Shown: positions 1 through 64,000 of the stretch, one piece after another
Layout: each line of letters begins with the position of its first letter
Numbering within the stretch: position 1 is the stretch's first letter
Source: Salana multivorans
GTDB taxonomy: Bacteria; Actinomycetota; Actinomycetes; Actinomycetales; Beutenbergiaceae
DNA length: 64,000 bases
Direction of reading: 5' to 3'
Assembly (NCBI RefSeq): GCF_003751805.1
Contig: NZ_RKHQ01000001.1
Location: 1,798,001-1,862,000, forward strand
Notes under the pieces: generated by a model
Told to the model about the DNA's origin: nothing
Seen by the model: the letters and a program-made list of their open reading frames with translations, nothing else
Databases searched by the model: none
Position numbers and translations under genes: made by a program

Positions 1-283
1 AGGTGAAGTAGCCGCGCGCCCGCGCGGCCTCCTCGACCCCCTGGACGAGCTGGGCCGGCCCGTACAGCGCGAGGTCGGCGGTGAGCACCCCGACCGTCAT
101 GGAGTCGCGCATCGCGAGCTGGCGCGCGGCGACGTTGGGCCGGTAGCCCAGGCGGTCGATCGCGTCCTTCACGCGCGTCCGCGTCGCCTCCGTGACGCTG
201 GGGTGGGCATTGATGACGCGGGAGACGGTCTGCTTCGACACGCCAGCGGCGCGGGCGACGTCCGCCATGGTGGCTCCCGCCAT
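1..283 (-). CDS. LacI-family transcriptional regulator, N-terminal part (runs off the left edge)
   Basis: The visible 94 residues are the start of a LacI/GalR repressor. A helix-turn-helix near residues 6-27 reads DVARAAGVSKQTVSRVIN, followed by the hinge region with GYRPNVAARQLA and the first strand of the periplasmic-binding-protein-like effector domain. The start is the ATG at 283, preceded on the minus strand by AAGGAG five bases upstream; a second ATG 15 bases in is less well placed. The gene diverges from the GH42 gene at 470, and two inverted repeats lie between them, so it probably controls that GH42/importer operon in response to an imported sugar. The effector cannot be named because most of the ligand domain is outside the window. 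Confidence 0.9.
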   Translation of the reverse strand, partial: MAGATMADVARAAGVSKQTVSRVINAHPSVTEATRTRVKDAIDRLGYRPNVAARQLAMRDSMTVGVLTADLALYGPAQLVQGVEEAARARGYFT

Positions 284-344
284 CGTGCTCCTTCGCTCTG
301 ATCGGTCGCGATGCCACGAGACTAGCACTCCTCCGGTCGTCAGA

Positions 345-358
345 TGAGACCGGTCACA
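345..358. promoter_or_regulatory. Imperfect palindrome, candidate upstream operator
   Basis: TGAGACCGGTCACA is a 14-bp near-palindrome centred on CG. It resembles the core of the better palindrome at 417-440 (TGTGACCGCTCACA). Its place between the divergent LacI and GH42 genes makes it a candidate second repressor site. Confidence 0.45.
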
Positions 359-387
359 TTGTTTCCTTCCGCTGGCCTCCCGCCCTG

Positions 388-416
388 TTGACAGTCATGT
401 TGGACGACCATATGGT
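388..416 (+). promoter_or_regulatory. Promoter of the GH42-CUT2 operon
   Basis: TTGACA at 388-393 and TATGGT at 411-416 are separated by 17 bases, a near-consensus housekeeping promoter. The predicted start of transcription falls inside the palindrome at 417-440, a geometry expected for repression. Confidence 0.7.
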
Positions 417-440
417 CTCCATGTGACCGCTCACACGGAG
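417..440. promoter_or_regulatory. 24-bp palindromic operator at the GH42 transcription start
   Basis: The sequence reads CTCC, A, TGTGA, CCGC, TCACA, C, GGAG. The outer CTCC/GGAG and the inner TGTGA/TCACA arms are exactly complementary around a central CG. It begins directly after the -10 hexamer. The neighbouring LacI-family gene is the likely repressor (inference). The 4-base centre between the TGTGA and TCACA arms argues against a CRP/GlxR site, which normally has six. Confidence 0.65.
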
Positions 441-469
441 CGGTGACGGATCGATGAGGAGCCGTCGAC

Positions 470-2620
470 GTGACTGCGACGTTCGTGGAAGCCCATGCCA
501 CCCCTGCCCGTTCGAGAGCCCGGGACCGCGTGCTCTTCGGCGCCGCCTATTACCACGAGTACCAGCCGACGCCGCGCCTCCAGGCCGACCTCGACCTCAT
601 GGTCGACGCCGGCTTCTCCGTGATCCGGGTCGGCGAGGCGACCTGGTCGTCGTGGGAGCCCGAGGACGGCACGTTCGACCTCGACTGGATGCAGCCCGTC
701 CTCGACGGGGCGCACGAGCGCGGCATCGCGGTGGTCCTCGGCACCCCGACCTTCGCCGTCCCCATGTGGCTGGCGCGCAAGTACCCCGAGATCGCGATCC
801 GGCGCCAGGACGGCTCGCGGACCCCGTGGGGAACCCGCGAGGAGATGGACTACACCCACCCCGCCTTCCTGTTCCACGCCGAGCGGGTGATCCGCGCCGT
901 CATCGGCCGCTACGCGTCCCACCCGGCCGTGATCGGCTTCCAGGTCCACAACGAGCCGGGCCTCCACCAGATCTACAGCCCCGCGGTCGTTGAGGAGTTC
1001 AAGGACCGTCTGCGTCGTCGCTTCGGAACGGTCGAGGAGCTCAACCGCGCCTGGGGCCTGACCTTCTGGTCGCACCGGCTCTCCACCTGGGAGGACCTGT
1101 GGCTGCCCGACGGCAACGGCCAGCCGCAGTACGACCTGGCCTGGCGCTCGTTCCAGGCTGCCATCACTCGTGAGTACATCGCGTGGCAGCGGGAGATCGT
1201 CGATCCGCTGATCCGTGAGGACCAGTTCGTCACGACCTGCCTCTCGCTCGACCGGCCCGCGTTCCACGAGCAGGAGCTCGCCGCGTCGCTGGACGTCACC
1301 GCGGCCAACCCCTACTACTTCATGCAGGACGACCTGGCCGCGCCGAGCGCCGGGCCGGGGGAGCAGTCGTGGCTCACCAGCGGTGCCTGGTCGGTCTCGC
1401 TCGCGGCGGACCGCGTGTTCGCGACGCGCCAGGAGCCGTTCCTCGTCTTCGAGACGGACGCCGGTCCGATCGGCGGCCCCGCGACCAACTACCCCGCCTA
1501 CGACGGCCAGCTCGCCCAGTGCGCGTGGTCCTTCGTCGCGCGGGGCGCCGAGATGATCGAGTACTGGCACTGGCAGTCGCTGCACTACGGGACCGAGACC
1601 TACTGGGGCGGTGTTCTTCCGCACGACCAGCGTCCGGGGCGGATCTACCGCGAGGTCGCCGAGGTCGGCCGCCAGCTCGCGACGGCCGGTCCGGCCGTGG
1701 TGGGGCTCACGCCCGAGCACGACCTGACGATCCTCTACTCGGTGGCGTCGAAGTGGGGCCTCGCCTTCCAGCCGCACGTCTCCGACTCCGACGCCGACCC
1801 GCACAACCAGCGCAACGAACGGGCCTACGCCTCGATCCTCGAGGCGTTCTACCGCGGCGCCCACGAGGCAGGGGCGCAGGTCCGGCTCCTGCACGACACG
1901 CAGGTCGTCGGTGCCGACGGCGCCGAGCTCCTTGCGCCCGACGCGGCCGTCGCAGCTCACCCCGTCCTCGTCGTCCCCGGTCTCTACGTCGCCAGCGACG
2001 CGCTGCTCACCTGGCTCGACCGGTACGTCCGCGCCGGTGGCCACCTCGTCATCGGCCCGCGCACCGGCGTCGCCGACACGGACGCCTGCATCCGCGTCAC
2101 GCCGAAGCCCTCCCTGCTGAGCGAGGTCGCCGGGGTCAGCTACCAGGAGTACGCCAACCTGCGATCGCCCGTCCGCGTCGTCGGTGAGGCCGGCGCCCCC
2201 TGGGTGAGCGAGGACGCAGCCGCCGTCGACTGGCTCGAGTGCCTGGAGGTCGCGGACGCGGACGTGCTCGCCCGGGTCGGTCACCGCCACTACGGGCGCT
2301 GGGCCGCCGTCACCACCCGGCAGTCGGGGAGCGGCCGCGTCACCACCGTCGGCGTCGTCCCCAACGACGCGCTCGCCCGTGACCTGGTGACCTGGGCGAC
2401 CGGTGTCTCCGCGTGGGAGGCGACCCCCGGCGTGCGCCGCTCGTCGGCCCTGAACCGGGACGGCGACCGGATCCACGTCGTCCTCAACTGGTCCTGGGAC
2501 GAGGGCGACGCCGTCGCTCCCACCGCCCTCGAGGACCTTCTCACCGGGCAGTCGCTCGCCGCCGGCGAGCGGCTCGCGCTCGCGCCGTGGGGCACGCGTG
2601 TGCTTCGCGAGCGGTCGTGA
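470..2620 (+). CDS. GH42-family glycoside hydrolase, divergent member lacking the zinc cysteines
   Basis: This 716-residue protein is a family 42 enzyme, a family of mainly beta-galactosidases that release terminal galactose or arabinopyranose from oligosaccharides. The N-terminal barrel begins FGAAYYHEYQP. The acid/base is Glu162 in VHNEPGL and the nucleophile is Glu328 in VFETDAG. A trimerisation-type domain and a C-terminal sandwich follow. Two features are unusual: the acid/base motif is NEPG rather than NEYG, and the cysteine cluster that binds zinc in many GH42 enzymes is missing (the paralogue at 28657 has it). No signal peptide is visible. The GTG at 470 is preceded by AGGAG nine bases upstream. 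The gene leads an operon with a CUT2 importer, so it probably acts on the imported galactoside or arabinoside. Exact specificity is open. Confidence 0.85.
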   Translation: MTATFVEAHATPARSRARDRVLFGAAYYHEYQPTPRLQADLDLMVDAGFSVIRVGEATWSSWEPEDGTFDLDWMQPVLDGAHERGIAVVLGTPTFAVPMWLARKYPEIAIRRQDGSRTPWGTREEMDYTHPAFLFHAERVIRAVIGRYASHPAVIGFQVHNEPGLHQIYSPAVVEEFKDRLRRRFGTVEELNRAWGLTFWSHRLSTWEDLWLPDGNGQPQYDLAWRSFQAAITREYIAWQREIVDPLIREDQFVTTCLSLDRPAFHEQELAASLDVTAANPYYFMQDDLAAPSAGPGEQSWLTSGAWSVSLAADRVFATRQEPFLVFETDAGPIGGPATNYPAYDGQLAQCAWSFVARGAEMIEYWHWQSLHYGTETYWGGVLPHDQRPGRIYREVAEVGRQLATAGPAVVGLTPEHDLTILYSVASKWGLAFQPHVSDSDADPHNQRNERAYASILEAFYRGAHEAGAQVRLLHDTQVVGADGAELLAPDAAVAAHPVLVVPGLYVASDALLTWLDRYVRAGGHLVIGPRTGVADTDACIRVTPKPSLLSEVAGVSYQEYANLRSPVRVVGEAGAPWVSEDAAAVDWLECLEVADADVLARVGHRHYGRWAAVTTRQSGSGRVTTVGVVPNDALARDLVTWATGVSAWEATPGVRRSSALNRDGDRIHVVLNWSWDEGDAVAPTALEDLLTGQSLAAGERLALAPWGTRVLRERS

Positions 2621-2699
2621 GCGACCGCCGGCCCGTCCCCGCAGTACCGGCTCCGAGACGACCCGTCCCGGAACCTCGACCGTCTCGAAGGAGAGATCC

Positions 2700-3704
2700 A
2701 TGAACCGCACCACCCCGCGCCGCGCCCAGCTCGTCGGCGCGACCTGCCTCGCCCTCGTCCTCGCCGCCTGCTCCTCGGGTGACGGGGGCGGCGGGAGCGA
2801 CGGCGACCTGACGATCGGCTTCGCCATGCCCGACGCGTCGGTCACCTACTGGACCGCGTACGTCAACGGGGTCGAGGAGAAGGCCGAGGAGCTCGGCGTC
2901 TCGGTGACCTTCACCGATGCCCGCAACGACACGAACACCCAGTTCGAGCAGGTCAACTCGCTGCTGGTCAGCGGGGTCGACGGCATCGTCCTGCCGCCGG
3001 TCGACACGACCTCCCTGCTCGGCGCGGCGACGGCCGCCGAGGACGCCGGTGTCCCGCTCATCACGTCCAACCGCGCGCTCGAGACCACCTACGGCGGGGT
3101 GGACGGCGCCTCGCCGAAGATCCACGTCGGCTTCAACGACGTCGAGATCGGGCGGCAGCAGGGCGAGATGGTGGTGAACGCCTGCGAGGGGATCGACCCG
3201 TGCAAGGTCGCCCTGCTCATGCAGCCGCTCGGCTCCACCCCGCAGATCGAGCGCACCTCCGGCTTCAAGGAGGTGGTCGCGGCCATCCCGAGCATCACGA
3301 TCGTCGCGGAGCAGTCCGACAACCTCGACGCCAACACGGCGATGGAGCTCACCCGGACGATCGTCCAGCAGAACCCCGACCTCACGCTCATCGCGTCCCA
3401 GTACGACGACACGGCGGTCGCTGCGGCCCAGGCCGTCGGCGAGGCCGGGCTCGCCGACACGATCGACGTGTACGGCATCGGCGGGTCCAAGTCCGGCGTC
3501 GAGGCGATCGTCGACGGCACGCTCGCCGGGACCGTCTGGGTCTCGCCCCGCACGGACGGCGCCGACGCGCTCGAGGCGCTCGTCGCGATCCTGCGCGGCG
3601 AGGAGGTGGCGGGGATCGAGGAGATCAACGGCCGGCCGACCCTGCCCGTCGGGCTCGTCCAGGTGACGCAGGAGAACGCCGCGGACTACCCGGGCGAGTG
3701 GTGA
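2700..3704 (+). CDS. CUT2-type sugar ABC transporter substrate-binding lipoprotein
   Basis: This 334-residue protein is a periplasmic-binding-protein type 1 (ribose/xylose-like) solute receptor. Residues 1-22 form a lipoprotein signal with lipobox LAAC, so Cys is lipidated and the receptor sits on the outer face of the membrane. The mature part begins LTIGFAMPDASVTYW and contains the VDGIVLPPVDTTSL ligand-loop region typical of RbsB/XylF-like receptors. The ATG at 2700 has a strong GAAGGAG nine bases upstream. It overlaps the ATPase gene by one base (TGATG), so the two are translationally coupled. The substrate is probably the sugar or short oligomer released or cut by the adjacent GH42 enzyme; that is inference from context. 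Confidence 0.9.
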   Translation: MNRTTPRRAQLVGATCLALVLAACSSGDGGGGSDGDLTIGFAMPDASVTYWTAYVNGVEEKAEELGVSVTFTDARNDTNTQFEQVNSLLVSGVDGIVLPPVDTTSLLGAATAAEDAGVPLITSNRALETTYGGVDGASPKIHVGFNDVEIGRQQGEMVVNACEGIDPCKVALLMQPLGSTPQIERTSGFKEVVAAIPSITIVAEQSDNLDANTAMELTRTIVQQNPDLTLIASQYDDTAVAAAQAVGEAGLADTIDVYGIGGSKSGVEAIVDGTLAGTVWVSPRTDGADALEALVAILRGEEVAGIEEINGRPTLPVGLVQVTQENAADYPGEW

Positions 3705-5227
3705 TGGACGCTCCCACCCGAGTGGACGGGGAGGAGGCGGTCGGCGTCAGCGACCTCGTGGTCACCTTCGGCTCCTTCCGCGCCCTGCGAGGCGTCAGCC
3801 TCAGCATCCGTCCCGGTGAGGTGGTGGGGCTGCTCGGCGAGAACGGCGCCGGCAAGTCCACGCTCATCAAGGTGCTCGCCGGCGTGTACCGACCCTCCGC
3901 GGGGACGGTCCGCCTCGGGGGCGAGGAGGTCACGCTCTCCTCGCCGCGCGAGGCGCTGCTCGCCGGGGTCGCGACCGTGCACCAGCACTCGATGCTCGCC
4001 GGCAACCTGACGGTGGCGGCGAACCTCATCCTGGGGGACGAGCCGCGCCGCCACGGCGTCGTCACCACCGCCGGGATCCGGGAGCGTGCCCGTGAGGTCG
4101 TCGAGCGCGTCGGCCTCGACCTGCCGCTCGACGCGACCGTCGACAGCCTCTCGCTCGCCGACCGCCAGCGCGTCGAGATCGTGCGAGCCGCTTCGCTCGC
4201 CACGTCCGTCATGATCCTCGACGAGCCGACCGCTGCTCTCGAACCGACCGAGGTCGCGGAGCTGTTCACGACGATCCGGCACCTGCGGGACCGGGGGATC
4301 GCGATCCTGTACATCTCCCACCGGCTGGACGAGATCCCCCAGATCTGCGACCGCGTCGTCGTGCTCCGCGACGGCCAGAAGGTCGGCGAGCTCGACGGTG
4401 CGCGCTGCGTGCCGGACGAGATCATCCCGTTGCTGGCCGGGCGGGCCATGGACGACCTCTTCCCGAGCCTGCCGGCGCCCGGCGAGGACGTGACGCTCGA
4501 GGCCGTGGACGTGCGGACGAGGAGCACCGCGCCCTTCTCGCTCTCCGTGCGCCGCGGCGAGGTCGTCGGGCTCACCGGCGCGGCGGGTGCCGGACAGCGT
4601 GTCGTCGCCCGCGCGCTCGCGGGCATCGAGCGCTCGACGGGCACCGTCACCGTCGCCGGGCGGCGCGTCCCGCCCGGTGACGTCGCCGGCGCCATCCGGT
4701 GCGGCATCGCGTACGTGTCCGGGGACCGGGCGGAGGGGGCGTTCCCCGAGCTCTCGGTCTGGCGCAACGCGGCCGTGGGGCTCTGGCCGCGGCTGAGCCG
4801 TCGTCTCGGGGTGCTGAGCGGGCGCGCCGAGCGGCGAGCCGGGACGGCGCTCGCGGAGGCCTACCGGGTGCGCGCCAACGACCTGTCCCAGCCGATCGGC
4901 ACGCTGTCCGGTGGCAACCAGCAGAAGGTTCTCATCGCGCGCTGGGCCGGCATCGACCCGCGGGTCGTGGTGCTCGACGAGCCGACTCTCGGCGTCGACG
5001 TCGGCGCCCGCCGCGAGATCTACGACCTCATCGCGGAGAAGGTGGCTGACGGCACCTCGGTCGTGCTCGTCTCCTCCGACCATGCCGAGCTGCAGGCGAT
5101 GAGTCACCGGGTGGTGGTGTTCGCCGACGGCCGGGCCGTCGCCGAGCTGCCATCGGCCGAGGCGACGGAGGAGGCCGTCCTCGCCGCCCGTATCTCCTCC
5201 CTCGCTCCAGACAAGGACAACTCATGA
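3704..5227 (+). CDS. CUT2-type sugar ABC transporter double ATPase (RbsA/MglA-like)
   Basis: This 507-residue protein has two nucleotide-binding domains in tandem, the arrangement of CUT2 carbohydrate importers. Domain 1 carries Walker A GENGAGKS at residues 45-52 and Walker B VMILDEPTAAL. Domain 2 has a degenerate Walker A (GAAGAGQR) but an intact signature LSGGNQQKV and Walker B VVVLDEPTLGVD. This pattern, one good and one degenerate P-loop, is normal for RbsA-like proteins. It would power uptake through the permease that follows, whose ATG overlaps this stop codon by four bases (ATGA). Unlike the CUT1 systems further right, this transporter is complete. Confidence 0.93.
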   Translation: MDAPTRVDGEEAVGVSDLVVTFGSFRALRGVSLSIRPGEVVGLLGENGAGKSTLIKVLAGVYRPSAGTVRLGGEEVTLSSPREALLAGVATVHQHSMLAGNLTVAANLILGDEPRRHGVVTTAGIRERAREVVERVGLDLPLDATVDSLSLADRQRVEIVRAASLATSVMILDEPTAALEPTEVAELFTTIRHLRDRGIAILYISHRLDEIPQICDRVVVLRDGQKVGELDGARCVPDEIIPLLAGRAMDDLFPSLPAPGEDVTLEAVDVRTRSTAPFSLSVRRGEVVGLTGAAGAGQRVVARALAGIERSTGTVTVAGRRVPPGDVAGAIRCGIAYVSGDRAEGAFPELSVWRNAAVGLWPRLSRRLGVLSGRAERRAGTALAEAYRVRANDLSQPIGTLSGGNQQKVLIARWAGIDPRVVVLDEPTLGVDVGARREIYDLIAEKVADGTSVVLVSSDHAELQAMSHRVVVFADGRAVAELPSAEATEEAVLAARISSLAPDKDNS

Positions 5228-6204
5228 CCACAACCGGCTCCGCTGTCTCGACCGCGCCCTCGCGTGGGGACGCCTGGCGGCTGACCTTCTCCCGGACGAT
5301 CAGGCAGTCGGGTCTCCTGGTCTTCTTCACCCTCCTGGTCGTCGTCTTCGCCGTCCTGCGTCCGGAGTTCCTGTCCGAGGCGAACATCAAGAACATCCTT
5401 CAGAGCGCCGCGATCGTCGGCATCCTCGCGTGCGGGCAGACCGTCGTGATGCTCACCGGCGGCTTCGACCTCTCGATCGCGCGCAACGCGGTCGTCGCGG
5501 GGCTCGTGGTCGCGCTCGCCGCCCCGTCCGGTCCGCTCGCGATGCTGCTGGCGCTCGCCGTGGCCACCGGGATCGGGCTGGTCAACGGGACGCTCGTGGC
5601 CAAGGGGCGGGTGAACCCGTTCATCGTGACGCTGGGCAGCTTCACCATCCTCGGCTCGGTGGCGCTGCTGGTGAACAACGGCCAGTCGGTGAGCAACCTG
5701 CCGTCGTGGCTCACGGGCCTGACGTCGTGGAACGTCGGCGGGTTCAGCTCCGTCGTGTTCTGGTTCCTCGGGGCCGCGCTCGTCGTCCACCTCGTGCTCA
5801 GCTTCACCCGGTTCGGCCGGCACGTGTACGCGGTCGGCGGCAACCTCGAGGCGGCGCGCCTGTCGGGGATCCGGACCGACCGCGTGCTCGTGGTCGTCTA
5901 CGTCGTCGCCGGGCTGCTCGCCGGGCTGGCCGGCATCCTGCTGACGTCGCGCCTCGGCACGGCGTCGCCGTCGGCGCTGCCGGGGGTCGAGCTCGACGCG
6001 ATCGCCGCCGTCATCATCGGCGGGACGCGGATGAGCGGCGGTTTCGGATCGATCCCGCGCACGCTGATCGGCGTCTTCATCCTCACCAGCCTCACGTCGG
6101 CGCTCGTGATCCTCCAGGTCGCGACGTACTGGCAGGGCGTGCTCAAGGGCGCGATCATCGTGATCGCGGTGGCGGTCGACGTCGCGTTCAACCGCCGGAG
6201 GTAG
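5224..6204 (+). CDS. CUT2-type sugar ABC transporter permease (RbsC-like)
   Basis: This 326-residue membrane protein has about ten hydrophobic segments and the RbsC-family signatures GGFDLSIARNAV (the usual DLS motif in the second helix region) and IIGGTRMSGGFGSI near the C-terminus. It would form the homodimeric channel of the importer, with the ATPase at 3704 and the receptor at 2700. Its start overlaps the ATPase stop (ATGA). It is the last gene of the operon; a strong hairpin follows 17 bases after the stop. The family is clear; the transported sugar is not. Confidence 0.92.
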   Translation: MTTTGSAVSTAPSRGDAWRLTFSRTIRQSGLLVFFTLLVVVFAVLRPEFLSEANIKNILQSAAIVGILACGQTVVMLTGGFDLSIARNAVVAGLVVALAAPSGPLAMLLALAVATGIGLVNGTLVAKGRVNPFIVTLGSFTILGSVALLVNNGQSVSNLPSWLTGLTSWNVGGFSSVVFWFLGAALVVHLVLSFTRFGRHVYAVGGNLEAARLSGIRTDRVLVVVYVVAGLLAGLAGILLTSRLGTASPSALPGVELDAIAAVIIGGTRMSGGFGSIPRTLIGVFILTSLTSALVILQVATYWQGVLKGAIIVIAVAVDVAFNRRR

Positions 6205-6220
6205 CCGCCCGGAGCGCGCG

Positions 6221-6263
6221 CGACGCGGGGTGGCCGTCCTTCGGGGGCGGCCACCCCGCGTCG
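6221..6263. terminator. Bidirectional terminator hairpin between convergent genes
   Basis: A perfect 16-bp stem (CGACGCGGGGTGGCCG pairing with its complement ending at 6263) encloses an 11-base loop. It sits between the rightward importer operon and the leftward GH105 gene, so it can serve both. There is no clear T-run. Confidence 0.75.
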
Positions 6264-6290
6264 TGCTCCAGCGGTGCTAGTCCACCGTTG

Positions 6291-7412
6291 CTAGTCCACC
6301 GGTGCGGCGACGAGGCCGGTGGCCGGCTCGTCCGCGGCAGCCGTTCCCTCGGCGGCGGCCGTGTCGGCCCGCTCGGCCGTGTCGGCGCGCTCGGCGCGCA
6401 GGGCGCCGGCGAGGAACGTGAGCCCGAGGCCCTGCCCCCAGCCCTGCGTCCACTTGCGCGAGATCGACCGATAGCCGTCGAGGTCGCGCATGACGGCGGT
6501 CCCGGCCGAGGTGTTGAGCAGCCGGCCGTCGGGGGAGACGTTCGCGAGGACGCCGTCCAGCGCGCGCTGGACGGTCGAGGTGTGGAGCGGGTTGCCCGAG
6601 GCGAGCATGGCGGCGCCGATGCCGGCGGCGGCCGACAGCTCCTCGTAGGACTCCGCGTCGTCGAGCACCGTGCGCCACAGGCCGTCCGGCGTCTGCAGGG
6701 CGCGCAGGGCCGCGAGCTGGTCGCGCAGTGCGCAGTCGACGTCCATGAACCGCGGGTACAGGTAGGGCTCGGGCAGCGTCGACCCGACCTGGCTCATCGT
6801 GTAGGCGGCCCACGCGTTGGCGCGCGCCCAGTAGAAGCCGGACATGTGGTCGCCGGCGACGTTGTCGTACCCGTGGTAGAACAGCCCGGTCGCGGGGTCC
6901 TGCAGGTACTCCACGTGCCAGTAGTACTGGTTGAGGGCGTCGTCGACGAGGTCGCGGTCACCGAGCCGGACGCCGGCGCGGAGCATGAGGAACGCGGCCA
7001 TGAAGAGCGTGTCGGCCCAGGCCTGCTCGGGGAAGTCGTTCCTCGCCGAGACCGTGTGCTGCAGGACGCGCTCGCCGAACCGGAGGGCGCGGTGGCGCAG
7101 GTAGTCGAGCTTGCTCTCGACGATCGCCCAGTACCGCTCGTCGCCCGTCACCTCGGTGAGCGTGAGCAGCGCGTGCCCCATCGCGCACGTGTTGACGGTC
7201 CAGCCCGGCAGCCCGAGCGCGACGAGCTCGTCGACGCGCCCCCGCAGCAGGTCGAGGTACTCGGAGTCCTGCGTCGCGCCGAACGCCTCGGCCACGCCGT
7301 AGTAGGCGACGCCGCACGGCCAGTCCCACGTGAGGTCCATCGACATCGTCTTGCGGACCATCGCGTCGAGGTCCCGGGTGACGAGGTCGCGATCGAGGCT
7401 GAGGCGGATCAT
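6291..7412 (-). CDS. GH105 unsaturated rhamnogalacturonyl hydrolase
   Basis: This 373-residue (alpha/alpha)6-barrel protein is a YteR/YesR-like family 105 enzyme. It removes the unsaturated galacturonyl residue that lyases leave at the non-reducing end of rhamnogalacturonan fragments, by hydrating the double bond. Asp134 in AWADTLFM is the expected catalytic acid. The motifs FYWARANAW and WGQGLGL are conserved barrel residues. Length matches the family (about 370). There is no signal peptide, so it works on imported oligosaccharides. The ATG at 7412 has GAAGGA in front. It lies downstream of two LacI genes and the CE12 esterase on the same strand, consistent with a rhamnogalacturonan-I side group. 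A second GH105 lies at 41889. Confidence 0.88.
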   Translation of the reverse strand: MIRLSLDRDLVTRDLDAMVRKTMSMDLTWDWPCGVAYYGVAEAFGATQDSEYLDLLRGRVDELVALGLPGWTVNTCAMGHALLTLTEVTGDERYWAIVESKLDYLRHRALRFGERVLQHTVSARNDFPEQAWADTLFMAAFLMLRAGVRLGDRDLVDDALNQYYWHVEYLQDPATGLFYHGYDNVAGDHMSGFYWARANAWAAYTMSQVGSTLPEPYLYPRFMDVDCALRDQLAALRALQTPDGLWRTVLDDAESYEELSAAAGIGAAMLASGNPLHTSTVQRALDGVLANVSPDGRLLNTSAGTAVMRDLDGYRSISRKWTQGWGQGLGLTFLAGALRAERADTAERADTAAAEGTAAADEPATGLVAAPVD

Positions 7413-7530
7413 GCGGGTTCCTTCTCCGTGGTCGTGGGTCGAGCCGAGCGGGCGGGACGGTCGTCGTCCCGTGCGGCGGGTCGTGCGGGTGGCTGGTGGG
7501 TCGTGCTGGGCGTGTGGTGCGTGGTGGGCG

Positions 7531-8562
7531 TCAGGTCCGGGTGGAGTCGCGGACGACGACGGTGAAGTCGGGGCTCACGTGCCCCTGCTCCGGCACGTCG
7601 TCGCCGCGCAGCAGGGAGTCGAGCAGGCCGAGGGCGAGGTCGGCGGCGGCGGCCTTGCCGGGGTCGACGGTCGTGAGCCCCGGCACGCTGTAGGTGGCCT
7701 CGTCGACGTCGTCGAAGCCGACCACCTGCACGTCGTGCGGGACGCGGACACCGGCGTTCGCGAGGGCAGCGAGCGCGCCGAGCGCGATCATGTCGTTGAA
7801 CCCGAAGACGGCGTCGAACTCGACGCCGTCGGCGAGCAGGTCGCGCACGGCCTCCATGCCGGCGGAGCGGTGCCAGGTCGTCGTCTCGCGGACGAGCTCG
7901 GGGGAGGGGACGAGCCCGGCCTCGACGAGCGCGGCGGCGTAGCCCTCGAAACGCGGCGTCGCCGAGCCCGGACGCTCGTGCGGGCCGATCGCCGCGATCC
8001 GTCGCGCACCGCCCGCGATGAGGGTCTCGACGGCGGCCCGGCTCGCGTCGCGGTTGCGGTAGGTGACCTGGGGGCACGCGGCGTCGGCGCCGCGCTCGCC
8101 GAGCAGCACGACGGGTGGCCGGCGGCCGGCCCGCGAGGCGAGGACGTAGTCGATCTCGTGCCCGTTCAGCTCCTGCGGGATGTAGAGGATGCCGTCGGCG
8201 TAGGAGGTCCAGACCCCGGTGAGCGTCGACTCCTCGCGGTGCCGGTCTCCGTCGAGCACCTCGACGGAGACGCGCAGGTCGTAGGCGCCGGCGGCGCGGA
8301 TCAGCTCGCTAGCGAGCTCGGCGAAGAAGGAGTTGCGCAGCCCGGGCGTGATGAGCGCGACCGTCCCGGTCCGGCCGGAGCGCAGCGACCGCGCGAGCGG
8401 GTTCGGCTCGTACTGCAGGGCTCGGGCGGCCTCGCGGACGCGTCGGCGGGTCTCGGCGGCCACGCGCGGGCGGTTCTGCATGACGTTGGAGACCGTCGCC
8501 GGGGAGACGCCGGCGAGCCGCGCGACGTCCCGCAGCGTTGCGGGCTGGCGTTCGACCGTCAC
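7531..8562 (-). CDS. LacI-family regulator, candidate repressor of the rhamnose/rhamnogalacturonan regulon
   Basis: This 343-residue LacI/GalR protein has its helix-turn-helix at about residues 9-30 (RDVARLAGVSPATVSNVMQ), the hinge NPLARSLRSG, and a full ligand-binding domain. The GTG at 8562 is chosen because GGAGG lies just upstream. An in-frame TTG at 8601 is rejected because it would put the operator-like TAAATCGATTCA (8589-8600) inside the coding region. That site matches the motif found at rhaI, rhaEW, fucO and CE12 and overlaps this gene's own predicted transcription start, so this protein is a good candidate for the autoregulated repressor of that set. The assignment is inference; the adjacent LacI at 8652 is the alternative. 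Confidence 0.88.
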   Translation of the reverse strand: MTVERQPATLRDVARLAGVSPATVSNVMQNRPRVAAETRRRVREAARALQYEPNPLARSLRSGRTGTVALITPGLRNSFFAELASELIRAAGAYDLRVSVEVLDGDRHREESTLTGVWTSYADGILYIPQELNGHEIDYVLASRAGRRPPVVLLGERGADAACPQVTYRNRDASRAAVETLIAGGARRIAAIGPHERPGSATPRFEGYAAALVEAGLVPSPELVRETTTWHRSAGMEAVRDLLADGVEFDAVFGFNDMIALGALAALANAGVRVPHDVQVVGFDDVDEATYSVPGLTTVDPGKAAAADLALGLLDSLLRGDDVPEQGHVSPDFTVVVRDSTRT

Positions 8563-8588
8563 CGAGCCTCCCTCGTCACCGGGCTGTG

Positions 8589-8600
8589 TAAATCGATTCA
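8589..8600. promoter_or_regulatory. Operator-like site TAAATCGATTCA before a LacI gene
   Basis: This differs by one base from the TGAAWCGATTCA motif seen elsewhere in the window. On the minus strand TATCGT (8604-8609) is a plausible -10, putting the transcription start inside the site, which suggests autoregulation of the LacI gene at 7531. Confidence 0.6.
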
Positions 8601-8651
8601 ATCACGATAGCGCATCGACGCCGACGTGGTGTCCGGTGGTGGGCGCCGGCG

Positions 8652-9761
8652 TCAGTCGGCCTGGGCCGGCCCGCGGTCGCGCGTCGGCGCGCGCTCGGGG
8701 TCGCGCTCCGAGGCGCGCTCGGGGTCGCGGGACGGGTCGGAGGAGAGGCGCACGACGAGCTCGGGCGCGAACTGGACCTCGGGCGCGGGGCGGCCCGCGT
8801 CGTCCGCGCCGGCGTCGCTCGCGTTCAGGGTGAGCAGGAGGTCGGCGGCGGACCAGCCGATCTGGTGCGTCGGCTGCCGGATGGTGGTGAGCGGCACCAT
8901 GAGCATGCTCGCGAACGGCACGTCGTCATACCCGACGACCGCCATCTGACCCGGGACGGAGACGCCGGCGCGCAGCAGCGTGCGCAGCGCGCCGAGCGCG
9001 AGGAGGTCGTTGACGCAGAAGATGCCGGTGGGACGCCACTGCTCCTGCCGGGCGAGCAGGCGGTGCGCCACCTCCTCGCCCTCGTCGGCGTTGAGCGCGG
9101 GGACGGGCACCTCGACGAGGACCTCGTCGGGGTCGAGCCCCGCGTCGGCGACGGCCAGGCGGGCGCCGACGACGCGGTCGACGCACTGGCGGATCGTGCT
9201 CGGGCCCGTGACGACGGCGATCCGGCGGTGGCCGAGGTCGAGCAGGTGCTGGACGGCGAGGCGGCCGCCCAGCACGTCGTCGACGGCGACGGTCGGGAAG
9301 CCGGTGCCGAGCCCCGCGTCCATGAGCACGACGGGGGTCCCGCGGCGGCGGAGCGCCTCGTACTGGTCGAGGTCGTCGCTCGAGGGGGTGACGAGGATGC
9401 CGCGGACGCCGTGCTGCTCCAGGAGCACCAGCCGCTCGGACTCGCGCGACGGCAGCTCGTCCGACGAGGCGACGATGAGCGCGATCCCCTCCGGCGTGAG
9501 CCGGTCCTCGATGCCGCGCGTGACGGCGGTGAAGAACGGGTTGCCGAGGTCGAGGACGACGGCGCCGACGCTCTGTGCCACGCCGGCGCGGAGCTGGCGG
9601 GCGGAGCCGCTCGGGACGAACTCGAGCTGCGCGATCGCCCGCTCGACGCGCTCCCGGGTGGCCGGCGAGACGCGGCCCGGGCGGTTGAGGACGTTGCTCA
9701 CCGTCCCGACCGAGACGCCGGCGAGGCGCGCGACGTCCGTGACTGACGGGCGAGACCTCAT
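8652..9761 (-). CDS. LacI-family transcriptional regulator
   Basis: This 369-residue LacI/GalR repressor has the helix-turn-helix TDVARLAGVSVGTVSNVLN at about residues 8-26, a hinge region (GSARQLRAG) and a complete ligand domain (VVLDLGNPFFTAV at the domain start, GYDDVPFASMLMVPLTTIRQP near the end). The C-terminal 25 residues are an acidic/arginine-rich tail (SERDPERAPTRDRGP) that appears to be a lineage extension. The ATG at 9761 has AGGAG eight to nine bases upstream. It lies between CE12 (96 bases upstream) and another LacI gene (90 bases downstream), all leftward. Two LacI genes in tandem may split control of rhamnose and of rhamnogalacturonan fragments; that is speculative. Confidence 0.88.
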   Translation of the reverse strand: MRSRPSVTDVARLAGVSVGTVSNVLNRPGRVSPATRERVERAIAQLEFVPSGSARQLRAGVAQSVGAVVLDLGNPFFTAVTRGIEDRLTPEGIALIVASSDELPSRESERLVLLEQHGVRGILVTPSSDDLDQYEALRRRGTPVVLMDAGLGTGFPTVAVDDVLGGRLAVQHLLDLGHRRIAVVTGPSTIRQCVDRVVGARLAVADAGLDPDEVLVEVPVPALNADEGEEVAHRLLARQEQWRPTGIFCVNDLLALGALRTLLRAGVSVPGQMAVVGYDDVPFASMLMVPLTTIRQPTHQIGWSAADLLLTLNASDAGADDAGRPAPEVQFAPELVVRLSSDPSRDPERASERDPERAPTRDRGPAQAD

Positions 9762-9857
9762 GGCTGGCTCCTGGCTGGTCGGACGGTGCGAGGTGATCGT
9801 ATCGGCGCGCGTCGCGTTGGGGCTCGCGGGGTGGCTCGTGCTGAGGCTCGCGGGTGG

Positions 9858-10544
9858 CTACGGCCGGTGGGTCCAGGAGCCGAGCGGGGCCACGTCGTCG
9901 TCGAGCCCGAGGATGGCGCGGAACTCCTGCGCGACGTAGGCCGCGACCGTGCGCGCGCCGGCCGCGCCGAAGTGGGTGTGGTCGGGGGAGCCGTCGTCGG
10001 GGTTGCGGTGGCCGAACAGCCGCTCGCTCCCGGCCGGACCCAGGTGCTGGTAGAGCCACCGGGTGAAGACGGTGAGGTCGATGAGGGGGACGTCGGCGTC
10101 GCGGGCGAGGCGCCGGACGGCGCGGGGGTAGGGGCCGTGCGAGACGCGCAGCTCGCCCGCGTCGGTGAACAGGCACCGCTCGACGCTGGTCAGCAGCACC
10201 GGGCGTCCGCCGCGGTCCCCGACCTGCGCGACGAAGCGGGCGAGGTTGGCGCGGTAGCCGCCCTCGGCGTCCAGGGACTCCTCCTTCTGGTCGTTGTGAC
10301 CGAACTGGATGAGGACGAGGTCGCCGGGCTCGATCGCGTCCAGCGTCGCTCGCCACCGGCCGTCGGCGACGAAGGACGCGGTGGTCGCGCCGCCGATCGC
10401 GCGGTTGGCGACGGGCAGGTCGACGTACTCGTGCAGGGCCGCGCCCCAGCCGGCGACGCCGGTGTCGTCGAGCGGCCCTGGCGCGACCGTGGAGTCCCCG
10501 GCGAGGTGGATGGTGCGGGTGGTGGCCGGGGTCGAGGTCGACAT
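9858..10544 (-). CDS. CE12-type rhamnogalacturonan acetylesterase (SGNH hydrolase)
   Basis: This 228-residue SGNH hydrolase resembles carbohydrate esterase family 12 (RhgT/YesT/YesY), which removes acetyl groups from rhamnogalacturonan. Block I is LAGDSTVAPG with nucleophile Ser18. The oxyanion residues are the glycine in IGGATTAS and the asparagine in QFGHNDQ. The catalytic Asp/His come from SPDHTHFGAAG. No signal peptide is present, so it would deacetylate imported oligosaccharides. No Shine-Dalgarno is visible: TACCGT (10551-10556) lies six bases before the ATG, so the message is probably leaderless. The operator TGTAACGATTCA lies between its -35 and -10. Another esterase substrate cannot be excluded. 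Confidence 0.85.
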   Translation of the reverse strand: MSTSTPATTRTIHLAGDSTVAPGPLDDTGVAGWGAALHEYVDLPVANRAIGGATTASFVADGRWRATLDAIEPGDLVLIQFGHNDQKEESLDAEGGYRANLARFVAQVGDRGGRPVLLTSVERCLFTDAGELRVSHGPYPRAVRRLARDADVPLIDLTVFTRWLYQHLGPAGSERLFGHRNPDDGSPDHTHFGAAGARTVAAYVAQEFRAILGLDDDVAPLGSWTHRP

Positions 10545-10550
10545 GGGGTC

Positions 10551-10580
10551 ACGGTAGGAGTGAATCGTTACAGTCGTCAA
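10551..10580 (-). promoter_or_regulatory. Promoter of CE12, apparently leaderless
   Basis: Read on the minus strand, TTGACG (10575-10580) and TACCGT (10551-10556) are 18 bases apart. The -10 ends six bases before the ATG at 10544, so transcription should begin at or next to the start codon. Confidence 0.6.
10561..10572. promoter_or_regulatory. Operator-like site TGTAACGATTCA (minus strand) in the CE12 promoter
   Basis: This is a two-mismatch version of the TGAAWCGATTCA palindrome, placed exactly between the -35 and -10 elements of the CE12 gene. A bound repressor would block polymerase. Confidence 0.6.
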
Positions 10581-10805
10581 CGAGACCGGCTCTTGTGGTG
10601 GGGCGGGTGAGATCGGTGCGCGGGCGGGCGCGGTGGGTGGGTGCGGCGACGTGGTCGCGTCGGGCGGGCGCGGCGACGTGGTCGCCGTGGCGTCGGCCGC
10701 CAGGGCCGGCCCGGCCCGGCTGGGCTGGCCCGGCTGGGCTGGCCCGGACGGGCGGGCGGTCGACCGGCTCTGTCGAGCGCGGACGATCGGTGGCACCCTA
10801 CGCAG

Positions 10806-11369
10806 ATGAGGCAGCTTCGGTACTCGATCAACGTCACCCTCGACGGCTGTTGTCACCACGAGGCGGGGCTCCCGCCGGACGAGGATTCGATGCGCTACTG
10901 GACCGACCAGATGGCGCGCGCCGACGCTCTGCTGCTCGGCCGGGTGACGTACCAGATGATGGAGTCGGCCTGGCGCCGGCCGGTCACGGGTGACTGGCCG
11001 GACTGGATGCAGGAGTGGGACCTGCCGTTCGCCGCCGCGATCGATGGGGCGAGGAAGTACGTCGTGTCGAGCACGCTGGAGCGCGTCGACTGGAACGCCG
11101 AGCTGCTGCGCGGCGACCTGGAGCTCGCGGTTCGACGGCTCAAGGAGACTCCGGGCGAGGGGGACCTGTGGGTCGGCGGCGTGACGCTCCCCCTGGCGCT
11201 GGCGGACCTCGGGCTGATCGACGAGTACGAGCTTCTCGTCCACCCGGTTCTCGCCGGCCACGGGCCGACCCTGCTCGCCGGCCTGCGCGAGCGCATCCGG
11301 CTCGAGCTGGTCGACCGTCGGGAGCTGCCGTCGGGCGCGGTCGCTGTTCGACTCCGGCCCGCGCGGTAG
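10806..11369 (+). CDS. DHFR-like / RibD C-terminal domain family protein
   Basis: This 187-residue protein has the dihydrofolate-reductase-like fold of the RibD C-terminal domain family (YwjB/YyaP-type). It begins RQLRYSINVTLDG, has DALLLGRVTYQMM in the first half, and carries the nucleotide-binding-like glycine stretch DLWVGGVTLPLALADLGLID. Family members are often annotated as dihydrofolate reductases but most are untested and may reduce other substrates with NADPH. The ATG at 10806 is the natural start for the fold; no clear Shine-Dalgarno precedes it. It faces away from CE12 and is not part of the sugar pathways around it, so it looks like an unrelated resident gene. Confidence 0.8.
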   Translation: MRQLRYSINVTLDGCCHHEAGLPPDEDSMRYWTDQMARADALLLGRVTYQMMESAWRRPVTGDWPDWMQEWDLPFAAAIDGARKYVVSSTLERVDWNAELLRGDLELAVRRLKETPGEGDLWVGGVTLPLALADLGLIDEYELLVHPVLAGHGPTLLAGLRERIRLELVDRRELPSGAVAVRLRPAR

Positions 11370-11664
11370 GTCGCCCCTGGTCGAGGTGCCCGCGGCGGCG
11401 TGACGGTGGCCGCGGCGGCGTGACGGTGGCCGCGGGGCTCGCGGTGGCCACCGTGAGGCCGGGTGCTCGGGTCGATCCGCACCGGCGATGGCCGCGGCGG
11501 TCGTGGTGGTCACCGTGCTGCCGGCTGCCGGGGCTGACGCGATGCGGGGGCCCCGTGGCTGCTGGGCCGGGCTGGTGGTGGCCATGGGGGTCCTTCTGGC
11601 CGCGGTGGTGCTGGGTGCTTGAGTCGATCCGGTCCGGTGGTGGTCATGGCCGTCGATCCGGGCT

Positions 11665-11850
11665 GGTGGTGGCCGCGGGGGTCGTGGTGGCCACTGTGGG
11701 GCCGGGTGTTCGCGTGGATCCGGTCCGGTGGTGGCCACGGGGGTCGTGGTGGCCACGGTGGGGCCGGGTGTTCGCGTGGATCCGGTCCGGTGGTGGCCAC
11801 GGGGCTCGCAGTGGCCACGGTGGGGCCGGGTGTCCGGGTTGATCCGGTCC
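11665..11850. repeat. 62-bp tandem repeat, three full copies with degenerate flanks
   Basis: Copies start at 11665, 11727 and 11789 (exact 62-base spacing), with decayed copies on both sides. Each begins GGTGGTGGCC and ends near GATCCGGTCC. The period is not a multiple of three. Each unit carries the self-complementary GTGGCCAC or a close variant. Confidence 0.85.
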
Positions 11851-12079
11851 GGTGGTGGTCATGGCTGTTGGGGCGCGCTGGTGGTGGCCGCGGGGCTCGC
11901 AGTGGCCACGGTGGGGCCGGATGTCGGGGGTGAAGCGGTCGGGTGGTGGCCACCGGGGCCCTGGTGTCCACGGGGGCCCTGCTGGCCACCGGGGGCACTG
12001 ATGGCCACGGGGCCCCGATGGCCACGGGGCGGCGCCGGGCGAGACCGCCCCGGCCGGCGCCGCCCAGTCGTGGGACGTG

Positions 12080-12109
12080 TTGACACCAGAATCTGCCGAC
12101 CCGTACGCT
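12080..12109 (+). promoter_or_regulatory. Promoter of the rhaIBDM operon
   Basis: TTGACA (12080-12085) and TACGCT (12104-12109) are 18 bases apart. The predicted transcription start lies within the operator that follows directly. Confidence 0.7.
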
Positions 12110-12110
12110 A

Positions 12111-12122
12111 TGAAACGATTCA
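12111..12122. promoter_or_regulatory. Operator TGAAACGATTCA at the rhaI transcription start
   Basis: This is identical to the 12-mer before the fused rhamnose enzyme at 32300. It is a near-perfect palindrome centred on CG, the typical form of a LacI-family operator, and sits one base after the -10 hexamer. Confidence 0.7.
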
Positions 12123-12226
12123 CACACACCCGACCCGTGGCGAGTGCTCGACCCCCGAGCAGGCGACCGGGGCGTGGCTTCCCGCGCGGCGGAGCGTCCG
12201 CCCGACCCGGATCGAGGTACGTCATC

Positions 12227-13390
12227 GTGGATATCGACGCCGTCAAGGACGCGCTCGCCGCCCAGGCCATCGAGGTCCCCTCGTGGGCCTACGGCAACTC
12301 CGGCACGCGGTTCAAGGTGTTCGGCTCGCCCGGCACGCCTCGCGACCCGTTCGAGAAGATCGCGGACGCCGCCCAGGTCAACCTCTTCACCGGTGCCGCC
12401 CCGCGCGTCTCGCTGCACATCCCGTGGGACCGCGTCGACGACCTCGCCGCCCTCGCGCAGTACGCCCGCGACCTCGGCGTCGAGATCGGCACCATCAACT
12501 CCAACGTCTTCCAGGACGACGACTACCGCCTCGGCTCGCTCACCAACGCCGACGCCGCCATCCGCGCCAAGGCCGTCGCCCACCACCTCGAGTGCCTCGA
12601 CGTGATGCGCGAGACCGGCTCGAGGGACCTGAAGATCTGGCTGCCCGACGGCACCAACTACCCGGGCCAGGACTCGATCCGCGCGCGGCAGGACCGGCTT
12701 GCCGACGGCCTCGCCGAGATCTACGCCGCCCTGCGCCCGGACGAGCGGCTCCTCCTGGAGTACAAGTTCTTCGAGCCGTACTTCTACACGACGGACGTCC
12801 CGGACTGGGGCACGTCCCTCGTCCACTGCCTCGAGCTCGGCGACCAGGCCATGGTCGTGCTCGACACGGGCCACCACGCCCCCGGCACCAACATCGAGTT
12901 CATCGTCGCGCAGCTCCTGCGGCTCGACCGGCTCGGCGCGTTCGACTTCAACTCCCGCTTCTACGCGGACGACGACCTCATCGTCGGCGCCGCCGACCCG
13001 TTCCAGCTCTTCCGGATCATGCACGAGATCGTCCAGGCCGGCGCCCTCGACCCCGCGGTCGGCGTCAACTTCATGCTCGACCAGTGCCACAACATCGAGG
13101 ACAAGATCCCCGGCCAGATCCGGTCGATCATGAACGTCCAGGAGGCGACGGCCAAGGCGCTCCTCGTCGACGCCGACGCCCTCGCCGACGCGCAGGTCGC
13201 CGGTGACGTCCTCGGGGCCAACGCGATCCTCATGGACGCCTACGCCACCGACGTGCGCCCGCTCGTCGCGCAGGTCCGCGAGGAGAAGGGCCTCGACCCC
13301 GACCCGATGCGCGCCTACGCCGCCTCCGGCTACGCCGAGCGGATCGCGGCCGAGCGGGTCGGCGGCCAGCAGGCGAGCTGGGGCGCCTGA
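12227..13390 (+). CDS. rhaI: L-rhamnose isomerase (RhaI type)
   Basis: This 387-residue protein interconverts L-rhamnose and L-rhamnulose, the first step of rhamnose use. It is the xylose-isomerase-barrel type known from Pseudomonas stutzeri and many actinobacteria, not the E. coli RhaA type. Metal-binding and active-site segments are visible in order: WLPDGTNYPGQ, LLEYKFFEPYFYTTDVPDWG, VLDTGHHAPGTNIEF and FDFNSRFYADDD. The GTG at 12227 is chosen because GAGG lies nine bases upstream and the protein aligns from MDIDAVKDAL; upstream in-frame ATGs would place the operator inside the gene. It leads the operon rhaI-rhaB-rhaD-rhaM. Confidence 0.93.
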   Translation: MDIDAVKDALAAQAIEVPSWAYGNSGTRFKVFGSPGTPRDPFEKIADAAQVNLFTGAAPRVSLHIPWDRVDDLAALAQYARDLGVEIGTINSNVFQDDDYRLGSLTNADAAIRAKAVAHHLECLDVMRETGSRDLKIWLPDGTNYPGQDSIRARQDRLADGLAEIYAALRPDERLLLEYKFFEPYFYTTDVPDWGTSLVHCLELGDQAMVVLDTGHHAPGTNIEFIVAQLLRLDRLGAFDFNSRFYADDDLIVGAADPFQLFRIMHEIVQAGALDPAVGVNFMLDQCHNIEDKIPGQIRSIMNVQEATAKALLVDADALADAQVAGDVLGANAILMDAYATDVRPLVAQVREEKGLDPDPMRAYAASGYAERIAAERVGGQQASWGA

Positions 13391-13395
13391 CCCCC

Positions 13396-15180
13396 ATGTC
13401 CGACGGCTCCACCGACCGCCCCGCCGATCCCGACCCACCGGGCCCGACCGACCCACCGGGCCCGACGGCCCCGTCCGCCGCACCCGCCCCGACCTGCCGC
13501 GCCTTCGCCGCCGTCGACCTCGGCGCGACGTCCGGTCGCGTCATCGTCGGCGAGGTCACGGGCGGGCCGGGGAGCGAGCGCGTCGAGCTGACCGAGGTCG
13601 CGCGGTTCGCGAACGAGCCCGTCCTCCTCCCGCCGACCCGCGGCGACGGCCCGGAGGTCCTCACCTGGGACCTCCCGGCGCTGTGGCGCGGCATCCTCGA
13701 CGGGCTGCGCGACGCGGTCGCCCGGTTCGGCCGGCTCGCCGGCGTCGGGATCGACTCCTGGGCTGTCGACTACGGGATCGTCGACGACGCCGGGCGGCTC
13801 CTCGCCGCCCCCGTCTGCTACCGCGACGCCCGCACGACGCCCGTGCTCGCGCGCGTCTTCGACCGCGTTCCGGCCCCCGACCAGTACGCCGTCAACGGGC
13901 TCCAGGTCCAGCCGTTCACCACGGCGTTCCAGCTCCTCGCCGACCCCGTCGTCGCGACCCGCGTCGCGAGCACCCCGACGGACGGGGGCGCCGCGGCGCC
14001 GACCGCCCGCCCCCCGATCAGCGACGCCACCGGCGGCGGCCACCCGGCCGGCACCCCCGCCGGTGGCGCTCGCGTCCTCCTCCTGCCCGATCTTCTCGGC
14101 GCCTGGCTCACCGGCGTCGAGCGCGCGGAGCTCACCAACGCCTCGACCACCGGGCTGCTGGACGCCGCCACCCGGACCTGGTCGACGGACCTCCTCGCCC
14201 GGTTCGGCCTGCCGTCGGACCTGCTGCCCGACCTCGTGGCACCCGGCGAGCTCCTCGGTGCGGTCCGCCCGGCGATCGCGGCGCGGCTCGGGCTCGAGCG
14301 GCAGGCGACGCTGCCCGTCTGGACGGTCGGCTCGCACGACACGGCCTCCGCCGTCGTCGCCGTCCCGCTCAGCACGCCGAGCGCCGCCTACGTCTCGTGC
14401 GGCACCTGGTCGCTCGTCGGGCTGGAGCTGCCCGAGCCCGTCCTGACCGAGGCCTCGCGCGCCGCGAACGTGACGAACGAGGCGGGCGTCGACGGCACGG
14501 TCCGCTACCTCAAGAACGTCATGGGCCTGTGGGTCCTGTCCGAGGCGCTGCGCTGGTACGCGAGCGTCGGCGAGCCCGTCCAGCTCGCCGACGCCCTCGC
14601 CGCGGCCCGCGCGGTGCGGCCCCTGCGGACCGTCGTCGACATCGACGACGCCACCCTCCTGCCGCCCGGCGACATGCCGGGCCGCCTCGCCGTGCTCGCC
14701 CGTGCGACGGGTCAGCCCGTCCCGTCCGACGTCGGCGAGGTCGTGCGGTGCATCCTCGACTCGCTCGCGCTCGCCTACCGGCGCAGCGTCCGCGAGGTCG
14801 GGACGCTGGCCGGGCGCGAGGTCGACGTCGTCCACGTGGTCGGCGGCGGCGTGCACAACGCGGACCTCATGCAGCTCGCGGCCGACGCGCTCGGCGTGCC
14901 CGTCGTCGCCGGCCCCGCCGAGGGCGCGGCGCTGGGCAACGTCCTCGTCCAGGCGCGCGCCGCCGGACTCCTGGCGGGGACGCTGGCCGACCTGCGCCGC
15001 GTCGTCGAGCGCTCGACCACGCTCGTCACGTTCACCCCCGGCGCGACCGGCGGCGCCGGCGCCGCGGCGTGGGACGACGCCGAGACCCGGGCGCACGGCG
15101 GCGCCCCCACCGACCCGATCGACGACCCGCGGCCATCCCGCGGGCGTCACCCGTCCGCGACCACCCAGGAGCGACCATGA
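13396..15180 (+). CDS. rhaB: Rhamnulokinase
   Basis: This 594-residue FGGY-family kinase phosphorylates L-rhamnulose at O1. The ATPase fold begins FAAVDLGATSGRVIVGEV near residue 36, with substrate-loop GIDSWAVDYGIVD, GSHDTASAV, and the C-terminal adenosine motif VHVVGGGVHNADLMQLAADA. It is longer than E. coli RhaB (489) because of a proline-rich N-terminal tail of about 33 residues (PGPTDPPGPT), an Ala/Gly/Pro-rich insertion at about 194-223 just before LLLPDLLGAWLTG, and a disordered C-terminus. No good Shine-Dalgarno precedes the ATG at 13396, so a later start is possible. Its stop overlaps the rhaD start (ATGA). Confidence 0.92.
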   Translation: MSDGSTDRPADPDPPGPTDPPGPTAPSAAPAPTCRAFAAVDLGATSGRVIVGEVTGGPGSERVELTEVARFANEPVLLPPTRGDGPEVLTWDLPALWRGILDGLRDAVARFGRLAGVGIDSWAVDYGIVDDAGRLLAAPVCYRDARTTPVLARVFDRVPAPDQYAVNGLQVQPFTTAFQLLADPVVATRVASTPTDGGAAAPTARPPISDATGGGHPAGTPAGGARVLLLPDLLGAWLTGVERAELTNASTTGLLDAATRTWSTDLLARFGLPSDLLPDLVAPGELLGAVRPAIAARLGLERQATLPVWTVGSHDTASAVVAVPLSTPSAAYVSCGTWSLVGLELPEPVLTEASRAANVTNEAGVDGTVRYLKNVMGLWVLSEALRWYASVGEPVQLADALAAARAVRPLRTVVDIDDATLLPPGDMPGRLAVLARATGQPVPSDVGEVVRCILDSLALAYRRSVREVGTLAGREVDVVHVVGGGVHNADLMQLAADALGVPVVAGPAEGAALGNVLVQARAAGLLAGTLADLRRVVERSTTLVTFTPGATGGAGAAAWDDAETRAHGGAPTDPIDDPRPSRGRHPSATTQERP

Positions 15181-16004
15181 ACGACGACCACCCGATCCGC
15201 CCCAGCCTCGGGGAGACCCTCGACAGCATGGGCGAGGCCGGTGCCCGGATCAGCGAGATCGACGCGGCCGAGGCCGGCGCCGGCAACATCTCCGTCTACC
15301 TCGGCTGGGACACCGAGGTGCGCCGCCGGTTCCCGATCGCCGAGGAGATCGAGCTGCCGCTGGCGGCCCCGCACCTCGTCGGCGGGACGCTGCTCGTCAC
15401 CGGCTCCGGCCGGCGGCTGCGGCAGATCGTCGCCGACCCCGAGGCCTGCGTCGCCGCCGTCAAGGTGCACGACGACGGCCTGCACGCCACGATGTACACC
15501 TCCCCGAAGCGGCTGTTCGAGCGGCTGACCAGCGAGTTCAACTCCCACCTCGGCGTGCACGAGGACCAGGTCGCGCGTCGGGGCGTCGCGTTCCAGGCCG
15601 TGGTCCACGCGCAGCCGCCGCACCTCACCTACCTCTCGCACATCCCGGCCTACCAGGACACCGAGTACCTCAACCGGCACATCCTGCGCTGGGAGCCGGA
15701 GTCGATCGTCTCGCTCTCCCAGGGCGTCGAGGTGCTGCCGTTCTACATCCCCGGCTCGGAGCAGATGATGGCGGCGAACGTCGCGGGCCTGCGCGAGCGC
15801 GAGATCACGCTCTGGGGCAAGCACGGCGTCATGGCGCGGTCGGACCTGTCGGTGACGCGGGCCGTCGACCGGATCGAGTACGCCGAGACCGGCGCGAAGT
15901 ACGAGTACATGGACCTCGCCGCCGGACGTCTGGCCGAGGGGCTCACGCGCGAGGAGATCGCCTCCGTCGCGCGCGAGTTCGACATCGACTCGCCCTGGGT
16001 CTGA
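15177..16004 (+). CDS. rhaD: Rhamnulose-1-phosphate aldolase (class II)
   Basis: This 275-residue zinc aldolase splits L-rhamnulose-1-phosphate into DHAP and L-lactaldehyde. Length matches E. coli RhaD (274). The zinc ligands lie in VVHAQPPHLTYLSH and GKHGVMA, and the catalytic glutamate is in LTSEFNSHLG. The phosphate/glycine loop is near GAGNISVYLG. The ATG overlaps the rhaB stop by four bases. A second, unrelated-in-architecture enzyme for the same reaction is encoded at 32355, so the window has two routes for this step. Confidence 0.93.
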   Translation: MNDDHPIRPSLGETLDSMGEAGARISEIDAAEAGAGNISVYLGWDTEVRRRFPIAEEIELPLAAPHLVGGTLLVTGSGRRLRQIVADPEACVAAVKVHDDGLHATMYTSPKRLFERLTSEFNSHLGVHEDQVARRGVAFQAVVHAQPPHLTYLSHIPAYQDTEYLNRHILRWEPESIVSLSQGVEVLPFYIPGSEQMMAANVAGLREREITLWGKHGVMARSDLSVTRAVDRIEYAETGAKYEYMDLAAGRLAEGLTREEIASVAREFDIDSPWV

Positions 16005-16013
16005 GGAGCCGGG

Positions 16014-16361
16014 ATGCCTCGCTACTGCTTCGTCTCGCGGGTCGCGCCCGAGCACCTCGCGGCGTACCGGGAGCGGCACGCCGCCGTCTGGCCCGAGATG
16101 CTCCGCGCCCTGCGTGACGCGGGCTGGCGCCACTACTCCCTGTTCCTGTCCGACGACGGGCTGCTCGTCGGGCAGTTCGAGGCGCAGGACCGGGAGGCCG
16201 CCCAGGCCGCGATGGCCGCGACCGAGGTGAACGCGCGCTGGCAGGCCGAGATGGCCCGGCTGTTCGTCGGCGACGGGAGCCCCGACGAGGAGTTCGTCTA
16301 CCTGCCCGAGGTGTTCAACCTCGAGGAGCAGCTCGCCGCAGCTGACGAGTCGGGGGTCTGA
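16014..16361 (+). CDS. rhaM: L-rhamnose mutarotase
   Basis: This 115-residue ferredoxin-like protein interconverts the alpha and beta anomers of L-rhamnose, feeding the isomerase. Length and motifs fit the RhaM/YiiL family: a catalytic His in YRERHAAVWPEM, then WRHYSLFLSDDGLLVG and the conserved tail with EFVYLPEVFNL. The ATG at 16014 follows GAGGAG by about six bases and lies nine bases after the rhaD stop. It ends the operon and converges on the GH67 gene with only an 18-base gap. Confidence 0.92.
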   Translation: MPRYCFVSRVAPEHLAAYRERHAAVWPEMLRALRDAGWRHYSLFLSDDGLLVGQFEAQDREAAQAAMAATEVNARWQAEMARLFVGDGSPDEEFVYLPEVFNLEEQLAAADESGV

Positions 16362-16379
16362 CGGCGCCGCGCCCGCGCC

Positions 16380-18422
16380 TCAGTAGATCGCGCGCCCCGT
16401 CGCGTCCGGGATGCCGGAGGCCCGGTGGAAGTACGTGCGGAGCTGGTCGCGCCACTCCACCGCGCTGCGCCGCTGCTCGGCCAGGCGCTCGCGGACCCGC
16501 GCGTCGTACGCCTCGGGGACGGCCGTCCCGACGAGGTCGGCGAGCGACGCCCACGCGCCCTCGACGTCGTCGAGCTGCTCGACGGCGTCGGCGCGCGAGT
16601 CGTAGACGTGCTGCACGACCGTGCTCCCGGAGTGCAGCACGTGCGTGTAGGGGACGTGGTGGAAGAACAGCAGCAGCTCGTCCGGGCAGGTCTCGAGCGA
16701 CTCGTACGTCTCGCGCCACGGTGACGGGTACTGGCCGGTGTACCCGGTCCCGGTCGCGACGGTCCGGTCGACGCCGATCCCGTCGCGGTCGGCGAAGTGG
16801 TAGGTCCCCCACGGCGAGTACTCGTACCCCTCGACCGACGGCCCGTAGTGGACGCCCGGCGTCACCATGAAGCCGATCCCGAGCGGAGCCGTGTACGCCT
16901 CGTACCGCGCGAGCGAGTCGTCCATCATCGCGTGCAGCGCCGCGGCGATCCGGGTGAGCGCGGCGTCGTCGGCGCCCGCGAACGTGAGCGCGACCCACTC
17001 GTCGAGGATCTCCTCCGCCGTGAGCGAGGAGTCCCAGGCCAGCCGCCCGAACGCGTAGAGGTTCGCCTGCGCGAGGGGGTGCCCGGTCCAGAACGCGTCC
17101 GTCCCGACGTTCGACACCGCCGCGAGGCCGCCGGCCGGCTGCGGCCGGTCCGGGGAGGTCTCGCCCGCCGCGAGCTGGGCGACGGTGTGCTCTCCGTCGA
17201 GCCGGAAGCCCAGGTACTCCCGCCAGGCCGGTGCGAGATAGGCGACGTGGCGCTGCTGCCCGGTGTACTCCTGCGTGACCTGGAGCTCGACCGCGACCCG
17301 CGTGCGGGGCATCGCCGCGATGACCGGCGAGACCGGCTCCCGGACCTGGAAGTCCATCGGACCGTGCTTGACCTGGAGGACGACGTTCTCGGCGAACCGG
17401 CCGTCGAGCGGGGCGAAGTGGTCGTGGGCCGCGCGGGCCCGGTCGGTCGAGCGGTCCCGCCAGTCCTGCCGGTGGTCGTAGACGAAGGCCCGCCACACGA
17501 CGGTGCCGCCGTGCGGACGCAGCGCCTCGGCGAGCAGGTTCGCGCCGTCGGCGTGCGTGCGGCCGTAGGCGAACGGCCCCGGCTGTCCCTCGGAGTCCGC
17601 CTTGACGACGTAGCCGCCGAAGTCCGGGATGGTCGCGTAGACGCGGTCGGTCGCCTGCCGCCACCACGCCCGCACGTCCTCGTCCAGCGGGTCGTTCGTC
17701 GCCAGGTGACCGAGCAGCCGGGGCGAGCCGAACGACACCGACAGGTAGGTGACCATGCCGTAGGCGCGGAACACGTCGGCCAGGCGGGCGACGTCCGCGA
17801 GGTCGTCCGTGAGCAGGTGCGCCTCGCGCTCGTGCACGTTGACGTTGTTCACCGCGACCGCGTCGATCCCGATCGAGGCGAGCAGCCGGGCGTACTCGTG
17901 CACGCGGGCGAGGTCGTCGCGGACGCGGCCAGCCTCGAAGAAGAGCGAGCCGCCGGCGTAGCCGCGCTCGACCTGCCCCATGACGGGGTGGACCTCCATG
18001 TTGTCCCAGTGGTCCAGCATCCGCCGCGGCTGTTCCGGCGCGTCGATGCTCACCCCGTCCGGCGTGCTCCGGCCCGCGAGCCGGGCGCGCGCCGCCGTCC
18101 GCGCCGCGGCGTACAGGCCGCGCAGCGCCGCGGCGCCGTCGTGACCGACGACGACGAGCCGCCCGCCGGTCCGGACGGTGACGGCGCCCCGCGGCGGCGG
18201 CGCGGGCAGCTCGGCCAGGCCGAGGTCGTCGGCGCAGGCGTCGCCGGTGGCGACGACGACGTCCGCCTCCCGCGCCGGCGCCGGCCGGGCGCCGGCGAGC
18301 TCGCGGCGCGCGGTGTCGAGGCAGGGCCCGTCCCCGACGACGGCGGCCGTGCCGGACGTCAGGGGCGCCAGCGCCTCGGGCGGCAGCCAGGCGGGGTGGA
18401 CACGGGACGGGGTGGAACTCAC
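16380..18422 (-). CDS. aguA: GH67 alpha-glucuronidase
   Basis: This 680-residue protein cleaves (4-O-methyl-)glucuronic acid from the non-reducing end of aldouronic acids derived from xylan. The central barrel carries KADSEGQPGPFAYGRTH (acid Glu in the SEGQPGP motif) and the paired carboxylates of the family in GPMDFQVREPVSP and VELQVTQEY. The N-terminal domain is the usual hexosaminidase-like fold and the C-terminus is helical. There is no signal peptide, as is typical of GH67, so it acts on imported aldouronates. The GTG at 18422 follows GAGGAG. It is downstream of the serine hydrolase at 18489 and is the clearest evidence that this locus deals with glucuronoxylan. Confidence 0.93.
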   Translation of the reverse strand: MSSTPSRVHPAWLPPEALAPLTSGTAAVVGDGPCLDTARRELAGARPAPAREADVVVATGDACADDLGLAELPAPPPRGAVTVRTGGRLVVVGHDGAAALRGLYAAARTAARARLAGRSTPDGVSIDAPEQPRRMLDHWDNMEVHPVMGQVERGYAGGSLFFEAGRVRDDLARVHEYARLLASIGIDAVAVNNVNVHEREAHLLTDDLADVARLADVFRAYGMVTYLSVSFGSPRLLGHLATNDPLDEDVRAWWRQATDRVYATIPDFGGYVVKADSEGQPGPFAYGRTHADGANLLAEALRPHGGTVVWRAFVYDHRQDWRDRSTDRARAAHDHFAPLDGRFAENVVLQVKHGPMDFQVREPVSPVIAAMPRTRVAVELQVTQEYTGQQRHVAYLAPAWREYLGFRLDGEHTVAQLAAGETSPDRPQPAGGLAAVSNVGTDAFWTGHPLAQANLYAFGRLAWDSSLTAEEILDEWVALTFAGADDAALTRIAAALHAMMDDSLARYEAYTAPLGIGFMVTPGVHYGPSVEGYEYSPWGTYHFADRDGIGVDRTVATGTGYTGQYPSPWRETYESLETCPDELLLFFHHVPYTHVLHSGSTVVQHVYDSRADAVEQLDDVEGAWASLADLVGTAVPEAYDARVRERLAEQRRSAVEWRDQLRTYFHRASGIPDATGRAIY

Positions 18423-18488
18423 GGGACGTGCTCCTCGGTCGAACTCGCGGTGCGGGTGGGTCGTGCTCGGTGTGGGGGTCGGTCGGGC

Positions 18489-20072
18489 TCACGCCGGGGC
18501 GGCGCCATCGGAGAGCCAGCGCGGCGTGAGCAGCGTGGCGAGCTCGGGTCGCCACAGCGGCGCCGTGTGCCAGCTCGCGGTGAGGTCGCCGGCGGCGCCG
18601 CGCTCGAGGACGATCCGGTGCGGCGTCGTCGGCACGACGACGTGGACGCGGACCGAGCCGTCAGCTCGCCGCTCGCCCCGCACCGCCAGCGCGAGGCTGT
18701 CGGCCGCGGCGCCCGGCGTCGCGCTCGCCCGGGTCGCCGGACCCTCGGCCCCCTGGGCGGCACCCGCCGCGCCGACGCCATCGGCGTCCGGTCCGGCGGC
18801 GGCCCCGACGACCGTGTGCGCCCACCGGTCGGCGGGCACGCGGACCCGCGCCGCGGCGTGCCCGGCGGCCGGCAGCGCGAGCTCCCAGACGGCGTCGGCG
18901 CCCCCCTCGGCCCCGCCCCCCTCGGCGAGGTCGGTGAGCGTCCAGCCGGTGACGTCGAGCGCACCGTCGGCCGGGAACGTCAGCGCGTCCCGGTCCGCCC
19001 ACGAGTCGAGCGCGAGCACGAGCGGGGGCTCGGCGCCCTGCGCCGCGTCGCGCGGCGCCTCGCCCGCCGCGTCGCGCGGCGCGTCGCCCGTGGCGTCGCC
19101 AGCCCCCCGCTCGGGGCCCGGCGCGTCGCCCGTCACCGGGACGGACTCGACGAACCGCCAGAGCAGGTCGAGCGTCGCCTGCGTCGTCGTGGTCGCCCCC
19201 TGGTAGGAGATGACGAGGTCGCGGTCGGGGACGACGAGCACGAACTGCCCGTACGCGCCGTCGAGCCGGTACCCGTGCCGGCTGCGCCAGACCTGGAAGC
19301 CGTAGCCGAGCGCCCAGTCGTCGTCGTGGGTGTCCGGCTCGCCGCCGAGATCGAGGTCCGCGTTCTGCGCGTCGGCGGCCGGCTCGACCGTCGGCACCTG
19401 CGCCCGGCGCAGCTCCGCCAGGTAGTCGGCGGACAGCAGCTCTCGCCCGTCCCACACGCCGTCGCCGAGCAGCAGGCGGCCGATCCGGGCGAGGTCGGTC
19501 GCGCGGACGTGCAGTCCGGAGAACCCCTGCTGCACGCCACCGAGCGTGCGCCACCAGACCGGTTCGACCCCCACCGGGTCGAGGACGCGCGGTCGCAGCA
19601 GGTCGGTGAGCTCGCCGCCCGTGACCGCCCGGACGATCGCGCCGAGCAGGAAGCTCGCGGGGGAGTTGTAGGCGAACGTGCCGCGCGGCAGCTCCGGCGC
19701 CGTCGCGAGGAACGCGCGCGCGTCGAACGGCAGGTCGAGGGTCTGCTCGCGCGAGTGGCCGGTGCTCATGGTGAGCAGGTCGCGCACCGTCCAGCCGTAC
19801 GGGTTGGGGGCGTCGAGGTAGGTGTCGACGGGGGCGTCGACGTCGACCAGCCCGTCGGCCACGAGGCAGCCGATGGCGAGCGACGTGAACGTCTTCGACA
19901 CCGAGTAGACGAGCGCCGGACGGTCGATCCGGTACGGGGCCCAGGACCCCCGCAGCAGCTCGCGGCCGCGGTGCAGGACGAGGAGCGCGTGCGGGTCGAG
20001 GCCGGCCGGACCGAGGTCCGCGGCGAGCTTGCGCAGTGCGATGGCGGGGGTGGCGATGGGGTCGTCGTCCAT
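18489..20072 (-). CDS. Beta-lactamase-fold serine hydrolase with C-terminal extension, candidate esterase
   Basis: Residues 1-300 of this 527-residue protein have the class C beta-lactamase / family VIII esterase fold: Ser57-x-x-Lys60 in YSVSKTF is the nucleophile pair and Tyr135-Asn-Ser is the second active-site motif. A linker of repeated acidic/Ala/Arg phrases (GDAPRDAAGEAPRDAA) follows at about 310-345. A beta-rich C-terminal domain of about 180 residues comes next that I do not recognise. No signal peptide is visible. It is upstream of GH67 on the same strand and divergent from the GH3-importer operon, so it may remove an ester (acetyl or similar) from xylo-oligosaccharides. The specific function is inference; a penicillin-binding or generic role is possible. 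Confidence 0.75.
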   Translation of the reverse strand: MDDDPIATPAIALRKLAADLGPAGLDPHALLVLHRGRELLRGSWAPYRIDRPALVYSVSKTFTSLAIGCLVADGLVDVDAPVDTYLDAPNPYGWTVRDLLTMSTGHSREQTLDLPFDARAFLATAPELPRGTFAYNSPASFLLGAIVRAVTGGELTDLLRPRVLDPVGVEPVWWRTLGGVQQGFSGLHVRATDLARIGRLLLGDGVWDGRELLSADYLAELRRAQVPTVEPAADAQNADLDLGGEPDTHDDDWALGYGFQVWRSRHGYRLDGAYGQFVLVVPDRDLVISYQGATTTTQATLDLLWRFVESVPVTGDAPGPERGAGDATGDAPRDAAGEAPRDAAQGAEPPLVLALDSWADRDALTFPADGALDVTGWTLTDLAEGGGAEGGADAVWELALPAAGHAAARVRVPADRWAHTVVGAAAGPDADGVGAAGAAQGAEGPATRASATPGAAADSLALAVRGERRADGSVRVHVVVPTTPHRIVLERGAAGDLTASWHTAPLWRPELATLLTPRWLSDGAAPA

Positions 20073-20086
20073 GACGGTTCCACTCT

Positions 20087-20100
20087 CTCGAAACTATCGG
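20087..20100. promoter_or_regulatory. Candidate regulatory motif CTCGAAACTATCGG before the serine hydrolase
   Basis: On the minus strand this reads CCGATAGTTTCGAG, 15 bases upstream of the start codon. It matches 13 of 14 bases of the motif at 32131 upstream of the LacI gene at 30980, suggesting a shared regulator for the xylan locus. Confidence 0.45.
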
Positions 20101-20173
20101 TCCGGCGATGCGCGGCGGCGCGTCGCGGTCGGAATCGTGATCTAGCCGTGATCTTGCAGGCCGTGTCGGCCCC

Positions 20174-20203
20174 TTGACAACTTACATACTAGTTCCCTAA
20201 CCT
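20174..20203 (+). promoter_or_regulatory. Promoter of the GH3-CUT1 operon
   Basis: TTGACA (20174-20179) and TAACCT (20198-20203) are 18 bases apart in the 194-bp divergent intergenic region. The inverted repeat at 20221 lies just downstream of the expected transcription start. Confidence 0.6.
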
Positions 20204-20220
20204 CCGAAATCAGCAGGTAG

Positions 20221-20242
20221 CGAAACTACGTCGATACTTTCG
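20221..20242. promoter_or_regulatory. Inverted repeat CGAAACTA / TACTTTCG, candidate operator
   Basis: Two 8-base half-sites with one mismatch face each other across six bases, about 10 bases after the predicted transcription start of the GH3 operon. The half-site TAGTTTCG recurs at 20087-20100. Confidence 0.5.
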
Positions 20243-20266
20243 ACCCACGAGGGAGTGGACGGCAGG

Positions 20267-22612
20267 ATGATGGACGAGGAACGAGCCCCCGGGTTCGTGA
20301 CCGGGCCGTGGCACGACGTCACGGCCACGCCCGACCAGCGCGCCCGCGCGCTCGTCGCGGCGATGACGCTGGAGGAGAAGCTCGCGCAGCTCGTCGGCCT
20401 GTGGGTCGGGGCGGATGCCTCCGGTGAGGACGTCGCACCCCACCAGGGTGACATGACGGAGAACGGCCCGTCCTTCGGCGACGCGATCGTCGACGGTCTG
20501 GGGCAGCTCACCCGCCCGTTCGGCACCGCCCCCGTCGACCCCGTCCTCGGCGCCCGCTCGCTCGCCCGGGCGCAGGAGTCCGTCCGGGCCGCCAGCCGGT
20601 TCGGCATCCCGGCGCAGGTGCACGAGGAGTGTCTGGCCGGGTTCGCCGCCTGGGGCGCGACGGCGTACCCGATCCCGCTGTCCTGGGGCGCGACGTTCGA
20701 CCCCGAGCTGGTCGAGGACATGGCGGCACGGATCGGTCGGGCGATGCGCTCGGTCGGGGTGCACCAGGGGCTCGCGCCCGTCCTCGACGTCGTGCGCGAC
20801 TACCGGTGGGGGCGCGTGGAGGAGACGATCGGCGAGGACCCCCACCTCGTCGCGACCATCGCCTCGGCCTACGTGCACGGGCTGGAGAGCACCGGCGTCG
20901 TGGCGACGCTCAAGCACTTTGCGGGCTACTCGGGGTCGCGGGCGGGGCGTAACCATGCGCCGGTCTCGGCGGGGCCGAGGGAGCTGGCGGAGGTGTTCTA
21001 CCCGCCGTTCGAGATGGCGTTGCGCGAGGGTGGGGCGCGGTCGGTGATGAACTCCTACGCCGAGGTCGACGGGGTCCCCGCGGCCGCCGACGAGGCGCGG
21101 CTCACCGGGCTCCTGCGCGAGCAGTGGGGCTTCGAGGGCGTCGTGGTCGCCGACTACTTCGCCGTCGCCTTCCTCCGCACGCTCCAGCGGGTGGCGGGGA
21201 GCGACGGCGAGGCCGCCGGCCTCGCGCTGCGCGCCGGGATCGACGTCGAGCTGCCCTCGCCCTTCGCCTACACCGGCCCGCTCGCGGCCGAGGTCCGCGC
21301 CGGGCGCGTGAGCGAGGAGCTGGTCGACCGCGCACTCGTCCGGGTGCTGCGGCAGAAGGCCGAGCTCGGCCTGCTCGACCCCGACTGGGCGCCCGCCTCG
21401 CCGGACGTCGTCGACCTCGACCCGCCCGCCGACCAGGAGCTGGCGCTCCGGCTCGCCCGCGAGGCCGTCGTCCTGCTCGACGCCGGCGACGTCCTCCCGC
21501 TGGCGCCGGGCGCTCGCCTCGCGGTCGTCGGCCCGCTCGCCGACGACCCGTTCGCCATGCTCGGCTGCTACTCCTTCCCGGCGCACGTCGGCGTCCACCA
21601 CCCCGAGGCCGGTCTCGGCATCGAGATCCCGTCGCTGCTGTCCGAGCTGACCGCCGTCCACGACGGGCCCGTGACCCACGCGCCCGGCTGCGACGTCCAG
21701 GCGCCCGGCCGCGACGGCTTCGAGCGCGCCGTCGAGCTGGCCCGGGACGCGGACGTCGCCGTCGTGGCGGTCGGCGACCGCGCCGGGCTGTTCGGCCGGG
21801 GCACGTCGGGCGAGGGGTGCGACGCCGCGGACCTGGCGCTGCCGGGGGAGCAGGCCGCGCTGGTCGAGGCGGTGCTCGCCACGGGCACCCCCGTCGTCCT
21901 CGTCGTCCTGTCCGGTCGTCCCTACGCCCTCGGCGCGTACGCCGGGCGGGCGGCGCTGGTCCAGACGTTCTTCCCCGGCGAGCGCGGCGGCCGGGCGATC
22001 GCCGAGGTCCTCGCGGGTGCCGTCAACCCGTCGGGACACCTGCCCGTGCAGGTCCCGCGCGAGCCCGGCGCCCAGCCCGGCACGTACCTCGCGCCGCCGC
22101 TCGGCCTGCGCACCGACGTCAGCAACCTCGACCCCACGCCCCTGTTCCCGTTCGGGTTCGGTCGGTCCTACGCCGAGCTCACCTGGGGCGAGGTGACGTG
22201 CGAGGCCATCCAGTGGTCGGTCTCCGGCGACGTCGAGGTCGGCGTCGAGCTCGCGAACGAGACCGAGCGCGAGGCCGCCGACGTCGTCCAGCTCTACCTG
22301 CACGATCCGGTCGCCCAGGTCACCCGACCCGACGTCCGGCTCGTCGGGTACCGGCGCGTGACGCTCGCCCCCGGCGAGCGCGCCCGCGTCACGTTCACGG
22401 TCCCCGCCGACGTCGCGTCCTTCCCGGGGCTCGCGGGGCACCGCATCGTGGAGCCGGGGGAGGTCGAGCTGCGTGTGGCTCGGTCCGCCGCCGACGTCCA
22501 CCACGCGATCCCACTCGTTCTCGTGGGTCCCGAGCGCCGGGTCGGGTTCGACCGGCGCCACCTGTCCACCTCCGCCGTCGCGGTCGATGCCGACCTCGGC
22601 GCGCGGGCATGA
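20267..22612 (+). CDS. GH3 glycoside hydrolase, probable beta-xylosidase or beta-glucosidase
   Basis: This 781-residue intracellular family 3 enzyme has the three usual parts: a TIM barrel (about 20-330), an alpha/beta sandwich (about 390-590, with FGRGTSGEGCDAADLALPG) and a C-terminal fibronectin-like domain. The nucleophile is Asp296 in VVVADYF. The substrate-loop phrase KHFAGYSGSRAGRNHAPV resembles actinobacterial BxlA-type beta-xylosidases, which together with GH67 and GH39 neighbours favours xylo-oligosaccharides; beta-glucosidase remains possible. There is no signal peptide. The start is uncertain among GTG 20255, ATG 20267 and ATG 20270; GAGGGAG at 20249-20255 best suits 20267. The next gene begins about 20 bases after its stop. 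Confidence 0.87.
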   Translation: MMDEERAPGFVTGPWHDVTATPDQRARALVAAMTLEEKLAQLVGLWVGADASGEDVAPHQGDMTENGPSFGDAIVDGLGQLTRPFGTAPVDPVLGARSLARAQESVRAASRFGIPAQVHEECLAGFAAWGATAYPIPLSWGATFDPELVEDMAARIGRAMRSVGVHQGLAPVLDVVRDYRWGRVEETIGEDPHLVATIASAYVHGLESTGVVATLKHFAGYSGSRAGRNHAPVSAGPRELAEVFYPPFEMALREGGARSVMNSYAEVDGVPAAADEARLTGLLREQWGFEGVVVADYFAVAFLRTLQRVAGSDGEAAGLALRAGIDVELPSPFAYTGPLAAEVRAGRVSEELVDRALVRVLRQKAELGLLDPDWAPASPDVVDLDPPADQELALRLAREAVVLLDAGDVLPLAPGARLAVVGPLADDPFAMLGCYSFPAHVGVHHPEAGLGIEIPSLLSELTAVHDGPVTHAPGCDVQAPGRDGFERAVELARDADVAVVAVGDRAGLFGRGTSGEGCDAADLALPGEQAALVEAVLATGTPVVLVVLSGRPYALGAYAGRAALVQTFFPGERGGRAIAEVLAGAVNPSGHLPVQVPREPGAQPGTYLAPPLGLRTDVSNLDPTPLFPFGFGRSYAELTWGEVTCEAIQWSVSGDVEVGVELANETEREAADVVQLYLHDPVAQVTRPDVRLVGYRRVTLAPGERARVTFTVPADVASFPGLAGHRIVEPGEVELRVARSAADVHHAIPLVLVGPERRVGFDRRHLSTSAVAVDADLGARA

Positions 22613-22632
22613 CACAAGGAGGTGAGTCCCGC

Positions 22633-23616
22633 ATGACCACAACGGAGGATCCGCCCGCGCGCACGGCGCGAGCGGCTCGAACGGCGCGGTCGGTCGATGT
22701 CGACCGAGCGCGCAAGAACGGCTGGGGCAGCGCCCTGCGCCGTGACTGGCGGCTCTACACGTTCCTCGTCGTCCCCCTCGTCTTCCTCCTGATCTTCCGG
22801 TACCTGCCGATGGCGGGGAACGTCATCGCGTTCCGCCGGTTCCGCCCCGGCGGGTCGATCTTCGGGGACGAGTGGGTCGGGCTGTACTACTTCGAGCAGT
22901 TCATCCACAACCAGCAGTTCTGGCAGGTGTTCTGGAACACCGTCATCCTCGGCGGGCTGTCGCTCCTCGTCTGCTTCCCGCTGCCGATCGTGCTCGCCCT
23001 GCTGCTCAACGAGCTGCGGTCGCGGCGGTTCAAGCGGATCGTCCAGACGGTCTCCTACCTGCCGCACTTCATGTCGATCGTCATCGTCGTCGGCATCGTC
23101 TTCCAGCTCACGTCGATCGACGGGACGGTCAACCAGATCATCCGGGCGGTCGGCGGGGACGCGATCCCGTTCATGCAGCTGCCCGAGTGGTTCCGGACGA
23201 TCTACGTGTCCTCCGAGGTGTGGCAGACGGTCGGCTGGGGGACCATCCTCTACCTGGCCGCGCTCACCACCGTCGACGAGCAGCTCTACGAGGCCGCCCG
23301 GATCGACGGCGCCAACCGGTGGAAGCAGACCTGGCACATCACCCTGCCCGGCATCCGCCCGACCATGATGGTGCTGCTCATCCTCAACATCGGGTCCTTC
23401 ATGGCGGTCGGGTTCGAGAAGGTGCTGCTCCTGCAGAACCCGCTCATCTACTCCACCGGCGACGTCATCTCGACGTACCTCTACCGCGTCGGCATCCAGT
23501 CGGCGCAGTTCTCCTACGGGACCGCGATCGGCCTGTTCGAGGCGCTCATCGGCCTGACCCTCGTCCTCTCCGCGAACTTCTTCTCGCGCAAGATGGTTGG
23601 AGCATCGCTGTGGTGA
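22633..23616 (+). CDS. CUT1 ABC transporter permease, LplB-like
   Basis: This 327-residue permease has six predicted transmembrane segments starting at WRLYTFLVVPLVFLLIF and the ABC-permease EAA loop EAARIDGANRWKQTWHITLPG. The sequence style (FRYLPMAGNVIAF, YLPHFMSIVIVVGIVFQL) matches the LplB/YtcP-associated oligosaccharide permeases. The ATG at 22633 has AAGGAGG ten bases upstream, better than an ATG 24 bases earlier that overlaps the GH3 stop. It pairs with the permease at 23613 and the receptor at 24629. No ATPase gene is nearby, so the system probably uses a shared MsiK-type ATPase encoded elsewhere (inference from known actinobacterial CUT1 systems). Confidence 0.92.
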   Translation: MTTTEDPPARTARAARTARSVDVDRARKNGWGSALRRDWRLYTFLVVPLVFLLIFRYLPMAGNVIAFRRFRPGGSIFGDEWVGLYYFEQFIHNQQFWQVFWNTVILGGLSLLVCFPLPIVLALLLNELRSRRFKRIVQTVSYLPHFMSIVIVVGIVFQLTSIDGTVNQIIRAVGGDAIPFMQLPEWFRTIYVSSEVWQTVGWGTILYLAALTTVDEQLYEAARIDGANRWKQTWHITLPGIRPTMMVLLILNIGSFMAVGFEKVLLLQNPLIYSTGDVISTYLYRVGIQSAQFSYGTAIGLFEALIGLTLVLSANFFSRKMVGASLW

Positions 23617-24548
23617 CCGATCCCCTCGCCGTCGCGCCGGACATCGCGGCCGTCCGGACCCAGGGCGGCGCCGTCAGGGACACCCCCGGCTACCGCGCGT
23701 TCCGCGTGGTCAACGTCGCCGTCCTGCTCCTCGTCTGCGTCGTGACGCTCTACCCGTTCGTCAACCTCGTCGCCAAGGCGTTCTCCTCGGAGGGCTACAT
23801 CGCCGCCGGCCAGGTGAACCTGTGGCCGCGCGGGTTCAACACCACGACGTTCCAGGCCGTCATGGGCGACCCGATGTTCTGGACGAACTACAAGAACACG
23901 CTCGTCTACACGGTCGTCGGGACCATCATCGCGATGCTGCTGACGACGACCTACGCGTACGCCATCAGCCGGCCCCGCCTCAAGGGCCGGACGTTCTTCA
24001 TCGGCCTCGCGGTGTTCACGATGTTCTTCGGCGGCGGGCTCATCCCGAACTACATCCTCATCGCGAACTTCCTCGGCTGGCGCAACTCGATGTGGGCGGT
24101 CGTGGTGCCGGGGGCGCTGTCGGTCTTCAACCTGCTCGTCATGAAGTCCTTCTTCGAGAACTTCCCCGCGGAGCTGGAGGAGGCCGCCGCCATCGACGGG
24201 CTCACCACCTACGGGATCTTCGGCCGCGTCGTCATCCCGCTCTCGAAGGCCGTGCTCGCGACGATGACGCTCTTCTACGCGGTCGGCCTGTGGAACTCCT
24301 GGTTCAGCGCCTACCTCTACATGGACCGCAAGGAGCTCTTCCCGGTCACGGTCTACCTGCGCAACCTCATCGCCGCGGCGACGGGCGCGCAGGAGGTCAC
24401 CGGCGGCGCCGGGGCCGACGCCGTGCAGATCGGCGCCAACATCCAGTCGGTCACCATGCTCCTCACGGTGCTGCCGATCATCTGCTTCTACCCCTTCATC
24501 CAGAAGTACTTCGTCTCGGGCGTGATGCTCGGCTCCGTCAAGGGCTGA
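23613..24548 (+). CDS. CUT1 ABC transporter permease, LplC/YtcP-like
   Basis: This 311-residue second permease subunit begins with a GTG overlapping the previous stop codon (GTGA); an adjacent in-frame GTG three bases earlier is equally possible. It has six hydrophobic segments and the EAA motif LEEAAAIDGLTTYGIFGRVVIPL. The insertion between the last helices (TGAQEVTGGAGADAVQIGAN) is common in LplC/YtcP proteins. It would form the channel heterodimer for import of xylan-derived oligosaccharides. Confidence 0.92.
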   Translation: MTDPLAVAPDIAAVRTQGGAVRDTPGYRAFRVVNVAVLLLVCVVTLYPFVNLVAKAFSSEGYIAAGQVNLWPRGFNTTTFQAVMGDPMFWTNYKNTLVYTVVGTIIAMLLTTTYAYAISRPRLKGRTFFIGLAVFTMFFGGGLIPNYILIANFLGWRNSMWAVVVPGALSVFNLLVMKSFFENFPAELEEAAAIDGLTTYGIFGRVVIPLSKAVLATMTLFYAVGLWNSWFSAYLYMDRKELFPVTVYLRNLIAAATGAQEVTGGAGADAVQIGANIQSVTMLLTVLPIICFYPFIQKYFVSGVMLGSVKG

Positions 24549-24628
24549 CCGACGCGCGCCCCCGGGGCGTCCCTCACCACGGTGTCCACCAGATCGTCGA
24601 ACGACGGCGTTCACAGAAGGAGATTCAC

Positions 24629-26320
24629 ATGAGAACCATCCGCACGACCGGGCTGGCCGCCGCGGCCGCGCTCGCGGTCCTGCTCGCAGCCTGCTCCACC
24701 GGGGGAGGCGGCGAGGGGTCGACGAGCGGTGGCTCGGGCGACGGCACCGACACCGGGTCCGGCGAGGCCGCCGGCCTCATCGGCGAGGACCAGATGGTCG
24801 GCGCCATGACGGACTACGGTGTCGGCACCACGTTCAAGGCGACGGAGCCGGTCGACTTCGGGCTCCTGTACCGGGACCACCCGAACTACCCGGTGAAGAA
24901 TGACTGGCTCGTGCTCAGCGAGATCGAGGCGAACCAGAACGTCACGTTCACCCGCACCGACGTCCCGCTGTCGGACTGGGACCAGAAGAAGGCCCTGCTC
25001 ATCTCGGCCGGTGACGCGCCGGACATCATCTCCGTGACCTACCCGGGCCAGGAGACGCAGTTCGTCTCCGGCGGCGCGCTCCTGCCCGTCTCGGACTACT
25101 TCGAGTACATGCCGAACTTCACCCAGAAGGTCGCCGACTGGGGTCTGCAGGACGAGCTCGACACGCACAAGCAGGCCGACGGCAAGATCTACCAGCTCCC
25201 CGGCCTGCGCGAGATCCCCGACGTCCAGTACACCGTCGCGATCCGCGACGACCTCTGGCAGAAGGCCGGGATCACCGACGACCCGGCGACGTGGGACGAG
25301 TTCCTCGAGGACCTCAAGACGGTCCAGGAGGCCAACCCCGACCTCAGCTACGCGATGTCGGACCGCTGGACGGACTCGACGACGCTCGGCGCCTTCCTCA
25401 ACATGATGGCCCCCAACTTCGGCACGACGGGCGGCTGGGACTACAACAACACCTGGTTCGACCACGACTCGGGCGAGTTCGTCTTCACCGGCACCTCGGA
25501 CGCCTACAAGGAGCTCGTCACCTACGCGGCGAGCCTCGTCGAGGCCGGCGTGCTCGACCCCGAGATCACGCAGAGCGACGACCAGGCCGTCCAGAAGTTC
25601 GTGAGCGGCAAGTCCGCGGCCATCTCCGGCAACACCCAGACGCTGTCGGAGTACCGCACCAAGCTCGCCGACTCCGGCAACACCGAGGCGACGGTCCGCC
25701 TGCTCACCATCCCGGACGGCCCGGCCGGCAACAACCTCGCCGGCAGCCAGCTCTCCTCCGGCCTCCTGCTCTCGAGCAAGGTCGCCGACAGCCCGAACCT
25801 CCTCGCGCTGCTGCAGTTCGTCGACTGGCTGTACTACTCCGACGAGGGCATCGAGTTCGCGGCGTGGGGCGTCGAGGGCACCACCTACACCAAGGACGCC
25901 GACGGCACCCGTCACCTCATGGACGACATCGGCTGGAGCTCGCTCAACCCGGACGCCCCGAAGAAGCTCAACGCCGACTTCGGGTTCTTCAACGGCGTCT
26001 TCCTCCTCGCGAACGGCTCGACGAAGGACCTGCTCCAGTCCGTCATGACGGACGAGATCAAGGACTGGACGAACGACGTCCTCGCCAAGAAGGAGACCCT
26101 TCCGGTCAAGCCGGCCGCGGGCCTCGACGACCTGGAGCTGGAGAGCTCGTCGCTGCTCGACTCCCAGCTCAAGGACGCGGTCCAGGCCGCGACGGCCGCG
26201 TTCATCACGGGTCAGCGCTCGCTCGACACGTGGGACGCGTACGTCTCCGAGATCAACGGTCTCGGCGCGCAGCAGCTCATCGACACCTACAACACCGCCT
26301 ACCAGCGGACGCAGGGCTGA
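24629..26320 (+). CDS. CUT1 substrate-binding lipoprotein, LplA-like
   Basis: This 563-residue extracellular receptor has a lipoprotein signal ending in LLAAC (Cys22) followed by a Gly/Ser/Thr-rich tether. It is of the large family 1 (LplA/YtcQ) type, which binds oligosaccharides and is longer than monosaccharide receptors. Features include LSDWDQKKALLISAGDAPDI and the central DPATWDEFLEDLKTVQ helix. The ATG at 24629 follows GAAGGAG by eight bases. A strong hairpin directly after the stop (26328-26363) probably adjusts expression of the downstream GH39 group. The ligand is likely an aldouronate or xylo-oligosaccharide, by context. Confidence 0.9.
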   Translation: MRTIRTTGLAAAAALAVLLAACSTGGGGEGSTSGGSGDGTDTGSGEAAGLIGEDQMVGAMTDYGVGTTFKATEPVDFGLLYRDHPNYPVKNDWLVLSEIEANQNVTFTRTDVPLSDWDQKKALLISAGDAPDIISVTYPGQETQFVSGGALLPVSDYFEYMPNFTQKVADWGLQDELDTHKQADGKIYQLPGLREIPDVQYTVAIRDDLWQKAGITDDPATWDEFLEDLKTVQEANPDLSYAMSDRWTDSTTLGAFLNMMAPNFGTTGGWDYNNTWFDHDSGEFVFTGTSDAYKELVTYAASLVEAGVLDPEITQSDDQAVQKFVSGKSAAISGNTQTLSEYRTKLADSGNTEATVRLLTIPDGPAGNNLAGSQLSSGLLLSSKVADSPNLLALLQFVDWLYYSDEGIEFAAWGVEGTTYTKDADGTRHLMDDIGWSSLNPDAPKKLNADFGFFNGVFLLANGSTKDLLQSVMTDEIKDWTNDVLAKKETLPVKPAAGLDDLELESSSLLDSQLKDAVQAATAAFITGQRSLDTWDAYVSEINGLGAQQLIDTYNTAYQRTQG

Positions 26321-26327
26321 TCGGCCC

Positions 26328-26363
26328 GGCCCGCACCGCGCGAGTCCTCGCGCGGTGCGGGCC
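26328..26363. terminator. Strong hairpin between the receptor gene and GH39
   Basis: Two perfectly complementary 17-base arms (left arm begins GGCCCGCACCGCG) flank only two bases, so a short loop forms by fraying. It starts eight bases after the stop codon. It may be a partial terminator or may stabilise the highly expressed receptor message. Confidence 0.75.
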
Positions 26364-26418
26364 GTCGCCGTCCCCGCCGCGACACCGCGCCCGTCCCCCC
26401 ACCACGATCGCGAGTCCC

Positions 26419-27975
26419 ATGAGCCCGACCACCCCCACCCACCCCGGCGTCGTCGACGCCACCGCGCCGGCCCGTCGTGTCCTCACCGACGCCTGGCGCT
26501 CCTGCATCGGCACCGGTCGCACGCGCGAGGTGCTGCACGCCGACTACCGCGACAGCCTCCGCGTCGCGCAGCAGGAGATCGGCTTCCGGTACGCGCGGGC
26601 GCACGGGATCCTGCACGACGACATGGGCGTCGTCACCCGGTACGACCGCGACGGCCGCTCGGGGCTGCACCTCTCGTTCGGCTACGTCGACCAGGTGATC
26701 GACACGTGGCTCGACGCCGGTGTCCGCCCCTTCCTCGAGCTCGGCTTCATGCCGCACGCGCTCGCCTCGGGGCCGGACACGGTCTTCTGGTGGCGCGGCA
26801 ACATCACGCCGCCGCGCGAGGAGTCCGAGTGGGTCGAGCTCGTCCAGGGGCTCCTGCGGCACCTCGTCGCGCGCTACGGCATCGACGAGGTGCGCACGTG
26901 GCCCGTCGAGGTGTGGAACGAGCCCAACCTCAGCGTCTTCTGGAAGGACGCCGACGAGGCCGCCTACCACCGGCTCTACGAGATCACCGCGCGCGCGGTC
27001 AAGGACGTCGACGCGGACCTGCCCGTCGGCGGCCCGGCGATCTCGCCGGGATCGGACGAGTGGCTGCCCCGGTTCGCCGAGATGGTCGCCGCCCGCGACG
27101 TGCCGTGCGACTTCGTCTCCAAGCACGCCTACACCTCGGGGCCGGCCGAGCACCTGCCGGTGTGGGGCGTCAACCAGACCCTGCGCGCGCCGGAGCACCT
27201 GCTCGAGCAGTTCGCGACGCCGCGCGACCTGCTCGCCGGCACCGCCCTGGCCGGCCTCCCGCTGCACATCACGGAGTTCTCCTCCTCCTACCGACCGGAC
27301 AACGCGATCCACGACACGGCCTACCAGGCCGCCTACCTCGCCCCGGTCCTGCTGCGCGGCGACGCCCACGCCGCGTCGTTCTCCTACTGGACGCTGTGCG
27401 ACGTGTTCGAGGAGGTCGGTATCCCGACGTCGATCCTGCACGGCGGCTTCGGGCTGCTCGGGCACCGCCAGCTCCGCAAGCCCGTCTTCCACCTCTACGC
27501 CTTCCTGGCCCGGCTCGGCGCCGACGTGCTCGCCGAGGGCCCCGACCACGTCGTCACGCGGCGGCCCGACGGGTCCCTCGCGATCCTCGCCTGGCAGCCG
27601 CAGGACGGCGTCACCTGGCACACGGGCGGGCACCGCGTCCGGCTCGCGCTCACCGGGCTGCCGGGGCGGGTGAGCCTCGTCGAGCGCCACGTCGACGACG
27701 AGCGCGGCAACGTCCGCGCCGCGTGGCGCGCGATCGGCAGCCCGCCCGAGCCGACGCCGGCCCAGCTCGACGACCTGCACGCGCTGTCCGAGCCGGTCCT
27801 GACGTCGCGCGGCGTCACGACGGCCGGCGGCGCGCTCGACCTCGACCTCGCCGTCGGGGCGCACGGGATCGCGCTCGTCGAGGTGGCCGCGGCGCCCGAC
27901 CTGCGGTTGCCGTGGGACGACGACGCGCGGCTGCTCGGCGGCGCGGGCGATGCCGGCGAGGTGGCAGGGTCGTGA
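26419..27975 (+). CDS. GH39 glycoside hydrolase, probable beta-xylosidase
   Basis: This 518-residue clan-A enzyme has its acid/base at Glu168 in VWNEPN and its nucleophile at Glu286 in HITEFSSSY, the family 39 arrangement. The barrel contains FRYARAHGILHDDM and FLELGFMPHALAS, which match bacterial beta-xylosidases such as XynB. A C-terminal beta-sandwich follows from about residue 400. There is no signal peptide. It lies downstream of the xylan importer and is coupled to the YesL-like gene (stop and GTG overlap by four bases). Other GH39 activities exist (alpha-arabinofuranosidase, alpha-iduronidase), so beta-xylosidase is the favoured but not certain activity. Confidence 0.87.
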   Translation: MSPTTPTHPGVVDATAPARRVLTDAWRSCIGTGRTREVLHADYRDSLRVAQQEIGFRYARAHGILHDDMGVVTRYDRDGRSGLHLSFGYVDQVIDTWLDAGVRPFLELGFMPHALASGPDTVFWWRGNITPPREESEWVELVQGLLRHLVARYGIDEVRTWPVEVWNEPNLSVFWKDADEAAYHRLYEITARAVKDVDADLPVGGPAISPGSDEWLPRFAEMVAARDVPCDFVSKHAYTSGPAEHLPVWGVNQTLRAPEHLLEQFATPRDLLAGTALAGLPLHITEFSSSYRPDNAIHDTAYQAAYLAPVLLRGDAHAASFSYWTLCDVFEEVGIPTSILHGGFGLLGHRQLRKPVFHLYAFLARLGADVLAEGPDHVVTRRPDGSLAILAWQPQDGVTWHTGGHRVRLALTGLPGRVSLVERHVDDERGNVRAAWRAIGSPPEPTPAQLDDLHALSEPVLTSRGVTTAGGALDLDLAVGAHGIALVEVAAAPDLRLPWDDDARLLGGAGDAGEVAGS

Positions 27976-28664
27976 CCGTGCGTGTCGACGGAGCTGACGA
28001 GGTCGGCCGTGGACCGCTGTCGACGGCGGCCCTCGCCGTCTACCGCGCGCTCGTGCTCGAGGTGCTCCTCCTGCTGACGCTCGCGCCGACGATCGTGGTG
28101 TGGACGCTGCTCGTCCCCGACCCGACGAACGTGTGGCTCTACGCGCTGTCCGGCCTCGCGATCGGCCCGGCGCTCTCGGCGGGGCTGTACGCGTCGCGGG
28201 CCTGGGCGCTCGAGCGCGACCAGCGTCCGGCGGCGGCGTTCTGGCGCGGCTACGTCCGCGGGTTCTGGCCCGTCCTGCGGTGGTGGACGCCGGCGCTTGC
28301 GCTCGCGGCGATCCTCGTCCTCGACGTCGCCTTCGCCGACCACGTCCCCGGCGGAGCCGCGCTGCGGCCGGCCGCGGTCCTCCTGCTCGCCGTCCTCACG
28401 GTCGTGGCCGGGCACCTGCTCGTCGTCACGACGTTCTTCTCCTTCCGCACGCTCGACGCCGCCCGGATCGCGCTGTACTGCCTCGGCCGGTGCCCGACGG
28501 CGAGCCTCGGTGTGCTCGCGCTCGTCGTCGCCGGCGTCGGGCTCGCGGTGCTCGGCGGCGACGTCCTCGCCCTGCTCCTCCTGTTCGCGTTCGTCCGGCT
28601 CGCCCACCTCAACGCCCGCAGCGTCCTCACCCTCGTCACGGAGACCTTCACCCGCCATGCCTGA
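27972..28664 (+). CDS. YesL-like (DUF624) membrane protein
   Basis: This 230-residue integral membrane protein has five or six hydrophobic segments, with the DUF624 signature of small residues and aromatic ends (SGLAIGPALSAGLYASRAWA, GYVRGFWPVLRWW). Members of this family, such as B. subtilis YesL, are regularly encoded next to CUT1 oligosaccharide importers and rhamnogalacturonan or xylan hydrolases. Their function is not established; an auxiliary role in transport is suspected. It overlaps GH39 by four bases and the GH42 gene by eight, so all three are translated together. Confidence 0.82.
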   Translation: MTVRVDGADEVGRGPLSTAALAVYRALVLEVLLLLTLAPTIVVWTLLVPDPTNVWLYALSGLAIGPALSAGLYASRAWALERDQRPAAAFWRGYVRGFWPVLRWWTPALALAAILVLDVAFADHVPGGAALRPAAVLLLAVLTVVAGHLLVVTTFFSFRTLDAARIALYCLGRCPTASLGVLALVVAGVGLAVLGGDVLALLLLFAFVRLAHLNARSVLTLVTETFTRHA

Positions 28665-30831
28665 CCCCGACGCCACGACCTCCTCCGCCCCGCAGCCGTC
28701 CGCCCCGCAGCCCTCCGCCGCGCTCGTGCCGCCCCTGCGGCGGCCGCGCCCGGGGCCGACCCCGGCGCGGCTGCCGGCCGTCCCGGGCATCGCGTACGGC
28801 GGCGACTACAACCCGGAGCAGTGGGACAAGGCCGTCTGGGACGCCGACTACGAGGCGTTCGACGCCGCGCACATCACGACGCTCACCGTCGGCGTCTTCG
28901 CCTGGTCGGTGATCCAGCCGGCGGAGGACGTCCTCGACTTCACCGTGCTCGACGAGATCGTCCAGCGCGCGGCGGATGAGGGTCGCCACCTCGTCCTCGG
29001 CACGGGGACGGGCGCGCTGACGCCGTGGCTCGTGCGCGCCTACCCGGAGGTGACCAGGGTCGACTTCGACGGACGTCGGCACGTGTTCGGCCAGCGGCAC
29101 AACGCCTGCTGGAGCTCGCCGCAGTTCCGCCGGCTCGCGCGAGGGCTGGCCGGGCGCCTCGCGGAGCGGTACGGGAGCCACCCGAACGTCGTCGCCTGGC
29201 ACATCGGCAACGAGTACGGCGGCGACGGCGGGGCCTGCTACTGCGAGCTGTGCGCCGCGGAGTTCCGGCTCTGGCTGCGCGAGCGGTACGGAACGCTCGA
29301 GGAGCTGAACGAGGCGTGGAACACCACGTTCTGGTCGCACCGGTTCACCGACTGGGACGAGATCCAGGTACCGAGCGCGCTCTCGGAGCACTGGCGCGGG
29401 CGCGGCCACACCGCCTTCCAGGGCATCACGCTCGACTTCTACCGCTTCACCACCGACAACGCGATCCGGCAGTACGGCGAGGAGAAGGCCGCGATCCGCG
29501 AGCACTCCGACCTGCCGGCGACGACGAACTTCATGGGCTTCTTCCAGCCCCTCGACTACCACCGGTGGGCGCCGCACCTCGACTTCGCCTCGTGGGACAA
29601 CTACCCGCCGCGCGTCGACGAGCCGTGGCGGACGGCGCTGACGCACGACCTCGTGCGCGGCCTCAAGGACGGCGCGCCGTTCTGGCTGATGGAGCAGACG
29701 CCGAGCGTGACGGCCTCCCGCGACGTCAACCCGGTCCGGCGGCCCGGTGTCATGCCGCTGTGGTCGTGGCAGGCGGTGGCGCACGGGTCGGACTCGGTGC
29801 TGTTCTTCCAGATGCGCCAGTCCCGCGGGGCGTGCGAGATGACGCACGGCGCGGTGCTCGAGGGGTCGGGCCGGCTCGACACGCGGGTGTTCCGCGAGGT
29901 CGCCGCGCTCGGCGAGGGGCTGCGCCGCGTGGGGGCGGAGGTGACGGGGGCGCGCACCCCGGCGCGGGTCGCGCTCGTCGTCGACTGGGAGTCGTGGTGG
30001 TCGGTCGAGATGTCGGACGGGCCGAACCGCCTCGTGCGCTACCTGCCGACGCTGCTGTCCTGGGGCCGTGAGCTCTTCGAGGCGGGCGCGCAGGTCGACG
30101 TCGTGCCCGTCGAGGCGGACCTCGGCGCGTACGACGTCGTGCTCGCGCCGCTCCTGCACCTGGTCCGCGGCGACGCGGTGGCGTCGCTCGCCTCGGTCGT
30201 CGAGCGCGGCGGCACCGTCGTGACCGGGTACCTGTCCGGGCGGCGCGACGAGGACGACCGGCGCTTCCTCGCCGACTTCCCCGGCCCGCTGGCCGACCTC
30301 GCCGGGGTGCGGGTGGCCGAGACCGACGCGGCGGAGCCCGGCGTGCGCACCCGGGTGTCCGGCGTGCTGCCGGACGGGTCCGGCCTCGAGACGACCGGCG
30401 GGATGGTCGTCGAGGTGCTCGTGCCCGAGGGCGCCGAGGTGGTCGCGCGCTACGGCGACGACTTCTACGCCGGCGAGCCAGCCGTCACCCTGCGCACGCA
30501 CCCGGCGGCCGGTGGTGCGGCCGGCGCCGCCCCGGGGCAGGTCTGGTACGTCGGGACGGAGCTGGCGCAGGACGGCATCGCGGCGATCGTGCGCTGCGCG
30601 CTCGACCGGCACGGGCTCGTCGGGCCCTACGCCGACGTGCCGGGACTCGAGCTGGCGACCCGGGTGCGCGCCGACGGCGGCCGCGTCGACTTCCTCCTGC
30701 ACCACGGCGCGGAGCCGGTCACCGTCGCCCTGCACGCGAGCGGGACGGACCTGCTCACCGGGCGGCAGCTGACGGCGGGGGAGCGGCTGCGGCTGGAGCC
30801 GACGGAGGTCGTGGTGCTCCGGGTCGGGTAG
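28657..30831 (+). CDS. GH42 beta-galactosidase with intact zinc-cysteine cluster
   Basis: This 724-residue family 42 enzyme has the standard motifs: barrel start AYGGDYNPEQWDKAVWD, acid/base Glu186 in IGNEYGGDGG, nucleophile Glu346 in WLMEQTPSV. The cysteines are the upstream HNACWSSP plus the cluster in GACYCELC, matching the zinc site of thermophilic GH42 proteins. The N-terminal 35 residues are Pro/Ala/Ser-rich and disordered. There is no signal peptide. It overlaps the YesL-like gene by eight bases. In this operon it could release galactose or arabinopyranose from side chains of imported hemicellulose oligomers. It differs clearly from the GH42 at 470, which has NEPG and lacks the cysteines. 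Confidence 0.9.
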   Translation: MPDPDATTSSAPQPSAPQPSAALVPPLRRPRPGPTPARLPAVPGIAYGGDYNPEQWDKAVWDADYEAFDAAHITTLTVGVFAWSVIQPAEDVLDFTVLDEIVQRAADEGRHLVLGTGTGALTPWLVRAYPEVTRVDFDGRRHVFGQRHNACWSSPQFRRLARGLAGRLAERYGSHPNVVAWHIGNEYGGDGGACYCELCAAEFRLWLRERYGTLEELNEAWNTTFWSHRFTDWDEIQVPSALSEHWRGRGHTAFQGITLDFYRFTTDNAIRQYGEEKAAIREHSDLPATTNFMGFFQPLDYHRWAPHLDFASWDNYPPRVDEPWRTALTHDLVRGLKDGAPFWLMEQTPSVTASRDVNPVRRPGVMPLWSWQAVAHGSDSVLFFQMRQSRGACEMTHGAVLEGSGRLDTRVFREVAALGEGLRRVGAEVTGARTPARVALVVDWESWWSVEMSDGPNRLVRYLPTLLSWGRELFEAGAQVDVVPVEADLGAYDVVLAPLLHLVRGDAVASLASVVERGGTVVTGYLSGRRDEDDRRFLADFPGPLADLAGVRVAETDAAEPGVRTRVSGVLPDGSGLETTGGMVVEVLVPEGAEVVARYGDDFYAGEPAVTLRTHPAAGGAAGAAPGQVWYVGTELAQDGIAAIVRCALDRHGLVGPYADVPGLELATRVRADGGRVDFLLHHGAEPVTVALHASGTDLLTGRQLTAGERLRLEPTEVVVLRVG

Positions 30832-30885
30832 CCGGTGAGCTGGGTGGACCCCGCGCAGCGAGCACGCCGGCGCCGGCGCGCGGGT

Positions 30886-30924
30886 CCCGGTCGGCCTCGA
30901 CCCGCGGCGGCGTGGCCGACCGGG
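30886..30924. terminator. Hairpin between convergent GH42 and LacI genes
   Basis: CCCGGTCGGCC and its exact complement GGCCGACCGGG enclose 17 bases. It sits in the 148-bp gap between the ends of two convergent genes and could terminate both. Confidence 0.55.
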
Positions 30925-30979
30925 CCGGGGAACTCGGTGGGGAAGCCCCGGTCGTCCTCCCCGCGGGGCCGAGCGCCGG

Positions 30980-31996
30980 TCAGGCCGCCGGCACCGGCCC
31001 CGTCGACCCGCGCACGACCAGCTCCGTCCCGAGCTCGACGTGCGTCGAGCTCGGCGTCTCGCCCTGCGCCAGCTCGAGGACGAGGCGCGTCGCGAGACCG
31101 GCCATCTCCTGGAGCGGCTGGGTGACGGTGGTGAGCGGGGGGTTGAGCCACTCGGTGATCGGGAGGTTGTCGTACCCGACGAGCGAGAGGTCCTCGGGGA
31201 TGCGCAGGCCGCGCTCCTGGGCCGCCCGCACGACGCCGAGCGCCTGGAGGTCCGAACCGGCGAAGATCGCCGTCGGCCGCTCGGGCAGGTCGAGCAGGGC
31301 CCCGCCGTGCTCGTACCCGGCCTCCGAGCGGAAGTTCCCCCAGCGCGCGATGGCGGGGTCGAGCTGGATGCCCGCCTCGTCGTGCGCCGAGCGGTAGCCG
31401 TCGACGCGGGCCCGGGAGCAGAGAATGTCGCGCGGCCCCGCGACCACGCCGATCCGCCGGTGGCCGAGCGCGATGAGGTGGCGGGTCGCGATGAGGCCGC
31501 CGTTCCAGTTGTTCGAGCCGACCGTGTGGACGCCGCGCGGGATCTCGCCCTGGGTGTCGACGACGACGTAGGGGATGCCGCGGGACGCGAGCTGCTCGCG
31601 CTGGCGGCCGTCCAGCTCGGACAGGACGAAGACGACGCCGAGCGGGCGGCGCGCCATGACGTCGTCGATCCACTCCTGACGCGGCCGGTGCGAGCCGCCC
31701 AGCTCGGACAGGACGACGCCGATCCGCGCCGGCCCGGCGACCCGCTCGACGCCCTTGATGAGCTCCATCGCCCAGATCGTGTCGGCCTCGTGGATGACCA
31801 GCTCGATGAGCCGGCCGCTGCGGGTCAGGCTGCGTGCCGTCGGCTTGCGGTACTGGTGGCGCGCGAGGACCTCCTCGACGCGGGCGCGGGTGGCGGGAGC
31901 GACGTCCGTGCGCCCGTTGAGCACCTTGGAGACCGTGGGCACGGACACGCCCACCTCGCGAGCGATCATCGCGATCGTCGGTCGTTCAGCTGCCAC
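30980..31996 (-). CDS. LacI-family regulator, candidate xylan-locus repressor
   Basis: This 338-residue LacI/GalR protein has its helix-turn-helix at about 7-26 (IAMIAREVGVSVPTVSKVLN), then RKPTARSLTRSG and a ligand domain beginning LIELVIHEADTIWAMEL. That opening is seen in the actinobacterial XylR/BxlR-like group next to xylan genes, as I remember it. The GTG at 31996 follows GGGAAGG by about six bases. Its predicted -10 (TAGACT, minus strand 32048-32053) is followed at once by AGTTTCGAG, the half-site also seen before the serine hydrolase and GH3 operon, so it probably represses itself and the xylan locus. This link is inference. Confidence 0.87.
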   Translation of the reverse strand: MAAERPTIAMIAREVGVSVPTVSKVLNGRTDVAPATRARVEEVLARHQYRKPTARSLTRSGRLIELVIHEADTIWAMELIKGVERVAGPARIGVVLSELGGSHRPRQEWIDDVMARRPLGVVFVLSELDGRQREQLASRGIPYVVVDTQGEIPRGVHTVGSNNWNGGLIATRHLIALGHRRIGVVAGPRDILCSRARVDGYRSAHDEAGIQLDPAIARWGNFRSEAGYEHGGALLDLPERPTAIFAGSDLQALGVVRAAQERGLRIPEDLSLVGYDNLPITEWLNPPLTTVTQPLQEMAGLATRLVLELAQGETPSSTHVELGTELVVRGSTGPVPAA

Positions 31997-32130
31997 GTCG
32001 TGCCTTCCCGGGGTCCGGTGCTGGTCGATGACTCGAAACTGGCCTGGAGTCTATCCGTTGCCAGAGCGGGGACGGGGGGTTTGGCCGCCTGGCTCGCCCG
32101 AAAGGGTCGGCCCCGGTATCGCGAGCGGCT

Positions 32131-32144
32131 CCGATAGTTGCGAG
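32131..32144. promoter_or_regulatory. Candidate regulatory motif CCGATAGTTGCGAG
   Basis: This matches 13 of 14 bases of the minus-strand site at 20087-20100. It lies about 135 bases upstream of the LacI start codon at 31996. Confidence 0.4.
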
Positions 32145-32264
32145 CGGTGGTGGCGGGAGGTCGCCGCGGCACGCGGCGTGTGAGGTCGCGGTGCGGGGCG
32201 AGGCGGAGCGGTGCGGGCGGCACGGACCGACGGTCGAGCCGGGAAGGGCAGAACCCGCGGGGCG

Positions 32265-32294
32265 TTGACCGGGACCTTCGTCCCGGGCTACAGT
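32265..32294 (+). promoter_or_regulatory. Promoter of rhaEW
   Basis: TTGACC (32265-32270) and TACAGT (32289-32294) are 18 bases apart. The operator begins six bases after the -10, at the expected transcription start. Confidence 0.65.
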
Positions 32295-32299
32295 GACGC

Positions 32300-32311
32300 T
32301 GAAACGATTCA
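32300..32311. promoter_or_regulatory. Operator TGAAACGATTCA at the rhaEW transcription start
   Basis: This is the same 12-mer, in the same position relative to the -10, as at rhaI (12111). It links this gene to the rhamnose operon 20 kb away. Confidence 0.7.
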
Positions 32312-32354
32312 CAATCCCCTCCGGCCACGCCGGGACCCCGCAGGAGAGACGTCG

Positions 32355-34427
32355 ATGACGCAGCCCAGTGCCCCAGCCCCCGCCCCCCGCGAGCAGCTCG
32401 TCGCTCGCTCGAACCGGCTCGGCTCGGACCCCCGCGTCACCAACTACGCCGGCGGCAACACCTCGGCCAAGGGCGTGGAGACCGACCCCGTCACGGGCGA
32501 GCCGGTCGAGCTGGTCTGGGTCAAGGGGTCCGGCGGCGACCTCGGCACGCTCACCGAGAAGAACCTCGCGGTGCTCCGCCTCGACCGCCTCCGCGCCCTC
32601 ACCGGCGTCTACCCCGGCGTCGAGCGCGAGGACGAGATGGTCGCGGCCTTCGACTACTGCCTCCACGGCAAGGGCGGTGCCGCGCCGTCGATCGACACGG
32701 CCATGCACGGCCTCGTCGACGCCCCGCACGTCGACCACCTCCACCCCGACTCCGGCATCGCCATCGCCACGAGCGCCGACGGCGAGCGCCTCACGTCGGA
32801 GATCTTCGGCGACCGGGTCGTCTGGGTCCCGTGGCGCCGTCCCGGCTTCCAGCTCGGCCTCGACATCGCCGCGATCAAGGCGGCCAACCCGCAGGCGATC
32901 GGCTGCATCCTCGGCGGGCACGGCATCACCGCGTGGGGTGAGGACTCCGACGAGGTCGAGGCCCGCAGCCTCGAGATCATCCGCACCGCCGAGCAGGCGA
33001 TCGACGCCGCGACCGCGGCACTCGCCGAGCGCGGGGAGCACCCGTTCGGCCCCGTCCGTCCGGGCTTCGAGGCGCTGCCCGACGACGAGCGCCGCCGTCG
33101 CGCCGCCGCCCTCGCGCCCGTCGTCCGTGGCCTCGCGTCGGCCGACCGGCCGCAGGTCGGCCACGTGACGGACAGCGAGGTCGTGCTCGACTTCCTCTCC
33201 CGCGAGAAGCTGGCGCGGCTTGCCGAGCTGGGCACGTCCTGCCCCGACCACTTCCTGCGGACCAAGGTGAAGCCGCTCGTCGTCGACCTGCCGGCCGACG
33301 CGCCGCTGGAGGACGTCGTCGCCCGGCTCAGGGAGCTGCACGAGGCGTACCGGGCCGACTACGCCGGCTACTACGAGCGCAACGCCGAGCCCGGCTCGCC
33401 GGCCATGCGTGGCGCCGACCCGGCGATCGTGCTCGTCCCGGGCGTCGGGATGTTCTCGTTCGGCAAGGACAAGCAGACGGCGCGCGTCGCCGGCGAGTTC
33501 TACGTCAACGCGATCAACGTCATGCGCGGTGCCGAGGCCCTGTCGACCTACGCGCCGATCGACGAGCGGGAGAAGTTCCGGATCGAGTACTGGGCGCTGG
33601 AGGAGGCCAAGCTCCAGCGCATGCCAGCGCCCAAGCCGCTGGCGACCCGCGTCGCCGTCGTGACCGGGGCGGCGTCCGGCATCGGAAAGGCCATCGCGGA
33701 GCGGCTCGCGGCCGAGGGGGCCTGCGTCGTCGTCGCCGACCTCGACGCGGAGAAGGCGCGCGCCGCCGCCGCCGAGATCGGGACGAGCGACGTCGCCGTC
33801 GGGATCGCCGCCGACGTCACCGACGAGGCGGCCGTCGCCGCGATGATCGACGCGGCCTGCCTCGCCTTCGGCGGCGTCGACCTCGTCGTCAACAACGCGG
33901 GGCTCTCCATCTCCAAGCCGCTCCTGGAGACCACGACAAGGGACTGGGACCTGCAGCACGACGTCATGGCGCGCGGCTCGTTCCTCGTCGCCCGCGAGGC
34001 CGCCCGCGCGATGATCGCCCAGCGGCTCGGCGGCGACATCGTCTACATCGCGTCGAAGAACTCGCTCTTCGCCGGCCCGAACAACATCGCCTACTCCGCG
34101 ACGAAGGCCGACCAGGCCCACCAGGTGCGGCTGCTCGCGGCCGAGCTCGGTGAGCACGGCATCCGGGTCAACGGGATCAACCCCGACGGCGTCGTCCGCG
34201 GCTCGGGCATCTTCGCCGGCGGCTGGGGCGCCCAGCGCGCGGCCGTCTACGGCGTCGACGAGCAGGACCTCGGCGCGTACTACGCCCAGCGCACGCTCCT
34301 GAAGAAGGAGGTGCTGCCGGAGCACGTGGCGGCCGCCGTCGTCGCGCTCACCGGTCCGGACCTGGTCCAGACGACCGGCCTGCACGTCCCGGTCGACTCG
34401 GGGGTCGCCGCCGCGTTCCTGCGCTAG
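32355..34427 (+). CDS. rhaEW: Bifunctional rhamnulose-1-phosphate aldolase / L-lactaldehyde dehydrogenase
   Basis: This 690-residue fusion has a class II aldolase/adducin domain (about 1-390) and a short-chain dehydrogenase domain (about 430-690), the architecture of RhaEW (YuxG). The aldolase half shows metal-binding HVDHLHPDSGIAIA and GGHGITAWG; the SDR half shows TGAASGIG at about 437-444, VNNAGLS and the YSATK catalytic pair. Known family members split rhamnulose-1-phosphate and oxidise the lactaldehyde to L-lactate. The ATG at 32355 follows AGGAGAG. Its promoter carries the same operator as rhaI. The lldD-like gene at 53523 could take the lactate on to pyruvate. It is functionally redundant in part with rhaD at 15177. 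Confidence 0.92.
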   Translation: MTQPSAPAPAPREQLVARSNRLGSDPRVTNYAGGNTSAKGVETDPVTGEPVELVWVKGSGGDLGTLTEKNLAVLRLDRLRALTGVYPGVEREDEMVAAFDYCLHGKGGAAPSIDTAMHGLVDAPHVDHLHPDSGIAIATSADGERLTSEIFGDRVVWVPWRRPGFQLGLDIAAIKAANPQAIGCILGGHGITAWGEDSDEVEARSLEIIRTAEQAIDAATAALAERGEHPFGPVRPGFEALPDDERRRRAAALAPVVRGLASADRPQVGHVTDSEVVLDFLSREKLARLAELGTSCPDHFLRTKVKPLVVDLPADAPLEDVVARLRELHEAYRADYAGYYERNAEPGSPAMRGADPAIVLVPGVGMFSFGKDKQTARVAGEFYVNAINVMRGAEALSTYAPIDEREKFRIEYWALEEAKLQRMPAPKPLATRVAVVTGAASGIGKAIAERLAAEGACVVVADLDAEKARAAAAEIGTSDVAVGIAADVTDEAAVAAMIDAACLAFGGVDLVVNNAGLSISKPLLETTTRDWDLQHDVMARGSFLVAREAARAMIAQRLGGDIVYIASKNSLFAGPNNIAYSATKADQAHQVRLLAAELGEHGIRVNGINPDGVVRGSGIFAGGWGAQRAAVYGVDEQDLGAYYAQRTLLKKEVLPEHVAAAVVALTGPDLVQTTGLHVPVDSGVAAAFLR

Positions 34428-34431
34428 CGGC

Positions 34432-35472
34432 TCACCCCGACGTCGGAGGGTGCGGCGCGCCCTCCGGCACGTCTCCGGTCGACTCGCGCCAGTGGATGCG
34501 CTGGAGCTCCCCGGGGTCCGCGGGCTCCGGCTCGTCCCTGACCCGCGCGATGAGCGTCCGCATGGCCCAGGCGCCGAACGCGGCGAAGTCGACGCCAACG
34601 GTCGTGAGCGCCGGCACCTGGAAGGCCGACGTCGGCATGTCGTCCCAGCCGGTGACGACGGCGTGGTCGGGCACGCGCACGCCGCGCTCGAGGAGGCCCC
34701 GGATCGCCGCGGAGGCGAGGATGTCGTTCGCTGCGACGACGGCGACGCCCTCGAGGTCGAGGTCCGGACCGATGGAGCGCACCACCTCGAGGGTCCGCTC
34801 GCCGGACCAGCCGCACTCGTGGACGCCGAGGTCGGTCAGCCCGAGCTCCGCGACCGCCGCGAGGTAGGCGTCGCGCCGCTTGCGGGCGGAGAGGTACTCC
34901 AGGTCGCCGGCCAGGTGGAGGAAGCGCCGGTGGCCGCGCGCGGCGAGCCCCGACATGAGCCGCCGGACCGGCTGGGCTCCGATCCGCTCGTCGGTCACGC
35001 GCATCTGGTCGTCGAACGCCTCGGACATGACGACGACGCGGGCGCGGGTCGGGTCGTGCTCCAGGTCGAGCGGGATGAAGCTGAGGATCCCCTCGAAGGA
35101 GCCGGAGCCGAGCACGTCGTGGACCGACTCCGCGCGCAGCTCGGGCTCGACCGCCACGACCCGGATCTCGGGGGCGTAGCGCTCGGCGACGGCGACCGTC
35201 GCGGCGGCCGCGGCCGATAGGAGCCCGCCGGGGCTGATGCCGGGCGTCGCGGTGAGGATGGCGAGCCGGCCGGTGCGACCGGTCCGCATCGACTGGGCCG
35301 CGAGGTTCGGCCGGTAGTGCAGCGTCTCGCACGCCTCCTCGACGCGCCTCCTGGTCTGCGGTGAGATGCGGCCCGTGCCGCGCAGGACGTAGGAGACCGT
35401 CGTCTGGCTGACGCCCGCCAGGCGTGCGACGTCCTTGCTGGTCGCAGGGCGTGGCATCGACGGGCTCGGCAT
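34432..35472 (-). CDS. LacI-family regulator, candidate controller of the pectin-oligosaccharide operon
   Basis: This 346-residue LacI/GalR protein has its helix-turn-helix at about 12-32 (SKDVARLAGVSQTTVSYVLR), then YRPNLAAQSMRTG and a ligand domain starting LAILTATPGISPGG. It diverges from the CUT1-kdu operon that starts at 35922 and is the natural candidate regulator. No Shine-Dalgarno precedes the ATG at 35472. Instead TACCGT lies six bases upstream, as in CE12, so the message may be leaderless. A second in-frame ATG six codons in is possible. It converges on rhaEW with only a four-base gap. Its effector is probably an unsaturated uronide; this is unproven. Confidence 0.86.
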   Translation of the reverse strand: MPSPSMPRPATSKDVARLAGVSQTTVSYVLRGTGRISPQTRRRVEEACETLHYRPNLAAQSMRTGRTGRLAILTATPGISPGGLLSAAAAATVAVAERYAPEIRVVAVEPELRAESVHDVLGSGSFEGILSFIPLDLEHDPTRARVVVMSEAFDDQMRVTDERIGAQPVRRLMSGLAARGHRRFLHLAGDLEYLSARKRRDAYLAAVAELGLTDLGVHECGWSGERTLEVVRSIGPDLDLEGVAVVAANDILASAAIRGLLERGVRVPDHAVVTGWDDMPTSAFQVPALTTVGVDFAAFGAWAMRTLIARVRDEPEPADPGELQRIHWRESTGDVPEGAPHPPTSG

Positions 35473-35921
35473 GGTGTCACGGTAGCCAAGGTCCCCTCGG
35501 CCGGTGACCGCCGCGGCGCCCCGCGCTCCTCCGTCGCGCCGGCGCCCGGAGCGGCCTCCGGACTCCCGCCCCGTGCCGCACCAGGGCCGCACCAGCGCCG
35601 CGCCACGGCCGCCGCGGGGCCGCCGCACGCCCCGCGATCCGGCGACGTCGCGTCCGCGAGCGGAGGCCGGACAGCGCAAACGTGCACCCGACCGGCTTCG
35701 AGGTGGTTGTCCGTGCACTTGTGGGCCACGGGCCCTACTCGCATCTTGGTTTTACGAGTCACCTGTTGTCCCGTCTCGGTTTTCGGCCGCCAGCGAGGGT
35801 CTTGCGGGCCCCTGGTCCGCTGGGTTGTATTGGCGCCGACGGCGGGGCTCCCAGGAGTCGGCCGGACATCCGTCCGGTCCTTCGGCGAAACCCGGCCCCG
35901 CCCCACATCAAGGAGGATGCG
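35473..35921. other. 449-bp divergent intergenic region before the pectin operon
   Basis: The first 190 bases are very GC-rich and featureless apart from the leaderless -10 (TACCGT, minus strand 35479-35484). From about 35700 base composition becomes less GC-rich, with GGTTTTACGAG and GGTTTTCGG. ACTCG (35736 region) and CGAGT are arms of a 23-bp inverted repeat. A weak promoter TTGCGG-17-TTGTAT (35802-35830) precedes the receptor gene, leaving a leader of about 85 bases. I cannot name the operator with confidence. Confidence 0.5.
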
Positions 35922-37259
35922 ATGAGAATCAGGTCGACAGCTGGTGTCGTGGCAGTCGTCGCCGCGTCCGGCGCCATGCTGCTCGCGGCGTGCGCCCCGG
36001 GCCAGGTCGAGGGCGGGTCGTCCGACACGGGAGGGTCCGACCCGACCGAGGTCGAGTCGGTCGACCCGAGCGAGTTCGCGGGCAAGACGCTCAACTACGT
36101 CTACTTCACCGACGGCCCCGACGAGGCGGCCACCCGCGAGCTCATCACGGCGTTCGAGGAGACCTACGACGTCACGGTCAACCTCGAGATCCTGCCGTAC
36201 GCCGACCTCGTCACCTCGGTGACGCAGCGGCTCACCGGCGGGAACGCCCCCGACGTCGCCCGGCTCTCGACGCTCCAGGACTTCCGCGCCGACCTGCTCC
36301 CGCTGGGCCAGTACCTGGGCGCCGACTACAGGGACGAGTTCCTCGAGGGCCCGCTCCAGGCGGTCGTCGAGGACGACGGCGACATCATCGCCGTCCCGTC
36401 CGACCAGACCCTCAACGGCCTGTTCGTCAACGTCGACCTCTTCGACCAGGCGGGCGTCGAGCTGCCCGACCCCGAGGACCCGTGGACCTGGGAGGAGATG
36501 CTCGACGCCGCGTCGAAGGTCAAGGCCGCGACCGGCACCGCCTACGCGTTCGCGATGGACAAGTCGGGGCACCGGCTCTCCACGGTCCTGTCCCAGTACG
36601 GCACGGCCCTGCTGAGCGCGGACGGGGTGGCCCTCGACGAGGCGAAGGCCGTCGCCGCGATGCAGCCGCTCGTCGACATGATGGCCGTCGACGACATGCC
36701 CCGGGACTTCTGGCTCGGCAGCGGCAGCCGGTACGAGGGCGCCAACGAGATCTTCCTCGCTGGCGAGACGCCGATCTACCTCTCGGGCACGTGGAACGTC
36801 GGGCTCATCGACGAGAACGCCGAGTTCGAGTGGGCCGTCGCGCCGAACGCCTGCGAGGCCGAGTGCGGCGGGTTCCCCGGCGGCAAGTACATGGCGGCGT
36901 TCCGCGAGAGCAAGAACCCGGCCCTGGCGGCCGAGTTCATCCGGTTCATGAACGAGACCGGGAACCAGGAGATCTTCCTCCAGGCGGCGGGCTCGCTGCC
37001 CACCCGGGTCGACCTGCAGGAGTCGGGCGTCACCTACCCCGAGTCCCGCCAGGCGGCGATGGACGTGTTCAACCTCGACCTCGGCCGGACGCCGACCTTC
37101 GGCTACGAGTCGAACGCGAGCCCGGCCTTCTCCGGCTCCGCCACCGAGCTCGTCAACCAGATCTCCGAGGTCGTCGCGGGCAACAAGGACCTCCCGACCG
37201 CGATGGCCGACCTCAGGACCTCGACCCAGTCGATCCTCGACGAGGTCACCTCGTGGTGA
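35922..37259 (+). CDS. CUT1 substrate-binding lipoprotein for pectin oligosaccharides
   Basis: This 445-residue receptor of the UgpB/MalE-like family 1 has a lipoprotein signal ending LLAAC at about residue 23. It contains LNYVYFTDGPDEAATRELI and the hinge region with NAPDVARLSTLQDF. The ATG at 35922 has AAGGAGG five bases upstream. It opens an unbroken seven-gene operon ending at 44712, in which downstream genes process unsaturated galacturonides, so the ligand is likely a lyase-derived rhamnogalacturonan or polygalacturonate oligomer. The stop overlaps the permease start (GTGA). Confidence 0.9.
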   Translation: MRIRSTAGVVAVVAASGAMLLAACAPGQVEGGSSDTGGSDPTEVESVDPSEFAGKTLNYVYFTDGPDEAATRELITAFEETYDVTVNLEILPYADLVTSVTQRLTGGNAPDVARLSTLQDFRADLLPLGQYLGADYRDEFLEGPLQAVVEDDGDIIAVPSDQTLNGLFVNVDLFDQAGVELPDPEDPWTWEEMLDAASKVKAATGTAYAFAMDKSGHRLSTVLSQYGTALLSADGVALDEAKAVAAMQPLVDMMAVDDMPRDFWLGSGSRYEGANEIFLAGETPIYLSGTWNVGLIDENAEFEWAVAPNACEAECGGFPGGKYMAAFRESKNPALAAEFIRFMNETGNQEIFLQAAGSLPTRVDLQESGVTYPESRQAAMDVFNLDLGRTPTFGYESNASPAFSGSATELVNQISEVVAGNKDLPTAMADLRTSTQSILDEVTSW

Positions 37260-38185
37260 CAGCCGCACCCGGCGTCGCGCCTGCCCTCACCCCCGGCCGG
37301 GGTGGGGGCGGGCCCCGCCGACGCAGCAGGCCGTGGGGCATCCGGGTGGCCCCGTACCTGTTCCTGCTGCCGAACATGGCGATCTTCGGCCTGTTCACGA
37401 TCTGGCCCGCGATCAACGGGTTCAACATCTCGCTGTACGAGTCGCCCAACGGACGGGTGTTCCGCTGGGTGGGGCTCGGCAACTACCAGAAGATCCTCAC
37501 CGACGAGGAGTTCTGGCAGGTGGCCCGGCAGACGGCCGTGTACGCGCTCGCGTTCGTCGTCCTCACCGCCGCCTTCTCGATCCTCCTCGCCGTCCTGGTC
37601 GACCAGCAGCGACGGGGCAAGACCTTCTTCCGCGGGGTGTTCTTCGTCCCGGTCCTCGTCTCCCCGGTCGTCGTCGGCCTCGTGTGGAACTGGCTCCTGG
37701 AGCGCCAGGGCGGCCTCGTCAACACGGCGCTCGGCACGAGCATCCCGTGGCTGGTCGACTCCTCCTGGGCGATGGTCTCGATCATCGTCGTCGGGGTCTG
37801 GATGCAGGTGGGCTTCTTCATGCTCATCGCGCTCGCCGGCCTCCAGGGCATCGACCCGTCGATCTACGAGGCCGCGCGGATGGACGGCGCGTCCCGGTGG
37901 AAGCAGTTCTGGTCGATGACGCTGCCGCTGCTGCAGCCGAGCATCGTCGTCATCGTCGTGCTGTCGACGATCCGCGGCTTCGAGGCGTTCGACTTCATCT
38001 ACACCCTCACCGGGGGTGGCCCGACGGGAGCGACGACGCTCATCGTCCAGTACATCTACGAGAACGGGTTCGTCTCACCGATCCGGTACGGCCACGCCGC
38101 CGCGGCCGGCGTGATCCTCTTCGTAGCCATCTTCACGCTGACGCTCGTCAACTGGGCGATCAGCCGACGTAGGGAGGCCGTGTGA
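37256..38185 (+). CDS. CUT1 ABC transporter permease (MalF/UgpA-like)
   Basis: This 309-residue permease has six transmembrane segments beginning at APYLFLLPNMAIFGLF and the EAA loop YEAARMDGASRWKQFWSMTLP. The GTG start overlaps the receptor stop; another in-frame GTG lies three bases upstream. It works with the permease at 38182 and, in the absence of any local ATPase gene, presumably with an ATPase encoded elsewhere. The N-terminal 30 residues are cytoplasmic and Pro/Gly/Arg-rich. Confidence 0.91.
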   Translation: MTAAPGVAPALTPGRGGGGPRRRSRPWGIRVAPYLFLLPNMAIFGLFTIWPAINGFNISLYESPNGRVFRWVGLGNYQKILTDEEFWQVARQTAVYALAFVVLTAAFSILLAVLVDQQRRGKTFFRGVFFVPVLVSPVVVGLVWNWLLERQGGLVNTALGTSIPWLVDSSWAMVSIIVVGVWMQVGFFMLIALAGLQGIDPSIYEAARMDGASRWKQFWSMTLPLLQPSIVVIVVLSTIRGFEAFDFIYTLTGGGPTGATTLIVQYIYENGFVSPIRYGHAAAAGVILFVAIFTLTLVNWAISRRREAV

Positions 38186-39057
38186 GCACCGCAACGTCCG
38201 CGCCGCAGGGGCCCAAGACCTGGACCTCGCTCGACCGCCGGGGGGTCAGGCTCTCCGACGCCCTGCGCGTCGTCCTGCTCACGGCGGGCGCCGTCGTGGC
38301 GCTCGTCCCCGTCGTGTGGACCGTGCTCGGGTCGTTCAAGACGCCGACCGAGCTGGCCCGGCGGCCGATCTCGATCCTGCCCGACTCCTGGTCGTTCCAG
38401 AACTACACGAACGCCCTGGGGCAGTTCGACTTCGTCCGCTATATCTCCAACAGCATCATCGTGACGATCGGGGCGACGATCCTCACCCTCGTCGTCAACT
38501 CGATGGCGGCCTACGCCCTGTCGAAGTACAACTTCCGCGGCAAGACGGCGCTGTTCCTGCTGACCCTGGCGACGATCATGATCCCGCTCCAGGTCATCCT
38601 CATCCCGGTGTACCAGGTGGTCGCGCGGCTCGGGCTCGTCAACAGCCTGTGGGGCCTCATCATCCCCGCGGCCGCGACGCCGACCGGCGTGTTCCTGCTG
38701 CGCCAGTACATGCTGGGCATCCCGGACGAGCTCATCGAGGCGGCGCGGGTCGACGGCTCGGGGGAGTTCCGCACGTTCCTGCGGATCGTGCTGCCGCTGT
38801 GCACGCCGGCGCTCGCCGTCGTCGCGATCTTCTCGGTGATGTGGCGCTGGAACGACTTCCTCTGGCCGCTGCTCGTCGCCCAGAACGAGAAGGTCTACAC
38901 CCTTCCCGTTGCCCTCGCGCGGTTCAACGCCCAGCAGACCGTCCCGTTCAACCTCATCCTCGCGATGAGCGTCGTCTCGATCGTCCCCGTCCTCATCATC
39001 TTCCTGTTCTTCCAGCGCCAGATCGCGACAGGTATCGCGAACACCGGCGGCAAGTGA
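38182..39057 (+). CDS. CUT1 ABC transporter permease (MalG/UgpE-like)
   Basis: This 291-residue permease has six transmembrane segments and the EAA loop LIEAARVDGSGEFRTFLRIVLPL. It is preceded by the typical periplasmic loop SFQNYTNALGQFDFVRYISN. The GTG start overlaps the previous stop by four bases. It completes the membrane part of the pectin-oligosaccharide importer. The next gene starts 22 bases downstream. Confidence 0.92.
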   Translation: MSTATSAPQGPKTWTSLDRRGVRLSDALRVVLLTAGAVVALVPVVWTVLGSFKTPTELARRPISILPDSWSFQNYTNALGQFDFVRYISNSIIVTIGATILTLVVNSMAAYALSKYNFRGKTALFLLTLATIMIPLQVILIPVYQVVARLGLVNSLWGLIIPAAATPTGVFLLRQYMLGIPDELIEAARVDGSGEFRTFLRIVLPLCTPALAVVAIFSVMWRWNDFLWPLLVAQNEKVYTLPVALARFNAQQTVPFNLILAMSVVSIVPVLIIFLFFQRQIATGIANTGGK

Positions 39058-39079
39058 CCTTTGGAGAGTGGTCAACACC

Positions 39080-41899
39080 ATGTCCGACGTGACACACGAC
39101 AGCGGCCGGACGGTGGACGTCACCGACGCCGCCGGCACGATCAGGGACTGGGTCTCCTCCCCGGTCTGGGCGACCCCGTGCGAGGACCTCGACCGGTTCC
39201 TGGCCCTCGACGGTGAGCCGTGGGGCGAGGGTCGCTGGGTCCTGACGAACGGGCCGGACGTCGGTCCGTTCAAGGAGCGTCTCGCCGCGGCCCACCCGAT
39301 CGACGAACCGGCCGAGCTCCCCGAGATCGTCGAGGGCGGTCCGGTCGGCTGGGCGGTCGAGGGACGGGCGGTGTCCGGCACCTGGCGCCGGCGTCGGACG
39401 GGCTGGGACGGGTACGTCGACTGGTCGGCGTTCTGCTTCACGCCGGAGTACCGGTGCGCCGTCGCCGCGACCGTCGTCGAGGTCGACCAGGCCGAGTGGC
39501 GCACGCTCGAGATCGCCACCACGGGCCCGTTCGTCCTCTGGCTCAACGGCGAGGTCGTGCTGCGCGGGAGGACCGTCTCCTACATGGAGCCCGAGGTGCA
39601 CCGGGTCCGGGTGCGCCTGCCCTCCCGGACGTCGACGATCCACGTCGCGACGTGGCAGGTCGCGTTCCGCGAGTGCCGGCACATCGTGCGGCTGCGCGTG
39701 CTCGGTCTGCCGGTGCGCGTGGTCCTGCCGTCGCCGGGGGCCGACGAGACGGCGGCCCGGCTGGCCGGCGCGGTCCTGGAGACCATCGCGTCGCGCTCCT
39801 GGGCGGTCGAGGGCACCGAGGGGACGCTCGAGGCGCCGCCGGGCGTCGCGCTGCGCATCCGGGTGAGCGAGGGTCCGTGGCAGCACGTCGTCGCGGACGA
39901 CGAGGGCCGCGTGCGGTACGGCCTCGGCGAGGCCGAGGAGATGGTCGACGAGGGCGGGGACACCGAGCGGTCGGCCGGCGCCTCGATGCTCACCTCGGGC
40001 GAGAGCGTCGTCGAGGTCGGCGTGGACGACCCGCGCTGTCCCCGGACCGTCGCGCTGCGCGTCGCCGTCCTCCCGCCCGGGAGCCGGGAGACGGCCGTCG
40101 GTGGCCCGGAGCAGTGGCGGCGCGAGGTGCTGGCCCAGGTCACGGGCGAGCTGGCGGAGGAGGGCATCCCGCGGGAGACCGGCGTGGCCTCCGTGCTCGC
40201 GCGGCACGCGCTCGACCCGGCGACCCGGGTCACGGCGGACGACGTCGCCTCGGCGCTCCACCGTGTCGTCACCCGCGGGGACTGCGCGGACTTCGAGGCG
40301 GTCGCGCTCGTGACGGCGTGGCGGCTCGTGCCGGCCGCGCAGTGGGACCCGGGCGTGCGCGAGTCCGTCGAGGAGGCGCTCACCGGCCTGAAGTACTGGA
40401 TCACCCAGCCGGGCCTCGACGCCATGTGCTACTTCACCGAGAACCACCAGCTCGTGTGGCACACCGCCGAGCACCTCGTCGGGAGCGCGTTCCCGGACGT
40501 CGCGTTCGCGGTGGACGGGCGCTCCGGCCGCGAGCACGCGGCCGAGGGGCTGGTGCGGGCCGCCCGGTGGATCGAGCGGAAGCTGTCGGGCGGCTTCTCC
40601 GAGTTCGACTCGAACGCCTACCTCGCGATCGACAGCTACGCGCTGGTCAGCCTCGTCGAGCTCGGCGAGGACGAGGACCTGCGCGCCGCGGCCACGACGC
40701 TGCTCGACAAGATCCTCCTCACGCTGACGGCCAACTCGTGGCGGGGGATCCACGGGGCCGCGCACGGGCGGTCCTACGTCCACACGCTGCGCAGCTCCCG
40801 GTACGAGGAGACGTCGCCGATCCTGCGACTCATCGCGGGCGTCGGGACGCTCAACGACGCGGTGCTGCCGGTGACGGCGCTGGCGCTCGCCCGCCGCTAC
40901 GAGATCCCCGACGTCGTGCGGCGCATCGTCAGCGACCCGCCGCCCGTCTGGTACGGCCGGCAGGTCTACCGGGGCGCGCTCGCGTTCGAGCGCGACCTGC
41001 TGGCGCGGCCCTACCGCTCGGACGTGCGCGTCTGGCGGACGCCCGACGTCATGCTCTCCAGCGTCCAGGACTACCGGGCTGGCCTTCCCGGGCTCCAGGA
41101 GCACCTCTGGGGGGCGACGCTGGGCCGCGAGGCCCAGGTGTTCGTGACGCACCCGGCCAACGCCGACACCGGGTCGTCGGCCCGGCCGAACGGCTGGGTC
41201 GGGCACCGGGTCCTCCCGCGCGTCCACCAGGAGCGCAACGCGCTGATCCACCTGCAGCGGTTCGTCGACTCCGACCCCGCGCGGTACACCCACCTGTGGC
41301 TCCCGCTCGCGCAGTTCGACGAGCACCGCGTCGACGGCGACTGGCTGCTGGCGCGTCGCGGCGACGGCTACGTCGCGGTGGCGACGGACGGCGGGCTGGC
41401 GCCCGTCACGCGCGGCGACGTCGCCTTCCAGGAGTGGCGCTCGGCCTCGGGCGGAGCCGCCTGGGTCGCGACGGTCGGCAGCCGGGCCGAGGACGGGTCG
41501 TTCGACGCGTGGGTCGAGCGCGTCCTCGCCGGCAGGCTGACGTGGGGCGCGGCCGGTGTCGACGGTCCGGCCGTCGTCTGGGAGCGTTCGGGCGAGCCCG
41601 ACCTCGCGCTCACGTTCGACGGGCCGTTCCTCGTCGGCGGGCGCCCCGCCGGCTTCGTCGATGGACGCCCGGAGCGCGACCCGCACCTGGACAACCCGGC
41701 CGTCCGGCTGGAGTTCGGCCAGGACGAGGCGATCGCCGCGTGGGGCGGTGCGACGCTGCGGCTGCCCGTCGGGGCCGCGATCGCCGCGGCGGACCGGGCG
41801 GCCGAGCGCGGCGCCGCGCTCGCCGGCGCCGCGGTCGCCGGGGCCGCGCTCGCCGGCGCCGGTGTCGCGCCGGCCGGGGGAGGCCCCGATGGCCGGTGA
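39080..41899 (+). CDS. Large protein of unrecognised family, candidate (alpha/alpha)6 glycan-active enzyme
   Basis: I do not recognise a named family for this 939-residue protein. Its N-terminal 210 residues look like a beta-sandwich of the kind found ahead of catalytic domains (IATTGPFVLWLNGEVVLRG). Residues about 340-700 are predicted helical and carry three striking motifs: Glu454-Asn-His-Gln in CYFTENHQLVWHTAEHL, GFSEFDSN (about 505-512) and GAAHGRSY (about 559-566). These look like active-site segments of a toroidal (alpha/alpha)6 fold. The C-terminal third is beta-rich and ends in an Ala/Gly tail. There is no signal peptide. It lies between a pectin-oligosaccharide importer and GH105-kduI-kduD, overlapping GH105 by 11 bases, so a role in cutting rhamnogalacturonan fragments is likely. 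The ATG at 39080 is preferred to a GTG at 39068 that sits on its own GGAGAG. Confidence 0.8.
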   Translation: MSDVTHDSGRTVDVTDAAGTIRDWVSSPVWATPCEDLDRFLALDGEPWGEGRWVLTNGPDVGPFKERLAAAHPIDEPAELPEIVEGGPVGWAVEGRAVSGTWRRRRTGWDGYVDWSAFCFTPEYRCAVAATVVEVDQAEWRTLEIATTGPFVLWLNGEVVLRGRTVSYMEPEVHRVRVRLPSRTSTIHVATWQVAFRECRHIVRLRVLGLPVRVVLPSPGADETAARLAGAVLETIASRSWAVEGTEGTLEAPPGVALRIRVSEGPWQHVVADDEGRVRYGLGEAEEMVDEGGDTERSAGASMLTSGESVVEVGVDDPRCPRTVALRVAVLPPGSRETAVGGPEQWRREVLAQVTGELAEEGIPRETGVASVLARHALDPATRVTADDVASALHRVVTRGDCADFEAVALVTAWRLVPAAQWDPGVRESVEEALTGLKYWITQPGLDAMCYFTENHQLVWHTAEHLVGSAFPDVAFAVDGRSGREHAAEGLVRAARWIERKLSGGFSEFDSNAYLAIDSYALVSLVELGEDEDLRAAATTLLDKILLTLTANSWRGIHGAAHGRSYVHTLRSSRYEETSPILRLIAGVGTLNDAVLPVTALALARRYEIPDVVRRIVSDPPPVWYGRQVYRGALAFERDLLARPYRSDVRVWRTPDVMLSSVQDYRAGLPGLQEHLWGATLGREAQVFVTHPANADTGSSARPNGWVGHRVLPRVHQERNALIHLQRFVDSDPARYTHLWLPLAQFDEHRVDGDWLLARRGDGYVAVATDGGLAPVTRGDVAFQEWRSASGGAAWVATVGSRAEDGSFDAWVERVLAGRLTWGAAGVDGPAVVWERSGEPDLALTFDGPFLVGGRPAGFVDGRPERDPHLDNPAVRLEFGQDEAIAAWGGATLRLPVGAAIAAADRAAERGAALAGAAVAGAALAGAGVAPAGGGPDGR

Positions 41900-43037
41900 G
41901 GACCTGACCTCGTCCGAGCTCGCGGCCCCGCCGCTGCTCCCGCTCGCGGTCGAGGAGCTCGAGGCCGGCCTCGACGACCTCGAGGCGGCGCTCACCGCCG
42001 GCGCCGTCGGGCTCGGTCTCGACCGGTGGTTCTGGGGCGAGGGCGTCTCCCTCCTGGCGCTCGCGCGCCTGGCGCGGCAGCGGGACGGCGGGGACCACCC
42101 CGTCGTCGTCGCCCACATCGACCCGCACACCCGCCGCCACCCCGTGCTCGAGCACGTCAACAACCTCGCGCCGGGCGCGGCGCTGGCCGAGCTGCTGCGG
42201 ACCCGGGAGCACCCGGCGCGGATGGAGCTCCTGGTCGCCGGGCTCGACTGGTACGCCTCGGCGCCCGAGGCGACGCGCGCCCCGAACGGCGCGCTGGAGC
42301 ACTGGCCGGGCGGCGTGTGGGCCGACACCGTCTACATGGCGGGGGAGTTCCTCCTGCGCGCCGGCGAGGTCCTGCGCCGGGAGGACCTGGTGGCGCAGGC
42401 GCGCGACCAGTGGCTCGCCCACGCCGAGGTGCTCCAGGACGACGCCTCCGGGCTGTTCGCGCACGGCACGCACCAGGGCGAGCGCATCCCCTGCCACTGG
42501 GGTCGCGCGAACGCGTGGATCGCGCTGGCCGGCGCCGATCTCGTGGCCGCGGGGGCCGATACGACGGGGGAGATCGCCGAGCGGCTCGCGCGGCAGCTCA
42601 CGGCGCTCGCCTCGCACCAGCCCGAGCACGGCGTCTGGGACGTCCTCGTCGACGGCCAGCCCGAGACGCGGGGCGTCCTGGAGACGTCGGCGGCCGCCGG
42701 GATCGGCGCAGCCGCGCTGCGGTTCGCCGCGCTCGACCCGGCTGGCCGCACGGCGATCCGCGCGATGGGCGAGCTGGCGGTGCGCGGGGCCCTGGCCTAC
42801 GTCGAGGGCGAGCACCTCACCCGGGTGAGCGCCGGCACCGTGCTGCAGCTCATCCCGTTCGGCTACTCCGTCATCCGCGACGACCGGCCCCAGCCGTGGG
42901 GTCAGGGGCTCGGTCTCGAGGCGATCGCGGCCTGGCGGGAGACCGCCGACGACCCGGGCGCGGTCACCCGACCGTCGCGCGGCACCCCCGGAGACACGGC
43001 ACGACACGAGACGACCCGAGAGCAGGAGCTGACATGA
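41889..43037 (+). CDS. GH105-like unsaturated glucuronyl/galacturonyl hydrolase
   Basis: This 382-residue (alpha/alpha)6 protein belongs to the GH88/GH105 group. Asp146 in GGVWADTVYMAGEF is the catalytic acid. HWGRANAWIALA and PWGQGLGLEAIAAW are the conserved barrel segments also seen in the enzyme at 6291. It would release 5-keto-4-deoxyuronate from unsaturated oligogalacturonides or rhamnogalacturonan fragments, which is the substrate of the KduI encoded next. The ATG at 41889 overlaps the preceding gene by 11 bases, and its stop overlaps kduI by four. The C-terminal 25 residues are Thr/Arg-rich and probably disordered. Confidence 0.87.
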   Translation: MAGEDLTSSELAAPPLLPLAVEELEAGLDDLEAALTAGAVGLGLDRWFWGEGVSLLALARLARQRDGGDHPVVVAHIDPHTRRHPVLEHVNNLAPGAALAELLRTREHPARMELLVAGLDWYASAPEATRAPNGALEHWPGGVWADTVYMAGEFLLRAGEVLRREDLVAQARDQWLAHAEVLQDDASGLFAHGTHQGERIPCHWGRANAWIALAGADLVAAGADTTGEIAERLARQLTALASHQPEHGVWDVLVDGQPETRGVLETSAAAGIGAAALRFAALDPAGRTAIRAMGELAVRGALAYVEGEHLTRVSAGTVLQLIPFGYSVIRDDRPQPWGQGLGLEAIAAWRETADDPGAVTRPSRGTPGDTARHETTREQELT

Positions 43038-43864
43038 GGACGATCGACGCGGCCTCCCCCGCGCACGTCGCGACGCTGGACACCGACGGGCTGCGCGAGG
43101 CGTTCCTCGCCGAGGACCTCTTCGTCCCCGGGCGGGTCTCCGCCGCCTACCTGCTGAGCGACCGGATCGCGGTCGTCGGCGCCGTCCCCCTCGACGAGGG
43201 CCTCCGGCTGCCGACGTACGACCAGCTCCGCTCGGAGACTTTCCTCCAGCGCCGCGAGGCGGGCGTCCTCAACCTCGGCGGCGCCGGGGCGGTCACCGTC
43301 GACGGCGAGCGGTACGAGCTGGCCACCACCGGGAGCCTCTACGTCGGACGGGGGGCGCGGGAGGTCGTGTTCACCTCCGACGACGCCGACGACCCCGCGG
43401 CGTTCTACCTGTTCTCCGCCACGGCGCACCTGGACCTCCCGACGACGCTCGTCACGCCCGAGGCCATGAACGTGGTCGAGATCGGGAGCGAGGACGACGC
43501 CAACCGCCGCACGCTGCACCAGTGCATCTACGAGGGCGGCACGCGCAGCGCGCAGATCGCGTTCGGCTTCACGACCGTGCACCGCGGCAGCGTCTGGAAC
43601 ACGATGCCGGCGCACACCCACGCCCGGCGCACGGAGTGCTACCTGTACTTCGACCTCGCGCCGCAGGACCGGGTCTTCCACGTCATGGGCGAGCCGTCGC
43701 AGACGCGCCACCTCGTCGTGGCCGACCGGACCTTCGTGTTCTCCCCGCCCTGGTCGCTCCACACGGGTGTCGGCACGGGGCCCTACTCCTTCGTCTGGGC
43801 GACGGCGGGGGAGAACACCACCTACGACGACATGGACGCCGTTCCCGTCACGCGGATGCGCTGA
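43034..43864 (+). CDS. kduI: 5-keto-4-deoxyuronate isomerase (copy 1)
   Basis: This 276-residue cupin isomerises 5-keto-4-deoxyuronate (DKI) to 2,5-diketo-3-deoxygluconate (DKII). The zinc site is visible: two His and a Glu in MPAHTHARRTECYLYF, and a further His in PPWSLHTGVG, matching E. coli KduI. Length equals the family norm (278). The ATG overlaps the GH105 stop. It is followed by kduD, so the operon converts the unsaturated residue released by GH105 directly to KDG. A second kduI is at 55718 with only moderate similarity by eye. Confidence 0.93.
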   Translation: MRTIDAASPAHVATLDTDGLREAFLAEDLFVPGRVSAAYLLSDRIAVVGAVPLDEGLRLPTYDQLRSETFLQRREAGVLNLGGAGAVTVDGERYELATTGSLYVGRGAREVVFTSDDADDPAAFYLFSATAHLDLPTTLVTPEAMNVVEIGSEDDANRRTLHQCIYEGGTRSAQIAFGFTTVHRGSVWNTMPAHTHARRTECYLYFDLAPQDRVFHVMGEPSQTRHLVVADRTFVFSPPWSLHTGVGTGPYSFVWATAGENTTYDDMDAVPVTRMR

Positions 43865-43885
43865 CCGGCCGGTGGACACCGAACG

Positions 43886-43933
43886 ACCGATGAACGCACC
43901 GATGAACGCACCGACGAACGCACCGACGAACGC
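43886..43933. repeat. Four tandem copies of a 12-bp unit before kduD
   Basis: ACCGATGAACGC occurs twice and ACCGACGAACGC twice, contiguous, between the kduI stop and the kduD ribosome-binding site. The first copies contain ATG codons in another frame. Confidence 0.85.
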
Positions 43934-43947
43934 ACGTGGAGGACGAC

Positions 43948-44712
43948 ATGATTCTTGACCGGTTCCGGCTGGACGGCCGGGTGGCGCTGGTGACGGGCGC
44001 GGCGCGCGGGCTCGGCCAGGGCGCCGCGCTGGCGCTCGCGGAGGCGGGCGCGGACGTGGCGCTGCTGGACTACGTCGCCTCGACCGAGACCGGGGAGATG
44101 ATCGAGGGGCTGGGCCGACGCGCTCACGTCATCGAGTGCGACCTCGTCAACGCCGAGGTGGCGACCCTCGACGCGGCCGTCGCCGAGGTCGTGGCGGAGC
44201 TCGGGCGGATCGACGTCCTGGTGAACAACGCCGGGATCATCCGTCGCGCCCCGATCCTCGACCACCCGGTGCAGGACTGGGACGACGTGCTCGCGATCAA
44301 CCTCGACGCCGTGTTCCACCTCTCCCGCGCCGCCGCCCGCGTCTTCGTCGAGCAGGGCGGCGGGAAGATCATCAACATCGCCTCGATGCTGTCCTTCCAG
44401 GGCGGCATCCTCGTGCCGGGGTACACGGCGTCCAAGCACGCCGTCGCCGGTGTGACGAAGGCCCTGGCGAACGAGCTGGCGAGGTTCGGCGTCAACGCGA
44501 ACGCGATCGCCCCCGGCTACATGGCGACCGACAACACGGCGCAGATCCGCGCCGACGCCGAGCGCGAGGCCTCGATCCTCGCCCGCATCCCCGCGGACCG
44601 CTGGGGCACACCGGCCGACCTGCAGGGGGCGTTCGTGTTCCTCGCGTCCTCGGCGTCGGACTACATCAACGGCGCCATCATCCCCGTCGACGGCGGGTGG
44701 CTCGTGCGGTAG
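43948..44712 (+). CDS. kduD: 2-dehydro-3-deoxy-D-gluconate 5-dehydrogenase (copy 1)
   Basis: This 254-residue short-chain dehydrogenase reduces 2,5-diketo-3-deoxygluconate to 2-keto-3-deoxygluconate (KDG). It has the cofactor motif TGAARGLG (16-23), NNAGIIRRAP, the catalytic Ser in NIASMLSF and YTASK. The phrase YMATDNTAQIRAD is characteristic of KduD. Length matches E. coli KduD (253). The ATG at 43948 has GTGGAGG five bases upstream. It ends the pectin operon; a terminator hairpin follows nine bases after the stop. A paralogue lies at 54885. Confidence 0.93.
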   Translation: MILDRFRLDGRVALVTGAARGLGQGAALALAEAGADVALLDYVASTETGEMIEGLGRRAHVIECDLVNAEVATLDAAVAEVVAELGRIDVLVNNAGIIRRAPILDHPVQDWDDVLAINLDAVFHLSRAAARVFVEQGGGKIINIASMLSFQGGILVPGYTASKHAVAGVTKALANELARFGVNANAIAPGYMATDNTAQIRADAEREASILARIPADRWGTPADLQGAFVFLASSASDYINGAIIPVDGGWLVR

Positions 44713-44720
44713 GCCGGGCG

Positions 44721-44745
44721 GGCCGGCCCCGCCGCGGGGCCGGCC
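44721..44745. terminator. Bidirectional terminator hairpin after kduD
   Basis: GGCCGGCCCCG and its complement CGGGGCCGGCC enclose three bases. It lies between convergent kduD and the Gfo/Idh/MocA gene. Confidence 0.7.
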
Positions 44746-44751
44746 GGACGG

Positions 44752-46278
44752 TCAGAGCTGCTCGCCGAGGTCCAGGTCGTCGATCCGGACGGCCTGGCCC
44801 GTCGCGAGCGAGGCGTTGCCGGCGATCCCGACGGCGACCGCCCGCAGCCCGTCCCGGTACCCGGCGGCGCGGCCGAGCTGGTCGTCGGACAGCCGCAGGT
44901 CGCGCCGGAACACGTCCTTGAGCAGGATCGCGTCGCCGCCGCCGTGCCCGCCGATGCCGGCCGGGATCGGCACCTCGCGGGGCGCGTGCCAGTGCCGCTG
45001 GACGAGCAGGCGCTCGCCGTTCGGCCGCAGGCGCGGGTCCTCGCCGCCCGCGCCGCCCGCGCCGTGCGTCCCGCCCGCGCCGGCCGCCTGCGCCGCCCGG
45101 TCCACCTGCGCCGACGGGTCGAGCAGCGCGTTGCCGTCGTCGTCGAGCAGCACGGTTCCCCGCTCGACGACGTCGAGCTCCGCGCGACCCTCCGTCCCGT
45201 TGACGACGACGCGGTAGCCCTCCCACGGCCCGTTCGCGACGAGCGAGTACGTCATGGTCGCGCCGCGCCGGTAGTCGACGACGAGCGAGAGCGTGTCCTC
45301 GATCGTGATGCCCGGCGTGAACACGTCTCGGTCGCGCAGGTAGCCGTCGTGGTGCTCGGCCTGCAGGTACAGGGCGTCCAGGCGCGCGTCCGAGCGCAGG
45401 TCCAGCGCGAACGGGTCGCCGCTCACCCCGGTCCCGCGCTCCGGTCGCGGCCCCAGCCCGCGCGCCGCCGCGTTGGCGTCGCCGTAGAACCTCAGGCCGC
45501 CGCTGGCGTAGACGCGGGTCGGCACGTCGCCCAGCCACCAGTTGACCAGGTCGAAGTGGTGGCTGGACTTGTGGACGAGCAGCCCGCCGGAGCTGGCCTT
45601 CTCCCGGTGCCAGCGGCGGAAGTAGTCGGCGCCGTGCACCGTGTCGAGGACCCACTCGAAGTGCACCGACGTGACGTCGCCGATCTCGCCGCCGGCGACC
45701 ACCTCGCGCAGCGTCGAGTTCCGCGGCGCGTAGCGGTAGTTGAACGTCATGACGACGTCCCGGCCCGTCGCCGCGACCGACTCCGTGACGGTCCGGCAGC
45801 CGGCGGCGGTCGTCGTGAGCGGCTTCTCGACGACCACGTCGGCTCCCGCCGCCTGGGCCCGTGCGATGTACTCGGCGTGCCGGACGTCCGGCGTCGTGAC
45901 GATGACGACGTCGACCATCTCGTCCGCGATCATCCGCTCGAGGTCCTCGGGCGCGTACGTCGGGAGCCCGGCCGGACCGCTCAGCCCGAGCGCCGCGCCC
46001 GCCTCGGCGTCGTGGTAGGCCATCCGGGTCGGGTTGGGGTCGCACCACGCGACGAGCTCGGCGACGTCCGCGTGCTCGCCGGTGATCGCGCCGACGTACA
46101 TCCCGGCGCGGTGGCCGGTGCCGACGACGGCGTAGCGGCGGCGCGGCCGGTCGGCGGGGACCGGGGCGTAGGCGGGCACGACGGCGGCGTCGCCGAGCGT
46201 GCCGCGGCTGGAGTCGGGGCGCGGGGCCGTCGGGTTCTGGTCGGCGCCGTCGTGGGCGGGGGGCGGCGTGGCGGGCAT
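44752..46278 (-). CDS. Gfo/Idh/MocA-family NAD(P)-dependent oxidoreductase
   Basis: This 508-residue protein has a Rossmann domain from about residue 48 (YAVVGTGHRAGMYVGAI), the family lysine motif VVVEKPLTTT, and a C-terminal sandwich domain with EWVLDTVHGADYF and LLVHKSSHHFDLVNWW. The second histidine-rich stretch is typical of sugar-acid or inositol-type dehydrogenases. A Gly/Ala-rich insertion at about 389-414 (AGAGGTHGAGGAGGEDP) and a 45-residue disordered N-terminus are additions. It lies 76 bases downstream of uxaA on the same strand, so it may oxidise or epimerise a uronate or glycoside in the same pathway. The substrate is unknown. Confidence 0.85.
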   Translation of the reverse strand: MPATPPPAHDGADQNPTAPRPDSSRGTLGDAAVVPAYAPVPADRPRRRYAVVGTGHRAGMYVGAITGEHADVAELVAWCDPNPTRMAYHDAEAGAALGLSGPAGLPTYAPEDLERMIADEMVDVVIVTTPDVRHAEYIARAQAAGADVVVEKPLTTTAAGCRTVTESVAATGRDVVMTFNYRYAPRNSTLREVVAGGEIGDVTSVHFEWVLDTVHGADYFRRWHREKASSGGLLVHKSSHHFDLVNWWLGDVPTRVYASGGLRFYGDANAAARGLGPRPERGTGVSGDPFALDLRSDARLDALYLQAEHHDGYLRDRDVFTPGITIEDTLSLVVDYRRGATMTYSLVANGPWEGYRVVVNGTEGRAELDVVERGTVLLDDDGNALLDPSAQVDRAAQAAGAGGTHGAGGAGGEDPRLRPNGERLLVQRHWHAPREVPIPAGIGGHGGGDAILLKDVFRRDLRLSDDQLGRAAGYRDGLRAVAVGIAGNASLATGQAVRIDDLDLGEQL

Positions 46279-46354
46279 GGTGGCTCCTGATCGGGGGCGG
46301 GTCGGGCTGGGCGGGCGGTGGGGTCGAGCGCGGGGTGGGGCGGGTCGGGCGGGC

Positions 46355-47923
46355 TCAGGTCACGGTGCCGAGCAGCCAGGGCTGGAACTCGTCCTGCCCC
46401 AGGTCGAGTTCCTCGGACACGGTCTCCCGCCCGGACGCGACGGCGAGGACGAGGTCGAAGATCTCCCGGCCGACCTCCGCGAGGCTGGCGGTCCCGTCGA
46501 CGATCCGGCCCGCGTTGAGGTCCATGTCCTCGTGCATCCGCAGGTACATGGCGGTGTTCGTCGCGACCTTGATCGACGGCGACGGCTTGCAGCCGAGGAC
46601 GGAGCCGCGTCCCGTCGTGAAGACGACGACGGTGGCGCCGCCCGCGACGAGGCCGGTCACGGAGACCGGGTCGTACCCGGGGGTGTCCATGAAGCCGAGT
46701 CCCGGGGTGTCGATGGGCTCGGCGTACTGGTACACGGCCGCCAGGTCGGCCGAGCCGGCCTTGGCGACGGCGCCGAGCGACTTCTCCAGGATCGTCGTCA
46801 GGCCGCCGGCCTTGTTGCCGGGCGACGGGTTGTTGTCCAGCGTCCCGCCCCCGGCGGCCGCGTACTCGCGCCACCAGGCGATCCGGTCGATCAGCCGCCG
46901 GCCGACCTCGGGGCTGACGGCCCGCCGCGTGAGCAGGTGCTCGGCGCCGTAGACCTCGGGGGTCTCGGCGAGCACGGACCGCGCGCCGTAGGCGACGAGC
47001 AGGTCGGAGGCGACGCCGAGCGCCGGGTTGGCCGTGATGCCCGAGTACCCGTCCGAGCCGCCGCAGTTGAGGCCCAGCACGAGGTCGCTCACGTCGCAGA
47101 CCTCGCGGCGCCGGGCGTCCAGCTCGGGCAGCATCGCCTCGATCTCGGCGACGGCGGCCCGCACGGTCGCGCGGATGCCCCCGGTCTCCTGGATGACGAG
47201 GCGGCGTACGAGGGTGTCGGCGGGGATGCCGGCCTCGGCGACGAGCGCGTCGACCTGGAGCATCTCGCAGCCCAGCCCGAGCACGAGGACGCCGCCGACG
47301 TTGGGGTGGGCGGCGTAGCCGCGCAGCGTTCGCAGCAGCGTCCGGCCGCCCTCGCTCGTCGGCACGAGCCCGCAGCCGGACCCGTGGGTGAGCGCGACGA
47401 CGCCGTCGACGTGCGGGAACTGCGCCAGCGCCCGGCCGCGGAACTGGTCGGCGACGAACCGCGCGGTGGAGGCCGAGCAGTTGACGGAGGTGACGATCGC
47501 GACGTAGTTGCGCGTCCCGACCCGCCCGTCGGCCCGCCGGTAGCCGAGGAACGTCGGGCGCTCGCCCTCGGGGACGGGCAGCTCGCGGTGCTCGGTCGCG
47601 TAGGCGTAGTCCGAGGCCGCGTCGGACGCGCCCGGCACGTCCGGCATCCTCGGCATCTCGAGGTTGTGCACGTGGACCTGGCTCCCGGCGGGGACGGGTC
47701 GCGTCGTCCGTCCGATCACCTGGCCGTACTTGCGCACCTCGCTGCCGAGCGGCAGGTCGCGCAGCGCGACCTTGTGGCCCCGCGGCACGCGGTCGCGCAC
47801 GACGACGACGGTCGGGTTGCCGTCGCTCTCGCCGTCGCCGGTCGTGACGCTCTCGCCCGGGACGAGGTCGCGCGTGGCGACGGCGACGTCGTCGTGCGGC
47901 GCGAGCAGGATGACGTCGCTCAC
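46355..47923 (-). CDS. uxaA: Altronate dehydratase
   Basis: This 522-residue UxaA-family protein dehydrates D-altronate to KDG, the third step of galacturonate use. The N-terminal SAF-like domain (1-75) contains DLPLGSEVRKYGQVIG; the main domain has TRNYVAIVTSVNCSAS, HGSGCGLVP, GLGCEMLQ and GLNCGGSDGYSGITANP. These cysteines are the likely iron ligands. The C-terminal segment shows FTTGRGSVLGCKPSPSIKVATN. Length is close to E. coli UxaA (495). The GTG start at 47923 overlaps the uxaC stop by four bases, so the pair is translationally coupled. Confidence 0.93.
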   Translation of the reverse strand: MSDVILLAPHDDVAVATRDLVPGESVTTGDGESDGNPTVVVVRDRVPRGHKVALRDLPLGSEVRKYGQVIGRTTRPVPAGSQVHVHNLEMPRMPDVPGASDAASDYAYATEHRELPVPEGERPTFLGYRRADGRVGTRNYVAIVTSVNCSASTARFVADQFRGRALAQFPHVDGVVALTHGSGCGLVPTSEGGRTLLRTLRGYAAHPNVGGVLVLGLGCEMLQVDALVAEAGIPADTLVRRLVIQETGGIRATVRAAVAEIEAMLPELDARRREVCDVSDLVLGLNCGGSDGYSGITANPALGVASDLLVAYGARSVLAETPEVYGAEHLLTRRAVSPEVGRRLIDRIAWWREYAAAGGGTLDNNPSPGNKAGGLTTILEKSLGAVAKAGSADLAAVYQYAEPIDTPGLGFMDTPGYDPVSVTGLVAGGATVVVFTTGRGSVLGCKPSPSIKVATNTAMYLRMHEDMDLNAGRIVDGTASLAEVGREIFDLVLAVASGRETVSEELDLGQDEFQPWLLGTVT

Positions 47924-49362
47924 GGCACGGGCCGGCCGAGCGCTCGCGCGGGCGGGTAGGCGGCGCGCGGCAGGGTCTGGACGAGGTCGACGGCGGTCTC
48001 GAGCGCCTCGTCCAGCCCGAGCCGGTGCTCGGCCACCAGTCGGGCGAGGTAGCCCGCGTCGACCCGGCGCGCGAGGTCGTGCCGGGCGGGGATGGAGAAG
48101 AAGGCGCGGGTGTCGTCGACGAAGCCGGTGGTGTTCGCGAACCCGGCCGTGTCGGTGACGGCCTCGCGGTAGCGACGCATGGCGTCGGGGGTGTCGAGGA
48201 ACCACCACGGCGCCCCGAGCCGGACGGCCGGGTAGACGCCGGCCAGCGGGGCCAGCTCGCGGGAGAACGTCGTCTCGTCGATCGTGAAGAGGACGAGCCG
48301 CAGGTCGGGGTGCGTCCCGAGCTCCGAGAGCAGGGGCCGCAGACCGTTGACGTAGTCGACGGGCACCGGGATGTCGAAGCCGACGTCGGCGCCGCGGGCC
48401 GCGAAGGTTCCCGGGTGGTGGTCGCGCAGGACGCCCGGGTGCAGCTGCATCGTGAGGCCGTCCTCGCTCGACATGCGCGCCATCTCCAGCAGCATGCTCG
48501 CGGCGAACGCCAGGCTCTCCTCCTGCGTCGCCTCCCCGCGCCGGCCGGCCAGCAGGATGCGCTCGGCCTCGGCCGGCTCCAGCGGCGTCGTGTCGGCCGT
48601 GAGGTGGCCGTGGTCGGTGGCCCGCGCGCCGTTCGCGATGAAGTGCTCGCGCCGCTGCCGCAACGCGTCGAGGTAGTCGCCGTACGTGCCGATGGCGATG
48701 CCGGACGCCTCCTCGAGCGCGTCGACCTCGGCCGCGAACCCGGGGCGGCCGGGGTGCACGACGGCGTCCGGGCGGAACGTCGGGACGATCCGCTCGCCCC
48801 AGCCGCGCTCCGCCAGGTCGCGGTGGTGGCGCAGGTCGGAGGTCGCGGCGTCGGTCGTCGCGATGATCTCGATGCCGAAGGTGTCCAGGAGCGCCAGCGG
48901 GCGGTAGGCGTCCGTCGCCAGGCGCGCGGCGATCTCGTCGTAGAGCACGTCGGCGCTCTCGGCGCTCGGCGGGGCGTCGACCCCGAACCGCTCGGCGAGG
49001 ACGTCCTCCATCCAGTACCGGGTGGGCGTCCCGCGGAACAGGCGCCAGTGCTCGCAGAAGGTGCGCCAGATCTCGCGCGGGTCCGTCTCGACGTCGGGGG
49101 TGCCCGGACGCCCGACCCCGAGCGCGCCGTGCGGGACGCCGGCCGCCACGAGCGCGCGGACCAGGTAGTGGTCGGGGCGCACGAGCAGCTCGGCCGGGTC
49201 GGGGAACGGCTCGTTCGCCGCAAGCAGCTCGGCCTCGACGTGCCCGTGCATGGAGATGATCGGCAGGTCACGGACGGAGTCGTAGATCTCCCGGGCCAGT
49301 CGGCGTAGCGACGGCTCGGCCGGGAGGGCCCGATCGGGGTGCAGCGTCCAGTGCGTCGTCAC
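47920..49362 (-). CDS. uxaC: Uronate isomerase
   Basis: This 480-residue amidohydrolase-fold enzyme isomerises D-galacturonate to D-tagaturonate and D-glucuronate to D-fructuronate. It has the metal motif ISMHGHVEAELLA, then WRLFRGTPTRYWMEDVL, MQLHPGVLRDH and GAPWWFLDTPDAMRRY, all conserved in UxaC. Length is near E. coli UxaC (470). The GTG at 49362 follows GGAGG and overlaps the LacI stop by four bases, so the regulator, uxaC and uxaA form one transcription unit. Glucuronate released by GH67 could also enter here. Confidence 0.92.
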   Translation of the reverse strand: MTTHWTLHPDRALPAEPSLRRLAREIYDSVRDLPIISMHGHVEAELLAANEPFPDPAELLVRPDHYLVRALVAAGVPHGALGVGRPGTPDVETDPREIWRTFCEHWRLFRGTPTRYWMEDVLAERFGVDAPPSAESADVLYDEIAARLATDAYRPLALLDTFGIEIIATTDAATSDLRHHRDLAERGWGERIVPTFRPDAVVHPGRPGFAAEVDALEEASGIAIGTYGDYLDALRQRREHFIANGARATDHGHLTADTTPLEPAEAERILLAGRRGEATQEESLAFAASMLLEMARMSSEDGLTMQLHPGVLRDHHPGTFAARGADVGFDIPVPVDYVNGLRPLLSELGTHPDLRLVLFTIDETTFSRELAPLAGVYPAVRLGAPWWFLDTPDAMRRYREAVTDTAGFANTTGFVDDTRAFFSIPARHDLARRVDAGYLARLVAEHRLGLDEALETAVDLVQTLPRAAYPPARALGRPVP

Positions 49363-50408
49363 GACGCCTCCTTGTCGGTGGGGGACGTGGGGGGTGGTGC
49401 GGAGGAGGAGCGGACGACCAGCTCGGGCCGGAAGGACTGCGCGGCCGCCGGGTCGTCACCGGCGTCGTCGCCGTCGATGAGCCGGGCCAGCCGGCGCCAG
49501 GCGGCGGCGCCGATCTCCTCGGCCGGGACGCGCACGGTGGTGAGCGGCGGCGCGGCCGCGGCGCCCAGGTCGATGCCGTCGAAGCCGACGACGGACACCT
49601 CTCGCGGCACGACGACGCCGTGCTCGCGCAGCCGGGCGAGCAGGCCCATGGCGACGAGGTCGTTGAAGGCGAGGACGGCGGTGGCGTCGGTCGCGAGGAC
49701 CGCGGTGGCGGCGCGGGCGCCGTCGTCCTGCGTGACGCCGCCGGGCAGGACGGTGAGGTCGAGCCCCCTGGCCCGTGCGACGTCCGCGAGACCGGCGCGG
49801 CGCTCGCGGTCGGAGAAGGTGCCGGCGGGGCCGGCGAGGTAGAGCAGGCGCCGGTGGCCGAGGTCCGCGAGGTGGTCGGCGAGCACCGCCATCCCGGCGC
49901 GGTAGTCCGGGTGGAGCGACGGCACGATCCCGTCGGGTGCGCGGCGGTTGACGACGACGGCGGGACCGAGGTCCGGCAGGAGGTCGCGCAGCCGGTCGTC
50001 GGCGAGGCGGGGCGAGACGAGCACGACGGCGTCGCACCGCCCGCGCGCCCGCAGCGCCTTGTCCGGCTCGGCCGCGACGTCCTCGGCGGTGTCGGCGACG
50101 AGCACGTGGTAGCCCTCGACGTCGGCCGCCCGCGCGACCCCGCGCAGGATGCCCTGGAAGAACGGGTTGCCGAGATCGGGCACGACGACCGCGACCGTGT
50201 GGGTCCGGCCGAGGACGAGCGAGCGCGCGGTCGGGCTGGCGGTGTAGCCCAGCTCGGCCGCGGCGGCGCGGACCCGCTCGATCAGCTCGGGCGCGACCGT
50301 CGGGTGGCCGTTCATGACGCGGGAGACGGTGGCGACGGAGACGCCGACGTGCCGCGCCACCGTCGTGATCGTGGCGCGGGACGCGCGGCCGGCGCGATCG
50401 ACCGTCAT
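49359..50408 (-). CDS. LacI-family regulator of the hexuronate genes (candidate)
   Basis: This 349-residue LacI/GalR protein has its helix-turn-helix at about 13-32 (ITTVARHVGVSVATVSRVMN), then ASPTARSLVLG and a ligand domain beginning VVVPDLGNPFFQG. It is the first gene of the uxaC-uxaA unit and divergent from the reductase gene at 50596. A palindrome GGAAACGTTTTC lies in the shared intergenic region. A uronate-responsive repressor that controls both sides is the simplest reading (inference). The C-terminal tail after about 335 is Pro/Ser/Ala-rich. Confidence 0.89.
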   Translation of the reverse strand: MTVDRAGRASRATITTVARHVGVSVATVSRVMNGHPTVAPELIERVRAAAAELGYTASPTARSLVLGRTHTVAVVVPDLGNPFFQGILRGVARAADVEGYHVLVADTAEDVAAEPDKALRARGRCDAVVLVSPRLADDRLRDLLPDLGPAVVVNRRAPDGIVPSLHPDYRAGMAVLADHLADLGHRRLLYLAGPAGTFSDRERRAGLADVARARGLDLTVLPGGVTQDDGARAATAVLATDATAVLAFNDLVAMGLLARLREHGVVVPREVSVVGFDGIDLGAAAAPPLTTVRVPAEEIGAAAWRRLARLIDGDDAGDDPAAAQSFRPELVVRSSSAPPPTSPTDKEAS

Positions 50409-50472
50409 GGTGGCCTCCCGTCCCGTCGTCGGAGTCTCCCGCTCGCTCGCGACGGGTGCGCCACGGCTGCGG

Positions 50473-50484
50473 GGAAACGTTTTC
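50473..50484. promoter_or_regulatory. LacI-type palindrome GGAAACGTTTTC
   Basis: This is a near-perfect 12-bp palindrome centred on CG in the 187-bp region between the divergent LacI and reductase genes, 65 bases from the LacI start codon. It differs from the TGAAWCGATTCA group, which suits a separate regulator. Confidence 0.6.
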
Positions 50485-50513
50485 TCAGTCTAGAGTAGGA
50501 CGCCGGGGGCCAT

Positions 50514-50526
50514 GTGACAACGTCAC
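50514..50526. promoter_or_regulatory. Short inverted repeat GTGACAACGTCAC
   Basis: Perfect 5-base arms flank three bases, 70 bases before the reductase start. It may be a second regulatory site; no specific regulator is proposed. Confidence 0.35.
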
Positions 50527-50595
50527 CGGCCCGCACGATCCGCGCCGGCGCCGACCGAGCCCCGAGCGCCCGAGCCCAGCGAGCAGGAGCAGCAC

Positions 50596-52134
50596 ATGAA
50601 CGAGGCCGAGCACCGCGACGTCCCCCGGCTGTCCGAGGCGACGCTCGCCGGACTGCCCCCCGCAGCGCGTCCCGTCGCGGACCGTCGCGAGCTGCGCCCG
50701 CGGATCGCGCACCTCGGCATCGGGGCGTTCCACCGGGCGCACCAGGCGGTCTACACCGAGGACGCGAACGGGGCGACCGGCGGAGACTGGGGGATCGTCG
50801 CCGTGGCGCCGAGCTCGGCGCGGGTCGTCGACGCGCTCCGTGCGCAGGACCACTGCTACACCGTGACGACGAAGGCGCCCGGCGGCCCCTCGGTCCGCGT
50901 CGTCGGGTCGATCGTCGGCTCGCGGCACCTGCCGACCGAGCGGGACGCCGTCCTGGACCTCCTGGCCGACGCCGGGACCGCCGTCGTCACGCTGACCGTG
51001 ACGGAGAAGGCGTACCTGCGCACGCCGGACGGCGGGCTGGACGCGGCCGCCGTCGCCGACGAGCTCGCCTCCGGGGAGCCGGTGAGCGTCGTCGGGGTGC
51101 TCGCGCACGCGCTGGCCGCGCGGGCCCGGACCCACGGGACGCCCGTCAGCGTCGTGAGCTGCGACAACATGGCCGGCAACGGTCCGGCCGTGCGCCGCGT
51201 CGTCACCGAGTACGTCGAGGCGGCCGGGTGGCAGGACGCTCCGGCCGTGCGCGCGTGGATCGCCGACAGCGTGACGTTCCCCGCCACCATCGTCGACCGG
51301 ATCGTGCCCGCGACGACGCCCGAGGACCTCGACGCCGTCGAGCGCGAGCTTGGCGTGCGGGACGAGGCCGGCGTCGTCGGCGAGCCCTACCTGCAGTGGG
51401 TGATCGAGGACGACTTCGCCGGCCCGCGCCCGCCGTGGGACGCCGCGGGGGCGCTGTTCGTGCCCGACGTTGCGCCGTACCAGCTCACCAAGCTGCGGCT
51501 GCTCAACGGGGCGCACTCGCTGCTCGCCTACCTCGGGCTGGCGAGCGGGTGCGAGCTGGTCGCCGAGGCGATGGCGACGCCGTGGGGCGAGGACGTGGTC
51601 CTCGGCCTCGCGCGCGAGGTGGCTCCCGTGCTCCCGGCCGGCGGGCCGGACCCCGAGGCGTACGCCCGCGACCTCGTCGAGCGGTTCCGCAACCCCGCGA
51701 TGCGTCACCGGCTCACCCAGATCGGCTCGGACGGGTCGCTCAAGCTGCCCGAGCGGTGGCTGGGATCGCTGCGGGAGCTGCGTGCGCTGGGGCTGACGTC
51801 GCCGACGATCGTGCGCGGGCTCGGGGCGTGGGTCGCCGCGATCCGGCCGCCGGCGGGCGGCGTGGCCGACGGCGGGGGCGGCCAGGCCTGGGGCACGACC
51901 GATCCGCGGACCGCGACGCTCGCCGCCGCGTGGGCGTCGGGCGGCGGTGCGGGCGAGCGCGACGGCGGTGCGGGCGACGGCGGGCACGGGCGTGACGGCG
52001 AGGGGGCGCGGGACGACCTGCGGAGCGTCGTCGTGGCGGCGCTGCTGGTGCTGGGCGCCGAGGACCTCGCGGCCGACACCGAGGTCGTCGACGGCGTGAC
52101 CGACGCGCTCCGAGACGTCCTGACGCCGGCCTGA
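50596..52134 (+). CDS. Tagaturonate/fructuronate reductase (mannitol dehydrogenase family)
   Basis: This 512-residue long-chain polyol dehydrogenase reduces a keto-uronate with NADH: tagaturonate to altronate (UxaB) or fructuronate to mannonate (UxuB). It has LGIGAFHRAHQAVYTED, VTLTVTEKAY, SCDNMAGNG, DRIVPATTPED and the catalytic Lys in LTKLRLLNGAHS. The FHRAHQA form resembles UxuB/mannitol dehydrogenases by sequence. Because uxaC and uxaA are the neighbours and no mannonate dehydratase is seen, the UxaB role is needed to complete the pathway here. A Gly/Asp/Arg-rich insertion occupies about 447-474. The ATG at 50596 follows CAGGAGCAGC. Specificity is undecided. Confidence 0.87.
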   Translation: MNEAEHRDVPRLSEATLAGLPPAARPVADRRELRPRIAHLGIGAFHRAHQAVYTEDANGATGGDWGIVAVAPSSARVVDALRAQDHCYTVTTKAPGGPSVRVVGSIVGSRHLPTERDAVLDLLADAGTAVVTLTVTEKAYLRTPDGGLDAAAVADELASGEPVSVVGVLAHALAARARTHGTPVSVVSCDNMAGNGPAVRRVVTEYVEAAGWQDAPAVRAWIADSVTFPATIVDRIVPATTPEDLDAVERELGVRDEAGVVGEPYLQWVIEDDFAGPRPPWDAAGALFVPDVAPYQLTKLRLLNGAHSLLAYLGLASGCELVAEAMATPWGEDVVLGLAREVAPVLPAGGPDPEAYARDLVERFRNPAMRHRLTQIGSDGSLKLPERWLGSLRELRALGLTSPTIVRGLGAWVAAIRPPAGGVADGGGGQAWGTTDPRTATLAAAWASGGGAGERDGGAGDGGHGRDGEGARDDLRSVVVAALLVLGAEDLAADTEVVDGVTDALRDVLTPA

Positions 52135-52171
52135 CGCCGGCCTGACGCCGTCGAGGGGCGGCGGTCCGCAT

Positions 52172-52189
52172 CGGGGACCAAGGTCCCCG
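52172..52189. repeat. Perfect 18-bp inverted repeat
   Basis: CGGGGACC, AA, GGTCCCCG is exactly self-complementary, 38 bases after the reductase stop and 33 bases before the fucO operator. It may terminate the reductase message or be a regulatory site. Just upstream, CTGACGCCGGC is repeated in tandem around the stop codon (52119-52150). Confidence 0.5.
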
Positions 52190-52221
52190 GCGCGGTGGCC
52201 CGGGCCCGGGAAGACTCGGTG

Positions 52222-52233
52222 TGAACCGATTCA
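52222..52233. promoter_or_regulatory. Operator TGAACCGATTCA before fucO
   Basis: This differs by one base from the operator at rhaI and rhaEW and lies 39 bases before the start codon. AAGACT at 52211-52216 is a possible -10, again placing the site at the transcription start. Confidence 0.65.
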
Positions 52234-52272
52234 ATCGACGCGTGGAGCGCGTCGCCCGTCCGAGGAGCCCCC

Positions 52273-53424
<1,152 letters not shown>

Positions 53425-53430
53425 GCCGAT

Positions 53431-53467
53431 CCGCCGGTCCGGGCGCCTCGGGCGACCGGACCGGCGG
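53431..53467. terminator. Terminator hairpin after fucO
   Basis: CCGCCGGTCCGG and its exact complement enclose 13 bases, starting seven bases after the fucO stop and facing the end of the convergent lldD-like gene. Partial direct repeats of GACCGGCGGCT follow it. Confidence 0.65.
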
Positions 53468-53522
53468 CTGACCGGCGGCTGACCGGCGGGCGCGCTCGGC
53501 GCGCACGGCGCACCGGCTCGGC

Positions 53523-54749
53523 TCAGGGCAGTCGCACGTGCTGCGGCCCGAGCTCGCTCACGGCGTTGACGCCGAGCAGGCGCATCGTCCGGGTGATCTC
53601 GGAGCGCAGGATCTCGACGGCGCGCTCGACGCCCCGCTCCCCGCCGGCCATGAGCCCGTACAGGTACGCGCGCCCGACCATCGTCGCGTGCGCGCCGAGT
53701 GCGATCGCCGCGACGATGTCGGCGCCCGACATGATGCCGGTGTCCATCCAGACCTCGGTCTCGTCCCCGACCGCGGCGCGGGCGTCCGGGACGAGGCGCA
53801 GCGGGACGGGCGCGCGGTCGAGCTGGCGTCCGCCGTGGTTGGAGATCACGATCGCGTCCGCACCCGCGGCGGAGACGCGGCGGGCGTCCTCCAGCGTCTG
53901 GATGCCCTTGATGACGAGCGGCCCGTCCCAGTTCGCTCGGACCCACTCGAGGTCGGCCATCGTCATCGACGGGTCGAACAGCGTGTCCAGCAGCTCGGCG
54001 ATGGTGCCGTCCCAGGAGTCCAGCGAGGCGAACGAGTAGGTGGGCGTCGTGAGCAGGTCGATCCACCAGTTGGGGTGGGTCGCGCCGTCGAGGAACGTCT
54101 TGACCGAGAGCTGGGGCGGGAACGAGAAGCCGTTGCGCGCGTCGCGCAGCCGGGCGCCGGCGACGGGCACGTCGACGGTGAGGACGAGCGCCTCGTAGCC
54201 GGCCGCACGCGCGCGGGCCATGAGGTCCTCGGCCCGCGAGCGGTCCTTCCAGACGTAGAGCTGGAACCACCGGCGCGCCCCGGGGCCGGCGGCGGCGACG
54301 TCCTCGATCGACGTCGTGCCCATGGTCGAGAGCGCGTACGGGATGCCGGCGCGCTCGGCGACGCGGACGACGGCGCTCTCGCCCTCCGTCTGCATCATCC
54401 GGGTGAAGCCGGTCGGCGCGAACGAGAACGGGAGCGCGGCCGGCCGGCCGAGCATCGGCGTGGTCGTGTCGACGACGGAGACGTCGTGCAGGATCGACGG
54501 GCGCAGCTCGAGGTTCGCGAACGTGCGTCGCGCGCGACGCAGCGAGATCTCCGACTCCGCCGCCCCGTCGGTGTAGTCGAACACCGAGCGGGGTGTGCGG
54601 CGCGCGGCGAGGGTCCGCAGGTCAGCGATCGTCAGCGCCCGGGACAGGCGGCGCTTCGTCCCGTCCGGCTCGAACGGCCGCAGCCGCAGGAGCGGGGCGA
54701 GGTCCGCGGGACGCGGGAGCTGACGCCGGACGCGTGGGGTTGCTGACAC
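53523..54749 (-). CDS. lldD: FMN-dependent L-lactate dehydrogenase-like protein
   Basis: This 408-residue alpha-hydroxy-acid oxidase family protein binds FMN and would oxidise L-lactate to pyruvate, passing electrons to the respiratory chain. It shows SVFDYTDGAAESE near the start, PTGFTRMM, LSTMGTTSIEDV, and the catalytic segment VISNHGGRQLDRAP with the active-site histidine. GTG 54749 is chosen because GAGG lies five bases upstream; the frame stays open further upstream only through the hairpin at 54808-54868. Context suggests it removes the lactate formed by RhaEW from rhamnose. Related mycofactocin-type or other 2-hydroxy-acid oxidases cannot be excluded by sequence alone. Confidence 0.85.
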   Translation of the reverse strand: MSATPRVRRQLPRPADLAPLLRLRPFEPDGTKRRLSRALTIADLRTLAARRTPRSVFDYTDGAAESEISLRRARRTFANLELRPSILHDVSVVDTTTPMLGRPAALPFSFAPTGFTRMMQTEGESAVVRVAERAGIPYALSTMGTTSIEDVAAAGPGARRWFQLYVWKDRSRAEDLMARARAAGYEALVLTVDVPVAGARLRDARNGFSFPPQLSVKTFLDGATHPNWWIDLLTTPTYSFASLDSWDGTIAELLDTLFDPSMTMADLEWVRANWDGPLVIKGIQTLEDARRVSAAGADAIVISNHGGRQLDRAPVPLRLVPDARAAVGDETEVWMDTGIMSGADIVAAIALGAHATMVGRAYLYGLMAGGERGVERAVEILRSEITRTMRLLGVNAVSELGPQHVRLP

Positions 54750-54807
54750 GGGGACCTCGTTCTCGGGCGGGCTGGCGGCGGGGGTGGTCGGGGTGGTGCT
54801 CGGTCGT

Positions 54808-54868
54808 CCTCCGATGTCGGGGTGGATCCGATCGCGATTCACGATCCGATCCACCCCGACATCGGAGG
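54808..54868. terminator. Very long hairpin between kduD copy 2 and the lldD-like gene
   Basis: Two 27-base arms (54808-54834 and 54842-54868) are complementary with a single mismatch, around a 7-base loop CGATTCA. It lies 16 bases after the kduD stop on the minus strand and 58 bases before the lldD-like start. It is probably a terminator for kduI-kduD, though the arms are unusually long and no T-run follows. Confidence 0.7.
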
Positions 54869-54884
54869 GATTGCGGTGGGGCGG

Positions 54885-55706
54885 TCAGCGGGTGAGCCAG
54901 CCGCCGTCGACGGGGATGGTGGTGCCGTCGACGTAGTCGCTCGCGGCGGTGGCGAGGAAGACGGCGACGCCCTGGAGGTCCGTGGGTCGGCCCCAGCGGC
55001 CGGCCGGGATGCGGCCGAGGATCTCGGCGCTGCGCTCGGGGTTGGCGCGCAGCTGGGCGGTGTTGTCGGTCGCGAAGTAGCCCGGGGCGATCGCGTTGAC
55101 GTTGATCCCCAGGGGAGCCCACTCCGACGCCAGCGCCCGGGTGAGTCCGGCGACGCCGGACTTGGAGGCCGTGTAGGACGGGACGATCTTGCCGCCCTGG
55201 TAGGACAGCATCGAGGCGATGTTGATGATCTTCCCGATCGAGCGCTCCCGCCCGCCGCCGCTCTCGCCGGCGGCGCGCACGGCGTCCAGGCCACCGGCCT
55301 GGTCGATCATGACGCGGGCCGCGGCCTGGGACAGGTAGAAGACCTTGGAGAGGTTGAGGTCGATGACCTCGTCCCAGTTCGCCCTGGTGAAGTCGATCGC
55401 GGGCTCGCGCCGGATGATGCCCGCGTTGTTGACGACGATGTCCAGCCGCCCCGCCTCGCCCGCGACCTGGGTGACCAGGTCCTGGACCTGCTCGGGGGTC
55501 GCGGCGAGGAGGTCGGCCTGAACCGACCAGGCGCGCCGGCCCAGCGCCTCGACGGCCTCGACGGCCTCGGGGGAGCCGGACCGGTCGAGGATCACGACGT
55601 CGGCGCCGGCCTGCGCGAGCGCGGTGGAGAACCCGAGGCCGAGGCCCCGGCCGCCGCCCGTGACGAGGGCGACCTTCCCGTCGAGAGTGAATGCGTCCAG
55701 GATCAT
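54885..55706 (-). CDS. kduD: 2-dehydro-3-deoxy-D-gluconate 5-dehydrogenase (copy 2)
   Basis: This 273-residue short-chain dehydrogenase has the same KduD signatures as the gene at 43948: TGGGRGLGLG, NNAGIIRREP, NIASMLSYQGG, YTASKSG and YFATDNTAQLRAN. It is about 20 residues longer because of an Ala/Gly/Arg insertion at about 132-154 (AAGESGGGRERS) after the helix ARVMIDQ. It would form KDG from the product of the kduI gene that precedes it by 11 bases. The ATG at 55706 follows GAGGGG. Two intact copies in one window suggest separate regulation for different pectin sources. Confidence 0.92.
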   Translation of the reverse strand: MILDAFTLDGKVALVTGGGRGLGLGFSTALAQAGADVVILDRSGSPEAVEAVEALGRRAWSVQADLLAATPEQVQDLVTQVAGEAGRLDIVVNNAGIIRREPAIDFTRANWDEVIDLNLSKVFYLSQAAARVMIDQAGGLDAVRAAGESGGGRERSIGKIINIASMLSYQGGKIVPSYTASKSGVAGLTRALASEWAPLGINVNAIAPGYFATDNTAQLRANPERSAEILGRIPAGRWGRPTDLQGVAVFLATAASDYVDGTTIPVDGGWLTR

Positions 55707-55717
55707 GGCGGGGCCCC

Positions 55718-56539
55718 TCAGCGCAGGTCGCCCGGCGTGATGCCGGTGACGTCGGTGTAGTCGATGTTCTCGCCGGCCATCGCCCAGACGAACGTGTAGG
55801 CGCCGGTGCCCGAGGCGGTGTGGATCGACCAGGGCGGGGAGACGACGGCGTCGCGGTCGTGCAGGAGCAGGTGGCGGGTGTTGCCGGGCTCGCCCATGAG
55901 GTGGACCAGGACCTCGTCGCCGAGGCCGTCGTAGAGGTAGACCTCCGTGCGACGCGGGTGCACGTGCGGGGGCATGGTGTTCCACACGCTGCCCGGAGCC
56001 AGGGTCGTGATCCCGAGGACGAGCTGGTTCGACGCGATCCCGTCGGCGTGGATGTACTTGCGGATGGTCCGCTCGTTGGAGGTCACCAGCTCGCCGAGGT
56101 GCAGCGCCTCGACCTCGTCCCGGCCCGCCTTGGCCGCCGTGAGCCGCGCGTGTGCCGGTGCCGAGACCAGGTAGACCGCGCCCGCGCCGGACAGCGTGAC
56201 GTCGCGGGTGCCGAGCGGGAGGTAGACGACGTCGTGGGCGCCGAGGGCGAACGTCTCGTCGTCGGCCGTGACCGTCACCTCCCCGGCGAGACCGACCAGG
56301 CCGAGCTCCCGGCGCTCGAGCAGGTACTCCGCCTTGATGATCTCCGGCGCCTCGAGCGTGACGGGCGAGCCGTCCTCGACCAGGACGCCACCGACGAGCA
56401 GCCGGTCGTCGTGCGCGTACCCCCACGTCACCTCGCCCGGGGTGAACAGCCCCGACAGCACGAACCGCTCCCGCAGCTCCTGCGTGCCCAGCCGGGCGAC
56501 GTCGTCGGGGTGGGTGCTCCACAGGCGGGTGACAGACAT
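55718..56539 (-). CDS. kduI: 5-keto-4-deoxyuronate isomerase (copy 2)
   Basis: This 273-residue cupin matches KduI: metal ligands in MPPHVHPRRTEVYLYDGL and the His of PPWSIHTASG, with the N-terminal half beginning RLWSTHPDDVARLGTQEL. It isomerises DKI to DKII. The ATG at 56539 follows AGAGAGGA. It is the first gene of the kduI-kduD unit and diverges from the IclR regulator. Its predicted promoter carries the palindrome TTGAATCCATTCAA. Compared with the copy at 43034, the metal site is the same but much of the rest differs. Confidence 0.92.
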   Translation of the reverse strand: MSVTRLWSTHPDDVARLGTQELRERFVLSGLFTPGEVTWGYAHDDRLLVGGVLVEDGSPVTLEAPEIIKAEYLLERRELGLVGLAGEVTVTADDETFALGAHDVVYLPLGTRDVTLSGAGAVYLVSAPAHARLTAAKAGRDEVEALHLGELVTSNERTIRKYIHADGIASNQLVLGITTLAPGSVWNTMPPHVHPRRTEVYLYDGLGDEVLVHLMGEPGNTRHLLLHDRDAVVSPPWSIHTASGTGAYTFVWAMAGENIDYTDVTGITPGDLR

Positions 56540-56985
56540 GGTCGGGTCCTCTCTCGGTACTGGGTCGGCCGGGCTCACGATGCCGATCGACGTCAACTCT
56601 CCCAGGCTTCCGCGTCTCCGGCGGCGTCGGCTGGCCCGGTGTCGTCGCGGGCAACGGTCGGAGGGCGGGGCCCGGGGAAGTCTTCTCTGGTATTGAATCC
56701 ATTCAACGCGCGGAAGTCAACCCTGCCGCGAACCGGTGGTGGCGGGTGCGCCGGGGGGCCGAGGTGGCGCCGGGCTCCGGGCTCGGGGTCGCCGCGGCAC
56801 CGGTCGGGCGTCGGGCTCGGGGTCGTCGCTCCGACACCTCCGCTGCGCCGACCCGCCGCCGCGCCGCGCGGTGGGCGCCGTCATCGGGCGCCGCGCGGGT
56901 CCCGCGGCGTGCCGGTGGGGCCTCGCGGGGGTCGCGTCCGGTCCGTGCGCGCTCGGCCGGCGGTCCCTGCTGGCACAGTTGGGGT
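56540..56985. other. 446-bp divergent region between kduI copy 2 and the IclR gene
   Basis: The kduI promoter and palindrome lie at 56693-56720, leaving a kduI leader of about 150 bases. The part from 56721 to 56985 is very GC-rich; I see no gene in it and no convincing IclR promoter. Confidence 0.5.
56693..56706. promoter_or_regulatory. Palindrome TTGAATCCATTCAA in the kduI promoter
   Basis: Perfect 6-base arms flank CC. On the minus strand TTGACT (56715-56720) is a good -35, so the palindrome occupies the space between -35 and -10. It could be a variant of the TGAAWCGATTCA operator (centre CC instead of CG) or the site of the adjacent IclR protein. Confidence 0.6.
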
Positions 56986-57756
56986 GTGGAGAAGGACGCC
57001 GCCTCGCCCGTCGAGAGCATCGACCGCGCCCTCGTCGTGCTGTCCCAGCTCGCCGCGGCGGGGACCGACGGCCTGAGCCTCGGACAGCTCGCCGATCGCC
57101 TCGGCGTCCACAAGACCACCGTCCACCGCGCCCTCGCCGCGCTCCGGTTCCGCGACTTCGTCGCCCAGGACCCCGGCTCCGGCCTCTACCGGCTCGGTGC
57201 GGCGGCGGTGACGCTCGGCGACGCGTACTACGCGGGCGACAACCTCGCGGCCTCGCTCCACCCGGCCCTCGTCGCGCTGTCCCGGGAGGTCGACGAGCTC
57301 GTCCACCTCGGGACGCTCGCCGGAGCGCAGATCGTCTACCTCGACAAGGTCGAGCCGGATCGACCCGTCCGGGTGTGGTCGGCGGTCGGGCGCCGGATGC
57401 CCGCCGCGACGACCGCGCTCGGCCGAGCCATGCTCATGGACCGCGGGCTGTCGGCGGAGGCGCTCGCGCCGTATCTCGCGGCCGACGGCTCGGGCGGCCT
57501 CTCCGGGGACCGGCTCGCCGACGTCCTCGCGACGGCCCGCGCGCGCGGCTTCGCCTCGGAGTGCGAGGAGAACGAGCCGGGCATCGCCTGCGTCGCCCTG
57601 CCGCTCGAGCGCGCGGGGGCCGCGGTCGCCGCGGTCAGCGTCACGGCGCCGCGCGAGCGGATGTCGGACGAGCGGATGGCCGAGGTCGCGGACGACTTCC
57701 GCCGCGTCCTGCCCGGTCTTCTCCCGCCGGGCCTCGTGGTCCGCGGGGGCGTCTGA
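56986..57756 (+). CDS. IclR-family regulator, KdgR-like candidate
   Basis: This 256-residue protein has the IclR arrangement: a winged helix at about 10-70 (SIDRALVVLSQLAAAG, LADRLGVHKTTVHRALAAL) and an effector domain (about 85-250) with VHLGTLAGAQIVYLDKVE, AATTALGRAML and CEENEPGIACVALPL. IclR regulators of this kind (KdgR) respond to KDG in pectin degraders. It stands between kduI-kduD and eda-kdgK, so control of KDG formation and removal is likely. The GTG at 56986 has no clear Shine-Dalgarno, and start choice rests on alignment to the domain. Confidence 0.86.
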   Translation: MEKDAASPVESIDRALVVLSQLAAAGTDGLSLGQLADRLGVHKTTVHRALAALRFRDFVAQDPGSGLYRLGAAAVTLGDAYYAGDNLAASLHPALVALSREVDELVHLGTLAGAQIVYLDKVEPDRPVRVWSAVGRRMPAATTALGRAMLMDRGLSAEALAPYLAADGSGGLSGDRLADVLATARARGFASECEENEPGIACVALPLERAGAAVAAVSVTAPRERMSDERMAEVADDFRRVLPGLLPPGLVVRGGV

Positions 57757-57803
57757 CCGGGCGGGTCTCTTGCGGCGCGTCGCGCGCGCCGTCCCGGGGT
57801 GCT

Positions 57804-57933
57804 GGGGCGTCCGCTCTCCGCGGATCGAAGCCTCCGGCCGCGCTCAGCCCGCGCGCCAGCGGCGCGCCGACCAGCCCGGACGCACCGCCCGTGCGGGTGG
57901 GGCGCGCACCGATCCGCGGGGAGCGGACGCCCC
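57804..57933. repeat. Long inverted repeat, 24-base arms with 82-base spacer
   Basis: The left arm (57804-57827, GGGGCGTCCGCTCTCCGCGG...) and right arm (57910-57933) are complementary with one mismatch; pairing extends weakly three bases further out. The spacer is GC-rich with GCGCGCC/GGCGCGC pairs. It begins 48 bases after the IclR stop. Confidence 0.75.
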
Positions 57934-58004
57934 GGCCTCGCCCGCGGAGAGCCGAGTCACAGGGGCTGGTCGAAACCGGGCGGCTCTGGCAGACTGATGT
58001 GCAT

Positions 58005-58028
58005 TGAGCGCAACGAGCGTTGCGCTCA
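58005..58028. promoter_or_regulatory. 24-bp palindromic operator before eda
   Basis: TGAGCGCAAC and its exact complement GTTGCGCTCA flank GAGC. It ends 66 bases before the eda start codon. The nearby IclR regulator is the likely binder. It is distinct from both LacI-type motifs in the window. Confidence 0.65.
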
Positions 58029-58094
58029 GCGGAACAAGGATCGAGCCCGCGACCGACGACGCTCGCCGGCGGGCGCACACCGAAGGAGCCAGCG

Positions 58095-58733
58095 ATGGAC
58101 GTTCTCTCCCAGCTCGAGCAGGCCACGCTCGTCCCCGTCGTCGTCATCGACGACGCGGCCGACGCCGACGGCCTCGCCCAGGCCCTCGTGACCGGCGGCC
58201 TGCCCGTCGCCGAGGTGACCTTCCGCACCGCGGCGGCGCCCGAGGCGATCCGGGTGATGGCCGAGCGCGGCGACGTCGTCATCGGCGCCGGCACGGTCCT
58301 CACCCCCGACCAGGTCGACCAGGCCGTCGCCGCCGGCGCGCGCTACGTCGTCTCGCCCGGGCTCTCCCGCGCGGTGGTCGAGCGCGCGCAGGAGCACGGC
58401 ATCCTCGCCCTCCCCGGCTGCGTCACCGCGACGGAGATCCAGGCGGCGCTCGAGCTCGGCCTCAGCACGGTCAAGTTCTTCCCGGCCGGCACCTCCGGCG
58501 GCGCCCCGGCGATCAAGGCGCTCTCCGCCCCGTTCGGCGGCGTCTCGTTCGTCCCGACGGGTGGGGTCAGCGCCGCCAACCTCGCCGACTACCTCGCGAT
58601 CCCGGCGGTCAAGGCCGTCGGCGGGTCGTGGATGGTCCCGCAGAAGATGGTCGCCGCCCACGAGTTCGACGCGATCACGGCGCTGACGGCCGAGGCCGTC
58701 GCCCTCGCCGCCTCCCTGCGCCCGCGCGCCTGA
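58095..58733 (+). CDS. eda: KDPG/KDPGal aldolase
   Basis: This 212-residue class I aldolase splits 2-keto-3-deoxy-6-phosphogluconate into pyruvate and glyceraldehyde-3-phosphate, the last step of uronate use. The Schiff-base lysine is in STVKFFPAG, the catalytic Glu in VAEVTFRTAA, and GAGTVLTPDQ and VPTGGVSAAN are conserved. Length matches E. coli Eda (213). The ATG at 58095 follows GAAGGAG. KDG kinase follows 44 bases downstream, so the two enzymes that clear KDG are co-transcribed. Confidence 0.93.
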   Translation: MDVLSQLEQATLVPVVVIDDAADADGLAQALVTGGLPVAEVTFRTAAAPEAIRVMAERGDVVIGAGTVLTPDQVDQAVAAGARYVVSPGLSRAVVERAQEHGILALPGCVTATEIQAALELGLSTVKFFPAGTSGGAPAIKALSAPFGGVSFVPTGGVSAANLADYLAIPAVKAVGGSWMVPQKMVAAHEFDAITALTAEAVALAASLRPRA

Positions 58734-58777
58734 CGACACACCGGCACACCCCGACACCCCGACGAAGAGGACCCACC

Positions 58778-59905
58778 ATGAGCACGCTCCCCCCCGAGGT
58801 CGCCGCCCTCGACCTCAAGCCCGCCGCCGACTGCCGCTACGACGTCGTCTCCCTCGGCGAGGTCATGCTCCGCCTCGACCCGGGCGAGGGGCGCATCCGG
58901 ACCGCCCGCAGCTTCCGCGCCTGGGAGGGCGGCGGCGAGTACAACGTCGCCCGCGGCCTGCGCCGGGCGTTCGGCCTGCGCGGCGCCATCGTGACGGCGC
59001 TGGCGGACAACGAGGTCGGCCGCCTCGTCGAGGACCTCATCCTCACGGGCGGGCTCGACACCGAGTTCGTCCAGTGGCGCGCGTACGACGGCATCGGCCG
59101 CACCGTCCGCAACGGCCTCAACTTCACCGAGCGCGGCTTCGGCGTGCGCGGTGCCGTCGGCGTCTCCGACCGCGGCCACACGGCGGCGTCGCAGCTCGGG
59201 CCGGACGACGTCGACTGGGACCGGCTGTTCGGCGAGTACGGCGTCCGCTGGCTCCACACGGGCGGGATCTACGCCGCGCTGTCGGAGACGTCGGCCGAGA
59301 CGGTGCTCGCCGCCGTGACGAAGGCCAAGGAGTACGGGACGGTCGTCTCCTACGACCTCAACTACCGCCCGTCGCTGTGGAAGTCCATCGGCGGCATCGA
59401 CAAGGCGCGCGAGGTCAACCGCGCGATCGCGCCGCACATCGACGTCATGATCGGCAACGAGGAGGACTTCACGGCCTCCCTCGGCTTCGAGATCGAGGGC
59501 ACCGACATCCACGGCGGCGAGGAGCTGGAGGTGGACAAGTTCGCGGCGATGATCCGGACCGCCGCTGCGGAGTTCCCGAACTTCAAGGTCATCGGCACGA
59601 CGATGCGGGGCGTCAGGACCGCGACGATCAACGACTGGGGCGCCATCGCCTGGTCCCCGGCGACCGGCGTGCTCGAGTCCATCCACCGACCGAACCTCGA
59701 GATCATGGATCGCGTCGGCGGCGGCGACTCGTTCGCCTCGGGCCTCGTCTACGGGCTGCTCGACGGTCAGCCGCTCCAGGTCGCGCTCGACTACGGGGCG
59801 GCCCACGGCGCGCTCGCGATGACGACGCCCGGCGACACCACCATGGTGACCAAGGCCGAGGTGCTCAAGCTGGCCGGCGGCGGCTCGGCCCGCGTCGACC
59901 GCTGA
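58778..59905 (+). CDS. kdgK: 2-keto-3-deoxygluconate kinase (PfkB family)
   Basis: This 375-residue ribokinase-like protein would phosphorylate KDG to KDPG for the aldolase encoded before it. It has VVSLGEVMLRLDPG at the start, GGGEYNVARGLRRAFG, SYDLNYRPSLWKSIGG and the anion-hole/catalytic-base motif VGGGDSFASG with the Asp. A segment of about 20 residues near 225-245 (GFEIEGTDIHGGEELEVDKF) is longer than in short KdgK proteins but is common in actinobacterial and Bacillus forms. The ATG at 58778 follows GAAGAGGA. A terminator hairpin lies after it. Confidence 0.91.
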   Translation: MSTLPPEVAALDLKPAADCRYDVVSLGEVMLRLDPGEGRIRTARSFRAWEGGGEYNVARGLRRAFGLRGAIVTALADNEVGRLVEDLILTGGLDTEFVQWRAYDGIGRTVRNGLNFTERGFGVRGAVGVSDRGHTAASQLGPDDVDWDRLFGEYGVRWLHTGGIYAALSETSAETVLAAVTKAKEYGTVVSYDLNYRPSLWKSIGGIDKAREVNRAIAPHIDVMIGNEEDFTASLGFEIEGTDIHGGEELEVDKFAAMIRTAAAEFPNFKVIGTTMRGVRTATINDWGAIAWSPATGVLESIHRPNLEIMDRVGGGDSFASGLVYGLLDGQPLQVALDYGAAHGALAMTTPGDTTMVTKAEVLKLAGGGSARVDR

Positions 59906-59925
59906 GCCGCGCCGACGCCGACGCC

Positions 59926-59952
59926 CCGCCGGCCCGCATCGTGGGCCGGCGG
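59926..59952. terminator. Terminator hairpin after kdgK
   Basis: CCGCCGGCCC pairs with GGGCCGGCGG across a 7-base loop, 21 bases after the kdgK stop. It separates the uronate genes from the glycan cluster. Confidence 0.6.
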
Positions 59953-59988
59953 CGGCGTCGCCCCGGCCGGAGCGTCGGACGCTGGCCC

Positions 59989-59994
59989 TAGGGT
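59989..59994 (+). promoter_or_regulatory. -10 element TAGGGT placed for a leaderless message
   Basis: TAGGGT is followed by six bases and then the GTG start at 60001. No Shine-Dalgarno is present. The same spacing occurs at CE12 (10551) and the LacI gene at 35472. Confidence 0.5.
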
Positions 59995-60000
59995 GACAGC

Positions 60001-61035
60001 GTGCGTCTCCTCCTCACCGGCTCGAACGGCTTCCTCGGCACGCGGATCGCGCAGGACGCGGTCGCCCGCGGCTGGGAGGTGCTCGGCCTCGGCCGCGCGG
60101 CCCGGCCGAACCCGGCGAGCCCGGTCGCCGGCTACCTGTCGCACGACCTCGCCTACCCGCTGACCGAGCCGGTCGCCGACGGCGCGATCGAGCGCTCGAT
60201 CGCCGCCCGCCTGAGCGGGCCGGTCGACGCCGTCGTCCATGCCGCCGCGCTCGCGAGCCCGTTCGCGCCGCCCGAGGACTACATCGCCGCGAACGTCCGC
60301 GGGACCGAGCACGTCGCCGCGTGGGCCGAGCGGTACGGGCGACGCGAGCACGGCGAGCCGCTGCCGCTGGTCTACGTCTCGAGCTCCTCGGTCGTCTACC
60401 GCGACGCCGACCAGCTCGACCTCACCGAGGACGCCCCGACGCCGCCCCTGCGCGAGCAGGTCAACGACTACTCCCGCACGAAGCTCCTCGGCGAACGGGT
60501 CGCCCAGCGCTACCGGGGCCGCTCCGTCGTCCTGCGTCCCCGCGCCATCATCGGGGCCGGCGACACCGTCCTCATGCCGCGCATCCTCCGGCTCGCGGAG
60601 CGCGGCGTCCTGCCCGTGCTGGAGCCGCGCTCGGGGCCGCGCGTCGTCGTCGACCTGAGCGACGTCGGGACGGTGGCGCACTACGTGACGCAGGCGCTCG
60701 CGCGCGAGGCGACGGGCACCTACCACCTGACGAACGCGGAGCCGGTCGAGCTGTACCCCTTCGCGCTCGACCTGCTCGACCGCCTCGGCGTCCGCGCCAG
60801 GACCGTGCGCGTCGACCCGCGGCTGCTGCGCGCCGTCGCGGGCGCGAGCGAGCGGTTCTCGGCCCGGTTCCTCGGCTACCGCGAGCCCCCGATCACCCGG
60901 TTCGGCGTCTCCGTCCTGTCCCGCTCGAAGACGTTCGACGTCACCCGCGCGCTCACCGACCTCGGAGCTCCGGCCGTGTCGCTCGCGCGGTCGGTCGAGG
61001 AGATCGTGGCCGAGCACCGGGCGGGTCCGGCGTGA
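60001..61035 (+). CDS. NAD-dependent sugar epimerase/dehydratase-like protein (extended SDR)
   Basis: This 344-residue protein has the extended short-chain dehydrogenase fold: TGSNGFLGTR (7-16), HAAALASPF, VSSSSVVY and the catalytic YSRTK. The C-terminal half contains LRPRAIIGAGDTVLMPRIL. It resembles hopanoid-associated HpnA and 3-beta-hydroxysteroid dehydrogenase-like proteins as well as nucleotide-sugar epimerases, so the substrate is uncertain. It opens a run of four overlapping genes with two glycosyltransferases, pointing to a glycolipid or glycan product. The GTG at 60001 is six bases after a -10-like TAGGGT, so the transcript may be leaderless. Confidence 0.83.
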   Translation: MRLLLTGSNGFLGTRIAQDAVARGWEVLGLGRAARPNPASPVAGYLSHDLAYPLTEPVADGAIERSIAARLSGPVDAVVHAAALASPFAPPEDYIAANVRGTEHVAAWAERYGRREHGEPLPLVYVSSSSVVYRDADQLDLTEDAPTPPLREQVNDYSRTKLLGERVAQRYRGRSVVLRPRAIIGAGDTVLMPRILRLAERGVLPVLEPRSGPRVVVDLSDVGTVAHYVTQALAREATGTYHLTNAEPVELYPFALDLLDRLGVRARTVRVDPRLLRAVAGASERFSARFLGYREPPITRFGVSVLSRSKTFDVTRALTDLGAPAVSLARSVEEIVAEHRAGPA

Positions 61036-62282
61036 GGTCGCCCGGCGCGACACGGTGGTGGGCGACCGCGACCGTGCTGCTCGGGGCGCTGTCCGTCGCC
61101 CGCCTCGCGCTCGCGCGGCGCGCCGTCGCCGAGGAGCGCGAGCTGGCCGGGACGCCCGCGTCGTTCGCGGCGGACGAGGTCGACGTCCTCGTGCCGATCC
61201 GCTCCGGTGACGAGCTGCTGGCCCGACGACTGGCCGCGTCCGTCGCGACGCTGCCGTCCGCGCGGGTCCACCTGCTCGTCGACGACGACGACCGTGATGG
61301 CTGCCGCGTCGCCGCGGCGATCGCGGCGGGCGGGGCTGACGCGGACGACGACCTCGCCGCGGCCCCCGCCGCCGAGCCCCGCGTCGCCGCCGACGTCCGG
61401 GTCGAGGTGTTCGGCCCGCCAGCTCCGGGGCGCAACCCGAAGGTCGACAAGCTCGCGGCGGCCGTCGCGCGGATCGAGGCGGCCGGCGGGACGCGAGCGG
61501 TCCTCGTCCAGCTCGACGACGACACGGCCCTCCCGCCCGGCGGCCTCCCGGGCCTGCTGCGCGGCCTCGACCGCGGCGGGCTGGCGACGGCCATCCCGGT
61601 CTACCTGGAGCAGGGCACGGCGTGGTCGCGGCTCGTCGCTGGGTTCGTCAACGGCTCCGCGCTCACGACGTACCTCCCGCTCGCGCGGCTCGGCCCGCCG
61701 GTGAGCGTCAACGGCATGGCCCTCGCCATGCGCGCGCGCGACCTCGCGGCGGTCGGCGGGTACGACGCGATCGCGGGCGCGACCTGTGACGACTACGCGC
61801 TCGCCCGCGCGTTCCGGCGCGCCGGCCTGGGGATCGTCCAGACCGCGCAGCCGGTGCTCCTGGCGACGACGGTCGCCGGGCCGGGGGAGTACGCCCGGCT
61901 GATGCGCCGGTGGCTGCTGTTCGCGCAGGAGGTGGTCCGGCGGGACGCGTCGATCCGTCTCGTCGCGCTCGCCGGCCTCCCGGCGGCGCTGCCCCTCGCC
62001 GCCGTCGTGCTGGCGGGGCTGAGCCCGCGGCCCTGCCGGGCGCTCGCGGTCGCGGGCGGCGTCGTCGTCGCCTCCCAGGCCGGGACGTGGTGGCTGCGCC
62101 GCGACCTGTGGCGGACGACGCTGCGCGCTCCGGGTGCGCCGGGCGACGGCGGCCCGAGCCCGCGGGGCCTCGCGGCCGAGGTGGTCGCGGCGCTGCTGAC
62201 GCCGGTGCACCTGCTCGGGACGCTGGGCTCGCGCACCGTCACGTGGCGCGGTCGGCGGGTGCGCGTGGGGGTCGGGGAGTGA
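61032..62282 (+). CDS. Membrane glycosyltransferase, ceramide-glucosyltransferase-like (GT2/GT21 fold)
   Basis: This 416-residue protein has an N-terminal transmembrane helix (about 8-28), a GT-A domain with VDVLVPIRSGDE, the acidic motifs LLVDDDDRDG and QLDDDTALPPG, GATCDDYALARAF, and the RLMRRWLLFAQE segment equivalent to the QxxRW motif. At least two hydrophobic segments follow near the C-terminus. The set of D, D, D and (Q/R)xxRW is that of ceramide glucosyltransferase and HpnI-like enzymes, which glycosylate lipids at the membrane. Its GTG overlaps the epimerase stop (GTGA). Donor and acceptor are unknown. Confidence 0.83.
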   Translation: MRSPGATRWWATATVLLGALSVARLALARRAVAEERELAGTPASFAADEVDVLVPIRSGDELLARRLAASVATLPSARVHLLVDDDDRDGCRVAAAIAAGGADADDDLAAAPAAEPRVAADVRVEVFGPPAPGRNPKVDKLAAAVARIEAAGGTRAVLVQLDDDTALPPGGLPGLLRGLDRGGLATAIPVYLEQGTAWSRLVAGFVNGSALTTYLPLARLGPPVSVNGMALAMRARDLAAVGGYDAIAGATCDDYALARAFRRAGLGIVQTAQPVLLATTVAGPGEYARLMRRWLLFAQEVVRRDASIRLVALAGLPAALPLAAVVLAGLSPRPCRALAVAGGVVVASQAGTWWLRRDLWRTTLRAPGAPGDGGPSPRGLAAEVVAALLTPVHLLGTLGSRTVTWRGRRVRVGVGE

Positions 62283-62953
62283 CCGGCGAGCGGGAGCTGC
62301 GCGACTGGCTGGCGGCGCACCGCGACGCGCCCGGGGTCGTCGAGGCCGAGGAGGTCGCGCAGGCGCGGGCGGCGTGGCTGACGGGGCAGAGCTCGTTCGA
62401 GCACTCGCGGCTGTCGCCGGCGCAGGAGACCGTGCTCGCGGCGCTGGCGGTCGAGGGATGGCGGCCCGTGCCCGTCGGCTTCCCGTGGACCGAGCGCGCG
62501 GCGCGGCCGGACTACGTCGCGACGCCGCTGCGGGTCGCGGCACCGCGCAACTACGCGCAGGGTGCGCTCGCGCTCGAGGGGCCGGGCACGTGGTTCGCGG
62601 CCGCGGTCGCGCACCACCTCCAGCCGCTGCTCGACCGCACCCGCGACCGGCTGCTCCTGCTCTGCGGGAGCGCCGGCTGGCCGATGCTCGTCGCGGCCCT
62701 GCCGCGCCTGCGCCCGACGCCGGGCCTGCGCGTCGACATCGTCGCGATCGGTGGCGTCGGCGCCCTGCCGCCGCTGCCGCAGGGGTGGCGGACCCACGTG
62801 CTCCGGGGCGAGCGCGACTGGTTCGCCGCGGTCTCGGGCCCGGTGCCGGTCGACCGCGTCGTGCCGGGCGACCACCTGTCCGCCGCGACCCACCCGGCCA
62901 CGGTGGCGGCCGTGCTCGACCTCGTCGCTGCGCCAGCGTGGGCCGAGCGGTGA
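62279..62953 (+). CDS. Protein of unknown function in the glycan cluster
   Basis: I do not recognise this 224-residue protein. It has no signal peptide or clear transmembrane segment. The middle carries LLLLCGSAGWPMLVAALPRL, where GSAG sits after a hydrophobic strand as in a nucleophile elbow or a nucleotide-binding turn, and the next strand VDIVAIGGVGALP supports an alpha/beta fold. The end is GDHLSAATHPATVAAVLDLVA, with a conserved-looking Asp-His pair that would suit an alpha/beta hydrolase. The start overlaps the upstream stop and its own stop overlaps the next gene, both GTGA, so it is an integral member of the pathway between two glycosyltransferases. Confidence 0.75.
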   Translation: MTGERELRDWLAAHRDAPGVVEAEEVAQARAAWLTGQSSFEHSRLSPAQETVLAALAVEGWRPVPVGFPWTERAARPDYVATPLRVAAPRNYAQGALALEGPGTWFAAAVAHHLQPLLDRTRDRLLLLCGSAGWPMLVAALPRLRPTPGLRVDIVAIGGVGALPPLPQGWRTHVLRGERDWFAAVSGPVPVDRVVPGDHLSAATHPATVAAVLDLVAAPAWAER

Positions 62954-64000
62954 GGGTGCTGCTCGCCGCGCCGCCGTTCGCGGGTCACCTGCACCCGGTG
63001 CTCGAGCTCGCGGTCGGGCTGCGACGGCGCGGGCACGACGTCGTCGTCACGACCGGCGCCGGCCGGGCCGACCTCGTCCGGGGGGTCGGGCTCGACGTCG
63101 AGCCGCTGTTCCCCGACGATCCGGAGGCCTTCGAGCGCGTCGCCAACCCCGGCGTGCGGGTGGGTTCCCACCCCGTCCGGCTCACGCGGCAGCTCCGCGC
63201 CAACCTCGCGCTCCTGCCGCGGGCGCGGGCCGAGCTCGACGCGATCACCGAGCGCGTGCGGCCCGACGTCGTCGTCGCCGACTTCACCGCGCCGGTCGCG
63301 GGATACGCTGCGCTGGACCGGGGCATCCCGTGGGTGACGGTGTGCCCGTCGCCGTGCGCGATCGAGACCCGGACCGGGACGCCGTCCTACCTCGGCGGGT
63401 GGCGGCCGCCGCGGACGGCGCTCGGCCGGGCGCGCGACGCCGTCGGCCGGCGCGCCGTGCGCCTGGGGAAGCTCGGGATGCAGCGCGCGCTGGCGCGGGA
63501 CTTCGAGCAGGCCGGTGCCCGGGTCTACCGCGAGGACGGCTCGGAGTACGCCTACTCCCCGCACGCGATCCTCGGCCTCGGCATGAGCGAGGTCGAGCTG
63601 CCGCGGGACTGGCCGGCCGCGTTCCGGATGGTGGGACCGCTCACGGCGTCGCCGGTGCGGGTGCCGCCGGTCGAGCTGCCGTCGCTCCCGCCGGGGCGCT
63701 CGCGGGTGCTCGTGACGCTCGGGACGCACCTGGACTGGGCGAAGCGCGACCTGCTCGCGCGGGTGCGCGCGCTGCGGGACCGGGTGGCGGGGCTGGACGT
63801 CGTCGTCGGGCTGGGCGATGCGGCCGGCGGCCGCGGGCTCACGGTCGTCGAGCCGGGTCTCGCGGTGGTCGGGTACGTCGACTACGACGACGTGCTGCCC
63901 CGGTGCGACGCCGTCGTCCACCACGGCGGGACCGGCATCGCCTACGCGGCGATCCGGGCGGGCGTGCCGGCCCTCGTCGTCCCGCACGACTTCGACCAGC
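62950..64000 (+). CDS. GT1/MGT-family glycosyltransferase, C-terminus beyond the window
   Basis: The visible 350 residues show a GT-B glycosyltransferase of the UGT/MGT type. The acceptor domain opens VLLAAPPFAGHLHPVLELA; the donor domain begins RVLVTLGTHLDWAK and contains the nucleotide-sugar signature CDAVVHHGGTG, followed by GVPALVVPHDFDQ at the window edge. Such enzymes attach sugars to lipids, polyketides or terpenoids. The GTG start overlaps the preceding stop. Together with the GT2-like enzyme it suggests a product with at least two sugars. The last part of the C-terminal helix is missing because of the window end. Confidence 0.88.
   Translation, partial: MRVLLAAPPFAGHLHPVLELAVGLRRRGHDVVVTTGAGRADLVRGVGLDVEPLFPDDPEAFERVANPGVRVGSHPVRLTRQLRANLALLPRARAELDAITERVRPDVVVADFTAPVAGYAALDRGIPWVTVCPSPCAIETRTGTPSYLGGWRPPRTALGRARDAVGRRAVRLGKLGMQRALARDFEQAGARVYREDGSEYAYSPHAILGLGMSEVELPRDWPAAFRMVGPLTASPVRVPPVELPSLPPGRSRVLVTLGTHLDWAKRDLLARVRALRDRVAGLDVVVGLGDAAGGRGLTVVEPGLAVVGYVDYDDVLPRCDAVVHHGGTGIAYAAIRAGVPALVVPHDFDQ

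Follow-up and report, generated by a model that had tools for sequence, protein, structure and literature searches.

Closest described enzymes and the Salana locus

Enzymes of GH105 and GH88 act on unsaturated uronides, and PL26/YetA-like (PcRGLX) proteins have an expected role near rhamnogalacturonan-I (RG-I) fragments. Lyases of families PL8, PL12, PL15, PL17, PL21, PL35 and PL39 place an alpha/alpha toroid before an antiparallel beta-sandwich. A table in an excerpt of PMC2885750 groups yetA with the yes and lpl genes as plant-related. By subtraction from Table 4 in the excerpted part of PMC12088678, lyases have gaps of 53–63 from the Asn, His or Asp to the Tyr, and of 130–166 from the Tyr to a beta-domain His in the nine enzymes listing one (the PL8 and PL23 enzymes list none). 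The Asn and His adjoin in PL17 (N201/H202; PMC4765187, excerpt) and PL39 (N186/H187; PMC12088678, same excerpt). PL42 and PL27 are L-rhamnose-alpha-1,4-D-glucuronate lyases, as described in excerpts of PMC8377490 and PMC10951650.

We analysed a window of 64,000 nucleotides from Salana multivorans (the whole stretch of DNA studied), in which one forward-strand gene encodes a protein of 939 residues (Table 1). The length and frame given in an earlier note hold from the ATG at 39080 to the TGA at 41897–41899. Its proposal of translation with GH105 by overlap is likewise correct: the GH105 ATG at 41889 precedes the stop codon, giving an 11-base overlap (coordinates counted on the sequence), and the GH105 and KduI genes share an ATGA overlap at 43034. 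A binding protein, two permeases, Glyco_hydro_88, KduI and KduD confirm the claimed place between a CUT1 importer and KduI/KduD. The pectin-oligosaccharide setting was also borne out, because the window contains genes for rhamnose isomerase, rhamnulose-phosphate aldolase, lactaldehyde reductase and the galacturonate pathway, making this a rhamnose-plus-galacturonate locus. Two GH42 genes and one GH67 gene also lie within the window, and two matches to PL11 rhamnogalacturonan lyases lie outside the locus in the Salana genome. Inspection by eye revealed no signal peptide in the 939-residue protein, whereas the PL35 enzyme GAGase II carries one (PMC12088678, in the excerpted part).

Table 1. Features of the locus and of the 939-residue protein, in window coordinates
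Feature	Position	Strand	Basis or remark
CUT1-type solute-binding protein (SBP_bac_1)	35919..37259	+	scanned range, start approximate
ABC permease (BPD_transp_1)	37262..38185	+	scanned range, start approximate
ABC permease (BPD_transp_1)	38182..39057	+	Pfam scan
939-residue protein, proposed cytosolic uronate lyase	39080..41899	+	
N-terminal beta domains, residues 1-335	39080..40084	+	AlphaFold2 model
Alpha/alpha toroid, residues 343-618	40106..40933	+	AlphaFold2 model, fold search
D401-D404, both Asp invariant, start of toroid helix at 403	40280..40291	+	
E454-N455-H456-Q457, N455 the proposed carboxylate neutraliser, His adjoining	40439..40450	+	
G505-Y514 (GFSEFDSNAY), invariant E508, S511 and Y514, the last being the candidate catalytic Tyr	40592..40621	+	
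G559-Y566 (GAAHGRSY), invariant R564 and Y566	40754..40777	+	
Antiparallel beta-sandwich, residues 624-895	40949..41764	+	AlphaFold2 model, fold search
Q673-E674-H675, H675 the candidate active-site His from the beta domain	41096..41104	+	
GH88/GH105-like gene	41889..43037	+	Pfam Glyco_hydro_88, 91 bits
KduI, 5-dehydro-4-deoxy-D-glucuronate isomerase	43034..43864	+	
KduD, 2-dehydro-3-deoxy-D-gluconate 5-dehydrogenase	43936..44712	+	alternative ATG start 43948

No match to a known family in Pfam, NCBIfam or the PDB sequences

The 939-residue protein belongs to a sequence family that is absent from Pfam, NCBIfam and the PDB sequences. Its sole Pfam match up to E = 10 was CTD2 (E = 0.048; 13.3 bits, where the cut-off is 25), NCBIfam gave no match and the PDB sequences offered nothing better than E 0.036; we dismissed as chance both the CTD2 match and the ATP synthase epsilon matches among the PDB sequences (E 0.036 and above). 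The earlier view that no family could be named was thus upheld in these three libraries, and the strong match to a characterised family that would speak against it was sought there and not found. A profile built from 56 family sequences retrieved nothing from the PDB chains at E values up to 10. When the 56 members were scanned one by one, Pfam returned five families with one member each (best E 0.0092), and no match to Alginate_lyase (PF05426), PL8 (PF08124), Hepar_II_III or PcRGLX_1st. Nor is the family named in the excerpts searched from the open-licence PMC literature.

Profile searches of the Salana genome with PF16889, PF08124 and PF05426 gave no match. Operon position had suggested homology to B. 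subtilis YetA/PL26, which found no support: PcRGLX_1st (PL26/YetA, PF19501) matches neither the 56 members nor the Salana genome; the B. subtilis control gives one match. PL26 was not among the Foldseek and VIA matches listed, which says nothing against a PL26 fold. Sequence homology to heparinase II/III also lacked support: hhalign against 18 PF16889 proteins gave a probability of 0.7%, non-significant in global and local modes.

Homologues range from Actinobacteria to haloarchaea. Conservation was computed on 74 aligned rows, which include all 70 loci and of which two stop short of the motif region. A further alignment of 56 sequences comprises 52 of the 70 loci, hand-picked to be complete and diverse, together with P0001, L075, L078 and L079. 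The three conserved polar motifs of the earlier note are ENHQ (residues 454–457) with HTAE (461–464), GFSEFDSN (505–512) and GAAHGRSY (559–566), and their conservation is real and far above chance: E454, N455, H456, E508, S511, Y514, R564 and Y566 are identical in 72/72 homologous rows covering them. HTAE is less constant (H461 in 53/56 sequences). Position 675 is His in 68/72 covering rows and Tyr in 3, the remaining exception being a frameshift-split gene.

Gene order was also computed. A GH105-like reading frame overlaps the gene or starts at most 400 bases downstream in 45/54 testable actinobacterial loci; the other 9 have no adjacent GH105. Among Chloroflexi, GH105 adjoins the gene in 0/13 testable loci, and no GH105, KduI or KduD was found anywhere in 15 loci. 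In both groups distant versions may be missed, because the markers were the window's own proteins. The Chloroflexi neighbours sampled were 10 of 144 listed reading frames, from four loci (L055, L056, L059 and L065); about 10 of that list came from actinobacterial L067. Two roseobacter cassettes combine a homologue of the 939-residue gene with GH88, a TRAP transporter, KduD, LacI and KduI, and no lyase annotation appears in the 29 kb viewed around them. Shinella and rhizobial cassettes resemble these, with GH28 present in the rhizobial ones, and a haloarchaeal short form adjoins Gfo/Idh genes.

Predicted fold and candidate active site

The full-length AlphaFold2 model (pLDDT 90) runs from beta domains through an alpha/alpha toroid to a beta-sandwich, consistent with the helical central region and (alpha/alpha) toroid that the earlier note had anticipated. 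Residues 16–210 align with jelly-roll/GH2-type and PA14-type domains, and this N-terminal jelly roll (GH2, PA14) swamped the full-length Foldseek and VIA results; a viral library gave ten matches at E ≤ 0.001, with no named lyase among them. With the toroid and sandwich alone (residues 335–900; pLDDT 89.9, pTM 0.92), all six Foldseek matches at E ≤ 0.001, and ranks 1–11, were glycosaminoglycan lyases. VIA listed, as its best 50 matches, 47 uronate lyases of several families (many of them repeat entries of one enzyme), one DSE1 epimerase and, last, two GH127 rows. Its best match, PL35 GAGase VII, reached Z 11.3 (rmsd 6.3 over 382 residues), where models without a clear match typically reach 7–8 and a Z below about 13 may reflect mere shared arrangement in mostly helical models. 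Alignments covered 373–449 residues for 46/47 lyase rows and 219 for the other (PL5). The resemblance to lyases is remote, because the six Foldseek matches have query-normalised TM-scores of 0.26–0.37 and rmsd of 10–18 Å, and the VIA rows listed have rmsd of 4–8 Å; the toroid-then-sandwich order of the PL8/12/15/17/21/35/39 lyases is nevertheless present in the model.

Within the toroid, 13/16 invariant positions lie at most four residues from the starts of five alternate helices, and none lies near other helix starts. The three motifs, placed at the N termini of alternate helices in the model, should therefore face one end. The single pocket that the earlier note proposed to look for would fit these predicted helix positions.

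The computed residue spacing also resembles that of the lyases. The N455–Y514 gap is 59 in 54/56 sequences and the Y514–H675 gap is 161 in 50/56. Invariant N455, H456 and Y514 match the usual spacing of lyase toroids, an equivalence of spacing and helix order only; the chance probability of the Asn–Tyr spacing alone is about 0.11, so it is weak by itself. In the control toroid family GH105 (46 sequences), no invariant Asn- or His-to-Tyr pair 53–63 apart was found. H675 fits the spacing of the lyase beta-domain His, yet is Tyr in those three rows. Asn455/His456 and Tyr514 rank as the best catalytic candidates; His675 may join them and Arg564 may assist. Of the Glu, His and Arg named earlier, His stays in this set and Arg in the lesser role. 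Likewise, of the earlier 'hydrolase or lyase', fold class and residue spacing favour the lyase.

Compared with the PL35 lyases GAGase II and GAGase VII (PDB 8khv, 8khw), the protein shares the toroid followed by an antiparallel beta-sheet domain, and Asn, Tyr and the candidate beta-domain His are spaced much alike, but there is no detectable sequence relation (7–9% identity in structural alignments) and PL35 lacks the extra N-terminal beta domains. The PL17 and PL39 oligoalginate lyases (Alg17c, 4ojz/4nei; Dp0100, 6jp4) have the same domain order and, in the excerpts describing them, a similar adjoining Asn–His pair with Tyr 53–57 residues past the Asn; by contrast, the 56 members have no Alginate_lyase or Hepar_II_III match, and the neighbours give no hint of alginate. 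Feature order is shared with the heparinase II/III superfamily (PL12, PL15, PL21; PF16889/PF07940). In the 939-residue protein, N-H starts one helix and E..S..Y the next but one; heparinase loci have the form E.S..Y in 9/24 read, so that the E–S distance is one residue longer in our protein.

A probable cytosolic uronate lyase and its alternatives

An undescribed intracellular lyase is probable because of the lyase-like predicted shape, the conserved residues and the pectin gene set, and we consider it likely that the 939-residue protein is a cytosolic uronate lyase, whatever its substrate. The GH105-like neighbour in most actinobacterial loci and the roseobacter, Shinella and rhizobial cassettes also speak for this reading. 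We infer a lyase chemistry and residue roles as follows. The CUT1 importer would take up uronate-containing oligosaccharides, most likely RG-I fragments, and the protein would break X-(1,4)-uronate in a beta-elimination. The carboxylate would be neutralised by Asn455, with probable help from His456 and Arg564; His456, His675 or Tyr514 would abstract the C5 proton; and Tyr514 would protonate the leaving O4. The co-translated GH105/GH88-like hydrolase would then remove the unsaturated uronyl end, and the released unsaturated uronate would enter central metabolism through KduI and KduD.

Several observations count against a lyase: the non-significant heparinase comparison, the remoteness of the fold resemblance, the weakness of the Asn–Tyr spacing by itself, Tyr at position 675 in some rows, the Chloroflexi and nine actinobacterial loci without an adjacent GH105, and the haloarchaeal short form next to Gfo/Idh genes. 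The invariant residues D401, D404, E454 and E508 would also suit a hydrolase. An (alpha/alpha) toroid glycoside hydrolase trimming imported pectin oligosaccharides, with its acid/base pair among these four carboxylates at the toroid face, is unlikely: GH127 stands at VIA ranks 49–50 of the matches listed, but aligns over 209–248 residues where nearly all lyase rows align over far more, no hydrolase is among the Foldseek matches at E ≤ 0.001, and all covering rows keep the Asn-His and Tyr of lyase type. With its two PL11 matches, the genome could provide unsaturated fragments without the 939-residue protein and has no strict need of a second lyase. DSE1 (6hzn), at VIA rank 3 (Z 9.6, 461 residues aligned), brings in a uronyl C5-epimerase-like enzyme, comparable to dermatan sulfate epimerase, which would remove the C5 proton but leave the chain intact. 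This we regard as highly improbable: we know of no epimerised uronate between pectin and KduI/KduD, and the usual partner of the protein is an unsaturated-uronyl hydrolase, which depends on a lyase product.

For a uronate lyase, we infer that the substrate is probably RG-I fragments. Gene context cannot separate galacturonate from glucuronate substrates, because both give KduI/KduD the same product; glycosaminoglycans and pectin are described as yielding one KduI/KduD substrate in an excerpt of PMC12838403. A lyase acting on arabinogalactan rhamnosyl-glucuronate caps (compare PL27/PL42) or another glucuronate glycan would agree with this shared product, with the GH42 and GH67 genes in the window and with relatives in marine roseobacters and a haloarchaeon. 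We think it rather unlikely, given that genes for rhamnose and galacturonate are the dominant set in the window and that rhizobial cassettes contain GH28. If RG-I is the substrate, GH105 and an exo-acting lyase that frees terminal rhamnose would take turns in trimming the chain down to rhamnose and 5-keto-4-deoxyuronate. In PL42 and PL27, too, beta-elimination at a uronate sets terminal rhamnose free, a likeness by description only, from the excerpts cited above. We put forward tentatively, as less likely than not, that the protein founds a new polysaccharide lyase family, spanning haloarchaea to Clostridia, of cytosolic exo-lyases that remove terminal RG-I rhamnose in alternation with GH105, for which neither an alpha-rhamnosidase nor an alpha-galacturonidase would be needed.

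If the uronate lyase reading is true, a function could be given to a 'hypothetical protein' that is widespread next to GH105/GH88 in marine, soil and plant-associated microbes, and with it a basis for a new lyase family. This would account for cassettes such as the two in roseobacters, where an unsaturated-uronyl hydrolase accompanies KduI/KduD without an annotated lyase, and would open an intracellular route for rhamnogalacturonan fragments to testing.

Sequence, family and distribution

The earlier note had described a 939-residue open reading frame bearing three polar motifs and translationally overlapping a GH105 gene. Reading the frame and placing the motifs confirmed this, and counting from the sequence gave 11 bases common to the 939-aa gene and the GH105/GH88-like gene, the end of which is in turn overlapped by the kduI start (ATGA). 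Its view that the protein belongs to no nameable family also held, with nothing above the cut-off in Pfam and nothing in NCBIfam; the heparinase II/III, Alginate_lyase, Lyase_8 and PcRGLX profiles do not include it. PDB sequences gave no match better than E 0.036, a profile of 56 family sequences found zero PDB chains up to E 10, and the 56 members scanned singly against Pfam hit five families, each in one member only (best E 0.0092).

A single genome scan across Bacteria and Archaea recovered 70 relatives, by title 55 actinobacterial and 15 Chloroflexi loci. Matches on 199 plasmid records came mainly from Rhizobium (123) and Pseudosulfitobacter (40), with others from Sinorhizobium, Haladaptatus and Subdoligranulum. 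The gene is sporadic near home, because only 5 of the 59 genomes at or around the window's own (itself counted) have a match. Short homologues (L074, L075 and L078:12007-13992; open frames of about 660–720 aa) are missing a large share of the N-terminal beta region, which suggests that toroid and beta-sandwich together form the family core. In Nocardia aurantia (L067:8705-12984), the homologue is divided between two overlapping frames, through a frameshift or sequencing error. The locus from a metagenome bin titled Bifidobacterium breve (L033) has a marker layout nearly identical to that of an actinomycete (L032), so that species title may be wrong.

Features of the window and of the 939-aa protein
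Feature	Position	Strand	Remark
939-aa gene	window 39080-41899	+	
GH105/GH88-like gene	window 41889-43037		
Second GH88/GH105	window 6291-7412	-	scores higher than the 41889-43037 gene
GH67 alpha-glucuronidase	window 16380-18422	-	
Second KduI	window 55718-56596	-	
Beta domains	residues 1-335		AlphaFold2 model
Toroid	residues 343-618		AlphaFold2 model; about 12 helices
Beta-sandwich	residues 624-895		AlphaFold2 model
ENHQ; HTAE	residues 454-457; 461-464		
GFSEFDSN	residues 505-512		
GAAHGRSY	residues 559-566		

Predicted fold and candidate active site

AlphaFold2 modelled the full-length protein with pLDDT 90 and pTM 0.91, and residues 335–900 alone with pLDDT 89.9 and pTM 0.92. The N-terminal jelly roll dominated matches to the full model, for which the VIA rows spanning residues ~340 to 818–928 were a glycosaminoglycan lyase, PL17 alginate lyases, a chondroitinase and a dermatan sulfate epimerase. 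With residues 335–900, all six Foldseek matches at E ≤ 0.001 were lyases (8khw, 9o3q, 1rwa, 5jmf, 1rw9 and 4mmh; query TM 0.26–0.37, rmsd 10–18 Å), and the best 50 VIA rows comprised 47 lyases (many being repeat entries of one enzyme), one DSE1 and two GH127 (VIA rmsd 4–8 Å). The likeness of the modelled region to lyases is remote, and function does not follow from fold sharing alone.

Conservation was assessed in 74 rows, comprising all 70 loci (one split in two) and three further relatives. D401, D404, E454, N455, H456, E508, S511, Y514, R564 and Y566 are identical in all 72 covering rows; position 738 is His in 70 of these and position 675 in 68, the exceptions at 675 being three Tyr and the split gene. 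Of the toroid's 16 invariant positions, 13 are no more than four residues away from the helix starts at 403, 454, 512, 567 and 611, which belong to every second toroid helix, and none is near the other starts (hypergeometric P 4e-9, assuming independent positions, which motif positions are not, and counting 567–571 and 579–586 as one helix). In a toroid, such an arrangement should bring these residues to one end, and the topology is thus consistent with the convergence of the three motifs that the earlier note had proposed as a check.

Table 4 of PMC12088678 lists catalytic residues of toroid lyase families; subtraction of its entries gives Asn/His/Asp-to-Tyr gaps of 53–63 residues and, in the nine enzymes listing a beta-domain His, Tyr-to-His gaps of 130–166. 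In PL8 and PL23 enzymes, the second His sits just ahead of the Tyr instead (PMC12088678). The corresponding gaps here are 59 for N455–Y514 (54 of 56 family sequences) and 161 for Y514–H675 (50 of 56). Because N455–Y514-type spacing has a chance probability of 0.11, given three invariant Tyr in the toroid, we treat it as supporting evidence only; the helix-start clustering is stronger. As the Tyr of the PL15 enzyme VBAly15A is proposed to be both acid and base (PMC11921355), an inconstant H675 need not exclude a lyase. By prediction, the 939-aa protein would work in the manner of a toroid uronate lyase.

Gene neighbourhood and proposed function

The usual actinobacterial order is binding protein, two permeases, 939-aa-type gene and GH105-like gene, frequently accompanied by kduI and kduD. 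Of 54 testable actinobacterial loci, 45 have a GH105-like frame that overlaps the 939-aa-type gene or starts ≤400 bases downstream of it; of 49, 39 have permeases no more than 5 kb upstream, and KduI and KduD occur somewhere in 34 and 28 of 55; importer genes still adjoin in seven of the nine loci without adjacent GH105. Homologues also occur in cassettes of two roseobacters (GH88, TRAP transporter, KduD, LacI, KduI, homologue) and Shinella (GH88, KduI, homologue, CUT1 importer, KduD), before GH88, GH28 and an importer in two Rhizobium records, and with Glyco_hydro_88 as the following gene in Subdoligranulum. Counting against this association, searches with the window's own proteins, which distant versions may escape, found adjoining GH105 in 0 of 13 testable Chloroflexi loci and GH105, KduI or KduD anywhere in 0 of 15; among ten neighbouring frames sampled from four of these loci were L-fucose-isomerase-like proteins and one GH4. 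The haloarchaeal short form is surrounded by Gfo/Idh genes; heparinase II/III and acetylxylan esterase are encoded ≤12 kb away.

The window overall is a rhamnose and galacturonate locus. The frames scanned encode L-rhamnose isomerase, rhamnulose-1-phosphate aldolase/dehydrogenase, lactaldehyde reductase, two KduI, KduD, UxaC and altronate dehydratase, together with a rhamnulokinase-like kinase and a fructuronate-reductase-like protein (both below cut-off). Their glycosidases are two GH88/GH105, two GH42, a GH3 and a GH67, the last amid mostly rhamnose and galacturonate genes. The sole NCBIfam match of the 41889-43037 and 6291-7412 genes is 'beta-galactosidase BglB', at 117 and 217 bits, so far below the cut-off of 420 that best-hit annotation would mislead. 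Genome-wide, we found two PL11 matches, five GH88/105 (one below cut-off), one GH78 on the other contig, and zero for Pectate_lyase_4 or GH106.

GH105 and GH88 enzymes act on unsaturated uronides. Given this activity of the partner, the fold class of uronate lyases and the matching residues, the simplest joint reading is that the 939-aa protein is a predicted cytosolic lyase generating the substrate of its GH105/GH88-like partner. It could possibly be a hydrolase instead, because four carboxylates are invariant, sequence homology to lyases is not significant and PL11 enzymes could feed GH105 without it. If it is a lyase, RG-I is the likeliest source of substrate here, although KduI and KduD would serve glucuronate-derived products too; a lyase for another substrate is somewhat less probable. 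Lyase action in the cytosol would yield an unsaturated uronide for the partner to process. Since the window contains a second KduI and a second GH88/GH105, there may be two uronide substrates that this locus handles.
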